Shown here: positions 1 through 64,000 of the stretch, one piece after another
Numbering within the stretch: the stretch's first letter is position 1
Layout: each line of letters opens with the position of its first letter
Source of the DNA: Pandoraea communis
Lineage (GTDB): Bacteria; Pseudomonadota; Gammaproteobacteria; Burkholderiales; Burkholderiaceae
Reading direction: 5' to 3'
DNA: 64,000 nucleotides
Assembly: GCF_902459745.1 (NCBI RefSeq)
Contig: NZ_CABPSJ010000002.1
Span: 682,001 to 746,000, forward strand
Position numbers and translations under genes: made by a program
Notes under the pieces: model-generated
The model's input: only the letters and a program-made list of their open reading frames with translations
What the model was told of the DNA's origin: nothing
Databases searched by the model: none

Positions 1-104
1 GCCTGGAGCCCGCCGACTTCCCGATGTTCGAGCAATATCTCAACGATCCCCGCTCGACGCCTCCGGCGCAGTTGCGCACCCGGATCTGTCTGCTGGTGAA
101 ATGA
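1..104 (+). CDS. AraC-family regulator, GyrI-like C-terminal fragment (5' truncated by window edge)
   Basis: Only the last 34 codons are visible, ending at a TGA at 102-104. The residues include EQYLNDPRSTPP followed by LRTRICLLV. This matches the end of the GyrI-like small-molecule-binding domain of many AraC regulators, where an acidic residue, YLNDP and TPP precede a final strand. The N-terminal HTH is outside the window, so the regulator type is inferred from this tail alone. Its 3' end overlaps the 3' end of the convergent selU gene by 65 bp. Confidence 0.6.
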   Translation, partial: LEPADFPMFEQYLNDPRSTPPAQLRTRICLLVK

Positions 105-1143
105 GTGCGAGCAAGGCCTGCGCCTGCGCGCGCAGGTCTTGCGCCCCCGGATGGAACCCGAACGGGATGGCTGTCGCCAGCCCCGGCAGCATCTTTCGAG
201 CGCTTCGCGAATACGCGGGATCGTAGTGTCTCGTGATGAGCGCTTCCGACAGTTCTCGTTGCTGTCCAGCGTCGAACAACGCGAGCCATTGATCGATGAC
301 GGCGCGTCCGTGAAGCGGCACCAGCCGAAGCAGTTGTGTGCGGAAGTGGCCCGGCAACGCCAACAAATGGCCGTACTCCTGCAGCAACAGATCGACACGC
401 TCCTCGAGAGAAACGCTCACCTCGACACAGACCGTCGAGCCGCGCAGCGAAGTCATCAGCGACTCGGGCAGGGTAATGCGCCCGATCCGGCGGCTCTCCG
501 CTTCGACGAACACCGGCCGCTTCGGGTCGAAACCACGCAACGCGCCGATCAACGCGGTATCGAACGATTTCTGCGAGGGCTGCGGCACGTCCGGCATTGC
601 GCCCAGCACGGAACCGCGATGCATGGCGAGCGCCTCGAGATCGAGTACCTGAGCCCCTGAGTCGTCCAGCGCATGCAGCAGGCGAGTCTTGCCGCTGCCC
701 GTGTGCCCCGCCAGCACGATGTAATCAAGCGTGGGCGGCAGCGCGTCGAGCGACGCCACGACATCACGCCGGTAGGCCTTGTAACCGCCTTCGAGCTGGC
801 GTGCGCGCCAACCAATCTTGTTCATGATGACGGTCATCGACTCGGAACGCATGCCGCCTCGCCAACAATAGACGAGCGCACGCCAATTGCGCGGCCGGTC
901 GGCGAAAGTCGTCTCGAGATGCGTGGCGATGTTGCGCGCGACCATGGCCGCGCCCACGCGCGAGGCATCAAATGGGGACACCTGCTTGTACATCGTGCCG
1001 ACGATTACCCGTTCCTCGTTGCTGAGCACCGGCGCATTGATGGCGCCGGGGATGTGGTCGTCGGCGAATTCGAGCGGGGTGCGAACATCGATGATTTCGT
1101 CGAAGTCGCCGGCGCTTTCCAGGGGAACGCGGAGGAAGTTCAT
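40..1143 (-). CDS. selU: tRNA 2-selenouridine synthase (SelU/MnmH)
   Basis: This 367-residue protein converts 2-thiouridine to 2-selenouridine at the wobble base of some tRNAs, using selenophosphate. An N-terminal rhodanese domain (about residues 10-130) carries the catalytic loop CWRGGMRS with Cys93. A P-loop (GHTGSGKTR, about 146-154) opens the C-terminal nucleotide-binding part. Length and domain order fit the family. The start at 1143 is chosen because its ATG overlaps the TGA of the upstream TPR lipoprotein gene (ATGA), implying translational coupling; a further upstream start would run deep into that gene. selD is not in this window. Confidence 0.93.
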   Translation of the reverse strand: MNFLRVPLESAGDFDEIIDVRTPLEFADDHIPGAINAPVLSNEERVIVGTMYKQVSPFDASRVGAAMVARNIATHLETTFADRPRNWRALVYCWRGGMRSESMTVIMNKIGWRARQLEGGYKAYRRDVVASLDALPPTLDYIVLAGHTGSGKTRLLHALDDSGAQVLDLEALAMHRGSVLGAMPDVPQPSQKSFDTALIGALRGFDPKRPVFVEAESRRIGRITLPESLMTSLRGSTVCVEVSVSLEERVDLLLQEYGHLLALPGHFRTQLLRLVPLHGRAVIDQWLALFDAGQQRELSEALITRHYDPAYSRSARKMLPGLATAIPFGFHPGAQDLRAQAQALLALISPADRSGCATAPEASSGDR

Positions 1144-1781
1144 CGTGCCCCCGCCGCCAGTTGGCCACAATGCGCGCCGTACGGCGTGCGCGAACTCGCC
1201 TGCCCCGGTGGCGCGTCGTCCAGACCGGCGCGCACCTTCGCCGCACGGTCAATGATGCGGGTGGCGGCTTCGGCATCGCCCGCGCCGCCTAACGCCAGCG
1301 CGTAATCGTCGAGTACCTCGACGTACGCGTACGGCACCTTGCGCGCCGCCTCCATGCGATCGAGCGAACCCAGCGCCCGGCCGAAGTACTTCGCCGATTG
1401 TGAAAATTGCCGCTGCACCAGCGACAGCCGCGCCAGCTCGATGAGTGCCGGATACCGATAACGGGCTGTCAGAATATCGAGATCGTAAGCGAGGCTCAGC
1501 TCTCGTTCGGCCTCGGTGTAGTAGCAGGTCACGCCCAGCGCCCGGCCGTAGTCGAAGTGAATGGCCGCGCGTTGCGATGCCGGCCAGCCCGATTGATCGG
1601 CCACCAGTACCGCCTGCCCGAAGGCGCGTCGCGCGCCATCCCAGTCGCCACGCACTTCAGCCGCGCCTCCCAGTGCGGCATAGTCGGGACCGGACGGCCT
1701 GCGCTCGGGCGCGCTGCACCCGGCACTCAACACACCGCCGAGCGCGCACACCATGGCCAACCACATCGAAGATCGAATCAT
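1140..1781 (-). CDS. Predicted lipoprotein with TPR-like helical repeats
   Basis: This 213-residue protein begins with a basic and hydrophobic signal sequence and a lipobox (LSAGC, Cys22), so it should be lipidated and exported. The mature part is alanine- and leucine-rich, with repeated helical pairs typical of TPR folds (for example an AALGGAAEVRGDWDGARRAF unit). No enzymatic motif is seen. It lies 24 bp after the glycosyltransferase gene and its stop overlaps the selU start. A link with the glycosyltransferase (cell-surface polysaccharide) is possible but inferred from position only. An alternative start is Met6 (1766). Confidence 0.7.
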   Translation of the reverse strand: MIRSSMWLAMVCALGGVLSAGCSAPERRPSGPDYAALGGAAEVRGDWDGARRAFGQAVLVADQSGWPASQRAAIHFDYGRALGVTCYYTEAERELSLAYDLDILTARYRYPALIELARLSLVQRQFSQSAKYFGRALGSLDRMEAARKVPYAYVEVLDDYALALGGAGDAEAATRIIDRAAKVRAGLDDAPPGQASSRTPYGAHCGQLAAGAR

Positions 1782-1805
1782 CGGAAAAAGGACACTGCCG
1801 GAAAA

Positions 1806-3299
1806 TCACCTGTCGCGAGACACCTCCGTCTCGCGCTCGCTCGACAGGATACCGCGTCGCACCTGAACTCCCCAACGCTGGCGTCCGGTGAGGAAATGGC
1901 CCCACCCCAGCGCTGCCCCCGTGTGACGCATCAACTGGAACGAAAACGGCTCCAGCACGGCCGCGAAAAACGCCAGCCCGAGGCTCGTGCCCGTGCGGCG
2001 CCCAGTCCAGCGCCGATAGGCGTGCACCGACCAGAGATGAAAGCCGAGATCGAGCACGATCTTGCCAAGGATGATGCCCGACACCGGCAGCACCACACCG
2101 TAATGCCCCTCGCACACGAACGTCACCAGCAGCGCGAAAGCGGTAAGACCGTAGATCGGCTGAAGCGTGTCGAATGCCTTCACCGGCAGCATCCAACGTC
2201 CCAGATTGCCGTAACGGCCGTTGCCGACCATATCGCGATACCAGTATTGCGTCTGGAGAAACCCCGCAAACCAGCGACGCCGTTGACGAAGGAAACTCGT
2301 CAGCGTGCCCGGGGCGTCGGTGATCGCCTGCGCACCGCCCACCACGCGAACCTCCCATCCCAGCCCATGCGTGACCGAATAACGGCGCAGGCGATGGATC
2401 AGTTCGTAATCCTCGACCAGGCACGCCGGGTCGAATCCGCCCACGGCCAGCACTGCCTCGCGGCGGAAACAGGCAAACGCCCCCGAGATCAGCAGCAGGC
2501 CGTCTGCGCGCATCCAGGCAAAGCGCGAAACGAAGTTGCGGATGTACTCGTACGTCTGGAAAAACTGCAACACACGCCCGCTCGCCGTGTTGCCGCACAC
2601 CGGGGTGAGCACACCGGTCGCCGCCACCAGCTTCGGGCGACGCGCAAACGCGTCGTGCATCGCGGCACACGCGCCGATGTCGAGCAACGTGTCGGCATCG
2701 ACCGTCATCACGACGTCCGTCTCCATGCCGACCAGCGCCGCGTTGAGCGCACGCGCCTTGCCACCGTGCGGCACGCGCAGCCATCGCAGATTCGGGTAGC
2801 GGCGGCTCGGCGCACTGAGCCCCCCCTGGCCAGGGTCCGTGAGACCGTATTCACCGGTAAGCAGCGCCGCCGTGCCATCCTGCGATCCGTCGTCGGCGAT
2901 GACGATAGCGTCGGGCACCCTGCATCCCGCCATGAGCGCACGCAACGTCACCGGCAGTGCAGCCGCCTCGTTGTGCGCCGCGACCACGACGCCGAGCGTC
3001 AACCGAACGTTGGCGGCATCGTGACTCGCCAGCGCCGCTGTCTCCTCGGGATCGGGACGCATCAGACGCCATGCCTGCCAAAACACGAACGCGAGCAGCG
3101 CCGTGTCATATACGACGTAGGCCACCCCGGTCCCCCAGGCGAACACCCCCTTGAGGAAGAACGCCTGCGCGAACAACAGGCACCACAGCACCGCCACACC
3201 GGTATGCACGAACCAACTCGCGAACGGCGTCGGCGGCAGCGTGAAGCGCGGCGAGTGCGCCTCGCGTGCCGCGTCGAGCCGCGACGCTTTCATCGTCAT
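1806..3299 (-). CDS. Processive family 2 membrane glycosyltransferase
   Basis: This 497-residue protein has two N-terminal membrane segments (about residues 31-50 and 55-76), a cytoplasmic GT-A domain, and several C-terminal membrane segments. The GT2 signature residues are visible: DDG (136-138), DAD (201-203), an ED pair (296-297) and QRRRW (339-343). The last motif is typical of processive enzymes such as PgaC, cellulose or hyaluronan synthases. The sugar donor and polymer cannot be read from sequence. The start at 3299 puts the gene 8 bp after the cytochrome b561 gene; a longer form would overlap that gene. No export or deacetylase partners of a pga- or bcs-type operon are adjacent. Confidence 0.85.
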   Translation of the reverse strand: MTMKASRLDAAREAHSPRFTLPPTPFASWFVHTGVAVLWCLLFAQAFFLKGVFAWGTGVAYVVYDTALLAFVFWQAWRLMRPDPEETAALASHDAANVRLTLGVVVAAHNEAAALPVTLRALMAGCRVPDAIVIADDGSQDGTAALLTGEYGLTDPGQGGLSAPSRRYPNLRWLRVPHGGKARALNAALVGMETDVVMTVDADTLLDIGACAAMHDAFARRPKLVAATGVLTPVCGNTASGRVLQFFQTYEYIRNFVSRFAWMRADGLLLISGAFACFRREAVLAVGGFDPACLVEDYELIHRLRRYSVTHGLGWEVRVVGGAQAITDAPGTLTSFLRQRRRWFAGFLQTQYWYRDMVGNGRYGNLGRWMLPVKAFDTLQPIYGLTAFALLVTFVCEGHYGVVLPVSGIILGKIVLDLGFHLWSVHAYRRWTGRRTGTSLGLAFFAAVLEPFSFQLMRHTGAALGWGHFLTGRQRWGVQVRRGILSSERETEVSRDR

Positions 3300-3307
3300 G
3301 CCGGTGC

Positions 3308-3949
3308 TCACGGCAGCATCCGGCCGAGCACCGGGTGACGATCGATCCACTGATGCTTGAGCGCACCACCGATATGCAACGCCAGCAGCACGTACAAGCT
3401 ATAGGCGCAGTAGGTGTGAACGTTACCCAGCAGCCCGTGCCAGTAGTCCTTGCTCGCATCGTTCATGGCCATCAGGAAACCCATGCGTGGGAACGGCACG
3501 CTGCCGAACAGCACCAGTGGGTGCGTCGATGCCGCCACCCACGCCGAGTCGTGCGCCCAGCCCGAGAGCGGCAGCGCGAAGATGACGACATACAGCAACC
3601 AATGCACCAGATGCGCGGCTGCACGCTCCCACGAAGCAAAGACTTGCGAGAGTGCCGGCGGACGGTGCGTCGCACGCCACAGAATGCGCAGTATCGCGAG
3701 GCCCAGCACGGTGATGCCGATGGACTTGTGCAGATCGATCCAGAAGCGCACGTCGATCTTCTCGAGCGTGGCATCGGACAGCAACGCGACTGTCTGACCG
3801 ATGGCGACATTGCCGAGCATCAACAATGCGACAGCCCAATGCAGCAGCATCGCCACACGGGTGTACCTGACGTCTTCATACAACGTCACGCCGGGCTTGC
3901 GAGCAGACACGGAAGAAACTGGGGGAGGTGAGGCACTCACGTCGGACAT
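3308..3949 (-). CDS. Cytochrome b561 family membrane protein
   Basis: This 213-residue protein has four to five predicted membrane helices and the conserved histidines that bind two b-type hemes in this family: the LLHW motif near the N terminus, LHKSIG, HLVHW, and a C-terminal HIGGALKHQ. Members act as quinol or superoxide oxidases, or as electron carriers in the inner membrane. It is the first gene of the leftward block that continues with the glycosyltransferase. No strong Shine-Dalgarno is seen. Confidence 0.88.
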   Translation of the reverse strand: MSDVSASPPPVSSVSARKPGVTLYEDVRYTRVAMLLHWAVALLMLGNVAIGQTVALLSDATLEKIDVRFWIDLHKSIGITVLGLAILRILWRATHRPPALSQVFASWERAAAHLVHWLLYVVIFALPLSGWAHDSAWVAASTHPLVLFGSVPFPRMGFLMAMNDASKDYWHGLLGNVHTYCAYSLYVLLALHIGGALKHQWIDRHPVLGRMLP

Positions 3950-4210
3950 CCTGAAAATACAGTGGAGATGATTGCATAACGCGAGTTGAATCGTGCTTAT
4001 TCCCGCGTTGCCGCAAAAAATGGTTGTTACGGCCGGTTACAGTGCACGCGCAGCCCTCCATCCCGGTTCGACACGCGAAAAACGTCCGGCAGTCGGCATT
4101 ACGCTTCACATGCCCCCTGATCTGCCTTGCGAGCCCCGCGCAAAACCGCGATGATCGGGAGTTCCGCGCGCAGCGTGCAAGGAACTGCGCCCTCATCAAG
4201 GAGACATACC
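3950..4210. other. Intergenic region between divergent genes
   Basis: This 261-bp spacer must hold promoters for the leftward cytochrome b561 gene and the rightward PEP-mutase-family gene. No confident operator or -10/-35 pair could be picked out. An AAGGAG ribosome-binding site for the rightward gene lies at its right end. Confidence 0.5.
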
Positions 4211-5092
4211 ATGCCACGCAGCACCGCAGAAAAACGCGCCGCCTTTCGCAAACTCCACCTCGCCGGTTGCTTTGTGATCCCGAATCCGTGGGACGCGGGC
4301 AGCGCCCGGTATCTCGAACACGCCGGCTTCAAGGCCATCGCCTCGACCAGTTCGGGCTTTGCCTGGTCGACGGGGCATCCCGACAACGGCGTGACGCGCG
4401 ACACGGTACTCGCACATTTGCGAACCCTGGTCGACGCCACCGATCTGCCGGTCAACGCCGACTTCGAGAGCGGCTTCGGCAAAACGCCCGATGATGTGGC
4501 GCAGAGCGTCAAGATGGCTGTGGCAACGGGCGTTGCCGGGTTGTCGATCGAAGACTCGACCGGCAATGTCGACGCGCCGCTCTTCCCGCTCGACGAAGCG
4601 GCCGCGCGCATGAAGGCCGCCCGCCGCGCTATCGACGAGACCGGTGGCGACACGCTCCTCATTGGCCGCGCGGAGAATTTCTTCGCCGGCGTGCCCGATC
4701 TGGACGACACCATTGCGCGCCTGCAAGCCTATGCCGAAGCGGGTGCCGATTGCCTGTATGCACCGGGCATTCAGTCGGTCGAGCAAATTCAGGCTGTCGT
4801 CGCAGCCGTCGCGCCCAAGCCGGTGAACGTGCTGATCGGGGCGACGTCGCCGCTGACGTTGCAAGATATGGCCGACCTCGGGGTGCGGCGCGTGAGCGTC
4901 GGCGGTGCGCTTGCCCGCGCCGCATGGGGCGGCTTCATCCATGCGGCGACGGCACTTGCCGAAGGCCGCTTCGACGGCTTCGATGGCGCAGCCAGCGGCG
5001 CGACGCTCAACGGACTGTTCCGGCCGGGCGAGTCATTCCCCGGGATTGTCCATACGCCGCGCATGACGGCAACCGGCGCGGCAAGTACATGA
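4211..5092 (+). CDS. Isocitrate lyase/PEP mutase superfamily protein
   Basis: The 293-residue protein is a (beta/alpha)8-barrel member of the ICL/PEPM superfamily. Visible family features are PNPWDAGSARYLEHAGF at the N terminus, the STSSG strand-loop, the metal-site motif NADFESGFG, and IEDSTGN and GRAEN motifs. The KKCGH-type catalytic loop of true isocitrate or 2-methylisocitrate lyases is absent, so it is unlikely to be either; oxaloacetate decarboxylase-like or C-C lyase activity on a 2-oxo acid is more likely. The start at 4211 has an AAGGAG box 8 bp upstream. The class II aldolase gene follows in the same direction, suggesting one catabolic unit. Confidence 0.85.
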   Translation: MPRSTAEKRAAFRKLHLAGCFVIPNPWDAGSARYLEHAGFKAIASTSSGFAWSTGHPDNGVTRDTVLAHLRTLVDATDLPVNADFESGFGKTPDDVAQSVKMAVATGVAGLSIEDSTGNVDAPLFPLDEAAARMKAARRAIDETGGDTLLIGRAENFFAGVPDLDDTIARLQAYAEAGADCLYAPGIQSVEQIQAVVAAVAPKPVNVLIGATSPLTLQDMADLGVRRVSVGGALARAAWGGFIHAATALAEGRFDGFDGAASGATLNGLFRPGESFPGIVHTPRMTATGAAST

Positions 5093-5218
5093 CCAGTGAC
5101 TTTTCGTCGATAGACGAGCCGCGCCCGTCCCCGGACAATTCGCTGTCAGCCGATGCGCCGCGCCACGACGTCTTCCGGACTCGGCATGCACGGCATCCCC
5201 ACCCGACGGAGCGTCCCA

Positions 5219-6025
5219 ATGAACATGCCGCACGAGGCTTTTGCCATTCCCACGCCACTTGGCGCCCCCCTGCCCAAGCCGCGTGCGTTCGATAACGTCG
5301 AGGACGAACGCGCCGACCGGAAGCTGCGTCTCGCGGTGGCGTTCCGGATCTTCGCGCGCTTCGGTCTCGCCGAGGGTATCGCCGGCCACATCACCGTGCG
5401 CGATCCCGAGTTTCACGACCGCTTCTGGGTCAATCGCTACGCGCAGCACTTCTCGTCGATTCATCCGGACGATCTGATTCTCGTCGACGAGGCGGGTGGC
5501 CTGCATCACGGCCAAGGTCCGGTCAATGCCGCAGCCATGGCGATTCATGCCGGCATTCACGCCACCCTGCCCCATGTGACGGCGGCCGCGCACACGCACA
5601 CCACCCACGGACGCGCCTTCTCGGCACGCACACGCCCACTGGCCCCGATCAATCAGGAAGCCTGCCTCTTCTACGACGACCACGTGCTGTTTCGCGGCGA
5701 CGTGCTCGTGCTCGGTGCCGACGAGGGCCGTCGCATCGCTCGGACGATGGGACACAAGCGCGCCGCCGTGCTGCTCAATCACGGGTTGCTGACGGTGGGT
5801 TCGTCGGTCGACGCTGCGGCCTATCGCTTTCTCGCGATGGAGCGATGCGCGCAAGTGCAGTTGCTCGCCGAGGCGGCAGGCCCGCTTGAAGTGCTCCCCG
5901 ATAGCGAAGCCCGCGAGGTGTATCGTCTGCTCGGCTCCGACTATGTGGCGTGGCTGGGTTATCAGGGCCTCTACGAACAGGTGCTGCGCGAAAGCCCTGA
6001 TCTGTCGGCGTTGTCTGCCCGATAA
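5219..6025 (+). CDS. Class II aldolase/adducin domain protein
   Basis: This 268-residue protein has the zinc-site histidines of the class II aldolase fold: HTHTTHGR in the middle and NHGLLTVG further on. An acidic catalytic residue is probably in the N-terminal half. Relatives include L-fuculose-phosphate aldolase, ribulose-5-phosphate epimerase and many proteins of unknown substrate. The start at 5219 has GGAG about 9 bp upstream. It follows the PEP-mutase-like gene by 126 bp and its 3' end overlaps the convergent LysR gene by 55 bp. The substrate is unknown. Confidence 0.82.
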   Translation: MNMPHEAFAIPTPLGAPLPKPRAFDNVEDERADRKLRLAVAFRIFARFGLAEGIAGHITVRDPEFHDRFWVNRYAQHFSSIHPDDLILVDEAGGLHHGQGPVNAAAMAIHAGIHATLPHVTAAAHTHTTHGRAFSARTRPLAPINQEACLFYDDHVLFRGDVLVLGADEGRRIARTMGHKRAAVLLNHGLLTVGSSVDAAAYRFLAMERCAQVQLLAEAAGPLEVLPDSEAREVYRLLGSDYVAWLGYQGLYEQVLRESPDLSALSAR

Positions 6026-6933
6026 GCCTCGACCACCTGACGCAACCAGACGTCGAACTGGCGCAACGGCGCCCAGTCGCGGCGCTGCGCCGGATAGGAG
6101 AAGTAAATGGTCTGCGGATTGGCGAGCGTATGCGGATGCGCCTGCACCAGCATGCCGCTGGCCAGTTCGCGCTCGATCAGCACGCGCGGCAGCAAAGCGA
6201 TGCCAAGCCCCGCCACCGCCGCGTTGATCGCCATGATGAACATGTCGTAACGCTGTTCGCTGCGCAGGGGTTTGACGTCCTGCCCGACGGTGGACGCGTC
6301 GTGCATGCCCAGCGACGCGAGCCAGTCGTCCCACACGCGAGGCAGGTCGCGCGGGCAGATCCATGACAATGCGGCGATCTGTTCCAGCGAGAGCGACGCC
6401 TGCCCCTCAAGCAGACGGGGTGCCGCGACAAGCATAAGAGAATCGTCGGTAATGAGCGCGGTACCCGGCATGCCGGGCCAGCGCCGCGTGCTGAAGTAGA
6501 TCGCAGCGTCGAACGCGGAGTCTTCGAAGAACACGGGTTGATCGCGCCCGAGAATGTGAAGGCGAACGTCGCGCGTGTTTGCGTAGAAATCGTCCAGCCG
6601 TGGAATCAGCCATTGCGCGGCGAATGTCACGCCGACGGCAATTTCCAGCGCCGTCTCCTGCCCTTGCTGAACGACGTCGAGTGTGTCGCGTCGAATCTGG
6701 TCGAGATGCACGCGAATGCGCTTGGCGTATTCCGCACCGGCCGGTGTCAGGACCAGCCGTTGCTTCACGCGCTCGAACAACGCCACGCCGAGATGCTTCT
6801 CGAGTTCGCCGACGCGTTTGCAGACGGCGCCATGCGTGAGTGCAAGCTCCTGTGCGGCCTGCGCGAAATTCTGATGACGGGCGCTGGCCTCGAAGGCCTG
6901 CAACGCCGAGAGGCTGGGAACGCCCAGACGCAT
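5971..6933 (-). CDS. LysR-family transcriptional regulator (GcvA-like)
   Basis: The protein has 320 residues. The N-terminal winged HTH spans about residues 6-65 (LSALQAFEASARHQNFAQAA, then LTHGAVCKRVGELEKHLG). A periplasmic-binding-protein-like effector domain follows. The overall pattern resembles the GcvA/AmpR branch. The gene is convergent with the aldolase gene and sits upstream, in reading direction, of neither the aldolase nor the transporter, so its target is uncertain. Confidence 0.88.
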   Translation of the reverse strand: MRLGVPSLSALQAFEASARHQNFAQAAQELALTHGAVCKRVGELEKHLGVALFERVKQRLVLTPAGAEYAKRIRVHLDQIRRDTLDVVQQGQETALEIAVGVTFAAQWLIPRLDDFYANTRDVRLHILGRDQPVFFEDSAFDAAIYFSTRRWPGMPGTALITDDSLMLVAAPRLLEGQASLSLEQIAALSWICPRDLPRVWDDWLASLGMHDASTVGQDVKPLRSEQRYDMFIMAINAAVAGLGIALLPRVLIERELASGMLVQAHPHTLANPQTIYFSYPAQRRDWAPLRQFDVWLRQVVEAYRADNADRSGLSRSTCS

Positions 6934-7049
6934 GGTGTCTCCTGCGGGAATACGATCTTGCCCGACAGTCTATGCGATGCGTCGCGGGGAAACAAAACGG
7001 CCCGCCGTGCCGAAGCATCGCCGGGCCGCGTGGAATATGCGCACCGCGC

Positions 7050-8438
7050 TTACTCGACGTGCGCCACGCCCCCCGCGAGGACAGCGCCGCCAGCCACTTC
7101 TTTGGGCAGTGCCCACGACATCCAGTGCGTGCGCAGAGCAACGACCAGCACGAACGCCAGCGCCGCCAATGCACCGAACGTGGCGAAGCCCATCTGATAG
7201 CTGCCCGTCGACTCCTTCGCGATGCCCATGATCACCGGCAGATAGAAGCCGCCGATACCGCCGGCGGCGCCGATGATGCCCGACATCAGGCCCGTCTTGC
7301 CTTGCCAGCGTTGCGGCACGAGCTGGAACGTCGCGCCGTTGCCAAGACCGAAGCACACGTAGACCAGCACGAGCAGGGTGATACCGGCCCCTTGCGGAGG
7401 CATCCACGCGGCGAAGATCAGGTCGATGGCCGAAATCGCCGCGAGCAGCAGCACGAGCGCACGCACACCGGAAATCTTGTCGGCAACCAAACCGCCGATG
7501 GGACGTACCAGCGCGCCGAGAAACGCGAGCAGCGACATGAACAGACCCGCTTCGATACGCGGCATGCCATACAACGAGATAAGCAACGTGGTGACATACG
7601 ACGACATGCCGACGAAACCACCGAACGTGATGCTGTAGACCAGCATGATGACCCACGTGTCGCGCTCGGCCAGCACGCCGCGATAGTGACGCGGCAGCAC
7701 GGCAATCGCGAGCAGCGCGCCCAGCACCGGCAGCAACAGCACACCGGCCTTGCCTTCACCGAAAGCGCCCGCATGCACGCACAGCACGAGTGCAACGAGA
7801 CCGAACACGCTGATGATGAAGCTCGTGAACGCGCGCGGTGCACTGCCCGATTTCACCCCCTGATCCTTCGCCCAGAACACCAGCGCCAACGCGGCGAGGG
7901 CGAGCAACGGCAGTGCGGCACCCGCCGCATGCGCCCACCCGTAGTGCTCGGCCAGTCCGGGGAACATGAAGCCATCGAGCACGGCGCCGATGTTGCCCGC
8001 CGCAGCGAGACCGAGCACCAGCCCCTGCACCTTCGGCGGATAGTTGCTGCCTGCCATCGGCAACGCTACGGCGAAGCTCGCCCCGCCAATGCCGAGGAGC
8101 ACGCCGAGCACCAGCAGCAGCGTGTACGACGGCGTGCCCGGCATGAGCAGCAAGACCACAGACGGAATGGCCGAGAGTGCAAGGCCCATCAACGCGATCT
8201 TGCGGCCATCGAAAGCCTGATAAAGATTGCCCAGCGTGACGCGCAGAATGGCGGCCCCCAACACCGGCACGGCCACGAGAAAACCGGTTTGCGCGGGCGT
8301 CATCGCGATGTCTTTACCGATGAACGGCGCCAGCGGCCCGAGCATCACCCAGACGGTGAAACCCGTGTCGAAGTAGAGAAAACACGCAACCAGCGCGCGC
8401 CAGTTGCCACTTTTCAACGATTGCGTGAGCGTGCTCAT
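7050..8438 (-). CDS. Nitrate/nitrite transporter, NarK/NasA type MFS
   Basis: This is a 462-residue, 12-helix major facilitator protein. The glycine-rich nitrate-porter signatures are visible in helix 5 (GLVLGLAAAGNIGAV) and in a later helix (GLMSGIIGAAGGIGGFYLP). It should import nitrate, or exchange nitrate and nitrite, across the inner membrane. It is monocistronic: no narGHJI or nasCBA genes are adjacent. The leader has a sigma-54 promoter and an ANTAR-type antitermination element (separate entries), pointing to nitrogen-controlled assimilatory use (NasA role) rather than respiration. A GAGG ribosome-binding site precedes the ATG at 8438. Confidence 0.92.
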   Translation of the reverse strand: MSTLTQSLKSGNWRALVACFLYFDTGFTVWVMLGPLAPFIGKDIAMTPAQTGFLVAVPVLGAAILRVTLGNLYQAFDGRKIALMGLALSAIPSVVLLLMPGTPSYTLLLVLGVLLGIGGASFAVALPMAGSNYPPKVQGLVLGLAAAGNIGAVLDGFMFPGLAEHYGWAHAAGAALPLLALAALALVFWAKDQGVKSGSAPRAFTSFIISVFGLVALVLCVHAGAFGEGKAGVLLLPVLGALLAIAVLPRHYRGVLAERDTWVIMLVYSITFGGFVGMSSYVTTLLISLYGMPRIEAGLFMSLLAFLGALVRPIGGLVADKISGVRALVLLLAAISAIDLIFAAWMPPQGAGITLLVLVYVCFGLGNGATFQLVPQRWQGKTGLMSGIIGAAGGIGGFYLPVIMGIAKESTGSYQMGFATFGALAALAFVLVVALRTHWMSWALPKEVAGGAVLAGGVAHVE

Positions 8439-8461
8439 GGATACCCTCGTGTTCGTATGCT

Positions 8462-8518
8462 AAAAAAAAAGCGTCCCGAAGCCGTACGCCTGTGAACAGG
8501 CCTATGGCTTCGGGACGC
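8462..8518 (-). terminator. Intrinsic terminator inside the transporter leader (attenuator)
   Basis: Bases 8471-8483 and 8506-8518 are perfect 13-bp complements (GCGTCCCGAAGCC and its inverse), with a secondary GCCTG/CAGGC stem inside. In the leftward transcript the stem is followed by nine U residues (8470-8462). It lies 24 bp before the start codon of the nitrate transporter, so it must act as an attenuator, not as the end of an upstream gene. Confidence 0.9.
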
Positions 8519-8531
8519 CGTTGCCCCGAAG
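8508..8531 (-). promoter_or_regulatory. ANTAR-type P2 antiterminator hairpin
   Basis: In the leftward transcript CUUCGGGGC (8531-8523) pairs with GUCCCGAAG (8516-8508) around the hexaloop AACGGC. Position 1 of the loop is A and position 4 is G, the signature of ANTAR-domain RNA targets. The 3' arm is also the 5' arm of the terminator, so the two structures exclude each other. Confidence 0.85.
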
Positions 8532-8532
8532 T

Positions 8533-8548
8533 CCCCGCTGACGCGGGG
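8533..8548 (-). promoter_or_regulatory. GC-rich leader hairpin between P1 and P2
   Basis: CCCCGC and GCGGGG flank a four-base loop directly upstream of P2 in the leftward transcript. It is probably a linker or pausing hairpin of the leader. Its loop lacks the A1/G4 signature. Confidence 0.55.
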
Positions 8549-8586
8549 GCATGAATGCGGTGCAGAAAATTCGCTTGTCTTCACTC

Positions 8587-8600
8587 GGCCGCCTTTGGCC
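8587..8600 (-). promoter_or_regulatory. ANTAR-type P1 hairpin at the 5' end of the leader
   Basis: The leftward transcript reads GGCC-AAAGGC-GGCC: a four-pair stem with a hexaloop whose position 1 is A and position 4 is G. It begins about three bases after the predicted sigma-54 start site (8603). Paired hexaloops of this kind are the known target of NasR/NasT-like ANTAR proteins. Confidence 0.75.
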
Positions 8601-8613
8601 TTATGCAAGGGTT

Positions 8614-8629
8614 AGCAAGTGGCGTGCCA
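8614..8629 (-). promoter_or_regulatory. Sigma-54 promoter of the nitrate transporter gene
   Basis: On the minus strand the bases read TGGCACGCCACTTGCT, a complete match to the -24/-12 consensus TGGCACG-N4-TTGCW. The predicted start of transcription is near 8603, giving a leader of about 165 nt. Sigma-54 use implies an enhancer-binding activator, most likely NtrC. Confidence 0.88.
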
Positions 8630-8944
8630 TGTGCCGGCACGGCAGGCGCGCATTCCTCGCCAAGCCCCGCAACGCAAGGCCCTGCACCTGATCGATCCGT
8701 CATGGCGGCGTGTCATGCGCAGTGCGCCGCAGCGTGCCTGTCACACCGCCGGTGACACGGCAACGGGCACAATGCCGCATGGCGATGCGGCGGCGCACCA
8801 CATCTGTGCCCGCTCTGACCTGCCCGCTCTGACCTGCCATTACCGAGGGGCTACGCTACAGTTCACCCGCTATCGGTCGTTATTCCCATTCAGGCTGGCC
8901 GCGTTTCCGGCGGTGAGCGACAACAACATTCCTGGACCTCTCGC
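8630..8944. other. Intergenic region upstream of the nitrate transporter promoter
   Basis: There is no convincing gene here. It contains the candidate enhancer dyad, a perfect TGTCAC/GTGACA inverted repeat near 8738-8757, and a short tandem duplication (CCCGCTCTGACCTG twice, about 8809-8836). The rightward CPBP gene starts at 8945. Confidence 0.5.
8794..8810. promoter_or_regulatory. Candidate NtrC enhancer site
   Basis: CGCACCACATCTGTGCC resembles the NtrC dyad TGCACCA-N3-TGGTGCA, with the same spacing but four mismatches. It lies about 165 bp upstream of the sigma-54 promoter, a usual enhancer distance. This is a weak match and is offered as a candidate only. Confidence 0.4.
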
Positions 8945-10753
8945 GTGTACCGCACCCTTCTCTGTCTAGTGGTCGCGGCGCTCGGCTTCTCGCCACTTGC
9001 GCATCTCGACGCCGCACAAGCCACCGCCTCGCCGCCTCAGGGCCTGCTGAACCTCGACGAGACGTCCAAGCAGGTCGACGCCGCCTCTCTCACCCAATAT
9101 CGTCAGATCGTCTCGGACTACACCGCTGCCGTGCGCGCCCGGCCCGACGACGCCGCGCTCGCCATGGCGCGCTGCCGGTTCATGCAGAACTTCTCCTGGT
9201 CGGACGAGTTGCGATGGGCCGGGCAAGCCCAGAACGACCTGGAAGCGTGTCAGCAGAATCTGAAAGCCAGATTTTCGGAGGTACCGGAAGTCGCGCTGTA
9301 TCTGCTACAGGGTGTCTATGGCAAGGCAGCGATTGCGCAGGGCACTGCCCTCCTGCCCACGGCCGGGCGTTGGCCGGAGAAGGATCGCGCGAGTCTGCAT
9401 GCCGCCCTCTCCAGCGCGTATCAGGCGACACAAGACACGCGCAATGCCGGTTTGCAGGCAGTGGAAGCCGCCAGGCTGGCACCGGATACCCCGGTGCTGC
9501 TGAGCGCCGTTCGCTACCTCGCAACGACGGGCAGAAAGGACGAGGCAAAGCGTTTGCTGATGAATGCCCCTGTGCCCAAGACACCATGGGTCGCGAATTC
9601 ATGGATCAATACCGCGCACGACGTACTGCCGGGCACCACGGCGCGCGAGGTGCTGCAGCGCATGCAGAAGGCGGGGTTGAAGGTCGATCCGCACGCGAGT
9701 GCGCGTGCCCTGCTTCAGGCAGGCGACGCGACCGGCGCGCAGCGTGCGCTGGCCGCGTCGCCTCAAGGCGCCAACGAGACACCCCAGAATCGCGCCCTTC
9801 GCCTGCAGGTCGGTCTCGCCGCCGGCGATGTCAAGGCGACGGAAGCCGCCCTCCAGGCATCGCTCGAACACGAGAAGGGCAACCTCTGGCCGCTCTCCCA
9901 ATCGTATGGGGTGCTGCTAACGATAGAACCCGCCGCAGCGTTTCGACTGGTCTTCCTCTCACTGTTGGCCACGCTCGTCGGCAGCGTGCTCCTCGTCGCC
10001 CTGTCGCCGGGCCTGCTGATGTTCCCCGTGCACTATGTCGGCACCGTACGCGCGCGCAAGGGACGCCCGACCGCTCCGCTGTTCGACGGCATCGGTCTGC
10101 GCCACGCCTGGTATGGTCTGGCGGCGCTCTGCGTGATCACGGGGATCGTGCCCGTCCTCATGGTGGGGCAATTCACGCTGCGGGTCGGTAACAACATGCC
10201 GCTGCTGGAGCCCAGGCTCGCCATCGCGCACGCCGTGACGCTCGGCGTCATCGCGCTTGCCCTGTGCGCGACGCTATGGCGCTTTGGCTGGCGCCAGTGG
10301 CTCGGCACCGGCAAGTGGAAGGCGAGATGGTTCATCTGGCCCGTCATCCTCGTCGCGCTCGCTGCGCTCGGTGGCTGGTTGGCCGCGCGCCACGGGCCGG
10401 CTGGCGGGCAGGTGCCTCAATGGGCCGAGGGGATCGCACGCGGTGCGGCGCAACTGGGCGGTACGTGGCTCGCCCTGTTGCTGCTTGCCGTCGCGGTGCC
10501 GATTGTCGAGGAATTCGTCTTCCGCGGCTGTCTGCTGGGCGGCCTGACGCGTCATATGAGCTTCTTCGCCTCGAACCTGTGGCAAGCGGCGATCTTCGCT
10601 GCCGTTCACGTCGACGCCCGGCGTTTCCTCTTCTATCTACTGATCGGGCTTACGGCCGGTTGGCTGGCGAAGAAAACACGCGGCCTCGCCGCCCCCATCG
10701 TGCTGCACGCGGCAATCAATACGATTTTCGTCGTGCTAGTGCTGTCCCGTTAA
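8945..10753 (+). CDS. CPBP-family intramembrane metalloprotease with TPR-like N-terminal region
   Basis: The 602-residue protein starts at GTG 8945 with a signal-like hydrophobic stretch. A helical, alanine-rich, TPR-like exported region fills about residues 30-330. Multiple membrane helices follow. The CPBP/CAAX-protease motifs are at the C terminus: EEFVFRG (about residue 522), FAAVHVDARR, and HAAIN, which supply the glutamates, histidines and asparagine of the metal site. Such proteins cleave within membranes, but the substrate is unknown. The long soluble front half is unusual for the family and could recruit a substrate. It is followed by the DUF1345 gene. Confidence 0.85.
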   Translation: MYRTLLCLVVAALGFSPLAHLDAAQATASPPQGLLNLDETSKQVDAASLTQYRQIVSDYTAAVRARPDDAALAMARCRFMQNFSWSDELRWAGQAQNDLEACQQNLKARFSEVPEVALYLLQGVYGKAAIAQGTALLPTAGRWPEKDRASLHAALSSAYQATQDTRNAGLQAVEAARLAPDTPVLLSAVRYLATTGRKDEAKRLLMNAPVPKTPWVANSWINTAHDVLPGTTAREVLQRMQKAGLKVDPHASARALLQAGDATGAQRALAASPQGANETPQNRALRLQVGLAAGDVKATEAALQASLEHEKGNLWPLSQSYGVLLTIEPAAAFRLVFLSLLATLVGSVLLVALSPGLLMFPVHYVGTVRARKGRPTAPLFDGIGLRHAWYGLAALCVITGIVPVLMVGQFTLRVGNNMPLLEPRLAIAHAVTLGVIALALCATLWRFGWRQWLGTGKWKARWFIWPVILVALAALGGWLAARHGPAGGQVPQWAEGIARGAAQLGGTWLALLLLAVAVPIVEEFVFRGCLLGGLTRHMSFFASNLWQAAIFAAVHVDARRFLFYLLIGLTAGWLAKKTRGLAAPIVLHAAINTIFVVLVLSR

Positions 10754-10816
10754 TCGGGCAAGTGACGGCGTTGGTGGATAATCGAACCGCCCGCCGTCAC
10801 CGTTCGGACATCTTTC

Positions 10817-11488
10817 ATGAATGCCAAGCTCTTCCCGCATCTGGTTCGCTTCCACCCTCGATTGCTCATTGCCATCGTCGTTGGCGTCATTGCCGGTCTG
10901 TTCGTTCAGATTGTCGTGAAAGGCGAGCCCAGTGCCGTCACGCGCACACTGATCGGCTGGAACGCGGGCGCCTGGTCTTATCTCGCGATGATCTGGCTCA
11001 TGATGGTCACCGCGCCCAAACGCAGCATCGAGCGCTTCGCCGAACAAGAAGACCAGAGCGCCGCCGTCGTGCTCAGCGTAGTCAGCCTGTCGGCCATTGC
11101 GAGTGTGGCCGCCATCGTCCACATTCTTGCCGGGGCCAAATCCGGCATCCCGCACCAGACATCCGAACATGTCCTGTTCGCCGCAACCACACTCATCGCC
11201 GGCTGGTTTCTCGTGCCGACGATCTACACGCTGCACTACGCACGGCTGTACTTCACGGACACGGAATCGCCCTATGCACTGGCATGGCCCGACCGCGACT
11301 GCGATCCGGACTACTGGGACTTCCTTTACTTCTCGTTCACCATCGCCGTGGCGTCGCAGACCGCCGACGTTGCGCTGAAATCGCGCCGCATGCGACGCGC
11401 CGCGCTCGCACAGGCGATCCTCTCGTTCTTCTTCAATCTGGCCGTACTCGGGCTGTCGATCAATATCGGCGCCGGACTGCTCAGCTAA
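10817..11488 (+). CDS. DUF1345 family membrane protein
   Basis: This 223-residue protein has about five membrane helices and the DUF1345 core motif DFLYFSFTIAVASQTAD near residue 172. The function of the family is unknown. The spacer to the CPBP gene is 63 bp, so co-transcription is possible. Confidence 0.85.
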   Translation: MNAKLFPHLVRFHPRLLIAIVVGVIAGLFVQIVVKGEPSAVTRTLIGWNAGAWSYLAMIWLMMVTAPKRSIERFAEQEDQSAAVVLSVVSLSAIASVAAIVHILAGAKSGIPHQTSEHVLFAATTLIAGWFLVPTIYTLHYARLYFTDTESPYALAWPDRDCDPDYWDFLYFSFTIAVASQTADVALKSRRMRRAALAQAILSFFFNLAVLGLSINIGAGLLS

Positions 11489-11659
11489 GACACGGCCCTC
11501 GCGGCACCGCGCCCCCGTGTGACATGACGTCGCACGGGACGCCCACATAAATCCCTTGAAAAACATACAAGTAGCGCCGATCGACAGCCTCTCGCATGCC
11601 GCGTCAATGCGCCACATGTGACGACTTGTCACGCGTGCTGCAACGCAGCAACCTCTAAC

Positions 11660-11726
11660 ATGCATGCAAACAAATGGCGCTTTATAAATATTGACGCCAT
11701 ACAAGACAGGGTTAATTTGCATACAT
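11660..11726. promoter_or_regulatory. Promoter region and inverted repeat upstream of cioA
   Basis: ATGCATGCAAA (11660-11670) and TTTGCATACAT (11716-11726) form an inverted repeat with one mismatch. They flank a TTGACG box (11691-11696) and a TAATTT box (11713-11718) spaced 16 bp apart. This could be a regulated sigma-70 promoter. The implied start is close to the ATG at 11737, leaving a very short leader. No regulator can be assigned. Confidence 0.45.
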
Positions 11727-11736
11727 AGAGCGCCAC

Positions 11737-13182
11737 ATGACTGCCGTTCCGGAAGCCCTCGACCTCGCACGCCTGCAATTCGCGTTCACGGTCTCGTTTC
11801 ACATCGTTTTCCCCGCTGTCTCCATCGGTCTGGCGAGTTTCATCGCCGTTCTCGAAGGTCTCTGGCTCAAAACACGTCAGCAGCACTATCTCGATCTCTG
11901 CCGCTTCTGGTCGAAGGCCTTTGCCGTCTGTTTCGGCATGGGCGTGGTCTCAGGCGTGGTGATGGCCTACCAGTTCGGCACCAACTGGTCGGGCTTTTCG
12001 AGCTTCGCCGGTGCGGTCACGGGTCCGCTGCTCGCCTACGAGGTGATGACGGCGTTCTTCCTCGAAGCCGGTTTCCTCGGCATCATGCTGTTCGGCTGGA
12101 ATCGCGTGAGTCCGCGTGCACACTTCGCCGCGACCTTGTGTGTGGCCATCGGCACGCTGATTTCGACGTTCTGGATCCTCGCGTCGAATAGTTGGATGCA
12201 AACGCCGCAAGGCTACGAAATCGTCGACGGCCGCGTGGTCGTGTTGTCGTGGTGGGACGTGATCTTCAACCCGTCCTTCCCGTATCGACTGGCGCACATG
12301 AGCATCGCCGCGTTCGTGGTGGCCGCGCTGGTCGTGGCGGGCACCGCCGCCTGGCATCTCTTGCGCGGCCGTCGCGATCCGGCCGTCAAGACGATGTTCT
12401 CGATGGCCATGTGGCTGCTGCTGATCTTCGCGCCGTTGCAAGCCGTCGTGGGCGATTTTCACGGGTTGAACACGCGGGAGCATCAGCCCGCCAAGCTCGC
12501 CGCCATCGAGGGGCTTTGGGAGACGAAGACCGGTGGCACCCCGCTCAACCTGTTCGGCTGGCCCGACATGGAGGCCGAAACCACACGCTACGCGCTCGAA
12601 ATACCGCATCTGGGCAGCCTCATCCTCACGCATAGCTGGGACGGCGAGATTCGCGGCCTGAAGGCGTTTCCGAAGGACGAACGCCCCAACGTGCCGTTGG
12701 TGTTCTGGAGCTTTCGCATCATGGTCGGCCTTGGCCTGGCGATGATCGCCGCAGCACTCGCCTCAGTGTGGCTGCGCCGTCGCGGCACGCTCTTCACATC
12801 GCGCAGCTTCGCCCGCACCATGCTCGTGCTCTCGCCGACCGGCTTCGTAGCCCTGCTCGCCGGCTGGGTCACCACCGAGGCCGGGCGCCAGCCGTGGGTC
12901 GTCTACGGGGTGATGCGCACCGCGCATGCCCTATCGCCTGTCAGCGCCCAACAGGTGCAGGTCTCGCTGCTGATTCTGGTGCTGGCCTACTTTCTGGTGT
13001 TCGGCACCGGCGTGTATTACCTGCTGAAGATTCTGCGCAGCGGCCCGGTACTGCCCGGCGATCCGTCGACGGCCTCCGGCAACGGCCATGCGCCGCACGA
13101 CGCACACCTCGTGCCGCAAACTGCGCCAGCCCTGTCGGGCCTGTCCGGACGGATGGATACCGACCGAGCGCACGCGACCTGA
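11737..13182 (+). CDS. cioA: Cytochrome bd-type (cyanide-insensitive) quinol oxidase subunit I
   Basis: The 481-residue, nine-helix subunit binds the hemes and the quinol of a bd-type terminal oxidase. The N-terminal SFHIVFP contains the heme b595 histidine. Motifs typical of subunit I follow, including YQFGTNW and GRQPW. The quinol-binding Q-loop is short, as in the CIO subfamily rather than in E. coli CydA. The oxidase reduces oxygen to water without pumping protons. Subunit II and a small DUF2474 protein follow in one operon. Confidence 0.95.
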   Translation: MTAVPEALDLARLQFAFTVSFHIVFPAVSIGLASFIAVLEGLWLKTRQQHYLDLCRFWSKAFAVCFGMGVVSGVVMAYQFGTNWSGFSSFAGAVTGPLLAYEVMTAFFLEAGFLGIMLFGWNRVSPRAHFAATLCVAIGTLISTFWILASNSWMQTPQGYEIVDGRVVVLSWWDVIFNPSFPYRLAHMSIAAFVVAALVVAGTAAWHLLRGRRDPAVKTMFSMAMWLLLIFAPLQAVVGDFHGLNTREHQPAKLAAIEGLWETKTGGTPLNLFGWPDMEAETTRYALEIPHLGSLILTHSWDGEIRGLKAFPKDERPNVPLVFWSFRIMVGLGLAMIAAALASVWLRRRGTLFTSRSFARTMLVLSPTGFVALLAGWVTTEAGRQPWVVYGVMRTAHALSPVSAQQVQVSLLILVLAYFLVFGTGVYYLLKILRSGPVLPGDPSTASGNGHAPHDAHLVPQTAPALSGLSGRMDTDRAHAT

Positions 13183-13220
13183 TCGTCGCCCGACACGACA
13201 TCGACCTTAGCGAGAATTTC

Positions 13221-14219
13221 ATGGATCTGATCTTAGCCTGGGCCGCCATCATTGCCCTCGGCCTGTTTCTGTACGTGGTGCTCGACGGTTTCGACCTCGG
13301 CATCGGCATTCTCTTTCCGTTCTTCCCCGATGCGCGCGAACGCGACACGATGATGAACTCCGTCGCCCCGGTCTGGGACGGCAACGAGACTTGGCTCGTG
13401 CTCGGCGGCGCCGGCTTGCTCGCCGCGTTTCCAATGGCCTACTCGGTTTTGCTCTCGGCGCTGTATCTGCCGCTCGTGTTCATGCTGGTGTGCCTGATCT
13501 TTCGCGGCGTAGCGTTCGAGATTCGCGGCAAGTCACGCCGCACCCGGCAGTGGTGGGATCTGGCTTTCATCGGCGGCTCGGCCGGGGCGACGTTCTTTCA
13601 GGGCGTTTCAATCGGTGCGTATCTGTCCGGCATTCCGGTGGAGAACGGCCAGTTCGCGGGAGACGCTTTTGCCTGGGTCACAGCCTTCAATCTGTTCACC
13701 GGCCTGGGCCTGCTCGTGACGTATGCGTTGCTCGGCGCATGCTGGCTGATCGGCAAGACCGAGGGCGATTTGCAGCGCCGCATGCGTGTGCTCGCCTGGC
13801 CGCTAACGCTGGCGCTCGTGGCGACCATGGCCATCGTCTCGCTGTGGACACCGCTGCAACTGCCACTCGTGGCCGAGCGCTGGTTCGACGACCAGTGGTT
13901 CTGGCGATGCCTGCCGGTGCCGTTCCTCGTCGGGGGCGCCACGCTCGCCATGCGCCGGGTGCTGCGCCGTGCACACGACGCGACACCGTTCTGGCTCGCC
14001 ATCGGCCTCGTGTTTCTCGGCTACAGCGGTCTGCTCATCAGCGCCTATCCCTATGCGATTCTGCCCGGCATCACGCTCCGGGACGCCGCCGCGCCGCATT
14101 CGAGTCTGTCGTTCTCGCTATGGGGTGCGGCCTTCATCATTCCGGTGATCATCGCCTACACGATGCTGGCCTACTGGGTATTCCGCGGCAAGGTGACTCA
14201 CGATGCGTACCATCACTGA
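13221..14219 (+). CDS. cioB: Cytochrome bd-type quinol oxidase subunit II
   Basis: This is the 332-residue partner of subunit I. The N terminus shows the family pattern LDGFDLGIGILFPF, followed by WDGNETWLVLGGAGLLAAFP. Eight membrane helices are expected. The start at 13221 is 38 bp after the cioA stop and avoids a long N-terminal extension without family similarity. Its 3' end overlaps the start of the DUF2474 gene by 17 bp. Confidence 0.95.
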   Translation: MDLILAWAAIIALGLFLYVVLDGFDLGIGILFPFFPDARERDTMMNSVAPVWDGNETWLVLGGAGLLAAFPMAYSVLLSALYLPLVFMLVCLIFRGVAFEIRGKSRRTRQWWDLAFIGGSAGATFFQGVSIGAYLSGIPVENGQFAGDAFAWVTAFNLFTGLGLLVTYALLGACWLIGKTEGDLQRRMRVLAWPLTLALVATMAIVSLWTPLQLPLVAERWFDDQWFWRCLPVPFLVGGATLAMRRVLRRAHDATPFWLAIGLVFLGYSGLLISAYPYAILPGITLRDAAAPHSSLSFSLWGAAFIIPVIIAYTMLAYWVFRGKVTHDAYHH

Positions 14220-14388
14220 TCTCGTTCGCCCCGCAGCGCGCAGGCAGCGCGAACGGGCTGTCGTACGCAGCCCGTGGCAGCAGACCCTGATTCGCTGGGG
14301 GTGGTTTATCGCCCTATGGTGTGCCGGTGTAGCGGGCACGGCACTGCTTGCACTACCATTCAAACTCATCATTGCATCTGCCAAATAG
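14203..14388 (+). CDS. DUF2474 small membrane protein, putative third subunit of the bd oxidase
   Basis: This 61-residue protein has a basic N-terminal half and one membrane helix with the pattern RWGWFIALWCAGVAG. DUF2474 proteins are found next to cioAB and are thought to act as small accessory subunits, by analogy to CydX. The gene starts inside the 3' end of cioB, consistent with translational coupling. Confidence 0.85.
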   Translation: MRTITDLVRPAARRQRERAVVRSPWQQTLIRWGWFIALWCAGVAGTALLALPFKLIIASAK

Positions 14389-14399
14389 GAGGCACGCTT

Positions 14400-14963
14400 A
14401 TGAAATGGCTTTCATCCACAGGCGCGACGTGCGCGGCAAGCGTGGCGGCTGTCGCGATGGCGCTCGCCGCAGGTACGGCGCGGGCCGAAGGCATGAGCGT
14501 CTCGTCGAGCGCGTTTGCGGACGGCGGCCTGCTGCCCGCGATTCATGCCGGACTGGGCGAGTGCGGCGGGAAGAATGTCAGTCCGCCTGTCGAATGGAAG
14601 AATCTGCCCCAAGCCACGCACAGCGTGGTCGTCACAATGAAGGACCCCGACGGTGCGAAGGGCGGCGGTGTCGTGCATTGGGTCGCCTACAACATTCCGG
14701 CCACGGTCTCGTCGCTCGCCGCTGGCGCGGGTAACGAAACCGGACGGCAGGTCACCGTCGGCAAGAACGTCAGCGGCGCGATGGCCTATCGGGGCGCTTG
14801 CCCGCCAGTCGGCGATACACCGCATCACTACATCATCACGGTAACGGCAACCGATATCGAACCGGGTCAGTTGCCGGCAGGGCTCGACGCCAACGGGCTT
14901 TCCGCCGCGCTCGCCGGTCATACGCTGAACGGCTCGACCATCGTGGCGCGCTACGGCCGGTAA
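14400..14963 (+). CDS. YbhB/YbcL-type PEBP family protein, exported
   Basis: The 187-residue protein has a signal peptide (cleavage expected after the ARA near residue 29). A phosphatidylethanolamine-binding-protein fold follows, with the motifs KNVSPPVEW, KDPDGAKGGGVVHWVAYNIP and YRGACPPVGDTPHHY. The bacterial role is not settled. A strong AGGAGG lies at 14387-14392. It follows DUF2474 by 11 bp and probably shares the cio transcript, which ends at the next terminator. Confidence 0.9.
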   Translation: MKWLSSTGATCAASVAAVAMALAAGTARAEGMSVSSSAFADGGLLPAIHAGLGECGGKNVSPPVEWKNLPQATHSVVVTMKDPDGAKGGGVVHWVAYNIPATVSSLAAGAGNETGRQVTVGKNVSGAMAYRGACPPVGDTPHHYIITVTATDIEPGQLPAGLDANGLSAALAGHTLNGSTIVARYGR

Positions 14964-14991
14964 GCCGGTCGAACGCCCCGACACGCCACAA

Positions 14992-15033
14992 AGAAAAAGC
15001 GCCGGCAGGGAGTGTCCCGCCGGCGCTTTTTCT
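14992..15033. terminator. Bidirectional intrinsic terminator between the PEBP gene and folE
   Basis: The perfect 15-bp inverted repeat AGAAAAAGCGCCGGC / GCCGGCGCTTTTTCT has an inner GGGA/TCCC pair. The A-run and T-run flanks let it stop transcription from both convergent genes. Confidence 0.92.
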
Positions 15034-15054
15034 TATCCGCTTACCGCTGCGCGA

Positions 15055-15621
15055 TCAATTGTCGCGAGCGAGCGCGAGGAACTCGGTGCGCAACGCCAGA
15101 TTGGGCTGCAACTCGCCAAGCATCGAAGACGTCACCGTCTCCTCACCCGCCGTGCGAATGCCACGGCTTTCCATGCACATGTGACGGCACGACACCACCA
15201 CACCGACGGCCTTCGGTTGCAGATGCGTCATCAGCGCTTCGGCGATCTGCGTCGTCAGACGCTCCTGCACTTGCAAGCGGCGGGCGAAGCAGTCGACCAG
15301 ACGCGTGAGCTTCGACAATCCGACGATCTTGCCATTGGGCAGATAGCCGATCGTCGCCTTGCCGAAGAACGGTGCGAGATGGTGCTCGCAATGACTATAG
15401 ACAGGGATGCCGCGCACGACGATCAATTCGTTGTACTGCTCCGCCCCGTCTTCGAAAACCTTGAGTACTTCGGCCGGATCCTGAGCATAGCCGGCCGTCC
15501 ATTGACGCCATGCTTTTTGCACACGCGACGGCGTTTCGTGCAGGCCGGGGCGGTTCGGGTCTTCGCCGATGTGTTTCAGGAATCGCTTCCAGTCGTTTTC
15601 GTCGAACGTGTCGTGAGACAT
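15055..15621 (-). CDS. folE: GTP cyclohydrolase I
   Basis: This 188-residue enzyme makes 7,8-dihydroneopterin triphosphate from GTP, the first step of folate (pteridine) synthesis. The zinc and active-site motifs are visible: YSHCEHHLAPF, the KIVGLSKLTRLVDCFARRLQ helix, and VVSCRHMCM. The start at 15621 has AGGAG about 12 bp upstream. It is a single gene ended by a shared terminator. Confidence 0.96.
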   Translation of the reverse strand: MSHDTFDENDWKRFLKHIGEDPNRPGLHETPSRVQKAWRQWTAGYAQDPAEVLKVFEDGAEQYNELIVVRGIPVYSHCEHHLAPFFGKATIGYLPNGKIVGLSKLTRLVDCFARRLQVQERLTTQIAEALMTHLQPKAVGVVVSCRHMCMESRGIRTAGEETVTSSMLGELQPNLALRTEFLALARDN

Positions 15622-15820
15622 ATCAATCAAGCTCCTTGCATGAAGTCCGGTGCGCTGCGCCGCTACGGCTCGCGCGCCCCGTGCGCTGCCGGACATGTGC
15701 GCACACAATAGCAGAGAGTCCCCGTGCGCGCATGGCGCTCACCCCGATTGCCCCGGATTGATCGCTCCGGCGCTTTTGCGCTAAGGTGGCAGCGGACAAC
15801 CGCAACGCACGAGGCGTGTC

Positions 15821-16786
15821 ATGCAGGCATACACTCGCATGTGCACTACCGCGACGACCCTTGCCGTCACGGCCGCGCTGGCCGGCTGTGGCGATCATGG
15901 CCCCGCGCCATGGCAAGGCTATGTAGAAGGCGAGTTTGTCTATGTCGCCTCCTCGCAGGCCGGAACGCTTCAGACCCTGTCGGTCCGGCGCGGCCAGCAG
16001 GTCAAGGCGGGCGACGCCCTTTTCGATCTCGAATCCACGTTCGAGCTTGCCGCGCAAGCCCACGCGCGCAAGACGCTCGCCAGCGCCGAAGCGCAATTGC
16101 GCGATCTCGACACCGGCAAACGTCCCGACGAAATCGCGGTATCGGCCGCGCAACTCAAGCAGGCCATCGCCGTGCGCGACAAGTCGATCGCCCAGTTCGA
16201 CCGCGATCAGGCGCAATACGCCGCAGGCGGCATTTCCCGCGAGCAACTCGACGCCAGCCGTGCCGATGCACGCAGCAGCACCGCGCACGTACAGGAACTG
16301 CAAAGCAGCCTCGCTGTGGCGAGGCTGCCGGGCCGCGAAGCTCAGCGGCAAGCCCAGGCAGCGCAAGTCGACGCGGCGCGTGCCTCGCTTGCGCAGGCCG
16401 ATTGGCAGCTCGCGCAGAAGCACCCGGGGGCGAGTGCTGCCGGGCACGTGTACGACACGATGTATCGCGTTGGCGAATGGGTTGCGGCAGGCAGCCCCGT
16501 GCTGCGGCTGCTGCCGCCGGGGAACATCAAGGTCCGCTTCTTCGTGCCGGAGACCGTGCTGGGCAGCCTGAGTGCCGGGCAAACGGTGCATATTGCCTGC
16601 GACGGATGCGGCGCAGGTGTCGACGCCCGCATCACCTATGTCGCCCATCAGGCGGAGTACACGCCACCGGTCATCTACAGCAACGACACGCGCGACAAGC
16701 TCGTCTATATGATCGAAGCCCGCCCCGCCCCGGCAGACGCCGCCAAGCTCAATCCGGGACAGCCGGTGCAGGTGACGCGCCCATGA
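15821..16786 (+). CDS. HlyD/EmrA-type periplasmic adaptor lipoprotein
   Basis: The 321-residue protein has a lipobox (AALAGC, Cys23). A short lipoyl-like beta segment with GTLQTLSVRRGQQVKAGDALF follows, then a helical hairpin (about residues 80-185) and a C-terminal beta-barrel. It would link an inner-membrane ABC exporter to an outer-membrane channel. It is the first gene of a four-gene export operon similar in order to E. coli ybhGFSR but with one permease. Its stop overlaps the ATPase start (ATGA). Confidence 0.9.
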   Translation: MQAYTRMCTTATTLAVTAALAGCGDHGPAPWQGYVEGEFVYVASSQAGTLQTLSVRRGQQVKAGDALFDLESTFELAAQAHARKTLASAEAQLRDLDTGKRPDEIAVSAAQLKQAIAVRDKSIAQFDRDQAQYAAGGISREQLDASRADARSSTAHVQELQSSLAVARLPGREAQRQAQAAQVDAARASLAQADWQLAQKHPGASAAGHVYDTMYRVGEWVAAGSPVLRLLPPGNIKVRFFVPETVLGSLSAGQTVHIACDGCGAGVDARITYVAHQAEYTPPVIYSNDTRDKLVYMIEARPAPADAAKLNPGQPVQVTRP

Positions 16787-17775
16787 ACGGCCGCGACGCG
16801 ACGCCGCCCGATACCGCTGCGTTGCGAGGCAGTCGCGACGGTCATGGAGATCTCGCCATCGACGTGAACGGACTGAACAAGCACTTTGGTGACAAGCACG
16901 TCGTCCGGAACGTATCGCTGCAAGTGCGGCGCGGCGAGATCTTCGGCTTTCTCGGCCCGAACGGCAGCGGGAAGACGACCTGCATCCGCATGATGTGCGG
17001 GTTGCTCACGCCCGACTCGGGCAGCGGCACCTGCCTGGGCTTCGACATCGTCCGCGAGAGCGCGCAAATCAAGCGTCAGGTCGGCTATATGACACAACGC
17101 TTCTCGTACTGGGAAGACCTGACGATTCGCGAGAATCTGGATTTCGTTGCGCGCGTGTACGGCATGCCGAACCGGCGCGAAGCGGTCGATCGCGCCATTG
17201 AAGGGCTCGGCCTGAAAGGCCGCGCAAAGCAGTTGACCGGCTCACTCTCGGGCGGCTGGAAACAGCGCCTCGCACTCGCGGCATGCATGCTGCACGAGCC
17301 GCAGGTGTTGCTGCTCGACGAACCGACCGCCGGCGTCGATCCGAGCGCCCGGCGCGACTTCTGGGAGGAACTGCACGAGTTGGCCTCACGCGGCATTTCC
17401 GTGCTCGTGAGCACGCATTACATGGACGAAGCGGAGCGGTGCCACAAGCTCGCTTACATCTCCTACGGCGAGTTGCTCGCGAAGGGCACGGCGTCGGAGA
17501 TCATCGACAGCCAGCACCTGTCGACATGGACGGTACACGCCGACAATCTCGTCAATCTGGCGCGCGAACTGCGCGCACAACCCGCCGTGGCGCAGACGGT
17601 CGCGTTCGGCGACGCGCTGCACGTCAGCGGGCCGGACGCCGGCACGCTCGGCAAGGTGTTGCACGAACTGGCGGGGGCACGCGGGCTGCGCGTCACCCCC
17701 ATCGACACCAGCCTGGAAGACGTCTTCATCTACCTGATGAGCCACGCGAAGGACAACTTCGGAGACCACGCATGA
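16783..17775 (+). CDS. ABC exporter ATP-binding protein
   Basis: This 330-residue single ABC domain has Walker A GPNGSGKTT, the Q-loop in YMTQRFSYWEDLT, signature LSGGW, Walker B VLLLDEP and a switch histidine in STHYMDE. The FSYWEDLTI pattern is common in YhiH/YbhF-type drug exporters. The ATG at 16783 overlaps the adaptor stop. The end overlaps the permease start in the same ATGA way, so the three proteins are probably made in fixed ratio. Confidence 0.94.
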   Translation: MNGRDATPPDTAALRGSRDGHGDLAIDVNGLNKHFGDKHVVRNVSLQVRRGEIFGFLGPNGSGKTTCIRMMCGLLTPDSGSGTCLGFDIVRESAQIKRQVGYMTQRFSYWEDLTIRENLDFVARVYGMPNRREAVDRAIEGLGLKGRAKQLTGSLSGGWKQRLALAACMLHEPQVLLLDEPTAGVDPSARRDFWEELHELASRGISVLVSTHYMDEAERCHKLAYISYGELLAKGTASEIIDSQHLSTWTVHADNLVNLARELRAQPAVAQTVAFGDALHVSGPDAGTLGKVLHELAGARGLRVTPIDTSLEDVFIYLMSHAKDNFGDHA

Positions 17776-18914
17776 GCACGCTGCAGGGGTTCTCCATCGC
17801 GCGGTGGTGGAGCATTGTGTGCAAGGAGTTCCTGCAACTGCGCCGCGACCGCGTGACTTTCGCGATGATCGTGGGCGTGCCGCTCGTGCAACTGACGCTC
17901 TTCGGCTTCGCCATCAACACCGATCCGAAGCACATGCCCACTGCGGTGATCATTGCCGACGACAGCGAATTCACACGCAGCTTCGTGGCGGCGATGGAGC
18001 ACTCGGCGTACTTCCACGTGACTGAGAGGCTCACGAGCGAGCAAGCGGGACGCGCCGCGCTGGCACAGGGCCGTGTTCAGTTCGTGCTGAATATCCCCGC
18101 CGACTTCACGCGACGGTTGTTGCGCGGCGAACGGCCCGCGGTACTCATCGAGGCCGACGCGACAGACCCAATGGCCATGGCCTCGGCACTCGGTGCGCTA
18201 CCCGCCATCGCGCAATCGGTCGCGCAAAAAGATCTGACCGGCCCGCTCGCGCCGCTCGCTGGCGGGCAGAGCCCGTTCGACGTGCAGGTGCACCGGCTGT
18301 ACAACGCTGAGGGGATCACGCAATACAACATCATCCCCGGGCTGATGGGGGTGATTCTGACGATGACGCTCGCCATGATGACGGGGCTCGCCATCGTGCG
18401 TGAGCGCGAGCGCGGGACGATGGAAAATCTGCTCGCCACGCCGGTGCGGCCCGTCGAACTCATGACGGGCAAGATCGTGCCGTACATCGCCATCGGCCTG
18501 ATTCAGGCGAGCATTATTCTTATCGCCGCGCGTTTCGTCTTTCACGTGCCGTTCGAGGGCAGTGTGATTGCCATCTATCTCTCGGCCCTGGTCTTCATCG
18601 CGGCCAATCTCACGGTGGGCATCGCGCTCTCGTCGTTCGCGCAGAATCAGTTGCAGGCCATGCAACTCACCGTGTTCTATTTCCTGCCGAACATGCTGCT
18701 CTCGGGCTTCATGTTCCCGTTTCGCGGCATGCCTGCGTGGGCACAGGCCATTGGCAATGTTCTGCCGCTCACCTATTTCAACCGGCTCATTCGCGGCATT
18801 CTGCTCAAGGGCAACGGATGGGGCGATGCCTGGCATGACCTGTGGCCGCTGCTGGTCTTCTCCGCCGTGCTCATGGCGGTGGCCGTCAGGTTCTACAAAC
18901 GAACGCTCGACTGA
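17772..18914 (+). CDS. ABC-2 type exporter permease
   Basis: This 380-residue protein has one N-terminal membrane helix, a large periplasmic loop (about residues 45-185), and five helices at the C terminus, as in ABC-2 permeases of the YbhR/YhhJ type. The conserved RERERGTMENLLATPVRP loop is seen near residue 215. It is probably a homodimer with the ATPase. The substrate cannot be inferred. Confidence 0.92.
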   Translation: MSTLQGFSIARWWSIVCKEFLQLRRDRVTFAMIVGVPLVQLTLFGFAINTDPKHMPTAVIIADDSEFTRSFVAAMEHSAYFHVTERLTSEQAGRAALAQGRVQFVLNIPADFTRRLLRGERPAVLIEADATDPMAMASALGALPAIAQSVAQKDLTGPLAPLAGGQSPFDVQVHRLYNAEGITQYNIIPGLMGVILTMTLAMMTGLAIVRERERGTMENLLATPVRPVELMTGKIVPYIAIGLIQASIILIAARFVFHVPFEGSVIAIYLSALVFIAANLTVGIALSSFAQNQLQAMQLTVFYFLPNMLLSGFMFPFRGMPAWAQAIGNVLPLTYFNRLIRGILLKGNGWGDAWHDLWPLLVFSAVLMAVAVRFYKRTLD

Positions 18915-18921
18915 GGCCATC

Positions 18922-20445
18922 ATGAGAGTTGCCCACCGTGCGCGTCGTCACTCCCCTGCCCGCAGCGCATTGCCATGGCTCGCGCTCGGGCTTGGCGCAA
19001 CGCTCGCTGCCTGCGCGGTCGGGCCGGACTTCCACACGCCGGAACCTACGGACGTTGCTCGATACACGACCGCCACGCAACTCTCGTCGACCGCCGGAAC
19101 CGGCGGCGCACAGGGTGCGGCGCAAACGCTCGTTGCCGGGGACGACGTGCCATCGCATTGGTGGACCCGCTTCGGCTCACCCGCACTGGACGCGCTCGTC
19201 GCCCAGGCCCTGGCCGATAGCCCGACCCTGCGACAAGCGCAGGCCAAGTTGCGTCAGGCGCAGGAAGACTACCGCGCGCAAGCAGGTGCGCGATTGCTGC
19301 CGTCGGCCGATCTGAAGCTCTCCGGCACACGCGAGCAGGTCGATCTCGCATCGTTCGGCATCACCAGCGTGCCGAGCCCCGGGCCTTTCACCCTGTACAA
19401 CGCGAGTGTCAACATCGCTTACACGCTGGATGTCTTCGGCGGGAATCGACGCGTGCTGGAAGGTCTGGCCGCCCAGATCGACTACCAGCGCTTCGAAGCG
19501 GAAGCCGCCCGGCTCTCGCTCGCGGGCAATGTGGTGACGGCGGCCCTGCGGCAAGCCAGTGCACGAGCCCAGCTCTCGGCACTGGAAGGCATGGCGAGCG
19601 CACAGCGGGCACAGCTCGATATCACGCGCGCGCGGCAACGTGCGGGGGGAGTCGCACTGCTGGACGTCGAGAATCAGGCCGCGCTCGTTGCGCAGACCGA
19701 AGCGCAGCTACCCACGCTGCGCTTGCAGATCGCCCAATACGATCATCAATTGGCTCGCCTGACCGGTCAGGCACCGGGGGCGTTCACGTCCCCCGTCATC
19801 GATCTCAACGGCCTGACACTGCCGCAGACGGTTCCCGTTTCCCTGCCATCGACATTGGCCCAGCGACGCCCGGATATCCGCGCGTCGGAAGCCCTGCTGC
19901 ACAAGGCAAGCGCCGACGTCGGCGTGGCGACTGCGAATCTTTACCCGCAATTCACGCTCTCCGGCAGCTTCGGCACCCAGCGTATGCGAACGGCCGATCT
20001 GGGTAACGGCGTCAACATCTGGAGCCTCGGGATGAACCTGCTCCAGCCGCTGTTTCGCGGCGGCGAATTGCACGCGCAACGGCGCTCGGCGCTCGCGGCT
20101 TACGACGCCGCACTGGCGTCGTATCAGGACACCGTGCTGCTCGGCCTCGCGCAAGTCGCCGACGCCATGCGCGCGCTGGAGGCCGACGCTGCCGCCCTCA
20201 CCGCCCGTGACGATGCCGCCCGCCGGGCGGAAGCGGCGTTCCGGATAGCGAGCGAGCGATATCGCGTGGGGGGCATCAGCCATCTCTCGCTACTCGACGC
20301 GCAACGGCAGGCACTCGACGCCACTCGTGCCCGGCTCGACGCACAAGGGGCTCGTCTGACAGACACGGCCGCGCTTTGGCAAGCGCTGGGCGGGGCAACG
20401 ACGGCGCCGGTCGAATCGAGGGCCGGAACCTATCCCAGGGACTGA
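18922..20445 (+). CDS. Outer-membrane efflux lipoprotein, NodT/OprM family
   Basis: The 507-residue protein has lipobox LAAC and the typical start CAVGPDFHTPE. Two repeats of the outer-membrane factor fold follow, with motifs WWTRFGSPALDALVAQAL and RRPDIRASEALLHKA. It is the TolC-like channel that completes the tripartite exporter. The gene starts 7 bp after the permease gene. Its last 16 bp overlap the convergent LysR gene. Confidence 0.93.
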   Translation: MRVAHRARRHSPARSALPWLALGLGATLAACAVGPDFHTPEPTDVARYTTATQLSSTAGTGGAQGAAQTLVAGDDVPSHWWTRFGSPALDALVAQALADSPTLRQAQAKLRQAQEDYRAQAGARLLPSADLKLSGTREQVDLASFGITSVPSPGPFTLYNASVNIAYTLDVFGGNRRVLEGLAAQIDYQRFEAEAARLSLAGNVVTAALRQASARAQLSALEGMASAQRAQLDITRARQRAGGVALLDVENQAALVAQTEAQLPTLRLQIAQYDHQLARLTGQAPGAFTSPVIDLNGLTLPQTVPVSLPSTLAQRRPDIRASEALLHKASADVGVATANLYPQFTLSGSFGTQRMRTADLGNGVNIWSLGMNLLQPLFRGGELHAQRRSALAAYDAALASYQDTVLLGLAQVADAMRALEADAAALTARDDAARRAEAAFRIASERYRVGGISHLSLLDAQRQALDATRARLDAQGARLTDTAALWQALGGATTAPVESRAGTYPRD

Positions 20446-21356
20446 GCTTCATCGGCGAGACATGTCATCAACGTGGCAACCGGCGCACGTTTGAGCGCCG
20501 ATTGACGCACGAGTACGCCCAGCTCGCGTGTGAGCGGCGCGCCGGAGAGCGGCAGCACCTGAACACCATGAACAGCTGCCGCGCCGGCTTTGCCCGCCTT
20601 CCCCGCAGCCTGACCGTCGACGGGCAGGCCGATGAGCGTCGCGGGCACGATCGACCATCCCAGCCGCGCACGCACCAGGCGAAGAATGACTTCGGGCTCG
20701 TCCAGTTCCACCCCTTCGCGCACCCAGAAGCGGTGCCGTCGCAGGTATCGTTCGACCAGATCGCCGCCGTATGAGCGCCGGTTGTAGCGCACGAAGGGCA
20801 TCTCCGCCACCCAATCGGCCACCGTACCGCGAGTCCCCTTCGGCGCGATGGCAACGTAAGGCTCCTGCATGAGCGTGAGCCATTTCATATCGGCGGGCAC
20901 CCCGATGCGTGGCCGGATCATCACCGCCAAATCGAGTTCCTTCGCGTCGAGCTGCCCCAGCAATTGCACCGACATGCCCGGCACGATGTTCAGATGCGGC
21001 ATCGCCCCGAGCGCCGTCCAGCGTTGCACCGCCCCCGGCAACAAACCAAGCTGCACCGTGAGGATCGCACCGACATGGATAGGCGCCAGTGCCGCTTGCG
21101 CGTCGTGCGTCCCGGCCTCGCCGCGCATGGCCTGATACCCGGCGATCACCCCTTGCGCCTGCGCGAGCAGGCGGCGGCCATCGTCCGAGAGCGACACGGC
21201 GCGTCCGGTTCGCTCGAAAAGCTGCACGCCGAGATCCTCTTCGAGACGCTGAATCTGTGCGCTCACGGCCGACTGCGTCAGTCCGAGACGCGCGCCCGCC
21301 GCCGAGAACGAAGCGGTTTCGGCTGCCGTGACGAAGGTTTTCAGGTAACGGATCAT
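20430..21356 (-). CDS. LysR-family transcriptional regulator
   Basis: The 308-residue protein has an N-terminal HTH (about residues 3-60: FVTAAETASFSAAGARLGLT, then SAVSAQIQRLEEDLG). The C-terminal effector-binding domain follows. It is divergent from the VOC and FAH-hydrolase genes with a 181-bp shared control region, so it probably regulates them. Confidence 0.9.
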   Translation of the reverse strand: MIRYLKTFVTAAETASFSAAGARLGLTQSAVSAQIQRLEEDLGVQLFERTGRAVSLSDDGRRLLAQAQGVIAGYQAMRGEAGTHDAQAALAPIHVGAILTVQLGLLPGAVQRWTALGAMPHLNIVPGMSVQLLGQLDAKELDLAVMIRPRIGVPADMKWLTLMQEPYVAIAPKGTRGTVADWVAEMPFVRYNRRSYGGDLVERYLRRHRFWVREGVELDEPEVILRLVRARLGWSIVPATLIGLPVDGQAAGKAGKAGAAAVHGVQVLPLSGAPLTRELGVLVRQSALKRAPVATLMTCLADEAQSLG

Positions 21357-21537
21357 TGATCGAAAATTTTGTTTCTGAGCGGTTGAATTATTCGTTTCTG
21401 ATTATTTTTATCGATGGATAGAATCTACAGCAAATCGGCGAGGCCGTTCCGCCCGCCGATGGACAAGGAAAAAAGACCTCCGCGAGACCACGCGGCATTC
21501 GAATCTCGTTCAACCCCACATTGCGCCGGAGTCCCAC
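21357..21537. promoter_or_regulatory. Divergent control region for LysR and VOC genes
   Basis: This AT-rich stretch (about 21360-21425) lies next to the LysR start and is the expected site of LysR binding and both promoters. Several short A/T runs are visible, but no clear T-N11-A palindrome was identified. Confidence 0.4.
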
Positions 21538-21957
21538 ATGGTTACACCGCTCTTTCATCTTGCGTTCCCTGTCGATGACCTCGAAGCGGCCCGCCGCTTC
21601 TACGGCGGCGTGATGGGCTGCGCCGAAGGCCGTAGTTCGGATCACTGGATCGATTTCGATTTTTTCGGGCATCAACTGGTCGCGCATCTCTCGCCGGACG
21701 AGGCGGGCAAGCGCATCACGAATCCGGTCGACGGCGACGAGGTTCCCGTCCCGCATTTCGGCGTTATCCTTGACATGCCCGCGTGGCATGCGCTGGCCGA
21801 TCGTCTGCGCGCCGCCGGGACCCGTTTCGTGATCGAACCGCATATTCGCTTCGCCGGACAGGTGGGCGAGCAGGCGACGCTGTTCTTCTACGACCCGGCG
21901 GGCAATGCGCTGGAGTTCAAAGCATTTGCCGACCTGTCGCAGGTCTTCGCCAAGTGA
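21538..21957 (+). CDS. VOC-superfamily (glyoxalase-like) protein
   Basis: This 139-residue protein has two beta-alpha-beta-beta-beta modules. Metal ligands expected for the VOC fold are visible: His in [10 protein letters not shown], His in VPHFGVILD, and Glu in GNALEFKAF. Family members include dioxygenases, isomerases and resistance proteins. Pairing with a FAH-type hydrolase suggests aromatic or keto-acid catabolism, but the substrate is unknown. Confidence 0.85.
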
Positions 21958-22080
21958 GGCCGTGCGTCATGCCGCTCCACTGTCGCTTGCGCCGGTAGGC
22001 GTGAGGGTATTCAAGGCGCCGTCGTGTGGTGGCGCCTGTGTTTTGTTGGTTATTGTTTCGTTTCAGCCAAGAGTCTTCTC

Positions 22081-22785
22081 ATGAGCCAATTCGTTATTTC
22101 GGCCCCGCCTCAGGCGTCGGTCGCCGTCGCAGGCAGCGACGCTCGTTTCCCGGTGCGCCGCGTGTTCTGCGTCGGCCGTAACTACGCCGCGCACGCGCGC
22201 GAGATGGGTAGCAATCCGGATCGCGAGCCGCCGTTCTTCTTCATGAAGCCGGCCGACGCCGTCGTTGCCGCCGAAGGCACACTGCCCTACCCGCCGCTCA
22301 CGAGCGAGCTGCATCACGAAATCGAGCTGGTCGTCGCCATTGGCGCCGACGGCGAGAACGTCGATGCCAGCCATGCGCTGTCGCTGGTGTGGGGTTACGG
22401 TGTCGGCGTCGATCTCACGCGCCGCGACCTCCAGCAACAGGCCAAAGACACGCGCCGTCCATGGGACTGGGGCAAGGCGTTCGACGCCTCGGCACCCTGC
22501 GGCCCGCTCCACGCGGTGGCAGAAGTCGGTCATCCGAAGCAAGGCCGCGTGTGGCTGGACGTGAACGGCGAGAATCGTCAGACCGGCGATCTCAATGAGT
22601 TGATCTGGTCGGTGCCCGACCTCATCGCCGAGATCTCGCGCAGCGTGAAGCTCGCGGCGGGCGATCTGATCTTCACCGGCACGCCTGCGGGCGTCGGGCC
22701 GCTCGAACCCGGCGACAAGGTCAGCGCCGGTGTGGCAGGCGTGGGCGAGATCGCTTTCACCATCGGCAAGAAGCCCGCGGCCTGA
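22081..22785 (+). CDS. Fumarylacetoacetate hydrolase family protein
   Basis: The 234-residue FAH-fold protein shows VGRNYAAHAREMGS, the metal ligands in HHEIELVVAIG, and TGTPAGVGPL. These hydrolases or decarboxylases (fumarylpyruvate hydrolase, acylpyruvase, oxaloacetate decarboxylase) cleave 2,4-diketo acids. The size fits the short fumarylpyruvate/acylpyruvate hydrolase group. It lies 123 bp after the VOC gene; the start at 22081 is preferred over an upstream GTG because family homology begins there. Confidence 0.9.
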   Translation: MSQFVISAPPQASVAVAGSDARFPVRRVFCVGRNYAAHAREMGSNPDREPPFFFMKPADAVVAAEGTLPYPPLTSELHHEIELVVAIGADGENVDASHALSLVWGYGVGVDLTRRDLQQQAKDTRRPWDWGKAFDASAPCGPLHAVAEVGHPKQGRVWLDVNGENRQTGDLNELIWSVPDLIAEISRSVKLAAGDLIFTGTPAGVGPLEPGDKVSAGVAGVGEIAFTIGKKPAA

Positions 22786-23520
22786 CCCATCGTCGTCCGA
22801 CTGATTTTGCAGGTTCCGCACCGGCAGACCGGCAAGGATATCCACAGCTACTGTTGATAACCCTTTGCATAAGTACTCGGCCGGCGGCGCAAACGCCCGC
22901 CAGCATTGAGTGTCAAGTGCATTGCCTAATTTGCCGTCACCGGTGCGGCATCCGACGCCTTGAACGGATGCCCCCTGCAGCGCCATGCTCCGTCCCGCGC
23001 ACCACGTCCCCCTCACCTTTCATTCCTGAAACGTTTTCGTCCGAAAGGCTGAGCACAGCCCGTTTCGAACATTGAACTTCCCTGTCGATTCAATGAGTTG
23101 CAGCCATTGGCATGCTTCTCGCATCGGTAAGGATGCAAGCCGTCCGCCTCCGGGAAAGTCTCTTCGCCCGAGTCGACCGCCTCGGGAATCAAGTCATGCA
23201 CGCCACATGGCCCCGGCACGCCCGATGCCAATCCCTCGCCGGGAGCGCCCCGGACGCGGACGGACTGCACCAGTGACCGATTGACGTCGGACGATGGGAA
23301 ATGTTCAGGGAGGGGATCATGCAAATGCGCCGCACCGGGCCTTGCGCCCTAGGTCCCTGCGCCCGGTCGCTCGCGCCTGCGAGTCCGGCCAAGTCAGCCC
23401 GCCGTCAGCCGCGCGAGCGGTGCGCGAGTTGGCGGCACCGGCGGCACGATGCCGCCGGAGACCGGCGCCATGTGGCGCCCGGAAGAGCCTTACGCTGAAG
23501 CCAACCCTCGTCAGGTGGCT
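22786..23520. other. Long intergenic region between the FAH gene and glpK
   Basis: This 735-bp stretch lies between convergent genes. No gene with convincing codon pattern or ribosome-binding site was seen. It holds a GGCGCC-ATGT-GGCGCC palindrome (23464-23479), and the probable glpK 3' hairpin starts at its end. Confidence 0.5.
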
Positions 23521-23525
23521 TCAGC
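23494..23525 (-). terminator. Hairpin overlapping the glpK stop codon
   Basis: GCTGAAGCCA (23494-23503) and TGGCTTCAGC (23516-23525) form a perfect 10-bp stem with a 12-nt loop. No U-run follows in the leftward transcript. It may protect the 3' end or act as a factor-assisted terminator. Confidence 0.5.
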
Positions 23526-25023
23526 CCTCTTCCGCCCAGACCTTGGCGGCACGCACCGCGCGCTGCCAACCCCTGACAGCACGATCGACATCGCTCTCGG
23601 AGAGCTTGCGGGAAAAGCGCCGCTGTAGCTGCCATTGGCGCTGCAGCGCGTCGATATCCGGCCAGAATCCCACTGCGAGTCCGGCGAGATAGGCGGCACC
23701 TGCGGCAGTCGTCTCGATGACCCTGGGACGCACCACGTCCGCCCCCAGCAAATCCGCCTGCCATTGCATCAGGAGATCGTTGGCCGCTGCGCCACCGTCG
23801 ACCCGCAACTCCGACACATGCAAACCGGCGTCGGCTTCCATCGCGCGCAAGACGTCGAGCGTCTGAAACGCAATGCTGTCGAGTGCCGCACGCGCCACAT
23901 GGGCGGCGGTGGTGCCGCGCGTCGCGCCGAACAGTGTGCCCCGCGCGCGTGGCTGCCAATGCGGTGCGCCGAGCCCGGCGAATGCCGGCACGAGGACGAC
24001 ACCATCGGCGTCGGGCACGCTGGTCGCGAGCGCTTCCACGTCGCGAGAGTGACGGATGATGCCCAACCCGTCACGCAACCACTGCACGACCGCACCGCCG
24101 ATGAAGATGCTGCCCTCCAGCGCATAGTCCACCCGATTGCCGATCTTCCAAGCCACCGTCGTGAGCAGGTTATGACTGGACGCCTGCGGCTTGCTGCCGG
24201 TGTTCATCACCATAAAGCAGCCCGTGCCGTACGTGTTCTTCACCATGCCTGGCGAGAGACACATCTGCCCGAAGAGGGCTGCCTGCTGATCGCCTGCGAT
24301 GCCCGCAATCGGCACCGGCACGGAGAACAGTGGCGTGGCCGTATGTCCGAACACTTCGCTCGACGAGCGCACCTCCGGCAACATGCTGCGCGGCACGTCG
24401 AGCAGCGCGAGAAGTTCGTCGTCCCACGCGAGCGTGTGGATGTTGAAGAGCATGGTGCGCGATGCGTTCGACACATCCGTCACATGCAGCTTGCCGCCCG
24501 TCAAATGCCATACGAGCCAGCTATCGATCGTGCCGAAGGCGAGGTGCCCCGCTTCGGCGGCGGCGCGCGCGCCGTCGACGTTATCGAGAATCCAGCGAAT
24601 CTTGGTGCCGGAGAAGTACGAATCGACACGCAGTCCGGTGCGGCTGGCGACAAGATCTTCCTTGCCTTGCGCACGCAACTGATCGCAGAAATCCGCCGTC
24701 CGGCGGTCCTGCCAGACGATGGCGTTGTATACCGGCTCGCCTGTGCGGCGATCCCACACGACAGTCGTCTCGCGCTGATTCGTGATGCCGATGGCAGCAA
24801 TGTCGCTCCCGCCCAGGCCCGCATGTGTCAGCGCTTCGGCGGCAACGCCGGCCTGCGTCGACCAGATTTCGCGCGGATCGTGCTCCACCCAGCCGGGGTG
24901 CGGATAGATCTGACGGAATTCCTTCTGCGCGGTCGCCACGACATGGCCATCACGATCGAACAGCAACGCTCGCGAACTGGTCGTGCCCTGGTCGAACGCG
25001 AGGATGTACGCTCCTCCTGCCAT
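23521..25023 (-). CDS. glpK: Glycerol kinase
   Basis: The 500-residue FGGY-family kinase phosphorylates glycerol to glycerol 3-phosphate. Visible motifs are [16 protein letters not shown] at the N terminus, IVWQDRRT, the [14 protein letters not shown] segment, and GLGAPHW. The ATG at 25023 has GGAGAC upstream. It is the last gene of the leftward glpR-glpD-glpK block, 30 bp after glpD. No glycerol facilitator gene (glpF) is adjacent. Confidence 0.97.
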
Positions 25024-25053
25024 TGCGCTTGTCTCCTGTTTTTTCTGCGGGCG

Positions 25054-26592
25054 TCAGGCAGCCATTTCCATGTGCTGTGCAAACCATCGCTGTACGCTGG
25101 CTTCGCCGTCCTTGCCGACATGCAGACCGAGTTTGGTCCGGCGCCACAGCACGTCTTGCGCCGTGCGCGCCCATTCGTATTGCACAAGATAGCGCAGCTC
25201 GGCTTCATACAGATCGCCGCAGATGCGTTGCCCCAGAGCGTCGAGCGAATTCGCTTCGCCAATCAGCACATGGGTGCGTGTTCCGTACGTGCGCGCGTAA
25301 CGATGCGCCAGCGCCGGCGGCAGCCACGGCAACTGGGCGCGCAGCGACGTTTCGAAAACCCCCGCATCCGGCTCGGCCATGTCGCCGCCCGGCAGCGGCG
25401 CGCCCGCCGTCCAGTCGCCATGCGTGAAGCCCAGCGGGCCATGCAGATGCGACATCGCCTCTTCCGCGAGACGACGGTATGTCGTGATCTTGCCGCCGAA
25501 CACCGAAAGCAGCGGTGCGCGCTTGCCGGTCGCGTCCAGTTCGAGCTTGTAATCGCGCGTGACGGCCGACGGGTTCGAAACCTCTTCTTCCATCAACGGC
25601 CGCACGCCCGCATAAGTCCAGACGACATCGCCAGGCACGATCGGCTTGGTGAAGTATTCGCTGGCCGACCGGCAGAGATACACGATCTCGTCGTCGTCGA
25701 TCGCGACCTGCGCGGGGTCGCCGTGATACTCGATATCGGTCGTGCCGATCAGCGTGAAATCGCGCTCGTAGGGAATCGCGAAGATGATGCGCTTGTCAGG
25801 GTTCTGGAAGATGTAGGCGTGATCGTGATCGAACAGCTTGCGCGTCACGATATGACTGCCCTTGACCATACGCACGCGATGCGTCGCATTCTGACGCAGT
25901 ACGTCGCCCAGCAGATGCCCCACCCACGGCCCGGCAGCATTGACGATGGCCCGCGCAAACACGGTCTGGTGCGTGCCCTCGGGCGTCTCAAGCTGGGCCG
26001 TCCACATGTGCTCGCCGCGATCCGCGCCGATGAGCTTCGTGCGCGTGAGGATCGTCGCACCGCGCTCGGCGGCGTCCTGCGCGTTGAGCACGACCAGACG
26101 CGCGTCCTGCACCCAGCCGTCCGAGTAGACGAAACCACGCGACAGGTCACGGCGCAGCGGCGCACCCGCCGGATGCCGGCGCAGATCGATACCGCGCGAG
26201 CCGGGCAGCATTTCGCGTCGGGCAAGGTGATCGTAAAGGAACAGGCCCGCGCGAATCAGCCACGCAGGACGAAGATTCGGCATATGCGGCATCACGAAAC
26301 GCAGCGGCCACATGATGTGCGGCGCGGCACGCAGCAACACTTCGCGCTCCTGCAACGCCTTGCGCACCAGACCGAACTCGTAGTACTCGAGATAGCGCAG
26401 ACCGCCATGAATCAGCTTGGTGCTCGCCGACGAAGTATGAGACGCCAGATCGTCCTGCTCGACGAGCAACACCCGCAAACCGCGACCGGCGGCGTCGCGC
26501 GCAATGCCCGTCCCGTTGATCCCCCCGCCCACGACCAGCAGGTCATAAGGGGCAAGCAGGTTGTCCGATGGCGATTGAGTGGATGTCTGCAC
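25054..26592 (-). CDS. glpD: Aerobic glycerol-3-phosphate dehydrogenase
   Basis: This 512-residue FAD enzyme oxidises glycerol 3-phosphate to dihydroxyacetone phosphate and feeds electrons to quinone at the inner membrane. The dinucleotide fold VVGGGINGTGIARDAAGRG begins near residue 21. Family motifs SSASTKLIHGGLRYLE and GGKITTYR are present. It starts at GTG 26592 with GGGAG 8 bp upstream. Two GlpR-like operators lie 46-90 bp upstream. Confidence 0.97.
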   Translation of the reverse strand: MQTSTQSPSDNLLAPYDLLVVGGGINGTGIARDAAGRGLRVLLVEQDDLASHTSSASTKLIHGGLRYLEYYEFGLVRKALQEREVLLRAAPHIMWPLRFVMPHMPNLRPAWLIRAGLFLYDHLARREMLPGSRGIDLRRHPAGAPLRRDLSRGFVYSDGWVQDARLVVLNAQDAAERGATILTRTKLIGADRGEHMWTAQLETPEGTHQTVFARAIVNAAGPWVGHLLGDVLRQNATHRVRMVKGSHIVTRKLFDHDHAYIFQNPDKRIIFAIPYERDFTLIGTTDIEYHGDPAQVAIDDDEIVYLCRSASEYFTKPIVPGDVVWTYAGVRPLMEEEVSNPSAVTRDYKLELDATGKRAPLLSVFGGKITTYRRLAEEAMSHLHGPLGFTHGDWTAGAPLPGGDMAEPDAGVFETSLRAQLPWLPPALAHRYARTYGTRTHVLIGEANSLDALGQRICGDLYEAELRYLVQYEWARTAQDVLWRRTKLGLHVGKDGEASVQRWFAQHMEMAA

Positions 26593-26637
26593 GTCGTCAC
26601 TCCCGTGTGATGGGCGTTAAATCAGAGAAAGTTTGAA

Positions 26638-26678
26638 AATGTTCGTTTACGTTCAATCAAATTCGTTTTCGAACATAT
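26638..26678 (-). promoter_or_regulatory. Two GlpR-type operators upstream of glpD
   Basis: AATGTTCGTTTACGTTCA (about 26638-26655) and, read on the minus strand, ATATGTTCGAAAACGAAT (26678-26661) resemble the GlpR half-sites TATGTTCGATAACGAACATA. They lie side by side between glpR and glpD, next to an AT-rich TATATA stretch that may be the -10 box. Repression by the adjacent GlpR, relieved by glycerol 3-phosphate, is expected. Confidence 0.75.
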
Positions 26679-26777
26679 ATACTCGGATTTTAGCAGATCA
26701 CGTCGTTTGAGTTTCGAATTCGCGCATTTCCCTGCCCGAATGTGCGAGTTCGCACCTGCCCCTGACCGCCACGCGTG

Positions 26778-27611
26778 TCAGTCCGCGACGTGTACCAGCG
26801 TGCCCGCCTCGGCGATCACCTGCGCCATGCTTTCGGGCACCGGGCGATCGGTGAACAGGGCGTCGATCTGAGACAGGTGCCCCAGCCGGACAAGCGCCGG
26901 ACGTCCGAACTTGCTGTGATCGGCCGCCAGAAATACGGTGCGGGAGTGCGCGATGATCGCCTCGGCCACGCGGACCTCGCGATAGTCGAAGTCTCGCAGC
27001 GTGCCGTCGGTGTCGATGGCGGAGATGCCGATGATGCCGAAATCGACTTTGAACTGACGGATGAAGTCGAGCGTGGCCTCGCCGGTCACGCCCTGGTCGC
27101 GGGCGCGCACGACGCCGCCGGTGATGATGACCTCGGCGTCGGCGTAGCTGCTCATCATGGCCGCGACGTGCAGGTTATTCGTGATGACGCGCAAGCCGCG
27201 ATGACGAGACAACGCCCGGGCCACGGCTTCCGTCGTGGTGCCCAGATTGATGAAGATCGACGCATGATCGGGGATTTGTTCCGCGAGGCGTACGGCGATG
27301 CGGCGCTTTTCATCGGCCAGATGCGTCTGACGGGCGTCGTAGGCGTCGTTCTCCGCCCCGCCCGGCAGGCCAACCCCGCCGTGGTAGCGGCGTACCCATT
27401 TGCGCTCGGCCAGAAAATTGATGTCGCGCCGGATGGTCTGCGGTGTCACATCGAAGCGCGCAGCCAGTTCGTCGACCGTAAGAAAGCCGTCGCGGCGAAC
27501 GGCGTCGAAAAGCGCCTGCTGGCGCGGGTTCAGCGAGGCCTGCCCGGCATCGCCAGCAGAGGAGAGTCCCTCTGAGACATCAATGGATTCGGCGGATTCG
27601 GTATGGGACAT
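26778..27611 (-). CDS. glpR: Glycerol-3-phosphate regulon repressor, DeoR family
   Basis: This 277-residue protein has an N-terminal DeoR HTH (LTVDELAARFDVTPQTIRRD, about residues 47-66) and a sugar-phosphate sensor domain (NLGTTTEAVARAL, GGVVRARDQGVTG, and DHSKFGRPA). The C-terminal pattern and its place directly upstream of glpD identify it as GlpR. The start at 27611 is chosen over a GTG four codons upstream. The first 30 residues are a poorly conserved extension. Confidence 0.93.
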   Translation of the reverse strand: MSHTESAESIDVSEGLSSAGDAGQASLNPRQQALFDAVRRDGFLTVDELAARFDVTPQTIRRDINFLAERKWVRRYHGGVGLPGGAENDAYDARQTHLADEKRRIAVRLAEQIPDHASIFINLGTTTEAVARALSRHRGLRVITNNLHVAAMMSSYADAEVIITGGVVRARDQGVTGEATLDFIRQFKVDFGIIGISAIDTDGTLRDFDYREVRVAEAIIAHSRTVFLAADHSKFGRPALVRLGHLSQIDALFTDRPVPESMAQVIAEAGTLVHVAD

Positions 27612-27742
27612 CGGCACGCACACGGTAAAAGCCTTCGTGCCGCCCAGCCGGCGGCACGTTCGCCGTCATGATACCCCGCCGTTGTATGACGCCGCCGTGA
27701 CAGCGGCATGACACTGCGGCCGCTATCGGCGTCGCACGAGGG

Positions 27743-28246
27743 TCAGAGACACTGGCGCACGGCGTCGGCAAGCGACTGCGGGCCGGTCGACCCGAGATAG
27801 AGCGAACCCTGGCTGCCCGGCTTGTGCGGTGCAAGATCGAGAATGGCGAGAATGCCGTCGTCTTGCGAGGAGAGCTGAAGCGTCTGACCGGTGCCGGCTT
27901 TCTGCCGTTGCAGGCGGGCATAAGGCAGTTGCTTCTTCCAGAGACGCGCCGTGCAGGCACTCACGCTGGCAAACGCCTTCTTCGAGGAACCTTGCCACAC
28001 GGCACCGTTACTGCGCGCGTCGTCGACCGTATCCCGATAGGCAGGCAACGTCTCGACTTTTACGTTTTCCGGTGCAACGTCGGCGACGCTGCCCACGGGG
28101 GGATCGTTGCACGACGCGACGGGCGGCGTTTGCGCGCATGCGGCCAGCAACACAGCGAGCGTCACACTCGCTGCGGCAACCGCCCCCGTAGCACCGCGCC
28201 GCGCCGCACGCGTCGTGCCGGAATTCCTGTCTTTGCCCCGGTTCAT
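27743..28246 (-). CDS. Predicted lipoprotein of unknown function
   Basis: The 167-residue protein has a basic N terminus, a hydrophobic helix and a lipobox ending LLAAC (near residue 37). The mature part has two more cysteine-containing segments (VASCND and SVSACTARLW) and a C-terminal Cys-Leu, which may form disulfides in the periplasm. No known domain was recognised. It is 132 bp upstream of the glpR start, with no sign of a shared role. Confidence 0.65.
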   Translation of the reverse strand: MNRGKDRNSGTTRAARRGATGAVAAASVTLAVLLAACAQTPPVASCNDPPVGSVADVAPENVKVETLPAYRDTVDDARSNGAVWQGSSKKAFASVSACTARLWKKQLPYARLQRQKAGTGQTLQLSSQDDGILAILDLAPHKPGSQGSLYLGSTGPQSLADAVRQCL

Positions 28247-28793
28247 GCCCCCGCTCCACACTTGCTAATGGCCGTCGCACGCGCCATGTCTTCCGGCTGC
28301 CGCGGCAAGCCGGGCATCGTTGTGACGACAGTTTGGTATCTGGTTCCGGCGCCTTATCTCTGCTGAGCTGGTGGGCTGCTGGCCACGCAATGTCTTTTGC
28401 GCTCGTGTCAGGCCACAACCCGCGCCGATTTGTTCGGTCTGCTCTGGTAATGCCGTCACCCTCGCGCGCCCCGCGCCTCGCATTGCGGGCCACACGGCTG
28501 ATCGGGCGACGGATCGCCAGTTGGCGCTCATCTTACTCGTGTTATTCATAGCATGGCAATTCGCGCAATGCGCGCTGGCCCGAATCGCGTATATTGCAGG
28601 TTTCTGTCACACTGCGCCGCACCGCCTCGCGCCCGACCCTGCTGCGAGCCGACGTGCCACCCCGCCCGCCGAGCCCTGGATCAATCATCCGGCCGGTACG
28701 CCATAAGCGAGAACAACAAGCGGACCGATAGCCACACGTGGCGCATGTGAGCCCAGCCAACCCGTATCCACTTTTGCGACTGTCCCGATTTCC
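28247..28793. other. Intergenic region between divergent lipoprotein and glycerate kinase genes
   Basis: This 547-bp stretch has no credible coding sequence or RNA element that I can identify. Short open frames on both strands lack ribosome-binding sites. Confidence 0.5.
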
Positions 28794-29945
28794 ATGTCCA
28801 GCAATGCGCAAGCCCCGATCATCGTCATCGCCCCCGATTCGTTCAAAGGTTCACTGAGTGCTCCGGAAGTCGCGCGCGCCATCGCGTCCGGCATCGCTCG
28901 CGCGCTGCCGCAAGCCGAACTGCGGTTGCGCCCGATGGCCGACGGCGGCGAAGGCACGCTCGACGCCCTGCTCTCCGCAGGCGGTCGACGTGTGCCGCTG
29001 TCAGTGCGTGGTGCGGGTCAGGCGTCGGTCACCGCCGAGTACGGCATCATGCCCGACGGCACCGGCGTGCTGGAAAGCGCCAACGTGGTGAGCATCACCG
29101 ACCCCGTCGGCATGCAGACACCGGTGGCCGAGCGCTCGACGGTCGGCCTCGGCGAACTGGTGCGCGCCCTGCTCGATACCGGTGCGCGCCGCGTGCTCAT
29201 CGGTCTGGGCGGCAGCAGCACGAACGACGGCGGCGCGGGTCTGCTCGTCGGTCTCGGCGCGCGTTTGCTCGATGCATCGGGCGAAGCCGTGCAGCCGGTG
29301 CCTGCGGCGCTGCATCGTGTCGCATCGATCGACCTGAACGGGCTCGATGGCCGTCTGAAGGACTGCGAACTGATCGCCATGTCCGACGTGAACAATCCGC
29401 TGAACGGCCCACAAGGCGCGACGGCGATCTTCGGGCCGCAAAAAGGCGTGAGCGAATCACAGGTCGAACCGCTCGACCGTGCCATCGCCCATTTCGCCGG
29501 GCATGCCCATCGAGCGTTCAGTGCCAACGAGGCGGCCAGCCGCGCCGGCGCCGGTGCGGCTGGCGGTCTGGGCTTCGCGCTGCATTTGCTCGGGGCGCAG
29601 TTCCGCTCCGGGGCGGAAGTGGTGGCCGAGCGCGTTGGACTGCCGCAAGCGGTGGAAGGCGCCGACTGGCTCATTACCGGCGAAGGCCGCAGCGACGGGC
29701 AGACGCTTTCGGGCAAGACGCCGATGATTGCCGCCCAGGTGGCGATCAAGGCCGGGGCGGCGGCATCGCTGCTCTCGGGCGCGATCGATCGCAGCGCGCT
29801 GGAAAGTCTCTCGCGCGTGTTCTCGGGATGCTTCTCGCTGACGTTCGGCCCCACCACGCTGGAAAAGGCGATTGCCGATGCGGCCGGTCTGCTGGCCGAC
29901 AGCGCGGAACAGATGACTCGCCTGCGCTATACCCACAAGGGCTGA
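28794..29945 (+). CDS. Glycerate kinase, GlxK/GarK (type I) family
   Basis: The 383-residue kinase phosphorylates glycerate, normally to 2-phosphoglycerate in this family. Recognisable segments are IAPDSFKGSLSAPEVA at the N terminus, MADGGEGTLDAL, GLGGSSTNDGGAG, and TGEGRSDGQTLSGKTP. Proximity to the glycerol genes may be coincidental. It is a single gene with an upstream region that shows no clear operator. Confidence 0.94.
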   Translation: MSSNAQAPIIVIAPDSFKGSLSAPEVARAIASGIARALPQAELRLRPMADGGEGTLDALLSAGGRRVPLSVRGAGQASVTAEYGIMPDGTGVLESANVVSITDPVGMQTPVAERSTVGLGELVRALLDTGARRVLIGLGGSSTNDGGAGLLVGLGARLLDASGEAVQPVPAALHRVASIDLNGLDGRLKDCELIAMSDVNNPLNGPQGATAIFGPQKGVSESQVEPLDRAIAHFAGHAHRAFSANEAASRAGAGAAGGLGFALHLLGAQFRSGAEVVAERVGLPQAVEGADWLITGEGRSDGQTLSGKTPMIAAQVAIKAGAAASLLSGAIDRSALESLSRVFSGCFSLTFGPTTLEKAIADAAGLLADSAEQMTRLRYTHKG

Positions 29946-30053
29946 GCCGCACGCACCGTCGCTACACTCGCCTCATCCGGCGATTCGGCGATGCCGAGCA
30001 CCGGGCGGCTCGACATTGGCTGACAAGCGGGGGCTCGTGGCGAGTCAGCCCCG
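29946..30053. other. Spacer between convergent glycerate kinase and prpD
   Basis: This 108-bp spacer holds a GGCTGAC/GTCAGCC inverted repeat (about 30018-30050) that could be a weak hairpin at the 3' end of the prp operon. No U-run is seen. Confidence 0.35.
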
Positions 30054-31502
30054 TCACACCATCAGATCCACGAACTGGTGCACCGGCATCGCCTCCAGCC
30101 GTTGCTGATCGAGCGCGATGTCGAGGATGCGCGTTTGTGCGCGAGCAGCGAAGCGGCGCGCCAGATTCGTCTTGAACTTCTCCACGAGCAGCGGAATCCC
30201 CTCGGCACGGCGGCGCATGTGGCCGATCGGGTATTCGACCAGCACTTCGCCGAGCGTGGTGCCGTCGGTCAGCGTGACGCTCAGCCCGTTGGCAATCGAA
30301 CGCTTGTCGGGATCGTGATAGTCGCGGGTGAACTGCGGGTCTTCCTCGCAGACGATATTCGCGCGCAACGCATCGATACGAGGATCGGCGGCGACGGCAT
30401 CCTCATAATCGGCCGCCGTCAGACGCCCGAATAGCAACGGCACCGCCACCATGTACTGAATGCAGTGATCGCGGTCGGCCGGATTGGCGAGCGGTCCCTG
30501 CTTGTCGATGATGCGAATCGCGGCCGCATGCGTGCGAATTTTGACCGAGCGAATGTCCTGCGCGGTACGCCCCATCGCCTTCAACTGGCCGTGAAGTGTC
30601 ATTGCCGCCTCGGCGGCCGTCTGTGCGTGAAACTCGGCCGGGAAGGAAATTTTGAACAGCACGTTCTCCATCACATACGAACCGTACGGGCGCTGAAATG
30701 CGAACGGCTTGCCCTTGAACAGCACGTCGTAGAAGCCCCAGGTCTTGGCGGTGAGCACCGACGGATAGCCCATCTCGCCGGTGCGCGCCATCAGCGCGAG
30801 CCGCACGGCGCGGCTCGTCGCATCGCCCGCCGCCCACGACTTGCGGCTACCGGTGTTAGGGGCATGACGGTATGTGCGCAGACTCTGTCCGTCGACGAAT
30901 GCAAGCGAGAGCGCGTTGATCAGTTCGTCGCGCGAAAGCCCGAGCATTTCGCCGACGACCGCCGTCGACGCCACTTTCACCAGCACGACGTGATCGAGGC
31001 CGACCTGATTGAACGAGTTCTCCAGCGCCAGACAGCCCTGAATCTCGTGCGCCTTGATCATGGCGGCAAGCACATGACGCATCGTCAGTGGCGGCTGCCC
31101 CTGCGCCACCGCCGTGCGCGAGAGCCAATCGGCCGTCATGAGAATGCCGCCGAGATTATCGGACGGGTGTCCCCATTCGGCGGCCAGCCAGGTGTCGTTG
31201 AAGTCGAGCCAGCGAATCATCGCGCCCAGACTGAACGCTGCCTGCACCGGATCGAGTTGATACGGCGTGCCGGGGACTTTCGCCCCGTTCGGCACCACCG
31301 TACCCGGCACGATGGGGCCCAACAGCTTGGTGCAGGCCGGATAGGACAACGCTTCGAAACCGCACCCGAGCGTATCGATCAGGCAGTTGCGAGCGGTGTC
31401 AAAGGCGAGATCGCTGCGGATCTCATAGGTCAGGACGTAGTCGACAATGTCCGCGAGAACCTTGTCGGGAGAAGGACGCACGTTCGAGATACCGGCAGAC
31501 AT
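30054..31502 (-). CDS. prpD: 2-methylcitrate dehydratase
   Basis: The 482-residue MmgE/PrpD-family protein dehydrates 2-methylcitrate in propionate breakdown. The family pattern is visible: [37 protein letters not shown], and [17 protein letters not shown]. It has a perfect AGGAGG 7 bp before the ATG. It is the last gene of the prp operon, 24 bp after prpF. Its presence alongside acnD is partly redundant for the same step. Confidence 0.95.
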
Positions 31503-31526
31503 CGACTACCTCCTGTCATTACGTTG

Positions 31527-32717
31527 TCAAAACGCGTCTCCGGGAATACGCACCCAGCCTTCCATCAACACTCGGGCGCTACGGCTCATGATGGCCTTGG
31601 TGACCGTCCACTCGCCGCCCTCCTGTTTCGCTTCCGCGCCCACGCGCAGGGTGCCCGAGGGATGCCCGAAGCGCACCGCGTTACGCGCGCCGCCACCGGC
31701 GGCCAGATTGACCAGCGTACCCGGAATCGCCGCCGCCGCACCGATGCAGACCGCCGCCGTACCCATCATCGCATGATGCAGCTTGCCCATCGACAGGGCA
31801 CGCACCAGCAGATCGATGTCGCCGGGATTCACGGCCTTACCGCTCGACGCCGTATAACCGGCCGGCTTCGCGACGAACGCGACCTTCGGCGTGTGCTGGC
31901 GCGTTGCCGCTTCGGACACGTCCTTGATCAACCCCATGCGGATCGCGCCGTGCGCGCGGATGGTCTCGAACATCGCGAGCGCTTTCGGATCGCTGTTGAT
32001 CGCGTCCTGCAGCTCGGTGCCCCGATAGCCGATGTCTTCCGCATTGAGGAAGATCGTCGGAATGCCGGCGTTGATCATCGTCGCCTTGAAGGTGCCTACG
32101 CCGGGCACCTCGAGATCGTCGACGAGATTGCCGGTCGGGAACATCGCACCGCCCTCACCGTCTTCCTCGGCGGCCGGATCGAGGAATTCGAGTTGCACTT
32201 CGGCGGCCGGGAACGTCACGCCGTCGAGTTCGAAATCCCCCGTCTCCTGCACCGCACCGTTCGTCATCGGCACATGCGCAATGATCGTCTTGCCGATGTT
32301 GGCCTGCCAGATACGCACGACGGCCACGCCATCGCGCGGCACCCGCGCCGGATCGACCAGTGCGCCGCTGATCGCGAACGGGCCGACGGCCGCCGACAGA
32401 TTGCCGCAATTGCCGCTCCAGTCGACGAACTTCTGGTCGATCGACACCTGGCCGAACAGATAGTCCACATCGTGCCCCGGCCGCTCGCTTTTCGCGATGA
32501 TGACCGTCTTGCTCGTGCTCGACGTCGCCCCGCCCATGCCGTCGATCTGCTTGCCATACGGGTCCGGGCTGCCGATCACGCGCATGAGCAGCGCGTCGCG
32601 CGCCGCGCCTGGCACCTGCGCGGCGGCGGGCAGGTCCTGAAGGCGAAAGAACACGCCCTTGCTGGTGCCGCCACGCATATAGGTGGCGGGAATGCGGATT
32701 TGTGGCTGATGCGCCAT
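31527..32717 (-). CDS. prpF: AcnD-accessory protein PrpF
   Basis: This 396-residue protein has the double diaminopimelate-epimerase-like fold of PrpF. The N terminus MRGGTSKGVFF and the GGATSSTSKTVI and NCGNLSAAVG motifs match the family. PrpF isomerises trans-aconitate-like products or keeps AcnD working. The ATG at 32717 is preferred over the adjacent upstream GTG because GGAGA lies about 7 bp away. It follows acnD by 11 bp. Confidence 0.95.
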   Translation of the reverse strand: MAHQPQIRIPATYMRGGTSKGVFFRLQDLPAAAQVPGAARDALLMRVIGSPDPYGKQIDGMGGATSSTSKTVIIAKSERPGHDVDYLFGQVSIDQKFVDWSGNCGNLSAAVGPFAISGALVDPARVPRDGVAVVRIWQANIGKTIIAHVPMTNGAVQETGDFELDGVTFPAAEVQLEFLDPAAEEDGEGGAMFPTGNLVDDLEVPGVGTFKATMINAGIPTIFLNAEDIGYRGTELQDAINSDPKALAMFETIRAHGAIRMGLIKDVSEAATRQHTPKVAFVAKPAGYTASSGKAVNPGDIDLLVRALSMGKLHHAMMGTAAVCIGAAAAIPGTLVNLAAGGGARNAVRFGHPSGTLRVGAEAKQEGGEWTVTKAIMSRSARVLMEGWVRIPGDAF

Positions 32718-32728
32718 CACATCTCTCC

Positions 32729-35338
32729 TCAGGCGGCCGCCTGCGACGATTCCAGAAAGTCCTGCGCGAAGCGCTGCAGCACGCCGCCCGCCTCGTAGAT
32801 CGACACTTCTTCAGCGGTATCCAGACGGCAGGTCACCGGCACCTCCACATGCTCGCTGCTTCCGTCCTTCTTCTGGCGGTGAATGACCAGCGTGAGATCC
32901 GCGCGCGGCTTGCGCTCACCGATCACGTCGAACGTTTCGCTGCCGTCGATGCCCAGCGTCTTGCGGTTCGTGCCCGGCTTGAACTCGAGCGGCAACACCC
33001 CCATGCCGACCAGATTGGTACGGTGAATGCGCTCGAAGCCTTCGGCGACGATCGCCTCGGTGCCCGCCAGACGCACGCCCTTGGCCGCCCAGTCGCGCGA
33101 CGACCCCTGACCGTAATCGGCCCCGGCAATCACGATGAGCGGCTGCTTGCGCGTCATGTACGTCTCGATCGCTTCCCACATGCGCGTGATCTTGCCTTCC
33201 GGCTCGATGCGCGCGAGCGACCCCGCCTTGACCTGCCCGTCGACCACGACCATCTCGTTCTTGAGCGTCGGATTGGCGAACGTGGCGCGCTGCGCCGTCA
33301 GGTGATCGCCCCGGTGCGTGGCGTACGAATTGAAGTCCTCTTCCGGCAGCCCCATCTTCGCGAGGTACTCGCCGGCTGCGCTGTCGGCCATGATCGCGTT
33401 CGACGGCGAGAGGTGATCGGTCGTGATGTTATCGCCCAGCACCGCCAATGCACGCATGCCGCGCAGCGTGCGCTCACCGGCCAGCGCCCCTTCCCAATAG
33501 GGCGGACGGCGGATGTAGGTGCTCTTCTCGCGCCAGTCGTACAGCGGCTCGGCCGGCTCGCCATGCACGACGGAGGCGGCGAACATTGGCTCGTACACGC
33601 GGCGGAATTGTTCCGGCTTGACGCTGCTTGCGATGATCGCGTCGATTTCCTCGTCGTTCGGCCACAGGTCGGCAAGCCTCACGGGCTTGCCGTTGGCATC
33701 GACACCCAGCACGTCCTTTTCGATGTCGAAACGGATCGTCCCGGCAATGGCGTAAGCCACCACCAGCGGCGGCGACGCGAGAAACGCCTGCTTCGCATAC
33801 GGATGAATCCGGCCGTCGAAGTTGCGATTGCCCGAGAGCACGGCCGTGGCGTACAGATCGCGCTCGATGATTTCCTGTTGGATCACCGGGTCGAGCGCAC
33901 CCGACATGCCGTTGCACGACGTGCAGGCGTAGGCGACGACGCCGAAGCCGAGCGCTTCGAGCTCCGGCAGCAGCCCGGCGGCTTCCAGATACAGCGTGAC
34001 GGCCTTCGAGCCGGGCGCCAGCGAACTCTTGACCCAAGGCTTGCGCACGAGGCCCGCGCGGTTGGCGTTGCGCGCGAACAGCCCGGCGGCAATCATATTG
34101 CGCGGGTTGTTCGTGTTCGTGCAACTCGTGATGGCCGCGATGATGACCGCACCGTCGGGCATCAGGCCCGGTTCGTTCTCAACCTTGCCGCTGATGCCGC
34201 GTGCGGCCAGCTCGCTCGTCGGCACGCGCTTGTGCGGATTCGACGGACCGGCGATATTGCGCACGACGCTCGACAGATCGAACGTGAGCACGCGCTCGTA
34301 CCGCGCCTTCGTCAGGCTGTCGGCCCACAGACCGGTCTGCTTCGCATAGGTTTCGACCAGGGCGACGAGGGCATCGTCGCGGCCGGTGAGCTTCAGGTAT
34401 TTGATCGTTTGCGCATCGATGTAGAACATCGCCGCCGTGGCACCGAATTCGGGCGCCATGTTCGAGATCGTCGCGCGGTCGCCCAGCGTAAGGTTGGCGG
34501 CACCCTCGCCGTAAAACTCGAGGTAAGCGGACACCACCTTTTCCTTGCGCAGGAATTCGGTCAGCGCCAGCACGATATCGGTCGCCGTAATGCCCGGCTG
34601 CGGCTTGCCCGTCAGTTCCACACCGACGATATCGGGCAGACGCATCCACGACGCGCGTCCGAGCATCACGCTCTCCGCTTCCAGACCGCCCACGCCGATG
34701 GCGATCACGCCCAGCGCATCGACCATCGGCGTATGCGAGTCGGTGCCCACGAGGGTGTCGGGGTACGCCACGCCGTCCGTCACCTGAATCACCGGGCTCA
34801 TGCGCTCCAGGTTGATCTGGTGAAGAATGCCGTTGCCGGGGGGAATCACGTCGACATTGCGAAACGCGCGCTTCGTCCAGTTGATGAAGTCGAAGCGGTC
34901 TTCGTTGCGACGGTCTTCGATGGCACGGTTCTTCGCGAACGCATCCGGATCGAAGCCTCCGCATTCGACCGCCAGCGAGTGATCGACGACGAGTTGCGTG
35001 GGCACCACCGGATTGACCAGCGCCGGATCGCCGCCTTGTGCGGCGATCGCGTCACGAAGACCGGCGAGATCGACGAGCGCCGTCTGGCCGAGAATGTCGT
35101 GACACACCACGCGCGCAGGGAACCAGGGGAAATCGAGATCGCGGCGTCGCTCGATGAGTTGCTTGAGCGAATCGGTAAGCGCCGCGGGATCGCAGCGGCG
35201 CACGAGGTTTTCGGCCAGCACGCGCGAGGTGTAGGGCAGCGTGTCGTAAGCGCCCGGCGCAATGGCCTCGACGGCAGCGCGGGCGTCGAAGTAATCGAGC
35301 GACGTCCCGGGCAGCGTTTTGCGGTATTCGGTGTTCAT
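32729..35338 (-). CDS. acnD: Fe/S-dependent 2-methylisocitrate dehydratase
   Basis: This 869-residue aconitase-family enzyme dehydrates 2-methylcitrate (to 2-methyl-trans-aconitate) and works with PrpF. The three Fe-S cluster cysteines are expected in SCTNTNN and in ACTSCNG. The C-terminal swivel domain shows GADYGQGSSRDWAAKG. The start is taken at MNTEYRK (35338); an ATG one codon upstream is equally possible. The gap to prpC is 137 bp, larger than elsewhere in the operon. Confidence 0.95.
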   Translation of the reverse strand: MNTEYRKTLPGTSLDYFDARAAVEAIAPGAYDTLPYTSRVLAENLVRRCDPAALTDSLKQLIERRRDLDFPWFPARVVCHDILGQTALVDLAGLRDAIAAQGGDPALVNPVVPTQLVVDHSLAVECGGFDPDAFAKNRAIEDRRNEDRFDFINWTKRAFRNVDVIPPGNGILHQINLERMSPVIQVTDGVAYPDTLVGTDSHTPMVDALGVIAIGVGGLEAESVMLGRASWMRLPDIVGVELTGKPQPGITATDIVLALTEFLRKEKVVSAYLEFYGEGAANLTLGDRATISNMAPEFGATAAMFYIDAQTIKYLKLTGRDDALVALVETYAKQTGLWADSLTKARYERVLTFDLSSVVRNIAGPSNPHKRVPTSELAARGISGKVENEPGLMPDGAVIIAAITSCTNTNNPRNMIAAGLFARNANRAGLVRKPWVKSSLAPGSKAVTLYLEAAGLLPELEALGFGVVAYACTSCNGMSGALDPVIQQEIIERDLYATAVLSGNRNFDGRIHPYAKQAFLASPPLVVAYAIAGTIRFDIEKDVLGVDANGKPVRLADLWPNDEEIDAIIASSVKPEQFRRVYEPMFAASVVHGEPAEPLYDWREKSTYIRRPPYWEGALAGERTLRGMRALAVLGDNITTDHLSPSNAIMADSAAGEYLAKMGLPEEDFNSYATHRGDHLTAQRATFANPTLKNEMVVVDGQVKAGSLARIEPEGKITRMWEAIETYMTRKQPLIVIAGADYGQGSSRDWAAKGVRLAGTEAIVAEGFERIHRTNLVGMGVLPLEFKPGTNRKTLGIDGSETFDVIGERKPRADLTLVIHRQKKDGSSEHVEVPVTCRLDTAEEVSIYEAGGVLQRFAQDFLESSQAAA

Positions 35339-35475
35339 CATGTGAGGAAAGTGTCGGCCCGGCCTGTGGCGGTATTCAAACAATGTGCCTGTTTGGTGGA
35401 CATCCGGGACGGCGGCACAGATCCTGTCGCCGCCATCCCGGGCCGTGCGGGCAAGGCATGCCCGGTCGGGCAATC

Positions 35476-36627
35476 TCAGCGCTTTTCGATCGGCACGAAC
35501 TGCTGATCTTCCGGCCCCGTGTAGTTGGCGCTCGGACGAATGATCTTGTTGTCGATGCGCTGCTCGATGATGTGTGCGCTCCAGCCCGACGTGCGCGCAA
35601 TCACGAACAACGGCGTGAACATCGCGGTCGGCACGCCCATCATGTGGTAGCTCACGGCGCTGAACCAGTCCAGATTCGGGAACATCTTCTTGACGTCCCA
35701 CATCACCGATTCCAGGCGCTCGGCAATGTCGTACATCTTTGTGTTCTGCTGATCTCTCGACAGTTCGTGCGCCACTTCCTTGATGACCTTGTTACGCGGA
35801 TCGCTCACGGTGTAGACCGGGTGACCGAAGCCGATGATCACTTCCTTGTTCTCGACGCGTTTGCGGATATCGGCCTCGGCTTCGTCGGGCGAGTCGTAGC
35901 GCTTCTGAATCTCGAAAGCCACTTCGTTCGCGCCGCCGTGCTTCGGGCCACGCAGCGCGCCGATGGCGCCGGTGATCGCCGAGTGAATATCCGAGCCCGT
36001 GCCCGCGATCACGCGTGCCGTGAACGTGGACGCATTGAACTCGTGCTCCGCGTACAGGATCAGCGAGGTATGCATCGCCCGCACCCACAAATCCGACGGC
36101 TTTTCACCGTGCAGCAGATGCAGGAAGTGACCGCCGATGCTGTCGTCGTCCGTCTCGACATCGATGCGCACGCCGTTCTGGCTGTAGTGGTACCAGTACA
36201 GCAGCATCGAACCGAGACTGGCCATCAGCCGATCGGCGATGTCGCGTGCGCCCGGCACGTTGTGGTCGTCCTTCTCCGGCAGCACGGTGCCGAGCACCGA
36301 GACGCCTGTGCGCATCACGTCCATCGGATGCGCGGCGGCGGGGACGGTTTCGAGGGCGTCCTTGACGGCAGCCGGCAAGCCGCGCAGCGACTTCAGCTTG
36401 GCCTTGTAGCCGCGCAGCTCCGCCACGGTCGGCAACTTGCCGTACACCAGCAGATACGCAATTTCCTCGAACTCCGAGGTCTGGGCCAGATCCAGAATGT
36501 CGTAGCCGCGATAGTGCAGATCGTTGCCCGAACGGCCCACGGTACACAGGGCGGTATTGCCGGCGGTCACCCCCGACAGGGCGACGGATTTCTTCGGTTT
36601 GAAGCCAGTGGCAGTCGTCTCGCTCAT
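35476..36627 (-). CDS. prpC: 2-methylcitrate synthase
   Basis: This 383-residue citrate-synthase-family enzyme joins propionyl-CoA and oxaloacetate. Active-site histidines are in EHEFNASTF and GFGHPVYTV, with the aspartate further down (the usual H-H-D triad). Length fits PrpC rather than the longer GltA. The start at 36627 is 28 bp after prpB. Confidence 0.95.
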
Positions 36628-36655
36628 GCTCTTTCCTCCAGGATCAGGGATTCGG

Positions 36656-37546
36656 TTATTTCTGTTGGGCGAACAGAGCGTCGAGCTTCTGTTCATAAGC
36701 GTGGTAGCCGATGCTCTCATAGAGTTCGGCGCGCGTTTGCATAGTGTCGAGTGCGGCCTTTTGCGTGCCGTCGCGACGAATCGTGTGATAGACGTTCTCC
36801 GCCGCCTTGTTCATGGCGCGGAACGCCGAGAGCGGGTACAGCACCAGACCGACCTGCGCGCTCTTCAACTCTTCCACGGTGAACAGCGGCGTCGAGCCGA
36901 ACTCGGTAATGTTCGCGAGCACCGGCACCTTCACGGCGTCGGAGAACTGACGGTACATCGGCAACTCGGTCATCGCTTCCGGGAAAATCATGTCGGCGCC
37001 CGCTTCAACGCACGCACAGGCGCGATCGATGGCGGCCTGAAGTCCCTCCACGGCCAGCGCGTCGGTGCGCGCCATGATGACGAAGCTCTCGTCGGTGCGG
37101 GCATCGACTGCCGCCTTGATGCGGTCGACCATCTCCTGCTGGCTCACGATGGCCTTGCCGGGGCGATGGCCGCAGCGCTTCGCGCCGACCTGATCCTCGA
37201 TGTGCATGGCGCCTGCGCCGAACTTGATGAGCGACTGCACCGTACGCGCAATGTTGAACGCCGACGGACCGAAGCCGGTATCGACGTCGACCAGCAACGG
37301 CAGATCGCAGACATCGGTGATACGGCGCACATCGGTCAGCACGTCGTCGAGCGTGGAGATGCCCAGATCGGGCAGGCCGAGCGAGCCTGCCGCCACACCG
37401 CCGCCGGACAGATAGATCGCCTTGAAACCAGCCGCCTTGGCGAGCAAGGCGTGGTTGGCATTGATAGCGCCGACAACCTGCAACGGTTGCTCGGTCTTGA
37501 CGGCCTCGCGGAAGGCGGCGCCGGCCGAACGAATGGTTTGCGTCAC
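36656..37546 (-). CDS. prpB: 2-methylisocitrate lyase
   Basis: This 296-residue ICL/PEPM-superfamily enzyme splits 2-methylisocitrate to pyruvate and succinate. It has the catalytic loop KRCGHRPGK (near residue 128), the DVDTGFG metal motif and the HIEDQVG segment. It starts at GTG 37546 with GAGGG about 7 bp upstream. It is the first gene of prpB-prpC-acnD-prpF-prpD and is preceded by a sigma-54 promoter. Confidence 0.96.
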
Positions 37547-37628
37547 TTGAGTCCCTCGGTCGTGTTGTGCGCGACCGGCAGTCTGACGTCGCCGAATCGC
37601 ACTTGGGTTGAGTTACGGGTACTTCAAT

Positions 37629-37644
37629 AGCAATGGACGTGCCA
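37629..37644 (-). promoter_or_regulatory. Sigma-54 promoter of the prp operon
   Basis: The minus strand reads TGGCACGTCCATTGCT, a full match to TGGCACG-N4-TTGCW. The predicted start site is near 37618, 72 bp before the prpB GTG. PrpR, encoded divergently, is the expected activator. Confidence 0.92.
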
Positions 37645-37756
37645 GCCGGGCTCCGGCGTGCACGCCGTTATCGTTGTCGCGCACCTAACGCGTTCATTTG
37701 TCAGCAGAAATTCTTTGCGGAAGTCACGTTTACGTCAAGCCGATTGTCGCTTGATG

Positions 37757-37806
37757 CGTTTCACTCATGTTGCATTTTGTTTCATTTTGAAACCAATTAT
37801 GAAACG
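37757..37806. promoter_or_regulatory. PrpR-binding inverted repeats between prpB and prpR
   Basis: A perfect inverted repeat GTTTCATTTTGAAAC lies at 37779-37793. Outer arms CGTTTCA (37757-37763) and TGAAACG (37800-37806) form a second, wider dyad. They sit 115-160 bp upstream of the sigma-54 promoter, where enhancer sites are expected. A TACAAT box (37823-37828) just to the right may be the -10 of prpR, so PrpR could also control its own gene. Confidence 0.78.
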
Positions 37807-37878
37807 ACACGTCGCATCATGCTACAATACGCTTATCTTTCCCCGCAGCCTCAGCAGTCCCCCGCCGCAAGATTACCG

Positions 37879-39996
37879 ATGAGTTACGTCATGTCCAACG
37901 CCGCCGATTTGCCACCCCGCCTGCCGGCTTCCGCCGCGAGCGGTGCCCGTGTGGGGTTCGCCCAACCTGTGGCTGCCATGCGCAAGCCGGTGATCTGGGC
38001 GGTGGGTATCAGCAAGCTCGGCGAGCTGTACCGCGACATCGTGCCCGACTACGCCGCGCAAGCCGATGTGCAGATCATCGACAAAGGCTACGAAGCGGTC
38101 ATCGAGGCATTGGAACGCTTGCCCGCCGGCAGCGTCGACGGCATCGTTGCAGCCGGATCGAACGGCGCATTTCTGCGCGAGCGCGTTGCCCTGCCCGTGG
38201 TGCTGGTGAAAGTGACCGGCTTCGACGTGATGCATGCGCTGGCAAGGGCACGCCGCACCCTGCCCCCACCCTCGTCTGCCTCGCCTGCCTCACGTATTGC
38301 GCTCGTGTCCTATGCGCGGCCTGCGCCCGAGTTCGAGCGCTTCAAGAGCGCCTTTCACCTCGATATTGCGCAGCACGCCTATTTCGACGCCCACGACGCT
38401 GAAGACCTCGTGCACCGGCTGCGCGACGAAGGCGTGGAAGTCATCGTCGGCCCCGGCCTTGTGACAGAGTTGGCCGAGCGGGCCGGACTCACGGGCGTCT
38501 TTCTCTACTCGCAGGATTCGGTGCGCGCCGCGTTCGATACCGCCCTCGAAGTTGCGCGTTTCGGGCGTATCGAAGCCCAGCGGCGCGAACGGCTCGACAC
38601 CGTGCTGCGGCATTTGCACGAAGGCGTGGCGTCAGTCGATCTGAACGGACGCATCGAAGCCATCAATGCGTCGATGGCAGGCATGCTCGGCGTGACCGTT
38701 GCCGACGCCGTCGGCCGTCCGCTCGATGCCATTGCGCCTGCGCTCGACATTGCCCGTACGCTGGAGAGCGCGAGCGCGGAACTCGAGGCCATTGTCTCGA
38801 TGGCGGGCAAGACGTGGGTCGTCAACCGCATTCCGCTGCTCGATCAGGGCACGCTAACGGGTGCTCTGCTCACCTGCCAGGACTCGCAGTCGTTCGCGCG
38901 CGTGGATCGTTCGCTGCGCTCGCGTCATCGCCCCCGGCATCTCGTGGCGCGCTACCGCCTCGACGATCTGATCGGCGACTCGGCAGCGATGACGCAAGTG
39001 CGCACGCTGGCACGCCGCTACGCACAGACCGATTCGACCGTGCTCGTCCACGGCGAGAGCGGCACTGGCAAGGAGCTGCTCGCGCAGGGCATTCACAACG
39101 CCAGCCGGCGGCGCGATTACCCGTTCGTCGCCATCAACTGCGCCGCATTTCCCGAAACGCTGCTCGAAAGCGAACTGTTCGGGTATGAAGACGGCGCATT
39201 CTCCGGCGCCCGGCGCGGCGGCAAGGCAGGTCTGTTCGAGACGGCGCACAACGGCACCCTCTTTCTGGACGAGATCGGCGAGATGCCGATGCCGCTGCAA
39301 ACACGTCTGTTGCGGGTCTTGCAGGAACGTGAAGTGCTGCGTCTTGGCGCGACCGAGCCCGTGCCGTGCGACGTGCGCGTGATTGCCGCCACGCACCGCG
39401 ATCTTCGACAGCAAGTTGCCGCCGGACTGTTTCGCGAAGACCTTTACTACCGGCTCAACATTCTGCGCATGGTGTTGCCGCCGCTGCGCGAGCGCATGGA
39501 CGACCTGCCGCGCCTCACGCCCCTCTTTCTCGAACGGGCGCTCGCTCGCGCCGGGGCGCGCATGAGCGTCGATGCGCTGCAGGCATCGCTGCTGCCGCTG
39601 CTGGCCACCTATCGCTGGCCGGGGAATGTGCGGGAATTGGAGAATCTGCTGGAGCGCATTGCGGTCGTGTGCGCCGACGTCGTCGACGCGCGGGAAATCG
39701 GTCGCGCGCGATTGATCGAGATTGCGCCAGAGTTGGAAATCACATCGTCCGATGTTTCAAAAGCGAACAACGGACGAAAAATGGAAGGTCAGGATTACCC
39801 GGAAACTCGCGTCGATGAGGCCGATACCGGCACAACGGCGCCCCCGTCGGGCCGAGCCCGACGCGCAGCAGAGGAACTCGCCCGCATTCACGCTACGCTG
39901 GCGGCGTGCGGTGGCGAGCGCAACGCCGCCTGCGAAGCGCTCGGCATCAGCCGCTCGACGCTCTGGCGCAAACTTCGCGACACCAGCGGCGGCTGA
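37879..39996 (+). CDS. prpR: Propionate catabolism sigma-54-dependent activator PrpR
   Basis: This 705-residue activator has an N-terminal PrpR_N sensor domain (about residues 35-230, ligand 2-methylcitrate in the family), a PAS-like segment (about 245-345), an AAA+ domain with Walker A GESGTGKE (about 391), and a C-terminal Fis-type HTH (ACEALGISRSTLWRKLR). The sigma-54 contact loop is GAFSGA rather than the usual GAFTGA. The start at 37879 is chosen because earlier in-frame codons overlap the probable promoter; 37891 is an alternative. It is divergent from the prp operon. Confidence 0.94.
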   Translation: MSYVMSNAADLPPRLPASAASGARVGFAQPVAAMRKPVIWAVGISKLGELYRDIVPDYAAQADVQIIDKGYEAVIEALERLPAGSVDGIVAAGSNGAFLRERVALPVVLVKVTGFDVMHALARARRTLPPPSSASPASRIALVSYARPAPEFERFKSAFHLDIAQHAYFDAHDAEDLVHRLRDEGVEVIVGPGLVTELAERAGLTGVFLYSQDSVRAAFDTALEVARFGRIEAQRRERLDTVLRHLHEGVASVDLNGRIEAINASMAGMLGVTVADAVGRPLDAIAPALDIARTLESASAELEAIVSMAGKTWVVNRIPLLDQGTLTGALLTCQDSQSFARVDRSLRSRHRPRHLVARYRLDDLIGDSAAMTQVRTLARRYAQTDSTVLVHGESGTGKELLAQGIHNASRRRDYPFVAINCAAFPETLLESELFGYEDGAFSGARRGGKAGLFETAHNGTLFLDEIGEMPMPLQTRLLRVLQEREVLRLGATEPVPCDVRVIAATHRDLRQQVAAGLFREDLYYRLNILRMVLPPLRERMDDLPRLTPLFLERALARAGARMSVDALQASLLPLLATYRWPGNVRELENLLERIAVVCADVVDAREIGRARLIEIAPELEITSSDVSKANNGRKMEGQDYPETRVDEADTGTTAPPSGRARRAAEELARIHATLAACGGERNAACEALGISRSTLWRKLRDTSGG

Positions 39997-40024
39997 GCCT
40001 CATTGAGCCGATGCACCCCTGCCG

Positions 40025-40186
40025 TCAATGTTGGTGACGGATGCGATCCCACATCTCGTGCCAGTCCAGGCGCTTGTGCTCGGACGGCTCATCGTGATGC
40101 GTCACCCAGAAATGATCGACGGCCATGCCGATGGCGAAGCCGACGAGCAGCGCCACAAGCATCATCGAAAGGTTGAGCGTGGACAT
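40025..40186 (-). CDS. Small single-pass membrane protein, 53 residues
   Basis: An AGGAGG box (minus strand, 40197-40192) precedes an ATG at 40186. The product starts MSTLNLSMMLVALLVGF, has one hydrophobic helix (about residues 6-24), and then a short, charged, His- and Trp-rich tail (HHDEPSEHKR, then DWHEMWDRIRHQH). No family was recognised. Codon use is like the host's. It stands alone, convergent with prpR. Confidence 0.7.
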   Translation of the reverse strand: MSTLNLSMMLVALLVGFAIGMAVDHFWVTHHDEPSEHKRLDWHEMWDRIRHQH

Positions 40187-40523
40187 GGCGGCCTCCTATC
40201 GGTTGGGAATGTGTTTCCATTCTAGTCAATCGTTTTCACGCCTGCATCCCGTTCCCTTGATGGCGACGCCATAAAAAATGACCGGCATCAAGTCATTCGC
40301 GAGAATTTTCTTGAAGACCAGAAACGTATGCAGGACGCGAGGTTAGCGCAACTTTGCGGAGCTGCGACTTCGTGGGCTAGGCGCCATATAAGCGCATCGC
40401 GGAAGACAGCCGGGTCGCACTGCATCGGGAACTATTGCCTGCAGATGGCAAGCTTGTCGCGGCATCGTAACCTCTTGGCCGTCGCGCCCCAAAGCCACTA
40501 TGTGGCTTGCCCATGCCTGACGC
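40187..40523. other. Intergenic region before the LysR/Bcr pair
   Basis: This 337-bp stretch is lower in GC than the surrounding genes. It contains the promoter region of the leftward 53-residue protein. No gene or RNA element is recognised. It may mark the left edge of an acquired segment. Confidence 0.4.
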
Positions 40524-41393
40524 TCAATCGGCAAACGCCGATGTGATCGCCTCCACGACGACACGCACTCTGGCCGTGCGCGCCAAATCTTGGTGCAACA
40601 CCAGCCACGTTTCGTAGGGCCTGGCCCGACGGCGCTGCGGCCATAGCCGCACCAGCGCGGGATCGCGCCGGGCCAGGTACTCGGGTAACTCGCCTATGGC
40701 CAGGCCAGCGCGCACGAAGGTCGCGAGCATCAGGCTCGAATCCAGTTCGGCAACCACGCGACCCTGTGCCCTAGATTCCCCCGCCAGCGTATCGTCCTGC
40801 CGGCCGGTCACACCCTGCTGGTAAAGTGCAATATCGTGGTTCGCAAGGCCTTGTCCGGGCTGCGGTTCGCCATGTTTTGCCAGATAGCTTCGGGTGGCGT
40901 ACAGGCCGACTTCCCAGCAGCCGAGTTGGCGAACGATCAAATCCGGCTGCTCGGGCCTTAGCGTACGTACAGCTATGTCGGCCTCCCGCCGCGCCAGATC
41001 GAGTAGCCGCGTCGTGGTGCTCAGTATCACCCGTACCTCAGGATGGCTGGCGCGCAGGCGTTCAATGGCAGGAACCACAAAGTCCACCGCCAGCGCGTCG
41101 GTGGTGGTCACGCGCACCTCACCGGCCACGCGCGCATCGGCACCTTCGCCGCGGCGCTCGAAGGAGACTGCCATGCGCTCCATGTTCGCAGCCACGCGCA
41201 GCACTTCCTGGCCGGTGTCGGTCAGCACCAGGCCGCCCGTGGTGCGCAGGAACAGCCGGCTGCCCAGCGCCCGCTCCAATCCGGTCAGACGCCGGCCCAC
41301 CGTGGTCTGGTCGATGGCCAGTTGCTGCGCCGCCCCACGCAAGGTGCCAGCGCGCTGAATTGCCAAGAATACCCGCACGTCGTCCCAGTTCAT
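40524..41393 (-). CDS. LysR-family transcriptional regulator
   Basis: The 289-residue protein has a typical N-terminal HTH (WDDVRVFLAIQRAGTLRGAA, then DQTTVGRRLTGLERALG). It is divergent from a Bcr/CflA exporter gene with a 149-bp control region and probably regulates it. The start at 41393 has a GAGG-type site upstream. Confidence 0.9.
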   Translation of the reverse strand: MNWDDVRVFLAIQRAGTLRGAAQQLAIDQTTVGRRLTGLERALGSRLFLRTTGGLVLTDTGQEVLRVAANMERMAVSFERRGEGADARVAGEVRVTTTDALAVDFVVPAIERLRASHPEVRVILSTTTRLLDLARREADIAVRTLRPEQPDLIVRQLGCWEVGLYATRSYLAKHGEPQPGQGLANHDIALYQQGVTGRQDDTLAGESRAQGRVVAELDSSLMLATFVRAGLAIGELPEYLARRDPALVRLWPQRRRARPYETWLVLHQDLARTARVRVVVEAITSAFAD

Positions 41394-41542
41394 TGCTGCC
41401 TCATTGCCGATGCTGCAAATATGCAGCCATAGGTTGCTGTTTTGTGCATTTTCACATGAAAGGCATCTCCGTAACATGGCGTCCATCCCTTCTGAACCTT
41501 TGACGCGCAGCCCGCCCGACTGGCTGGCTGCCGGGAACTGCC

Positions 41543-42715
41543 ATGCCTCGCTTATCGTTCATTCTGACCGTCGCCATGCTGAGTGCCTTCGGCCTGATCG
41601 CTTCGGATGTCTATCTGCCCGCCATGCCAAGCATGGCCACGGAGTTTGGCGTCGCCGACTGGCAAATGCCGCAGACCATCTCGTTCTACCTGCTAGCACT
41701 GGCAATCGCCCAGTTGACCTACGGGCCACTGTCGGACCGCAGTGGCCGCAAGCCCGTACTGCTGGCCGGCATCGCCCTCTATATCGCCGGCTCGGTGGGC
41801 TGTGCCGCCTCCGCCACCTACAACGGGTTCCTGGCCTGGCGCATGCTGGAAGCAGTCGGCGCGGCTGCGGGCCTTGTCATTGGCCGCGCCCTGATCGCCG
41901 ACACCTGCGACAAGCGCACCTCCGCCAAGGTCTATGCGGTGATCTACCCGCTGGTGTCGCTGTCGCCAGCCCTGGCGCCGGCCATAGGCGGGCACCTGGC
42001 TGCGGCTTTCGGCTGGCGGTCTGATTTCCTGTTCGTCTCCGCGTTCGGTGTCGCGGCACTACTGATGGTGATGACGCAGCTACCGGAAACGCTCCCCACA
42101 ACTGCCCGTGCCCGCACCTCTCCCTTTGCCGGCTTCAACCATGTTCTTCGCGACCGGACTTTTCGCCGCTATACGTTGGTAGTCTGCGCGATCTATTGCG
42201 CTTGGTTCGTCTACTTGACCCAATCGCCGTTTCTTTTTGCGCGCCAAGGCTTGAGCGAGGAACAAAGCGGCTGGCTGTACCTGCCGCTGACGGCCGGCAT
42301 CATCTGTGCGAACCTGCTGGCCAAGCGCTTGCTTGATCGCTGGCCCTACGATCGCATCCACGCGGCCGGCATCATGTGCTTCGTGCTTGGCGGTGTCGCA
42401 TTCCTGGCCGTAGTGGCATTGGGGCTACATGGCGCGGTCGCAGTCGTGATGCCGATGTGCCTGGTCAGTCTCGCCAATGGATCGTCGCTGTCGCTGGCCG
42501 TGTCCGGAGCCATTGCCAGCGAGCACGGGCATGCGGCGACCGCGTCGGGACTGGTAGGGTTCTGTCAGATCGGCAGCGCCGCGCTGGTGGCAATGGGTGT
42601 CAGCGCGGCCTTCGGCACCAGCCTTGGCGTGCTTGGCGGCACGGTGCTGGTGCTAGGCCTGATCGCGCTGTCCACCTGTCTGCCATGGCCTGGACGCCGG
42701 ACGGGCACGGCCTGA
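41543..42715 (+). CDS. Bcr/CflA-family multidrug exporter
   Basis: The 390-residue, 12-helix MFS protein has a DHA1-type N terminus (SDVYLPAMPSMATEFG), the loop 2-3 motif GPLSDRSGRKPVLLAG, and RMLEAVGAAAGLVIGRALIAD. The family exports drugs or metabolites such as bicyclomycin, chloramphenicol or cysteine; the substrate here is unknown. Control by the divergent LysR gene is likely. Confidence 0.9.
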   Translation: MPRLSFILTVAMLSAFGLIASDVYLPAMPSMATEFGVADWQMPQTISFYLLALAIAQLTYGPLSDRSGRKPVLLAGIALYIAGSVGCAASATYNGFLAWRMLEAVGAAAGLVIGRALIADTCDKRTSAKVYAVIYPLVSLSPALAPAIGGHLAAAFGWRSDFLFVSAFGVAALLMVMTQLPETLPTTARARTSPFAGFNHVLRDRTFRRYTLVVCAIYCAWFVYLTQSPFLFARQGLSEEQSGWLYLPLTAGIICANLLAKRLLDRWPYDRIHAAGIMCFVLGGVAFLAVVALGLHGAVAVVMPMCLVSLANGSSLSLAVSGAIASEHGHAATASGLVGFCQIGSAALVAMGVSAAFGTSLGVLGGTVLVLGLIALSTCLPWPGRRTGTA

Positions 42716-43054
42716 GAACCATCAGGTACGCCTCAAGCGTTTCGCACTTCTCACAGGTTTCTCTTCCGGGGTTTCAGCACTGCGCGGGGCTTCGTCTTTT
42801 GAGGTCGCGCCAATTTCAATGATCTTTGGCCTCCAGCGCTTGTGCGGCAAGCGCTGCCAGCGACTATTCTGGCAGCACGGCGCCACGCCTGCGGCGTCAA
42901 GCGCTTTACGTGGGCAGCACACGCGAAGCGTCCACGAATACGGCGTTGTTGCAAACTGGACTGCTGGCGGGGTCGTGGCCTATGACTAGACTGCTATATC
43001 GGGCTGCGGCGTAGTCCAGTGAGGTGCGGTGCTGGCGTCAGCCTGAAATAAAAA
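42716..43054. other. Intergenic region after the Bcr exporter
   Basis: There is no reliable gene here. Two overlapping short frames on the minus strand (about 42722-42922 and 42751-42954) have no ribosome-binding site or known relatives. The composition is less GC-rich than the core genes. Confidence 0.4.
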
Positions 43055-43076
43055 AACCGGGGTCGAAACCCCGGTT
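43048..43076 (-). terminator. Intrinsic terminator of the metQ-like gene
   Basis: AACCGGGGT (43055-43063) and ACCCCGGTT (43068-43076) form a 9-bp stem with a CGAA loop. In the leftward transcript it is followed by a U-rich run. It lies 54 bp after the stop codon of the binding-protein gene. Confidence 0.9.
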
Positions 43077-43129
43077 CTTCATTGACCTCGAACGATGCGC
43101 GCAATGCGCATCGAAAGCGGCGTCAGTGC

Positions 43130-43933
43130 TTACCACGTTGCAATCAGCGCGCCCTTGAACTGCGTTTCGATGAACTTCTTCACTTCATCCGAGTGATAGG
43201 CGTCGACCAGTTGCTTGACCCAAGGCTTGTTCGCATCCTGCGCGCGCACGGCGATCAGATTGGCGTACGGACCCTTCAGGTCTTCAATGGCGATGGCGTC
43301 ACGCTGCGGCACCAAACCGGCTTGCGCAGCGAAGTTCGTGTTGATCGACGCGGCGGCCAGATCCGGCAACGCGCGCGGCAGTTGCGCGGCTTCAAGTTCC
43401 ACGATCTTCAGCTTCTTCGGGTTCTGCACGATGTCCAGCGGCGTGGCGTTCTTGCCGTCGAGCCCCGCGCGCAGCTTGATCAGGCCTTCCTTTTGCAGCA
43501 GAAGCAGGGCACGGTTACCGTTCGACGGGTCGTTCTGGATACCGACCTTTGCGCCGTTCGGCAGATCCCCCAGCGACTTGAACTTCTTCGAGTAGAAACC
43601 CAGCGGCGAGACGTACGTGAGACCGGCGCTCACGATCTTGTAGCCGCGGTCCTTGATCTGACTGTCGAGGAACGGCTTGTGCTGGAAGCCATTGGCATCC
43701 AGATCGCCCGCGTCGAGTGCGGCGTTCGGCTGTGCGTAGTCACTGAACTCGACGATCTTGATTTCGAGGCCGCGCTGGTGTGCCACCTTCTTCACGACTT
43801 CGAAGATCTGCGCGTCCGAGCCGGCCATCGTGCCGACTTTCAGAGGCTTGTCGGCCGTCTGGGCCGCAGCGCCGAGGGATGCCAGCGCAAACGTGGCGCC
43901 GAGGAACGCATTGATCAGTTGACGGGACAGCAT
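43130..43933 (-). CDS. MetQ/NlpA-family substrate-binding protein
   Basis: The 267-residue protein has a Sec signal peptide cleaved near AAAQT (about residue 24), then the NlpA-family fold with VGTMAGSDAQIFE, EFSDYAQPNAALDAGDLDANGFQHKPF, and IQNDPSNGNRALLLL. The family mostly binds methionine for MetNIQ. No lipobox cysteine is seen, so it would be a free periplasmic protein. No metN or metI is adjacent. AAGGAG lies upstream of the ATG. Confidence 0.88.
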   Translation of the reverse strand: MLSRQLINAFLGATFALASLGAAAQTADKPLKVGTMAGSDAQIFEVVKKVAHQRGLEIKIVEFSDYAQPNAALDAGDLDANGFQHKPFLDSQIKDRGYKIVSAGLTYVSPLGFYSKKFKSLGDLPNGAKVGIQNDPSNGNRALLLLQKEGLIKLRAGLDGKNATPLDIVQNPKKLKIVELEAAQLPRALPDLAAASINTNFAAQAGLVPQRDAIAIEDLKGPYANLIAVRAQDANKPWVKQLVDAYHSDEVKKFIETQFKGALIATW

Positions 43934-44147
43934 GTGCGATTTCTCCTTTTACTTATCTGGCGCCTCTTGAGCACCTGTTCGGTATCAAACGGGCCTCACA
44001 GGCCCGCTGCGGTCGCAGGCGGCCATTAGCCTCCCGCGCAACCCAGACCCCGGATGCTGCCATAGATGCGGGTTTACGCGAAATACATAATCGGCATTTC
44101 CATATCCCCCCGCTCGTTTCGATAGGCAGGGAAAATCGCAAAAAAAA
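43934..44147. other. Leader and upstream region of the MetQ-like gene
   Basis: This 214-bp stretch lies between the terminator at 44148 and the gene start. It holds one perfect hairpin (CGGGCCT at 43990-43996 with AGGCCCG at 44000-44006). No known SAM or methionine riboswitch fold could be recognised by eye. Confidence 0.4.
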
Positions 44148-44171
44148 GCCCTCTCGGATCACCGAGAGGGC
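44139..44171 (-). terminator. Intrinsic terminator downstream of the glycine-rich gene
   Basis: GCCCTCTCGG (44148-44157) and CCGAGAGGGC (44162-44171) form a perfect 10-bp stem with an ATCA loop. The leftward transcript then has a run of U residues (44147-44140). It lies about 180 bp after the glycine-rich gene stop and separates it from the MetQ-like gene. Confidence 0.88.
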
Positions 44172-44348
44172 GTATCGCCGGGAGAGCAGCCTGATCACGG
44201 GCCGGGGGGAAGGCACGGCCGGCGGCTACGCCGCCAGCCGGTCGTATCAGGAACCGACGATTAACCTGTGAGACTCGCTATACCGTTGAATTGCGGAACA
44301 GCCCCTGCACATGCGGTGCCGAGCACGTGCAGGCTGCCCACCCTTGGC

Positions 44349-45014
44349 TCAGGGGCATGGCTCCTCGCCGTTCTGTCCATTCATTGAACACCCCCCTCCG
44401 CCACCGAAACCGCTGGGGCCACCGAAGGCTGCAAGCCCATTGCCACCGGCTGAGCCACCAATGCCGCGACCGCCGGGTCCGGAAGCACCAACGCCACCGC
44501 CACCACCGCTGCTGGCGCCGACGCCGCCACCGGGACCACTGCCGCCGCCGGGGCCACCACCACCGCCGGGACCGCCACCACCACCGGGGCCGCCGCCACC
44601 GCCGGGGCCGCCACCACCACCGGGACCACCACCACCGGGGCCACCACCACCACCGGGGCCGCCGCCACCGCCGGGACCGCCACCACCACCAGGGCCGCCG
44701 CCACCGCCGGGGCCACCACCACCACCACCACCACCACCACCACCACCACCACCACCGGGACCTCCCCCGTGACTGCCGCAGCCGCAACCGCCTGCGCCAC
44801 CGATCCCGGCGCCCGCGCCAACGCCTGTCCCGCCGGGGCCGCTGGGGCCACCGAATGCACCGAGTCCGCCGAATCCGCCTGCACCGCCGAAACCGATGCC
44901 GCCACCTCCACCGCGCCCGCCGCCACCGCCAGCGGCATACGACGCATTGATCGAAATACCACACAGCATGGCTACCGCCGCAGCCCCCACCAAAGTCGCC
45001 TTGAACCCGTTCAT
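44349..45014 (-). CDS. Exported glycine-rich repeat protein
   Basis: This 221-residue protein has a clear signal peptide (MNGFKATLVGAAAVAMLCG and onward, cleaved after ASYA near residue 27). The mature part is about two-thirds glycine, built of GGGGP and GGPGG repeats in the centre, with GFGGAGG and GGPSGFG motifs at both sides. A cysteine pair (CGCG) occurs mid-protein and two more near the C-terminal CSMNGQNGEEPCP. GAGGGGACC precedes the ATG. The protein is low-complexity, so similarity searches say little; it may be a surface or matrix protein. Confidence 0.75.
   Translation of the reverse strand: MNGFKATLVGAAAVAMLCGISINASYAAGGGGGRGGGGGIGFGGAGGFGGLGAFGGPSGPGGTGVGAGAGIGGAGGCGCGSHGGGPGGGGGGGGGGGGGGGPGGGGGPGGGGGPGGGGGPGGGGGPGGGGPGGGGGPGGGGGPGGGGGPGGGGGPGGGSGPGGGVGASSGGGGGVGASGPGGRGIGGSAGGNGLAAFGGPSGFGGGGGCSMNGQNGEEPCP
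44560..44712. repeat. Degenerate 15-bp tandem repeats in the glycine-rich gene
   Basis: Repeats of about 15 bp (GGG/GGCCGCCACCACCACC-type on the plus strand) encode GGGGP units about nine times. One unit is a residue shorter. The repeats differ by C/G changes at third positions. Confidence 0.85.
44713..44756. repeat. (CCA)n trinucleotide tract inside the glycine-rich gene
   Basis: Fourteen CCA units plus CC run without interruption (GGT on the coding strand, encoding 15 consecutive glycines). Slippage would change the glycine number by whole residues without frameshift. Confidence 0.95.
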
Positions 45015-45405
45015 GGTCCCCTCCCCGTGCACGCTCACTCTCACCTCGGAACACGCAGAACCCCGCCAGAAGGTTCTGCGTTACGGCGTGAGCGCATCAG
45101 CAAAAATCGCGGGCAATAGTCGGCCGGCCCGTGCGTTGATGCACAGGAACACCTTGCCAACGGCTTGCGGGAATTCCGGGTTGGCGCTTCGCCATACACG
45201 ATTCACATACGCGAATTCCGTGCCAGACAACTCAACCCATTGATTAAAAAAGAATTAATAACTCAACTTACGAGACATCGGAAGGACATCTGCTGAAAAC
45301 GTATCGTTCTTGAAACGCTTACAACGTAGGTCACCGCGCCGGCACCCGACGGGCAGACGAAGCGTCGTGAGAGACGTTGAGATATTTGACCGGGGGACGA
45401 AAGAT
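45015..45405. other. Host intergenic region up to the prophage edge
   Basis: This stretch holds the promoter side of the glycine-rich gene (near 45015-45240), an AT-rich part (45241-45270), and the host/prophage junction. There is no convincing gene. A GCAGAACC / GGTTCTGCG inverted repeat lies at about 45055-45083. Confidence 0.45.
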
Positions 45406-45442
45406 AAATGGGACTAACCGGGATGATATGGGAAGAACCCGG
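45406..45442. repeat. Paired direct repeats at the prophage left end (candidate transposase-binding sites)
   Basis: AAATGGGACTAACCGGG (45406-45422) and ATATGGGAAGAACCCGG (45426-45442) match at 13 of 17 positions and are 20 bp apart. Mu-like ends carry such repeated transposase sites. The role is inferred from position. Confidence 0.5.
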
Positions 45443-45483
45443 ACGGCCCCACTAAAAATGACTTGCAGCGGGTGAAAATACGA

Positions 45484-45503
45484 ACGGGCCACGATTGGCC
45501 CGT
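45484..45503 (-). terminator. Terminator at the end of the prophage early operon
   Basis: ACGGGCCA (45484-45491) and TGGCCCGT (45496-45503) form an 8-bp stem with a CGAT loop, 4 bp after the mor stop codon. The leftward transcript continues with CGUAUUUUCA. Confidence 0.75.
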
Positions 45504-45506
45504 CTC

Positions 45507-45890
45507 TTACTCAGCGAACATGTCCCCTTGGCGCCGAGCCATCTCCTCCTGACGGACCGTTTTAACGATCTTGTAGATCCACTGCAGGGAGACCCCATAC
45601 TTGCGGGCGAGCTCGCTGTGGTTCGCACCATTGAAGTCGTCGTAGATCTGGCGGTCGCGCTGTGAGAGCTTGTACGACAGGCCCATCGGGAAGTAAATGT
45701 TCTGCCCGCCCCAATGTGCGGCCATACGATCTGCAATCTCCCTACCGACCTGAGTTGCCTTGTCGGCATCAAGGCCCGCGCTCTCCTGGAGAACCAGCAC
45801 GCACTGATCGGCCAGATCGATCAGTAGCTCCGGCCCCTTGCTCTTGAAATCGCCCTTCAGGCGGCTATCGTGGAAGGCACCCTCGACCAT
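45507..45890 (-). CDS. Mor-family middle transcription activator
   Basis: The 127-residue protein has a Mor/C-type dimerisation region (LADQCVLVLQESAGLDADKATQVGREI spread over residues 25-52). A C-terminal HTH ends it (SELARKYGVSLQWIYKIVKT, about residues 92-111). In Mu, Mor activates the middle promoter. GGAGAT lies before the ATG. It is the last gene of the early operon, 2 bp after gemA. Confidence 0.88.
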   Translation of the reverse strand: MVEGAFHDSRLKGDFKSKGPELLIDLADQCVLVLQESAGLDADKATQVGREIADRMAAHWGGQNIYFPMGLSYKLSQRDRQIYDDFNGANHSELARKYGVSLQWIYKIVKTVRQEEMARRQGDMFAE

Positions 45891-45892
45891 AT

Positions 45893-46471
45893 CTATCTCC
45901 CTCGCGTCAAAATGTCGTTCAAACGATCCCAGGCGGCATGCATCGGGTCGAACGTGCCCGACGCAAACGCTCGGCTCAGCGCTGCGTTCAACTGCGCCTT
46001 CTCCACGTCAGATATCTGCCCCACCTGCGGCACCATGTCTCTGACGGCTTGCGGCAGGAACCGCATCGCCCAGCGTTTCATGGTCTCGATCAAGCGCTCC
46101 GCCTGTTCGCCATCGATCCACTGCAGGGCATCCACGCCTGCTATGCGCTTAACGTAGGCAGCCAAGGCTTCCTCAGAAGGATTCTTTACCGCCTGTAACT
46201 GGTGAAGAAACAGCCAAAGCGCCCGGATCTTCTTGCTCTGCCGATCTTGCGCCAACGCGCGAGACGGCTTCGCTTTGGAACGCACCTTAAAGCCGCAGCG
46301 CTTCATATGTTCCAACACGCGCTCCAAGTCTGGAACGCTCAACTCCGCGCTGGACGCGCGCTTTCCAACGCGTCGCAGAATCTCGCGATAGGTGTCGTCA
46401 TCCATCGAAAGGTCACGCTTGGCGACATGAACCAGGCGGATGAGGCGCTGGCGATCGGCAGGCTGGCTCAT
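45893..46471 (-). CDS. GemA-like regulatory protein (Mu gp16 family, DUF1018)
   Basis: The 192-residue protein begins RLIRLVHVAKRDLSMDDDTYREIL, the DUF1018 hallmark. The rest is helical with two conserved tryptophans. In Mu, GemA modulates host gene expression during the lytic cycle; the mechanism is unclear. Its ATG overlaps the stop of the upstream DUF2786 gene. Confidence 0.9.
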   Translation of the reverse strand: MSQPADRQRLIRLVHVAKRDLSMDDDTYREILRRVGKRASSAELSVPDLERVLEHMKRCGFKVRSKAKPSRALAQDRQSKKIRALWLFLHQLQAVKNPSEEALAAYVKRIAGVDALQWIDGEQAERLIETMKRWAMRFLPQAVRDMVPQVGQISDVEKAQLNAALSRAFASGTFDPMHAAWDRLNDILTRGR

Positions 46472-47175
46472 CGGGCAGACTCCAGAGCCAACGGCTGGGC
46501 CGTCGCACCGATGCCCCGGTGCAGCTTGGCGTCGCGTCCCGACGCGCGGCCGGCCGCGTAGTCACCGTACTCGTGATCTCGCAGCGTCCGGCCGCCATTG
46601 CGGTCGCGTGTCTTCAGTTCCTTGACGGATGGGTAGTGAACCGTCATATACGCTTCAATGGCCTCGCTTTCCCGGTCGCTGCAGGAGAAAGCCGCGATGG
46701 TCCCGGCCACGGCGCGTACCCAGCCTTCGCTGAAAAGGTCGGCCCGGCGCGTCTTCGTGGCGCTTTTGCAGCGTCCAAGGCGCTGCTGAATATGCTGCGC
46801 ACGTGCCCGTTTGGCTTGTCGGCACAGCACCGAGAACGCATAGCCGGCCACTTCCGGGGCTACGCCGCAACCGATGAAACACCACTGCCCAGACGCGCCC
46901 CATCCACTCGACGAGAAGATCACTGCGCAGGTAAAGGCGTCGCCGACGTGCTGCGCCAGCAGCGTTTCCCATCGGGATGGGTGAGTTTTTGCGCCAGATT
47001 TCGCCCGCCGCTCTTCGGCCGCAGCCGCATGCAGGTGTGTTTCGGTCAGGCCATGCACCTCCATCAGCTTGCGGGCCTGTCGAAGGGCCGCCTCGGCTTC
47101 ATGCTCGTTGCAGCTGGCCGAGAGCGCCAGGCACTTCTTGATTTTGTCCAGAATCTTGCTGTGATCGCTCGTCAT
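46468..47175 (-). CDS. DUF2786 domain phage protein
   Basis: This 235-residue protein has an N-terminal DUF2786 (KILDKIKKCLALSASCNEHEAEAALRQAR, about residues 6-34). A larger domain follows with GCGVAPEVAGYAFSVLCRQ and a basic middle. Family members are common in phage early regions, with unknown function. The second of two adjacent ATGs (47175) is preferred because GGAG lies 6 bp upstream. Confidence 0.85.
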   Translation of the reverse strand: MTSDHSKILDKIKKCLALSASCNEHEAEAALRQARKLMEVHGLTETHLHAAAAEERRAKSGAKTHPSRWETLLAQHVGDAFTCAVIFSSSGWGASGQWCFIGCGVAPEVAGYAFSVLCRQAKRARAQHIQQRLGRCKSATKTRRADLFSEGWVRAVAGTIAAFSCSDRESEAIEAYMTVHYPSVKELKTRDRNGGRTLRDHEYGDYAAGRASGRDAKLHRGIGATAQPLALESAR

Positions 47176-47236
47176 CATGGTCTCCGTCAAACCGTTTCCC
47201 GAAGCTGCCCGCGAGCGAGCAGCTTGAGGCAAAGGC

Positions 47237-47512
47237 TTACCTGGCGGCCGCATCCTTGAGTGCCTTGGCCGGCGTAAATTTCGGTGCCCGCTTCGCGGCG
47301 ATCTGGATCGATTCGCCGGTCTTCGGATTGCGACCGACCTTCGCCGCACGCTCCACAACACCGAATTTGCCCAAATCAGTAATCACGAGCTGCTCACCTG
47401 CCCGAACACGCTCAAGAACAACCGCGCTGAGCGAGTTGAGCACAGCTTCAGCCTGCTTGTTGCTGACATCAGCGTCGGCTGCCAGATGCTTGATGAGTTC
47501 TTGCTTGTTCAT
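47237..47512 (-). CDS. HU-family DNA-binding protein, phage-encoded
   Basis: The 91-residue protein is a complete HU/IHF fold with NKQELIKHLAADADVSNKQAE and GKFGVVERAAKVGRNPKTGE in the beta-arm. Mu transposition needs host HU to assemble the transpososome; this phage carries its own. The ATG overlaps the stop of the 69-residue gene upstream. Confidence 0.95.
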   Translation of the reverse strand: MNKQELIKHLAADADVSNKQAEAVLNSLSAVVLERVRAGEQLVITDLGKFGVVERAAKVGRNPKTGESIQIAAKRAPKFTPAKALKDAAAR

Positions 47513-47718
47513 TGCTTTTCCTTTCGTTTTGACTGCTGGTTGGTGGTAAATGCTTTCGACGGCGACGGCTTACGATCCGCCGCCCCGAGGGACGTTGTCG
47601 CGCCCGCGACTTGCTGCACCATTGCCTCGAAGAGCGCATTAGCGGCGGTGCCAGTGGCTCGAATCGTCGTGCCGTTGCGGCTGCGTTTCACAGTCACGGT
47701 TCCGGTGGCTTTGCTCAT
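47509..47718 (-). CDS. Small basic phage protein, 69 residues
   Basis: The protein is rich in Lys, Arg, Thr and Ser (VTVKRSRNGTTIRATG near the N terminus and a KRKEKQ tail). No family is recognised. It is translationally coupled to HU downstream and nearly abuts the DUF3164 gene upstream. A nucleic-acid role is possible from charge only. Confidence 0.7.
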   Translation of the reverse strand: MSKATGTVTVKRSRNGTTIRATGTAANALFEAMVQQVAGATTSLGAADRKPSPSKAFTTNQQSKRKEKQ

Positions 47719-47719
47719 G

Positions 47720-48334
47720 TCACACCGCCGCGACGTCGAGGCCGATCGGCTGATACTGGTCGGTGTCGCCAACACGTTCGTAAATGCGCACATAGGGCTT
47801 GCTACCGGCTACCTGCACGCTATCGGCGATCGCCTGCATCGCGCGCTGCCATTTCTCGTCGTTGATATTCAAACGCTTCAATCCGAGAACACGGCCTGTA
47901 TTGATCTTTCCTTCCTTGTTCACCTGGAAGGCGTCATTGATGAGCGCTTTGATCTCGTCTCGACTGCCTTCAGTCCACGTCTGAATGCACCCGTCAATCA
48001 ACTGCTTTGACGCGTGCAGGCGTTCGTCGAACACCAGGTGCTCCTGGATCTGCCGGACGATCTTGAACCGGCCATCGAACGACAGCAGCGTGACGTTTCC
48101 TTTCACACCACCGAGCTTCACGCCGTACTGCTCGCCCGACATCTCGACGAACGCTCCGATGTCGCCGAACGCTTTCGCCTTGAAATCAGCCAGCACTGTC
48201 GACGCGGACTTGGCGCGCTCAACCAGCTCGCGGACCAATGCGTCTCGTGCCTTGTCGATCGGCTTGACCATGTTCTCGGGGATCAGCCGTCCTTCCCCGT
48301 CGCGCCAATACCCGGCCGGAATCGTTTCGCTCAT
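47720..48334 (-). CDS. DUF3164 family phage protein
   Basis: The 204-residue protein matches the DUF3164 pattern: PAGYWRDGEGRLIPENMVKP at the start, the YGVKLGGVKGNVTLLSFDG strand block and INTGRVLGLKRLNI. These proteins are found in Mu-like early regions and are sometimes mislabelled as sulfate transporters. No membrane helix is present here. Confidence 0.88.
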   Translation of the reverse strand: MSETIPAGYWRDGEGRLIPENMVKPIDKARDALVRELVERAKSASTVLADFKAKAFGDIGAFVEMSGEQYGVKLGGVKGNVTLLSFDGRFKIVRQIQEHLVFDERLHASKQLIDGCIQTWTEGSRDEIKALINDAFQVNKEGKINTGRVLGLKRLNINDEKWQRAMQAIADSVQVAGSKPYVRIYERVGDTDQYQPIGLDVAAV

Positions 48335-48802
48335 CTAGTGCTCCTTGCTCTCTGATTGCGTTGAGTTACTGCTGGCCAGGCGTTCGTGAAACACGCGAAC
48401 CTTGGCAATGTTTTGTTGCCGCTGCAGCTCGTTTTGCTCGGCTGATTTACTTCGTGCCAACAGAGCCACGGCTTCTCGGATCCTTGCGCTATTCCGCTGC
48501 CGCTCCTCCTTGGTCAGGTCCGGCGCAGGAAGCGCCCGCGGCGGATCCCGGTTGCCGAGGTTGTCCAGGAACAACTTCGGCGGCGGCCAGCGATCGCAGA
48601 TGCGGTACAGAGTGCGGAATGCCCGTCGTATCCGCTGCTCATCGGCATCCTCACTCCAAGACGACGCCAAGTCCTCGATCGCGGCGAGCCAGATATCCAG
48701 CGTGAGAGTCACGCTGTCCTCTGCGGGACCGCCAGGCAGTCGAAGGGCAACCAACCCTTGCAGGCCGCGTGAAACTTCCCGCTCGACCCACTTCTCAACC
48801 AC
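48335..48802 (-). CDS. Conserved phage early protein of unknown function
   Basis: This 155-residue helical protein contains the motif RWPPPKLFLDNLGNRDPPR. That motif is reminiscent of phage replication accessory proteins, but no function can be assigned. It starts at GTG 48802 with GGAGGAG 7 bp upstream, overlapping the end of the upstream gene by 8 bp. Confidence 0.65.
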   Translation of the reverse strand: MVEKWVEREVSRGLQGLVALRLPGGPAEDSVTLTLDIWLAAIEDLASSWSEDADEQRIRRAFRTLYRICDRWPPPKLFLDNLGNRDPPRALPAPDLTKEERQRNSARIREAVALLARSKSAEQNELQRQQNIAKVRVFHERLASSNSTQSESKEH

Positions 48803-49277
48803 GGGCACGCTCCTCCAGGGCGGCGATGGCCGACAGGGTCTTCGACTGCCCCTTCGACGGGGTGACACGAGGCTCACCAGCAGCGAGCACAGCACCGGCC
48901 TGCGGCCGCCAGTTGCTGATGACCTCGTAAAGCCAGCCGTGGCTTTTCAGAGGCAGCGTCAGGCGACCCGCATCACGAGCGGCGAGCGCCTGTTCTACCG
49001 CCCACACCCATGCTTCCAGCGGTGCGTCGTATGCCTGACCGTTGCGGGTGATGCGCTGCGCTTGCAGGTCCGGCAGCAGATCACCAATCAGGCGCGCAAC
49101 GCGGTCCATCGTCAGCTCCCGCGATTCCGGGCGGAACAGGGCCACATATCGCACCAGCGCCGAGCCGATCTGGCCCGACAGCTTGAATGCGGACGCGAGC
49201 GCCTCACGCGCAGCGTCGTGTGCTACCAGGGCATCGAGCGAAAGCGTCGTGCCGCAGCTCGGGCAGCGAGTGCGCAT
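48795..49277 (-). CDS. Zinc-ribbon phage early protein
   Basis: The 160-residue protein starts MRTRCPSCGTTLSLDALVAH; the CxxC is probably half of a zinc site, although the matching second pair is not seen. The rest is helical. The function is unknown. ATG 49277 follows GGAGGG. It overlaps the neighbouring genes on both sides. Confidence 0.7.
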   Translation of the reverse strand: MRTRCPSCGTTLSLDALVAHDAAREALASAFKLSGQIGSALVRYVALFRPESRELTMDRVARLIGDLLPDLQAQRITRNGQAYDAPLEAWVWAVEQALAARDAGRLTLPLKSHGWLYEVISNWRPQAGAVLAAGEPRVTPSKGQSKTLSAIAALEERARG

Positions 49278-49561
49278 CAATGCATCCCTCCCTGCGGCCT
49301 GTGCATCACTTTGACGTGATTGGTGACGATCGCATCGAGCTCCTTCGCCACAGCTTCGTGGTGCCCGTGCATGTGCAGGAAGACGACGCGAGCGAGGCTT
49401 TGCGAGACCCCATGCAGAACATGCCGCAGTTCGTGCAGCTCGCCGGCCAATTGCAGCACGCTGCCGTTCGTCCGATGCAGTTCGGCCCGAAGCTCAGGGA
49501 CGCTCTCAATTGCGTCGGGATTTGCCAACGGAGGGCACATCGTGACGGCCGATTCGCTCAT
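49277..49561 (-). CDS. Conserved phage early protein, 94 residues
   Basis: This small helical protein has a leucine-rich segment (LRAELHRTNGSVLQLAGEL) and many histidines near its end (HMHGHHEAVAKEL). No family is recognised. It overlaps both neighbouring genes by 1-4 bp. Confidence 0.65.
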   Translation of the reverse strand: MSESAVTMCPPLANPDAIESVPELRAELHRTNGSVLQLAGELHELRHVLHGVSQSLARVVFLHMHGHHEAVAKELDAIVTNHVKVMHRPQGGMH

Positions 49562-49884
49562 GCGTCCTCCCACGTGACGGTCACGCCCTGGAACACGGCA
49601 TAACCGCGTGTCACGCAGCCTTCTTTGCGCCACAGGCGCTCGCCGGCGCGGTCCAGCAACGGGCCGATCGACGTTTGCCGGTCGCGAGCAATGCGAAGCT
49701 CGGGACGGTTGCCACGCTCCGGGTAGAGAATCTGCCCGACGACTCGGTAGCCCATGCCGCGCAAAGCGCGCGCCGCGCAATTCGCGGCTCCTAAGCGATC
49801 CGTCAGCCCGGCGTTGAACACTCGGCAGACGCACTCTTGGGCTTGCGATACCGGCGGCGAAACTACGGTCAACGAGGCCCCCAT
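49558..49884 (-). CDS. Conserved phage early protein, 108 residues
   Basis: The protein has four cysteines near the N-terminal half (ECVCR, AANC) and one near the end (EGCVTRG). A small metal- or nucleic-acid-binding role is possible but not shown. It follows the MuB-like gene by 1 bp. Confidence 0.6.
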   Translation of the reverse strand: MGASLTVVSPPVSQAQECVCRVFNAGLTDRLGAANCAARALRGMGYRVVGQILYPERGNRPELRIARDRQTSIGPLLDRAGERLWRKEGCVTRGYAVFQGVTVTWEDA

Positions 49885-49885
49885 C

Positions 49886-51172
49886 TCACACCCCCTTTAC
49901 GACGTCGGCAGTCACCGTGGGCGAGCCGATCTCTGCGGCGAGGTTCATGCAGGCCGTCAAAAGATTGCCAATGGCGAGCGGGTACAGCAGAGACACCGTC
50001 TCGGGGCGGTCCCTGCGCGTGCTTGTGATCGTCAGCTTGGCGCGCAGCGCATCAACGCCGCTGGGGTCAATCACTTCGCCGATTTGCTTGCCCAGACGGT
50101 CAAACTTGAACTTGAGGTACTCCTCCAGGCGAGCGCCGTCGAGTGGCGCCAGCTCGATCATTTCGCACCGCTGGACCACTTCCCGCACGTCTTGGTTTCG
50201 CTCCGAAAGCTTGGCCTTCAGTTCGGGTTGGCCAATCAGGATGATCGAGAGCAGCTTCTTAAAGCCCATCTCCAGTTCGAAGAAGCGCTTCAGGTGCTTG
50301 ATTGTCGGGATCGGCAGCGCGTGCGCTTCGTCAATCACCAGGCAATGCCGGTACCCTGCGGTGTGACTCTCGCGCAGTGCCTTATGCAATTGCGCAAAGC
50401 GTGCTTCCGGGCTCGACTTGGGCTTCTCCAAAGGGGCAACGGCCGCCATCAATGCCTCCGCAATGTGGGTTGACTTGAGGGTTTTCCCTTTTTGGTCGTT
50501 GTCCTCCATCGCGAGCACATACGGCTTGATCAGCAGAATGGGCTGATTCTCACGAACGATGCGATCCTCAAGGTCGCGCATCAGCGTGGTCTTGCCGGCA
50601 CCGCTTTCCGCCACGACGGCGAGCAGCCCGCCGTGCTTGGCTGTCTGGAACATTGCCTCGCGTACATAGCGAATGTCGGGGCTGACATACATGTCCTCTG
50701 CCGCCTGGATATCATCCTGAAACGGGTCGCGAAACAGGCTGAAGTGCTTGCGTGCCGCTGGATAAAGGGTTTGTTTGCGCAGTAACATAGATTCCTCCGG
50801 GTTGGACTCGATAGCGGATTTCGACTTGGTGACCGAGCGGGCCGCGTTGGCGCGCGGCTCGCTCACCTGTGCTTCAAGAACCTTGGGCAGATCAGACGGA
50901 TCGACACCGATGTCGGCGAGAAACGCGTGAACTCGTTCGCGCACGTCGGTCGCGTCGACCTCTTCAAAGGCACTCTCGAGCACGTTCCGCGCAACACCTT
51001 TCCCTTCAAGAAAGTCGAGGATGCGCTCCTTGAGATCAAGTTCGTCGAGGCTCTTGGGCCATTCGCCGTGATTGACGATTTGCGCGACCGTGGCTTGAGA
51101 GACATTCAGGGCTTTCGCCAGATCGGCCTGTTTGCAAGTGGCCTGGGCCAGCACGTTCTTCAGCTTCAGCAT
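49886..51172 (-). CDS. MuB-like AAA+ ATPase (transposition target selection)
   Basis: This 428-residue protein has an N-terminal HTH (KQADLAKALNVSQATVAQIV, about residues 14-33) followed by a linker. The ATPase core has Walker A ESGAGKTT (about 190), Walker B CLVIDEAHAL (about 276), and an ExeA/MuB-type sensor region. In Mu, MuB coats target DNA and delivers the transposase to it. Two ATGs are possible (51175, 51172); the second has better spacing to GGAGG. It overlaps the transposase stop. Confidence 0.9.
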   Translation of the reverse strand: MLKLKNVLAQATCKQADLAKALNVSQATVAQIVNHGEWPKSLDELDLKERILDFLEGKGVARNVLESAFEEVDATDVRERVHAFLADIGVDPSDLPKVLEAQVSEPRANAARSVTKSKSAIESNPEESMLLRKQTLYPAARKHFSLFRDPFQDDIQAAEDMYVSPDIRYVREAMFQTAKHGGLLAVVAESGAGKTTLMRDLEDRIVRENQPILLIKPYVLAMEDNDQKGKTLKSTHIAEALMAAVAPLEKPKSSPEARFAQLHKALRESHTAGYRHCLVIDEAHALPIPTIKHLKRFFELEMGFKKLLSIILIGQPELKAKLSERNQDVREVVQRCEMIELAPLDGARLEEYLKFKFDRLGKQIGEVIDPSGVDALRAKLTITSTRRDRPETVSLLYPLAIGNLLTACMNLAAEIGSPTVTADVVKGV

Positions 51173-52971
51173 CATTCACCTCCAGCCGCTTCACGCAGCA
51201 GTTGCAGCGGTTTCTGATGGCCCGCTTTGGGGCCGGAAAGCTCGGCAACGATCGTGTCGAGCTGGTCTTGAGGAACACCTGCCGGATAGCGTTGTTGCAG
51301 CCATTGGAAGCGTTCGGCAGTCCACTTCCCACCTGCGGATTCGACCCTCGCCTTGATCTGTTTGGCGGCGTCAACATGCGAAAGCGGTGGCAATTCGATC
51401 GTCGGCGCGACCAGGTCATGAGCAGTCCCTCGGCGCGGCAGGTAGGTCGGCAGCGTGGCGTCGTCGATATGCTTGTACGGGTCGAACTGGCCGCCGAATG
51501 GCAGGGACTTGGCCTTTCGCGCCGCCTCCGCAGCTGCCTGGCTCTCTGTGCCCGTGACCAACTGCTCAATGCTCTTGAGCGCGCTCTGCGCCTGCGTCTC
51601 GGCGTGGCGCTTGTAGCTCTCGCCGATGACAGCCGAATCAGCACTGAAGCCGAACTCCGTCTTCCTAACCTCGTTGACCACGTGGAAGACCTCGTGACCG
51701 TCCTCGCCTACGAGCACCACCTGCGCAGCGTCGTCGCGCCAGGGATTGCGCGTGACCATTACTTTCTCGCCGACCATCACGCCCGGCACAGTAGAAACGT
51801 CGTACTCGCGCCCTTGGAACGGCACGCGCAGCTTCGGTGTCACCTTGCGGCTTTCCGGCGTGGCCACGGCCAGCTCGCGGCACACGTCTACCGAGGGTGC
51901 CTTGATCAGTTGATCGGCGCGGATTGCCATCCATGCCTGGCTGCGGGTCTGCCCGTGGCGCCGATGAACAGCCGTCGCATTGAAGTGCATGCGCCACTTC
52001 CTGGCCAAGGTGTTCAGTTCTTCCAGACTGTTGACGGGCTGGAACTTGAGACCTGGTTCGAACTTGCGCTCGATGATGTTCCGAGCGTTCTCCACCTGGC
52101 CGGTGGCCCGCGCGTTGCCGACCTTGTGGACGATCATCTCGATGCCCAGCGAGCGGCAAAGGTTGCGTGTCATGGATGCTGTGTTGGCTGAGCCAGCGTC
52201 CAGCATCAAGATGCGTGGCACACCGTGGAGCAAGTCAGCCCCTACACGCTCCTGCATAGAGTTGATCAACACCGAACAAAGGTTCTCCCCTGATTCGGCC
52301 CCCATCACATACTCCGTGTAGAGCCAATCGCTGGTGTGATCCGTGATCTCGTAGCTCCACACCCGGTCAGCAGCAATGCGGGCGATGTTCTTGGGCTTGT
52401 TCTTATAAAACTCAGCATGGTCCATGACGCGCAGGCCGTTGGCGCGCGCATCGGCCGAAGGCTTCAGGTAGTACAGCACGCACAGACTAGCGTCGATCTG
52501 CCAGACGTGATTCGGATGCAAGCTGGCTAGCTCAGTAACCGGTGCGGGTGCGAGTAGCTGGTCAGGATGCACTCCATACATGCGCAACGCCCGATGGATG
52601 GTGCTTTCTGACAGAGAACGCAGTTCGCCAGTCGTGTCGTCGAGGTATTCGGCACGAATCATCTGATTGGCCCGCAGCGTTTCGACAGCATCGGCGACCG
52701 AGTAGAGCCGCTTGCCATTCTTTCGCGTCGACTCCATCAGCACGGCAGAGATCATCATGGCCTCGTCTCTCGTCAACGCACTTTGTCCGGCGTCCGAGCG
52801 GCGCTTGCGCTGCGACATGACTGATACCTCCTTGAGCTTCTTGAGCAGCGTGGCGCGCGACATCCGCAGCTCGCAGCACGCGGCATCGTAGATCGCCCCT
52901 TTGCCGCCATGCCCGGCCTTGCGAGCAGCGTGAGCCACGGCCACTAATCGTTCGGTCAGGACGGCGTTCAT
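51172..52971 (-). CDS. DDE transposase (MuA/TniA-like)
   Basis: The 599-residue protein has N-terminal HTH modules (RMSRATLLKKLKEV near residue 36). The catalytic core carries the DDE triad: WQIDASLCVLYYL, MLDAGSAN and GQVENARNIIERKFE. A Mu-type C-terminal beta-barrel (VGEKVMVTRNPWRDDAAQVV) follows. It integrates and replicates the phage by transposition. It has GAGGAA before its ATG. The MuB-like gene overlaps its end. Confidence 0.95.
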   Translation of the reverse strand: MNAVLTERLVAVAHAARKAGHGGKGAIYDAACCELRMSRATLLKKLKEVSVMSQRKRRSDAGQSALTRDEAMMISAVLMESTRKNGKRLYSVADAVETLRANQMIRAEYLDDTTGELRSLSESTIHRALRMYGVHPDQLLAPAPVTELASLHPNHVWQIDASLCVLYYLKPSADARANGLRVMDHAEFYKNKPKNIARIAADRVWSYEITDHTSDWLYTEYVMGAESGENLCSVLINSMQERVGADLLHGVPRILMLDAGSANTASMTRNLCRSLGIEMIVHKVGNARATGQVENARNIIERKFEPGLKFQPVNSLEELNTLARKWRMHFNATAVHRRHGQTRSQAWMAIRADQLIKAPSVDVCRELAVATPESRKVTPKLRVPFQGREYDVSTVPGVMVGEKVMVTRNPWRDDAAQVVLVGEDGHEVFHVVNEVRKTEFGFSADSAVIGESYKRHAETQAQSALKSIEQLVTGTESQAAAEAARKAKSLPFGGQFDPYKHIDDATLPTYLPRRGTAHDLVAPTIELPPLSHVDAAKQIKARVESAGGKWTAERFQWLQQRYPAGVPQDQLDTIVAELSGPKAGHQKPLQLLREAAGGE

Positions 52972-52974
52972 GTG

Positions 52975-53907
52975 TTATTCCTCGGTGGTTTCGCCAGTGC
53001 GCAGCCAGTCCGGAATTTCATCTCCGTCCGGGGCGTCCTTGACGCCGAACTCGCCGCGCAACTGCTTGACCGACACCTCGACCTGGCACAGCAGGCCGGC
53101 CATGAAGTCGTCATGAGCCATGCCGTGCTTCTCGGCATGTTCAGCGAGCGATTGGAAGGCGGCGCGCAGCTTGCCGCGAACGACCGACTCGGCTTCGAAG
53201 GCGAACTGGCTGGCCTCCTTGCGAATTTCCTGGCCTTCCACGTCGGGCGGAGGCGCCTGTACGCGGGGCTTCTTGGTGTTGATCTTGGCGGCCAGTTCGT
53301 CGATCTTGGCGTTCTTGTCGGCAAGCAGACGGGACTGCGCCTCAGCGTTCTCGCGGGTTTCCCGCAAGGCTGCGCGCAGTTCCTTGACGCTCATGGTGGC
53401 GATGTCGTCGAGCTTCAATTCGCCGGTCTGGCCGGTAAGCTCCAACTCTTCGATCTGCTCGTCGTCCAGCACAAGCATCTCAAACAGCTTGGTCTGGTTG
53501 CCTACGGCTTTCAAAGTTGCGTTTGACGGCAACTTTGAGAACTTGGCTGCGGACTGCATAAAGCGGCTTGCCACAAACTTGTCGATGCCAAGTGCCTCCA
53601 GGCGCGACATAAATTGACCGTGCTCGCACGCCTCTTTCAGCACCCGTAGCCCGCGTCCGACTTCGAGACAAGCTTCCACGCTGCGCCGCATATTGGCCGC
53701 GATATCCCGTTGAATCAGATCGGGATCGGTGCAGTCGGCGGGCAATTGGTAGCCGAGTTGGGTCGCAACGGCGCGCACAGTGGCTTGACGCTCTTCATGC
53801 ATGACGGCGAGCTGGTTGGCGGCCTCACGCATCGCGGGCAGCGCCGGGGTGTCAGCGTCGGTCACCACCACTGCGGTGTTCTCGGTCTGTAGCGGCTTTC
53901 GGGCCAT
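52975..53907 (-). CDS. DUF3102-like phage early protein
   Basis: This 310-residue protein has a central block VGRGLRVLKEACEHGQFMSRL with a helix-turn-helix-like continuation (KFVASRFMQSAAKFSKLP), resembling DUF3102. A coiled coil follows (ALRETRENAEAQSRLLADKN, about residues 180-205). An acidic tail ends it. A DNA-binding accessory role in transposition or replication is plausible. AAGGAG precedes the ATG; it is 3 bp upstream of the transposase gene. Confidence 0.75.
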   Translation of the reverse strand: MARKPLQTENTAVVVTDADTPALPAMREAANQLAVMHEERQATVRAVATQLGYQLPADCTDPDLIQRDIAANMRRSVEACLEVGRGLRVLKEACEHGQFMSRLEALGIDKFVASRFMQSAAKFSKLPSNATLKAVGNQTKLFEMLVLDDEQIEELELTGQTGELKLDDIATMSVKELRAALRETRENAEAQSRLLADKNAKIDELAAKINTKKPRVQAPPPDVEGQEIRKEASQFAFEAESVVRGKLRAAFQSLAEHAEKHGMAHDDFMAGLLCQVEVSVKQLRGEFGVKDAPDGDEIPDWLRTGETTEE

Positions 53908-53917
53908 TGAGTTCTCC

Positions 53918-54226
53918 TTAGAGTTGAGTGGTCAGACGGTTGGTAATCTCGTCGATTCGCTGCCGAGCAGAATCAAGCGAGCGGAGGATGCCCACCGCAT
54001 GCTGGGCGAGACGCGATGACGGGCGAATGCGTCCCGTCTCTGGAATACGTTCGGCAAAACCCTTTTCCTCGAGCGTTGCCACGTATCGCGTGATCGCGCT
54101 GGGTTCTAGGCCGGTCGCCTTCGACAACTCGGTAGGCGTAAGCCCATGAGCAAAGTGGCCCAGGAGCACGTTCAGAACCTCGAGCACCTTGCCTGCGGAC
54201 TGTGCGGTTTTCGGCGTGTCTTTCAT
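53918..54226 (-). CDS. IclR-type HTH regulator, short
   Basis: The 102-residue protein is only the DNA-binding part of an IclR-like regulator: KVLEVLNVLLGHFAHGLTPTELSKATGLEPSAITRYVATLEEKGF across residues 13-57. No effector domain follows. A role in early-gene control is likely. It is 2 bp after the upstream HTH gene. Confidence 0.85.
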   Translation of the reverse strand: MKDTPKTAQSAGKVLEVLNVLLGHFAHGLTPTELSKATGLEPSAITRYVATLEEKGFAERIPETGRIRPSSRLAQHAVGILRSLDSARQRIDEITNRLTTQL

Positions 54227-54228
54227 CG

Positions 54229-54705
54229 TCACTCTCCGCACAGGTCCAGTTCGGGTTGGGCGTGCTTCTCGACGTTCCCTCGATGCCAGGCGAGACCCTC
54301 CATCGCCTTCTGAATGACAACCAGGGTGTCGGCCGCCTCGGACTTCCCGCTGTAGAACTGCAGGAGGTGCCCGACCGCAGTGTTGAGCGTCTCCTGGAGC
54401 GTTTGGATGTCGGCAGCGTCGGCATTCCGCCCTGACGGCATATCGATGAGCAGCTTTCCCGCGCTGGCCGTCTGCCACCGGGTGACGAAGTCGATGCCGC
54501 AGGCGCTTTCGAACGGCCGGACAAGGTTCAACGGCATGCGGCCGTTCTGAAACCACTTGTAAAGCGCCCAATGATCGGCAAGGCCCATGCGCTCAGCGAT
54601 GCGCTCCACGGAGAGGTTGTGGCGCTCCTTCGCGTGGTCTTTGCACAGTTCCAATGCCTGGCGCAGCGACGTCGGCTGGATGTGTTTCCAATTGCGTCGG
54701 CTCAT
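54229..54705 (-). CDS. Phage HTH protein
   Basis: This 158-residue protein has an HTH-like segment (LSVERIAERMGLADHWALYKWF, about residues 31-52) and a helical C-terminal part. It is of a type common in Mu-like phages of Burkholderiales. AGGGGA lies before the ATG. It is the first gene of the leftward transposition block and is divergent from the 81-residue gene. Confidence 0.8.
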   Translation of the reverse strand: MSRRNWKHIQPTSLRQALELCKDHAKERHNLSVERIAERMGLADHWALYKWFQNGRMPLNLVRPFESACGIDFVTRWQTASAGKLLIDMPSGRNADAADIQTLQETLNTAVGHLLQFYSGKSEAADTLVVIQKAMEGLAWHRGNVEKHAQPELDLCGE

Positions 54706-54767
54706 TGGAGTCCCCTCAAAAGCACAACTTCCAAACAAAGGCAGCATTTGCAACTGTCGAAACCAAT

Positions 54768-54797
54768 TTGCAGGATGTAGGATTGACAGCGGATAAT
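54768..54797 (+). promoter_or_regulatory. Candidate promoter of the rightward 81-residue gene
   Basis: TTGCAG (54768-54773) and GATAAT (54792-54797) are 18 bp apart and end 19 bp before the ATG at 54816. This is a moderate sigma-70 match. Confidence 0.45.
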
Positions 54798-54815
54798 CCG
54801 AACAGGAATGCACTC

Positions 54816-55061
54816 ATGGACGAGAGCCGCCGCATTAAACAACTTGAAGGTCAGGTCAACGCACTTGCCCATGCTTGGCTCACTCTTGTCGCGGCTCTAG
54901 AGACGCAGGATGGCTTTGACGCATCGAGTCTCCAAGCGTCTCTGCGGGAGCGACGCTGGCCGCAGAATCACACAGTGAACACGGAAGCACGGCCGACTCT
55001 GGCATGGCTTTGCGAGCAACTGGATGAGGCACGCGCGGCTCGCCTATCAACGGAGCGTTAA
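54816..55061 (+). CDS. Small phage protein encoded opposite to the early operon, 81 residues
   Basis: The protein starts MDESRRIKQLEGQVNALAHA and is mostly helical; the first half could form a coiled coil. No family is recognised. It lies on the plus strand, between two leftward early genes, with its own candidate promoter and an AGGA box. It may be expressed in the lysogen. Confidence 0.65.
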   Translation: MDESRRIKQLEGQVNALAHAWLTLVAALETQDGFDASSLQASLRERRWPQNHTVNTEARPTLAWLCEQLDEARAARLSTER

Positions 55062-55094
55062 ACGGAAAGCCGAAACGGTCGTACATGGCCGGTC

Positions 55095-55334
55095 TCACGC
55101 GGCACGGCGATGCAGGGGCGCGAGCGCCTTCGCAGGGTCGCTGCAGATTTCACCGGCCTTGAGGCCGAGCTTGATAGCGATCTCGTGGGCTTGACCTCGG
55201 ACGCACTTTTTGCGGCCGCCCAACACCTCGAAAACCAGATTCGGGGAAAAGCGGTTGGCGATGGCCCATTGGGTGATCGAGATGCCTTTGGATTGAAGCT
55301 CGGAACGGGCTTCATCAGCAGTACGTAGTTTCAT
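55095..55334 (-). CDS. Cro/Ner-like early regulator
   Basis: The 79-residue protein has an HTH-like core (SITQWAIANRFSPNLVFEVL, about residues 19-38, followed by GGRKKCVRG). It lies directly downstream of the early promoter that faces the repressor, the place of Ner or Cro in other phages. AAGGAG is 6 bp before the ATG at 55334. Direct DNA binding is inferred. Confidence 0.8.
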   Translation of the reverse strand: MKLRTADEARSELQSKGISITQWAIANRFSPNLVFEVLGGRKKCVRGQAHEIAIKLGLKAGEICSDPAKALAPLHRRAA

Positions 55335-55414
55335 GGCAGGCTCCTTGCGAGGGGCGGCCGGCACTTTGCAGAGTGCCGATTAAGTTGCCGTTCGTGGTTG
55401 GACGGTGTGAGTGA

Positions 55415-55443
55415 ATTATTGTGAAGATAACTTCACAAGTCAA
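55415..55443 (-). promoter_or_regulatory. Prophage early promoter with operator in its spacer
   Basis: On the minus strand TTGACT (-35, 55443-55438), a 17-bp spacer (55437-55421), and AATAAT (-10, 55420-55415) form a strong sigma-70 promoter reading into the Cro-like gene. The palindrome TTGTGAAGATAACTTCACAA (55419-55438) fills the spacer and overlaps both boxes, so a bound repressor would block polymerase. Confidence 0.88.
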
Positions 55444-55467
55444 GTCATTTTTTGGGGTGTTTTCTTC

Positions 55468-55917
55468 ATGATTGGCAATCGACTAAAGGAGGAGCGGAAA
55501 CGCTTGGGGTTAAACCAGGAAGGGTTCGCGAGCTTGGCGAGCGTTTCGAGACGCGCCTATGCAGAATGGGAGGCCGGCAACACGTTTCCCACGGCTCAGC
55601 AACTTGGTGCGTTTGCGTCGGCAGGCGCAGACATTCAGTACATCGTGACCGGGGAGCGTCGCGGCGGTGGGATTGGAGAGGCGGCAGTCCATCAGGCCGT
55701 GCTCGATGCGGTCGAACTGCTGTCCTTGGACAACAAATTGGATGCACAGCAGCTGGCTAAGGCCGTCGTGAAACTGTGCGGCAAGCCTGCGACGATATCT
55801 GACCCACAGCAGGGGGCCAGGTATGAGGGCTCAATGCAGGTATTTCACCAAGCTCCGACGGGGGACATCGCTGGCCGAGACATCGTGAATAACGGCAAGG
55901 GGCGGAAAGGTAAGTAA
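55468..55917 (+). CDS. CI-like prophage repressor with a C-terminal AGRDIVN motif
   Basis: The 149-residue protein has an N-terminal XRE HTH (RLKEERKRLGLNQEGFASLA, then SVSRRAYAEWEAGNTFPTA, residues 5-43). A middle helical part follows, and the C terminus is GDIAGRDIVN (132-141) plus a basic tail. There is no Ser-Lys LexA-type protease domain, so induction must differ from lambda CI. The ATG at 55468 is chosen because an upstream GTG lies inside the operator. It overlaps the next gene by one base (TAATG). Confidence 0.88.
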   Translation: MIGNRLKEERKRLGLNQEGFASLASVSRRAYAEWEAGNTFPTAQQLGAFASAGADIQYIVTGERRGGGIGEAAVHQAVLDAVELLSLDNKLDAQQLAKAVVKLCGKPATISDPQQGARYEGSMQVFHQAPTGDIAGRDIVNNGKGRKGK

Positions 55918-56801
55918 TGACACAAGAATTTCATGGCCAGGTCGGGGAAGTTGCGGGGCGTGACATCGTCAATCACCACCACGCGAAGGGGCGACCGCTA
56001 ACAAAGGATGAACGTCGCTCCTTAAACAACTACGTCAAACAACTCGAGGACGAGTACGGTGAGTCGGGGAAGCAAACTTGGACATCGATTCACCGAATTC
56101 TGGGGAACGACAATATTGAGGAGATGAGCATTGAGCAGCTCAAGCCCACCGAGGCCATCCTCCAGCTTCTGCTATCGAACGCTCAACTCAAACGTCAGGC
56201 TGCCTCGGCGGGAAACGATCCAGACCTGACCACCAAACTTAGGCTTTTGGCGGACCAACTTTCCTCTGCCATCGCGGAGAGAGACGATTTAAAGACTAAG
56301 CTCGTCCAATACCATCAGGCGTACACCAGCCTCGAAAAGCGATTCAAAAGCCAGGCGCGCGATTTGGAGGCGTCTGAGAGCAAGTATTCCCGCCTGATGG
56401 AGGCCGCTGACGAAGTCTCACTGATAAATGAGCGGAACAAGGCAGCGGTTAGCGACTTGGCTAATGTGAGACATAGTGCGCGTCGCCTTCGGATTTGGGC
56501 GCTGCTCGCTCTAACTGTTGCAGCCGCAGGTGGGTACGGGACATATGCGTTTCGGCAGCAAGCAATTGCTGCAAGGTCCGCACTAAATGGCTGCTCGTTC
56601 GGCGGCAAGCCTTACTCCCTTGGCAGCATCATCGACAACCCTCAAGCGCCAGACATTCAGTGCGTCTCGATGGGAAATGGACGCCGTCCCGAGTGGCAGC
56701 CACTCGCATCGACGGAAGCAGCGAAGTCGGCGTCACAACGTAAGTCCTCAACGATTGTGCGTAAGCCGAAGAGCGGGCCACAATGGTCGGCGCCCGATTA
56801 G
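55917..56801 (+). CDS. Single-pass membrane protein with an N-terminal AGRDIVN motif and DUF1496-like tail
   Basis: This 294-residue protein starts with FHGQVGEVAGRDIVNHHH, closely matching the repressor C terminus. Next comes a helical segment (about residues 29-92) like those of phage ORF6C/Rha-type proteins, a long coiled coil (about 100-185), and one membrane helix (RIWALLALTVAAAGGYGTYAF, about 190-210). The C-terminal part (CSFGGKPYSLGS, then IQCVSMG) resembles DUF1496 and has two cysteines. The N terminus should be cytoplasmic. It is coupled to the repressor gene. The function is unknown. Confidence 0.75.
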   Translation: MTQEFHGQVGEVAGRDIVNHHHAKGRPLTKDERRSLNNYVKQLEDEYGESGKQTWTSIHRILGNDNIEEMSIEQLKPTEAILQLLLSNAQLKRQAASAGNDPDLTTKLRLLADQLSSAIAERDDLKTKLVQYHQAYTSLEKRFKSQARDLEASESKYSRLMEAADEVSLINERNKAAVSDLANVRHSARRLRIWALLALTVAAAGGYGTYAFRQQAIAARSALNGCSFGGKPYSLGSIIDNPQAPDIQCVSMGNGRRPEWQPLASTEAAKSASQRKSSTIVRKPKSGPQWSAPD

Positions 56802-56860
56802 ATCGACGGGCCGTGCCGTTTCACGCATACATTCAAGTTCAGTCACCACAGCGATAATTT

Positions 56861-57376
56861 ATGAGACCAAAACAAGAATGGACCTTCGGGGCTTCCCTCG
56901 TGGCGATAGGGCTGCTGCTGGCATCTTCCGTGGCCTCTGCTGACACCGAGTCCGTGTATATCGGCATGACGCCCACGGAATTTTCTGAGGGCTTCAACCG
57001 CGCGGCCCAAGTGCTGCGGCTGAAACCCAGAATGCCACGCTGGCCCGCTAGGTCGGGGAATCTTAGCGCGAGCATCGCTCCTGGTATCACGGTGACAGGT
57101 GTCGGTGTGGACGACGGTAACATGATGAGCTCCATCGCGGTATCGTGTCGCTCGGATGCCATGTGTAACGAGGCGATTGTAGCGGCCGCCCTGTCGGCTG
57201 ATCCGGAACTCAGTGTGGAAGAGCTACGCACGTTCATTCAGCGTAGACTGGACGGCGAACTGGCGGAAGGCGTCTACTTCGCAGACGCCGGTCTGGCGTA
57301 TACGGTCCAACCAAACAAGAAAAAAGCGCAACTCGACTTCCGCATCAAGGCGGCACCGGACAGCGAATCGGAGTAG
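56861..57376 (+). CDS. Exported phage accessory protein
   Basis: This 171-residue protein has a Sec signal peptide (hydrophobic ASLVAIGLLLASSVASA, cleaved near residue 28). The mature protein has one cysteine pair (SCRSDAMC) and no recognised family. It follows the membrane protein by 59 bp, between the repressor and lysis genes, where prophages often carry morons. It may be a superinfection-exclusion or host-envelope factor. Confidence 0.7.
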   Translation: MRPKQEWTFGASLVAIGLLLASSVASADTESVYIGMTPTEFSEGFNRAAQVLRLKPRMPRWPARSGNLSASIAPGITVTGVGVDDGNMMSSIAVSCRSDAMCNEAIVAAALSADPELSVEELRTFIQRRLDGELAEGVYFADAGLAYTVQPNKKKAQLDFRIKAAPDSESE

Positions 57377-57443
57377 CGCCCTCGGACAAGGCGCGCGTAT
57401 TGCGATCCAAAGCCTACGGCGCTCTCTAAACCTGATTAAAAGA

Positions 57444-57493
57444 CCCCTCCTGAAATGCCGCCGATCATGGCGGCATATTCATTTCAGGAGGGG
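57444..57493 (+). promoter_or_regulatory. Hairpin that sequesters the holin ribosome-binding site
   Basis: CCCCTCCTGAAAT (57444-57456) and ATTTCAGGAGGGG (57481-57493) form a perfect 13-bp stem. GCCGCC/GGCGGC pairs inside it with a GATCAT loop. The AGGAGG at 57486-57491 lies inside the 3' arm, 5 bp before the holin ATG. No U-run follows, so it looks like a translation switch rather than a terminator. Confidence 0.85.
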
Positions 57494-57496
57494 CAT

Positions 57497-57844
57497 ATGC
57501 CTTTCACAAAACGGTTTCCCCGCATGCTCGGCTGGTTGGCCGCTGCGGTGCTTCTCATCATCGCGATTGCGCTCGTCTCTCCCCAGCAGTTGCCGGTCGC
57601 ACTGTACAAGCTGAGCCTCATCAGTTTGGCGGCCGTGGTTGCGTACTGGCTCGATCGCGGCCTTTTTCCGTACGCTCGTCCCGATGCTTATCTGCAGTTG
57701 GACTGGCGCCACGGTACTGACGAGCCTTGGAACGAGGCGGACTATCCCGTCGTAGACGGCTACCGGCTCGTATTTGCTGCAGCCATGCTGCGCCGCGCCA
57801 CCATCGTCGCAGGTGTCGTGATTGGCGTCGCGCTGGGGCTTTGA
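57497..57844 (+). CDS. Putative holin
   Basis: The 115-residue protein has two hydrophobic helices near the N terminus (LGWLAAAVLLIIAIALVSP, then LISLAAVVAYWLDRG) and a third at the C terminus (ATIVAGVVIGVALGL). It sits directly before the endolysin gene. This fits a phage holin. It has a strong AGGAGG, which is buried in the upstream hairpin. Confidence 0.82.
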   Translation: MPFTKRFPRMLGWLAAAVLLIIAIALVSPQQLPVALYKLSLISLAAVVAYWLDRGLFPYARPDAYLQLDWRHGTDEPWNEADYPVVDGYRLVFAAAMLRRATIVAGVVIGVALGL

Positions 57845-57845
57845 C

Positions 57846-58571
57846 ATGGGCACGCCGCAGATCGTCTGGATTGCCGTGGCGCTGTTCTCACTCAGGGTTT
57901 GCGTAGCCAAACACCGAGAATCCCTGCGTGCACGCGTCAATTTCTGGTTCGCATCCCTTCGATGGGGAGCGTTCGCCGGCCTTCTCTATTGGGGTGGGTT
58001 CTTCGGTCATCCGGCCGCCGCTCAGGTTCCCGCGACGGCAATGCAATATCGCGCCGATCTGACCCGCGCCGCGCGCGCAATCTGGGGCATCGATGCGCCT
58101 GTCGCGACATTTGCTGCGCAGTTGCACCAGGAGAGCGGCTGGCGCCCCAACGCCGTGTCTCACGTCGGTGCCCAGGGCATGGCGCAATTCATGCCGGCGA
58201 CGGCGGCGTGGATCGCTCAAGTCTATCCCGCGCTCGCCGACGGACAGCCGTTCAATCCAGGCTGGAGCCTGCGCGCACTGGTGACCTATGACCACCACCT
58301 GTGGCAGCGTGTGGGCGCCGCAGCGCCATGCGAGCGTATGGCCAAGACGCTTTCCGCCTATAACGGCGGCCTCGGATGGGTCATCCGCGACGAAGCTGCC
58401 GCGCGGCGCGCTGGCAAGGACGCCGGTCAATGGTTTGGCGCCGTCGAGACCGTCAACGCGGGACGATCCGAAGCTAATTGGCGCGAGAACCGTGCGTACC
58501 CGCGTCGGATTCTGCGACTGCTCGAGCCGGTGTACGTCCGGGCTGGCTGGGGCCGTGGGAGCTGCACATGA
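57846..58571 (+). CDS. Phage endolysin with transglycosylase (SLT-like) domain
   Basis: The 241-residue protein has an N-terminal hydrophobic start and a second hydrophobic segment (WGAFAGLLYWGGFFG, about residues 39-53), then a lysozyme-like/SLT fold. LHQESGWRPNAVS carries the catalytic Glu, and GAQGMAQFMPATAAWIAQ and TLSAYNGGLG follow. It would cut peptidoglycan at lysis. The N-terminal membrane part suggests a signal-anchor type. It starts 1 bp after the holin stop. Confidence 0.9.
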   Translation: MGTPQIVWIAVALFSLRVCVAKHRESLRARVNFWFASLRWGAFAGLLYWGGFFGHPAAAQVPATAMQYRADLTRAARAIWGIDAPVATFAAQLHQESGWRPNAVSHVGAQGMAQFMPATAAWIAQVYPALADGQPFNPGWSLRALVTYDHHLWQRVGAAAPCERMAKTLSAYNGGLGWVIRDEAAARRAGKDAGQWFGAVETVNAGRSEANWRENRAYPRRILRLLEPVYVRAGWGRGSCT

Positions 58572-58975
58572 CGCGCGAACGAGTAGCTTTGATCGCCCTG
58601 TGTTTGATGTTGTGCGCGGCTGTGGGTGGCTTCTTCTTCGGCCGCCACGTCGAAGCGAATGCACAGCAAGCCCAGGCAGCCGAAAAGACCATGCAGAACC
58701 TGTCGAGCCTGATCGACGCAAGCCAGCACCTGATCCAGGACAGCCAGGCGGCCAGCCGTGACATGCGCAATGCACTCGCGTTGCGTAACGCCCAGGACCA
58801 GAAATCCACTAAGGAGCTACGCGATGTGCTCTCCAAGACTGCCGGTAGCCGTGCTGGTTGCCGTTTTGACGCTGACAGCATGTACCTCATCCACGCCGCC
58901 CGTGATCGTGCCGCCGCAGCCGCTTCCGGCGGAGTACTCGACGGCGTGCCCGCCGCCGCCAGCTCCGGCAAGTGA
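58568..58975 (+). CDS. Inner-membrane spanin (Rz-like)
   Basis: This 135-residue protein has an N-terminal membrane helix (VALIALCLMLCAAVGGFFFG) and a coiled coil (AQQAQAAEKTMQNLSSLIDA and onward, about residues 30-90), as in i-spanins. It would span the periplasm and join the outer-membrane spanin. It overlaps the endolysin stop (ATGA). The o-spanin gene starts inside it in another frame. Confidence 0.87.
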   Translation: MTRERVALIALCLMLCAAVGGFFFGRHVEANAQQAQAAEKTMQNLSSLIDASQHLIQDSQAASRDMRNALALRNAQDQKSTKELRDVLSKTAGSRAGCRFDADSMYLIHAARDRAAAAASGGVLDGVPAAASSGK

Positions 58976-59081
58976 TGCTGCCGATGACGTGGCCCTCGCA
59001 CTGAAAGCGATGTACGACCTTTATGGCGCCTGCGCGGGGCGATTCATTGACCTGGTCGACTGGGCCACAACGCGCCGATGA
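58824..59081 (+). CDS. Outer-membrane spanin lipoprotein (Rz1-like), nested in Rz
   Basis: The 85-residue protein has a lipobox (LTLTAC, Cys20), a proline-rich stretch (PPVIVPPQPLP), and a helical C terminus. It has AAGGAG 7 bp upstream, starts inside the i-spanin gene in the +1 frame and extends 106 bp past it. Embedded Rz/Rz1 pairs are well known. Confidence 0.88.
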   Translation: MCSPRLPVAVLVAVLTLTACTSSTPPVIVPPQPLPAEYSTACPPPPAPASDAADDVALALKAMYDLYGACAGRFIDLVDWATTRR

Positions 59082-59109
59082 TTTTTCAACAATACGGGGG
59101 AACCTGCGA

Positions 59110-59454
59110 ATGACCGTACAGGTGGAGTTTTGGCAGATGCTTTCGCTGCTCGGGGCGTTCCTGGGCTTCATGTTTGGCGCGGGCAAGATGCTGCTCTCGC
59201 AGATTGAGCGCCGGCAGGCCGAGCGTGACCTGAAGCAGGAAGAACAGATCAAGACGCTGCTCTTCCAACTCAGCAAGGAGGCCGAAACCGTGTCGCGCCT
59301 CGAGCGCGACTTCATGCGATTCCAGGCGGATCTACCGCTGCAGTACGTTCGACGTGAAGACTATGTCCGTGGACAAACGGTAATCGAGGCCAAGCTGGAC
59401 GCGCTCTATAACAAGCTCGAGGTCGTTCAAATGAAGGGAGCAAACCATGGTTGA
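59110..59454 (+). CDS. DUF2730 family phage protein (Mu gp25-like)
   Basis: The 114-residue protein has one N-terminal membrane helix (MLSLLGAFLGFMFGAGKMLL) and a long coiled coil after it. Position between the spanins and the gp26/gp27-like genes matches DUF2730 of Mu-like phages. The function is unknown. It overlaps the next gene by 8 bp. Confidence 0.82.
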   Translation: MTVQVEFWQMLSLLGAFLGFMFGAGKMLLSQIERRQAERDLKQEEQIKTLLFQLSKEAETVSRLERDFMRFQADLPLQYVRREDYVRGQTVIEAKLDALYNKLEVVQMKGANHG

Positions 59455-59758
59455 CCACACGAAAGTCCGACGTGAATCGATGCGCTGGAACCTCATCAGT
59501 ACGTTGGACAAGGCCCGTCCGCACACTAGCAACGAGCAGTTTCTGCTTGAGGTCATGAGAGCTATCTACCCCGATACGACGGCGCTCGAAGTCCGGCGCG
59601 AGCTCGACTATCTGGCCGATCGTCGCCTCGTCGATTTGAACAAGTCGCCTTCGGGCGCGTGGTTCGCCGACCTGACCCGTTACGGCGTCGACATCGCTGA
59701 GTACACCATTGACTGTGCGCCTGGTATCGCACGGCCGGAAAAGTACTGGAGCGAATAA
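59447..59758 (+). CDS. Mu gp26-like protein
   Basis: The 103-residue protein has a winged-helix look: SNEQFLLEVMRAIYPDTTAL, then EVRRELDYLADRRLVDLNKS. The order before DUF3486 and the terminase is the same as in Mu and BcepMu. The role is unknown; a DNA-packaging accessory is possible. It overlaps the next gene by one base. Confidence 0.82.
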   Translation: MVDHTKVRRESMRWNLISTLDKARPHTSNEQFLLEVMRAIYPDTTALEVRRELDYLADRRLVDLNKSPSGAWFADLTRYGVDIAEYTIDCAPGIARPEKYWSE

Positions 59759-60303
59759 TGGCGCGCCGCTCAAGCATTGACGGCCTGCCGGATGACGTGC
59801 GACGTTGGCTGGAGCGCGCCCTCGCGGAAAGCAATTTCAGTGGCTATCAGGCGCTGGAAGAGATCTTGCGGACGAAGGGTTACCAGATCAGCAAGTCGGC
59901 GATTCATCGCCATGGCCAGAAGATCGAACGGCGCTTCGCGGCAATCAAGGCCAGTACGGAGGCAGCGCGATTTCTCACCGAGGGCGCGGCCGATGATCAG
60001 GACGCCCGTTCCGAGGCCGTCATCGCACTGGTGCAAACGGAGTTGTTCGAGAGCATCGTCAATCTGCAGGAGGCCGGAGACGAAGACATAGATCCGGCTG
60101 AGCGGATCGGCCTGTTGTCCAGCGCAGCGAAGAATATCGCCACGCTCGCACGGGCTTCGGTGAATCAGAAGAAGTTCCGCCTGGAGATCCAGGCGCGGGC
60201 CGAGGCTGCCGCCGCGAATGTTGAGAAGATTGCGAAGAAAGGTGGCCTGTCAGCGGAATCGGTTGACGCGTTGCGCCGCGAAATTCTGGGGATCGCCGGA
60301 TGA
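59758..60303 (+). CDS. DUF3486 family protein, putative small terminase subunit (Mu gp27-like)
   Basis: The 181-residue protein begins RSSIDGLPDDVRRWLERALAE, the DUF3486 hallmark, followed by an HTH-like region (KGYQISKSAIHRHGQKIERR). It precedes the large terminase gene with a 4-bp overlap, consistent with the DNA-recognition subunit. Confidence 0.9.
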   Translation: MARRSSIDGLPDDVRRWLERALAESNFSGYQALEEILRTKGYQISKSAIHRHGQKIERRFAAIKASTEAARFLTEGAADDQDARSEAVIALVQTELFESIVNLQEAGDEDIDPAERIGLLSSAAKNIATLARASVNQKKFRLEIQARAEAAAANVEKIAKKGGLSAESVDALRREILGIAG

Positions 60304-61820
60304 ATCCCATTCCTGCCCGCCTTCCCAATACTGCGAGCGCCGACGCGCCGCCGGTGCTGATGGCATATCAGCAACGCTGGGTGGCGGACAAATCGCCTCT
60401 GAAAGTCATCGAGAAGAGCCGCCGCACGGGCCTCACGTGGGGCGAGGCTGCCGACAACGTCCTTACTGCGGCGGCCAATCGATCAGCCGGTGGCCAGAAT
60501 GTGTATTACATCGCGTACAACCAGGACATGACCATCGAGTACATCCAGGCATGCGCGATGTGGGCACGAGCGTTCCATCATGCAGCGTCGGAGATCGAAG
60601 AGGGTTTCTGGGAAGACGATGACGCTGACAAGAACATCAAGACGTTCACGATCCGCTTCCCGGCTTCTGGCTTCCGTATCGTGGCGCTCACCAGCCGGCC
60701 GTCCAACCTGCGCGGCCGCCAGGGCACGATCGTGATCGACGAAGCCGCATTCCATGACCAGTTGGACGAGCTGCTCAAAGCAGCCTTGGCCATGCTGATC
60801 TGGGGCGGCCGCGTTCGCGTCATTTCCACCCACAACGGCACCGATAACCCGTTCAACGAGCTCGTCGAGGACATCCGATCCGGAAAGCGCAAGGGCAAGG
60901 TGCACCGCATCACCTTCAAGGACGCGGTGTCGGATGGACTTTACCGACGCGTATGCCTGCGCCTGGGCAAAGAATGGGCTACATCGGACGAGGCGGCCTG
61001 GATGGCCGACGTCTATGCGTTCTATGGCGATGGCGCTCAGGAAGAACTGGACTGCGTACCAGCCAACTCGGGTGGCGCCTGGTTGTCTCGCGCGTTGATC
61101 GAATCGCGCATGTCTGGAGATACGCCGGTGCTGCGTTGGGAGTGCGCATCAGGGTTCGAAGTACTGCCCGACCACATCCGTGCGGCCGAGTGCCGCGATT
61201 GGTTGGAAGCGCAGATGGCTCCGCTGCTGGGAACGCTACCGCCCGAAGCCATTTCCTTCAACGGCGAGGACTTCGGGCGAACCGGTGATCTGACTGTTCA
61301 TGTGCCGTTGGTTCAAGCGCAGAACCTGGTGCGACGCGTGCCGTTCATCGTCGAGCTACGCAACGTGCCGTTTCGCCAACAGGAGCAAATCGCCTTCTAC
61401 TTGCTTGACCGTTTGCCTCGTTTCACTGGCGGCGCGTTCGACGCGCGCGGTAACGGGCAGTACCTGGCCGAGGTCGCCATGCAGCGCTACGGCGCAAGCC
61501 GGATCCAGCAGGTGATGCTGTCGGAGGGCTGGTATCGCGAGCATATGCCCCCGGTCAAGGCGGCCTTGGAAGACGGCACGCTCGACGGTCTGCCGCGCGA
61601 CACCGACGTGCTGGCGGACTTGCGGGCCGTGCAGGTCGTCAAGGGGGTTCCACGCATTCCAGACACTCGCACGACTGGCGAGGACAAGGGCAAGCGTCAC
61701 GGCGACGCTGCCGTGGCGGTAGCGCTCGCCTATTTCGCCAGTCGCGAGATCAACAACGGGCCGGTGGCGGTGAAATCGCGGCGACGTCGCGCCGGCACCA
61801 AGATCACACAGGGGTATTGA
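60300..61820 (+). CDS. Large terminase subunit (Mu gp28-like)
   Basis: The 506-residue protein has an N-terminal ATPase: Walker A-like KSRRTGLTWG (residues 40-49), Walker B TIVIDEAAF (about 146), and the coupling motif ISTHNG. A C-terminal RNase H-like nuclease follows with acidic residues in SFNGEDFGRTGD and near the DARGNG segment. It packages DNA into proheads. Its 3' end overlaps the portal gene by 4 bp. Confidence 0.95.
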   Translation: MNPIPARLPNTASADAPPVLMAYQQRWVADKSPLKVIEKSRRTGLTWGEAADNVLTAAANRSAGGQNVYYIAYNQDMTIEYIQACAMWARAFHHAASEIEEGFWEDDDADKNIKTFTIRFPASGFRIVALTSRPSNLRGRQGTIVIDEAAFHDQLDELLKAALAMLIWGGRVRVISTHNGTDNPFNELVEDIRSGKRKGKVHRITFKDAVSDGLYRRVCLRLGKEWATSDEAAWMADVYAFYGDGAQEELDCVPANSGGAWLSRALIESRMSGDTPVLRWECASGFEVLPDHIRAAECRDWLEAQMAPLLGTLPPEAISFNGEDFGRTGDLTVHVPLVQAQNLVRRVPFIVELRNVPFRQQEQIAFYLLDRLPRFTGGAFDARGNGQYLAEVAMQRYGASRIQQVMLSEGWYREHMPPVKAALEDGTLDGLPRDTDVLADLRAVQVVKGVPRIPDTRTTGEDKGKRHGDAAVAVALAYFASREINNGPVAVKSRRRRAGTKITQGY

Positions 61821-63286
61821 TGAGAGCCAAAGGCATGTGGGTCAGCCCCACCGAGTTTGTGCAGTTCGCCGAGCCGAGCACGTCGCTGTCTGACCAGATC
61901 GCGACACGTGGGCGCAGCATCGATTTCCACGCCCTCGGCATGTACCTGCCGAACCCGGATCCCGTGCTCAAGATGCTCGGAAAGGACTTGAAGGTCTATC
62001 GGGAACTGCGCGCCGATGCGCACGTTGGCGGATGCATTCGTCGGCGCAAGGCTGCAGTGAAAGCGCTTGAGTGGGGGCTGGACCGAGAAAAGGCAAAAAG
62101 TCGTGTGGCCAAGTCGATCGAGGCGATCTTCGCGGATCTCGATCTGTCTCGCATCTTGACCGAGATGTTGGATGCCGTCCTTTACGGGTATCAACCGATG
62201 GAGGTGATGTGGGGCAAGGTCGGAAGCTACCTGGTGCCCGTCGACGTTGTTGGCAAACCTGCAGATTGGTTTGTGTACGACGAAGGCAATCAGTTGCGCT
62301 TGCGCACGAAGCAAAGCCAGATCAAGGGCGAGGAACTGCCGCCGCGTAAGTTTCTCGTGCCTCGTCAGGACGCCAGCTACGACAACCCCTATGGGTTTGC
62401 GGATTTGTCCATGTGCTTCTGGCCGACCACCTTCAAGAAAGGCGGCCTGAAGTTCTGGGTGCAGTTCACCGAGAAGTACGGCGCCCCCTGGGTGATCGGC
62501 AAGCATCCGCGCAGCGCATCTGACGGCGAGACCAATCAACTGCTCGATCGCCTCGAGGACATGGTGCAGGACGCTGTTGCGGTGATCCCCGACGATTCCA
62601 GCGTGGAGATCAAGGAAGCGGCCAACGGTGCCAATAACGCCGACGTCTACGAGCGCCTCCTGCACTTCTGTCGCTCCGAAGTATCGATTGCGCTGCTGGG
62701 ACAGAACCAAACCACCGAAGCGAGCTCGAATCGCGCCTCGGCCCAGGCCGGGTTGGAGGTGACGCGCGACATCCGAGACGGTGACAAGGCTATTGTCGAA
62801 GAAGCCGTGAATACCCTGATTCGCTGGGTGTGTGAGTTGAACTTCAACGATGGCGCGCGCCCCGTGTTTTCCTTGTGGGAGCAGGAAGAGGTCGACCAAA
62901 TGTTGGCCGAGCGCGACGAAAAGTTAGTCAAGGCCGGAGCGAAGCTCACCTCGGCGTACTTCAAACGCGCCTACGATCTTCAGGATGGCGATCTAGCCGA
63001 ATCATCTCCGCCCGGAACGCGATCGGCTGAGTTCGCCGAATCCGACGATGCGCCCGACCAGGACGCCATCGACCGGGCGCTGGATTCGCTCTCAGCCGAT
63101 GCTATGAACGCCAACGCCCAAACGATGCTTGCACCGCTCTTAAAGCGGGTTGCGAAAGGTGCGCAGCCCGACGAGCTGCTGGGCTTGCTCGCCGAGCTGT
63201 ATCCGGCGATGGACGCCGCCGGCCTGCAACAACGCCTCGCGCGGGTCATCTTCACGGCCAAGCTCTGGGGAATCCTGCATGCCTGA
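61817..63286 (+). CDS. Portal protein, DUF935 family (Mu gp29-like)
   Basis: The 489-residue protein has the DUF935 start (a proline-rich segment, then LRADAHVGGCIRRRKAAVKAL) and conserved core parts such as GYQPMEVMWG, FTEKYGAPWVIG and LGQNQTTEASSNRASAQAG. It forms the portal through which DNA enters the head. It overlaps the terminase gene and the next gene by 4-8 bp. Confidence 0.94.
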   Translation: MMRAKGMWVSPTEFVQFAEPSTSLSDQIATRGRSIDFHALGMYLPNPDPVLKMLGKDLKVYRELRADAHVGGCIRRRKAAVKALEWGLDREKAKSRVAKSIEAIFADLDLSRILTEMLDAVLYGYQPMEVMWGKVGSYLVPVDVVGKPADWFVYDEGNQLRLRTKQSQIKGEELPPRKFLVPRQDASYDNPYGFADLSMCFWPTTFKKGGLKFWVQFTEKYGAPWVIGKHPRSASDGETNQLLDRLEDMVQDAVAVIPDDSSVEIKEAANGANNADVYERLLHFCRSEVSIALLGQNQTTEASSNRASAQAGLEVTRDIRDGDKAIVEEAVNTLIRWVCELNFNDGARPVFSLWEQEEVDQMLAERDEKLVKAGAKLTSAYFKRAYDLQDGDLAESSPPGTRSAEFAESDDAPDQDAIDRALDSLSADAMNANAQTMLAPLLKRVAKGAQPDELLGLLAELYPAMDAAGLQQRLARVIFTAKLWGILHA

Positions 63287-64000
63287 GATCAATCTCGCCC
63301 ATGCCATGAGTTTGCCGCCCCAGGACGCAATCGCGTACTTTCAGCGCAAGGGCTATGCGATCACTTGGGACTGGCAGGAGCTATGGCAGGAAGCCCAGGC
63401 GCAGGCTTTTACCGTGGCGAAAGTAACGCGCCTGGACATCCTGCAGGACATCCGCGACGCATTGCAGAAAGTGCTGACTGAAGGCAAGACTGCGGCGTGG
63501 TTTGCTCAGGAGCTCACGCCAGTATTGCAGGCCAAAGGCTGGTGGGGGCGCAAGGAACACGTCGACGCAGAAACGGGTGAGGTCAGTCAGGTTCAGCTAG
63601 GCAGTCCGTGGCGGCTGCAGACGATTTTTCGCGCGAACGTGCAAACGGCCTACATGGCTGGGCGCTTCCAACGCCAGCTCGAGAACGTCGACGATAGGCC
63701 CTACTGGAAGTACGTCGCAATCCTCGACAGCCGAACTCGGCCCAGCCATCGGGCCTTGAACGGCAAAGTCTTCCGGTATGACGACCCGTTCTGGTCGTCC
63801 TTCTATCCGCCCAATGGGTGGGGATGCCGCTGCCGTGTCGTTGCGTTGTCGGCCGACGACATCGAGGTTCGCGGAATCACTATCGATTCGTCCGAAGGCA
63901 AGTTGGGCACTGCCATGCGCTTGCTCTCCGAAAAGACCGGCGAAATGCGCGAGGTCACGACCTACACCACGGCCCATCCCGACGACCCGACCGGCAAGCG
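63279..64000 (+). CDS. Head morphogenesis protein (Mu gp30/SPP1 gp7-like), truncated by window edge
   Basis: The gene starts at ATG 63279 inside the portal gene and is open to the window end (240 codons visible). SPP1-gp7/MuF features are seen: RANVQTAYMAGRFQRQLEN, DSRTRPSHRALNGKVF, and YPPNGWGCRCRVVALS. It acts in head assembly. The C terminus is not visible. Confidence 0.92.
   Translation, partial: MPEINLAHAMSLPPQDAIAYFQRKGYAITWDWQELWQEAQAQAFTVAKVTRLDILQDIRDALQKVLTEGKTAAWFAQELTPVLQAKGWWGRKEHVDAETGEVSQVQLGSPWRLQTIFRANVQTAYMAGRFQRQLENVDDRPYWKYVAILDSRTRPSHRALNGKVFRYDDPFWSSFYPPNGWGCRCRVVALSADDIEVRGITIDSSEGKLGTAMRLLSEKTGEMREVTTYTTAHPDDPTGK

Follow-up and report, generated by a model that had tools for sequence, protein, structure and literature searches.

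Leaders in which ANTAR-domain regulators counteract transcription termination have been described in nitrate assimilation and in the eut genes of Enterococcus. The Klebsiella nasF gene is under Ntr plus NasR control (PMC5424462), and in its K. pneumoniae leader, as we read it, the loops are AATGGC and AAAGGC. The leaders of Azotobacter nasAB, Paracoccus nasA and Bradyrhizobium nos (PMC3795266, PMC5424462, PMC6759348; Azotobacter through citations) involve the NasS-NasT regulator pair and the nitrate logic that are proposed below. In Paracoccus, the hairpins HI and HII are located 137 and 91 bp before nasA, that is, 46 bp apart from start to start (PMC5424462). The linkers of eut leaders are 5-12 nt in length, and induction was drastically lowered at 14 nt (PMC3369931), while antitermination was abolished when 20 nt were added (PMC8934654). 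The ANTAR targets predicted in 2012 already included nitrate transporters and Burkholderia (PMC3369931), and a Bradyrhizobium narK gene with predicted NasT hairpins showed raised expression in a nasT mutant (PMC6759348). With respect to promoters, a survey predicted sigma-54 elements at 66 genes that encode ANTAR proteins, chiefly in beta- and gammaproteobacteria (PMC12316311), and in an ntrC mutant of B. cenocepacia H111, which could not use nitrate, the transcript levels of nirB, of a nitrate/nitrite transporter and of nasT were greatly reduced (PMC5491218).

The window analysed here is a stretch of 64,000 nucleotides from Pandoraea communis (contig NZ_CABPSJ010000002.1, positions 682,001 to 746,000), in which a gene for a NarK-family transporter is preceded by a leader with the parts listed in Table 1.

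Table 1. Positions of the transporter gene, its leader and the associated control sites within the window
Feature	Position	Strand	Basis or remark
NarK-family (MFS) nitrate/nitrite transporter, 462 aa	7050..8438	-	Pfam MFS_1 6e-31; ATG at 8438
U tract, nine U	8462..8470	-	direct reading
Intrinsic terminator hairpin, GCGTCCCGAAGCC / GGCTTCGGGACGC	8471..8518	-	mutually exclusive with P2
P2, antiterminator and second ANTAR hexaloop hairpin, CTTCGGGGC-AACGGC-GTCCCGAAG	8508..8531	-	direct reading
Middle hairpin between P1 and P2, CCCCGC-GTCA-GCGGGG	8533..8548	-	alignment
Linker core, 27 nt, AAGACAAGCGAATTTTCTGCACCGCAT	8555..8581	-	almost unchanged in 27 orthologues
P1, first ANTAR hexaloop hairpin, GGCC-AAAGGC-GGCC (4 bp)	8587..8600	-	direct reading
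Predicted transcription start	8603	-	inferred, 12 nt after the -12 C
Sigma-54 -24/-12 promoter, TGGCACGCCACTTGCT	8614..8629	-	direct reading
Candidate NtrC enhancer site, GGCACAGATGTGGTGCG	8794..8810	-	181 bp upstream of the -24/-12 element

The promoter element conforms to TGGCAC-N5-TTGC, with the GG and GC at the fixed spacing of sigma-54-dependent promoters, and its -12 C lies at position 8615. Downstream of it, both hexaloops carry A1 and G4 beneath a C-G closing pair. The P2 stem consists of nine pairs, one of them G-U, and its 3' arm is shared with the 13-pair terminator stem, in which 8518-8506 pairs with 8483-8471; the second hairpin and the intrinsic terminator are therefore mutually exclusive, as required of a NasT/NasR-type ANTAR leader. 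A sequence-only reading of this DNA had proposed the full -24/-12 match, a P1 beginning three bases past the predicted start, the P2 hairpin, the shared-arm terminator with its nine U residues and the A1 and G4 signature, and each of these, together with its coordinates, was borne out by direct reading of the minus strand. It had also suggested folding the leader from 8603 to 8439, and the resulting energy of -71 kcal/mol fell far below that of shuffled sequences (-52.7 +/- 4.3; z -4.25, 0/200 as good), with the free RNA adopting the terminated form (P1 plus terminator), as expected.

Both strands of the window were scanned for pairs of A1/G4 hexaloop hairpins of which the second overlaps a terminator, and exactly one site was found. 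When 40 dinucleotide shuffles of the whole window were scanned, a single hit was obtained in total (0.025 per window), and no shuffled window had a double-hairpin terminator with a sigma-54 element in place. As the scanner requires A1 and G4, its loop counts are no evidence for these positions, a point that is carried instead by the alignments; its recall is also limited, in that it misses leaders visible by eye (L294, L296, L297, L307, L308 and L318). A 551-aa open frame antisense to the transporter (window 6840-8495, plus strand) is most likely a product of high G+C.

Within the genus, 31 of 32 genomes encode the transporter and 28 have an ANTAR match, and the leader is kept in all 28 nasT-bearing genomes. 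It stands directly before the transporter in 27 of these, the exception being G028, in which it lies behind a PilJ/MCP-domain gene with 813 nt from the U tract to the ATG. Loss of the hexaloops in close relatives had been named as an outcome that would speak against the sequence-only reading; they were found to be kept in the 27 comparable orthologues and in G028 as the 28th. Across the 27 aligned orthologues, TGGCAC and TTGCT of the promoter are invariant, P1 starts 3 nt past the predicted +1 in every case, the P2 loop is identical, and the closing C-G pairs of both hexaloops do not vary. In the P1 loop, positions 1, 2 and 4 are invariant and positions 3, 5 and 6 are variable, such that A1 and G4 are retained in both loops throughout. 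The terminator had 18 cells changed on both sides compared with 6.9 in shuffles (0/500 reached this), whilst its four doubly changed pairs were not above shuffles (174/500 reached four). P1, the middle hairpin and P2 together had three cells changed on both sides, all within the middle hairpin.

Four genomes of the genus have no ANTAR match. G017, of 1.2 Mb, has neither transporter nor ANTAR gene, and in G023, G025 and G030, which encode the transporter, no leader was present (0/3) and the sigma-54 element begins approximately 55 nt before the transporter ATG. The nirB genes of the leaderless nasT-free genomes (L089-L091) likewise have a sigma-54 element and no leader. These three genomes form one divergent group, their transporters being 75-76% identical, and the joint absence may thus represent one event.

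Upstream of the promoter, the candidate enhancer scored 17 of 20 against TGCACC-N5-GGTGCA, which we take to be the NtrC consensus. The best NtrC-like palindrome was located 180-192 bp upstream of the sigma-54 element in 27/27 transporter loci, with a score of 17 or 18 in 26 of them and 16 in L024. Shuffled sequences reached the site score in 0-7 of 60 cases depending on the locus (0/60 for the window copy, L003), and the fixed position is better evidence for an NtrC-like site than this modest single-locus significance. At nirB, sites scoring 19-20 of 20 occurred at 108 or 117-118 bp, and at 96 bp in G028 (26 of 27 loci scored), the distances stepping by about one helical turn. The genome, of 5.7 Mb, encodes both RpoN (478 bits) and NtrC (667 bits, a score that includes the adjoining stretch). 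A further NtrC site within the linker, suggested by a TGCACC half-site, was rejected as its right half is not conserved.

The absence of any ANTAR gene from the genome would likewise have spoken against the sequence-only reading, and one such gene was found. The single ANTAR match is a response-regulator-ANTAR protein whose gene is followed by that of a substrate-binding-like protein, and the pair was named nasT-nasS on account of this gene position and the PDB relatives of the first protein, namely 1s8n, 6wsh (which we take to be EutV), 4akk (nitrate regulatory protein) and 1qo0 (AmiR); an NCBIfam search gave no name over cut-off for either NasT or NasS. Upstream of nasT-nasS are nirB (926 bits, over cut-off), a NasA-like reductase gene (under cut-off) and cobA (over cut-off). 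The nirB leader (L002:2861-3015) repeats the design, with TGGCACGCTTGTTGCG, a P1 loop AAAGGC, a P2 loop AACGGC and a terminator, and a perfect TGCACT-N5-GGTGCA is present 108 bp upstream. A double hexaloop was recovered by a relaxed scanner in 27/27 nirB leaders read from the 28 nasT-bearing genomes, that of G024 being split between contigs. In another genome of the genus, G008, there is a second ANTAR match (L060, 50.9 bits), weaker than that genome's nasT, and G028 has a second nirB-like and narK-like set (G028:C2:115155-120682) with its own P2 signature at 120669-120682.

The P2 signature GGRCAANGGCGTCC had exactly two matches in the genome, both of them in these leaders, and its reversed control pattern had none; the corresponding figures in other genomes of the genus were 0-7 and 0-3. 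Single matches in the nasT-free G023 and G025, where the reversed controls gave 3 and 2, are taken as chance. A covariance model (R1), a check of the kind that the sequence-only reading had suggested, scored 75.2 and 62.3 bits at the two leaders, both of which were among the 31 leaders on which it was trained, and apart from antisense echoes (34 and 26.6 bits) the next place in the genome reached 19.0 bits. Neither the P2 pattern nor R1 revealed a third such leader in the genome. Of the alignments themselves, A5 comprised 31 of 39 references and A4 omitted L076 and L088. These data show the parts of the leader, how well they are conserved, their association with nasT, and a regulon of two leaders. 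The paired control had been thought to serve a single gene without adjacent nas reductase genes; the reductase genes are indeed elsewhere, but the transporter belongs to a split regulon and is not a lone gene. A transporter far from the nas operon would be kept in step with it by a copy of the two-input leader.

The transporter's best NCBIfam match, TIGR00886, scored 256.8 bits, below the cut-off of 311.7, and its three PDB matches were NarK and nitrite extrusion proteins 1 and 2. A NarG profile search of the genome returned nothing over cut-off (best 48 bits against 1084), so that the NarG expected alongside a respiratory, nar-linked NarK was not found and a respiratory role of the transporter is unlikely. 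This result, and the position of the other leader copy on a nirB-nasA-cobA-nasT-nasS cluster, support the assimilatory label given by the sequence-only reading; a gene that automatic NarK naming would call respiratory moves to nitrate assimilation. A GcvA-like LysR regulator gene is located approximately 116 nt past the transporter on the same strand (window 5971-6933, minus strand).

We consider it very likely, at roughly nine chances in ten, that the leader serves as a transcription attenuator under the control of NasT, with a sigma-54/NtrC promoter feeding it. When nitrogen is limiting, NtrC bound some 180 bp upstream would open the sigma-54 promoter, as the sites suggest, and the transcript would start almost at P1. 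Without nitrate, NasS would hold NasT, the 13-bp terminator would form and RNA polymerase would stop at 8470-8462. With nitrate or nitrite, NasS would release NasT, whose ANTAR domains would load on the P1 hexaloop and pass to, or also bind, P2 and hold it. Because P2 uses the 5' arm of the terminator, we propose that polymerase would then read into the transporter gene and, because the same switch precedes nirB, that uptake and reduction would rise together. The 55-nt gap may, with less certainty, be bridged by the middle hairpin, which would keep P1 and P2 close. Binding by NasT, the response to nitrate and the position of the transcript start are inferred here from sequence features. The double control by an NtrC-type activator and a nitrate-responsive ANTAR protein that had been proposed is supported, in that the genome has an ANTAR gene and the orthologous leaders retain the hexaloops.

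Several observations count against a NasT-controlled attenuator, among them the P1-P2 spacing when set against the EutV spacing rule (PMC3369931, PMC8934654), the presence of leaders in only 34 of 80 nasT loci, the transporter score below the TIGR00886 cut-off, and the Bradyrhizobium narK result (PMC6759348). The leader could instead be a plain attenuator that works constitutively, or could end transcription arriving from upstream, with hexaloops that are remnants and a NasT that has lost its effect on this gene. This would account for the free RNA folding into the terminator and for Bradyrhizobium narK going up, not down, in the nasT mutant (PMC6759348). Against it, positions 1, 2 and 4 of the loops are invariant in all 27 orthologues, as are their C-G closing pairs, while positions 3, 5 and 6 of P1 vary, and the leader tracks nasT in the genus and recurs on the nas operon; we regard this explanation as very improbable. 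A more serious contender, though one to which we give rather less than an even chance, is that NasT reads the two hexaloops independently, P1 merely recruiting and P2 alone antiterminating, in which case spacing would be irrelevant and the middle hairpin filler. Single hexaloops are bound by EutV, which is believed to pass from P1 on to P2 (PMC8934654), and P1 falls at -1 to +3 nt relative to the predicted start in 54/54 Pandoraea leaders. Two of the 27 transporter leaders (L021 and L028) moreover have no middle hairpin, and the gap folds of these leaders barely beat shuffles (mean z -1.06, 17/27 under -1). The nirB leaders point the other way, as their gap hairpin, with 96.0% of cells paired and two pairs (three cells) doubly changed, is conserved, and the unpaired remainder of the gap amounts to 13-15 nt in 26/26 long forms against 11 in the hairpin-free form, as if spacing were preserved.

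The linker core raises the further idea that 8581-8555 is the target of another factor, such as a small RNA or a second protein, exerting a third control. It is about as well conserved as P2 across the 27 orthologues, persists for the most part in L021 and L028, and has no explanation in terms of ANTAR hexaloops; nevertheless, beyond a GAATT-like run it was not shared with the nirB leader or with other genera, and we hold a third control to be unlikely. Other candidates within this region were discarded, including a leader peptide (GTG AAG ACA AGC ...), whose frame an additional base interrupts in L010-L014 and whose start is lost in L017, a GTG/CAC linker stem as a conserved helix, broken in L017 and L023, and the middle hairpin of the window as a third ANTAR hexaloop, its loop being GTCA and not a hexaloop.

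The NasT-controlled attenuator proposed above has an unusually long P1-P2 gap of 55 nt, which holds an extra hairpin; the sequence-only reading had the parts and coordinates of the leader right and missed both this gap and the relation to RF03032 considered below. Gaps in the Pandoraea transporter leaders range from 37 to 64 nt (median 55, 27 orthologues), and the middle hairpin has 97.9% of its cells paired in 26 distinct rows, with one pair (three cells) changed on both sides. The nirB leaders have a median gap of 49 nt, with the exception of G028, which has the same short 11-nt form as the named P. terrae. The nirB gap folds had a mean z of -2.9 against shuffles, 26/27 being under -1, and the nirB pattern is what a spacing-preserving bridge would look like. 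The bridging case is weaker outside the nirB leaders, including the transporter-leader gaps elsewhere in the family (mean z -1.66, 12/20) and those of other nasT loci (-1.12, 10/18). With 11-nt direct, approximately 49-nt bridged and 37-64-nt gaps in one genus with one NasT, these leaders constitute a natural test of how ANTAR dimers make use of a hexaloop pair.

Beyond the genus, 120 of 299 family genomes have the transporter at E 1e-150. Orthologues of 79-84% identity had the leader in 19 of 20 read out of 23, the one without it being G047, and G067, G205 and G220 falling outside the 20. Those of 68-76% identity had the leader in 0 of 20 read out of 67, with a sigma-54 score of at least 18.5 just upstream in 17/20 and an ANTAR match in 19/20 genomes (not G106); nasT therefore does not imply a leader on the transporter gene. 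One genome, G251, has a transporter of each kind. These distributions suggest that sigma-54 control is a wider trait, and that a single branch acquired or retained the NasT lock.

Among 80 named nasT loci, the leader was found in 29 by a strict scan and in five more by a relaxed one (34 in total), and 31 of the 46 without a leader found belong to Paraburkholderia. While nirB was found in 56/80 overall, it was not near nasT in five of six leaderless loci inspected. The upstream reach was first approximately 800 nt and then approximately 1700 nt for 35 of 40 family loci, as leaders can hide behind a PilJ/MCP-domain gene (L214-L219 were used only in one tblastn set and an ORF list). Such a gene (for example L030:734-1501 and L093:680-1504) lies between leader and transporter in 14/15 of L221-L235, in G028 and in G225, and a relative of it is near nrtABC in L338; none was found beside the 27 Pandoraea transporters. 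The encoded protein is possibly a nitrate chemoreceptor-like partner. In the alphaproteobacterial nasT loci L257, L258, L260, L261, L263 and L265 the scanner had no hit, nor had it any in B. arboris L264, and in Novosphingobium L259 its hits were doubtful; in the light of these outcomes, the long gap is claimed for Burkholderiales only.

The narK motif (RF03032) was reportedly first described by Weinberg and colleagues in 2017, and we know of no function assigned to it; a literature search that did not extend to the original description gave no mention of narK RNA, the narK motif or RF03032. At gathering thresholds, an Rfam search of the window returned nothing, and a permissive search placed RF03032 at 8573-8628 with 19.8 bits (E 0.065 to 0.11), under the gathering score of 43.2, such that the window leader would work like RF03032 and is not a member by Rfam's rule. 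Five microRNA families from the permissive search were taken as chance echoes of the terminator palindrome. The printed RF03032 consensus starts GGCaCA...UUGCU, which is the -24/-12 element, and continues with a hairpin with the loop AACGGC and then ACGAC-AAAGAC-GUCGC, a second hexaloop hairpin; the Rfam structure line pairs only the first and leaves the second unpaired.

Of 399 Burkholderiales genomes, 45 matched RF03032 at E 0.001, three of them over the cut-off. In 29 of 30 fetched loci (not L303), a sigma-54 element was accompanied by two C-AANGNN-G hexaloops with a T-run behind them; since the loops are already in the Rfam consensus, the independent points are the T-run with its terminator, the second stem and the neighbours. 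In 27 aligned loci (alignment A6, from which L303, L310 and L314 are absent) the two stems had 54 doubly changed cells, where shuffles gave 16.2 (0/500 reached 54), the closing pairs being fixed by locus selection, and the helix absent from the Rfam model had three doubly changed pairs, with the outermost pair unpaired in 18/27. Among 20 regions of 10-20 kb around RF03032-like loci, a gene for a NasT- or NasR-like protein is present in 18, and one or more of nrtABC, an MFS transporter, or nirB or nasA relatives in 19; L337 has none of these, and L338 has nrtABC and no ANTAR gene in reach. RF03032 loci mostly have shorter gaps than the window and, at E 0.01, the model matched none of 20 family transporter loci, which indicates that it does not reach the long-gap leaders.

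Three tandem hexaloops before one terminator were seen in six of the 30 loci (L293, L295, L299, L301, L309, with a weak middle stem, and L312), with first-to-last distances of 50-64 nt compared with 68 and 74 nt in the two leaders of the window genome; the Pandoraea middle hairpin may be a former third hexaloop hairpin. RF03032 is likely a sigma-54 promoter with a dual-hexaloop leader, which would give a probable function to an Rfam family named only after the gene beside it, and points to a model in which RNA is combined with promoter sequence that is not transcribed. On balance we favour the view that the Burkholderiales leaders are a distinct class of ANTAR switch, in which P1 is tied to the 5' end of the sigma-54 transcript, P1 and P2 may be approximately 32-93 nt apart because they are bridged by a middle hairpin (itself a third hexaloop in some species), and the EutV spacing rule does not hold for NasT; narK RNA would be one such element, its 5' strand being promoter DNA and its second hexaloop having been missed.

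In comparison with the known systems, the observation is real and was correctly read, and sigma-54/NtrC control combined with ANTAR antitermination is known as a kind. The present analysis adds a long-gap variant with a distinct structure, a regulon that is split over two leaders and naturally missing from some genomes, and the likely identity of RF03032. Like the window leader, that of Klebsiella nasF has A1/G4 hexaloops in P1 and P2, C-G closing pairs, an arm shared between terminator and P2, and a role in nitrate assimilation, and as nasF already pairs NtrC/sigma-54 with an ANTAR regulator, the double control is not new in itself. The nasF regulator is, however, the one-component NasR (NIT-ANTAR), whereas the window genome has NasS-NasT, and the gap between the 4-bp cores is 11 nt in K. 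pneumoniae nasF and 13 nt in Pantoea compared with 60 nt in the window. The NasS-NasT leaders named above differ in that the window genome has two unlinked units with the leader and a longer gap with a hairpin, although, judging from the HI-HII spacing given for Paracoccus, a fairly wide gap is not unique to the Burkholderiales leaders. The Enterococcus eut leaders controlled by EutV also have two hexaloop hairpins, the second overlapping a terminator, and NasT aligns to 6wsh; with a gap of 55 nt against 5-12 nt, the window leader is nonetheless not filed as EutV-type.
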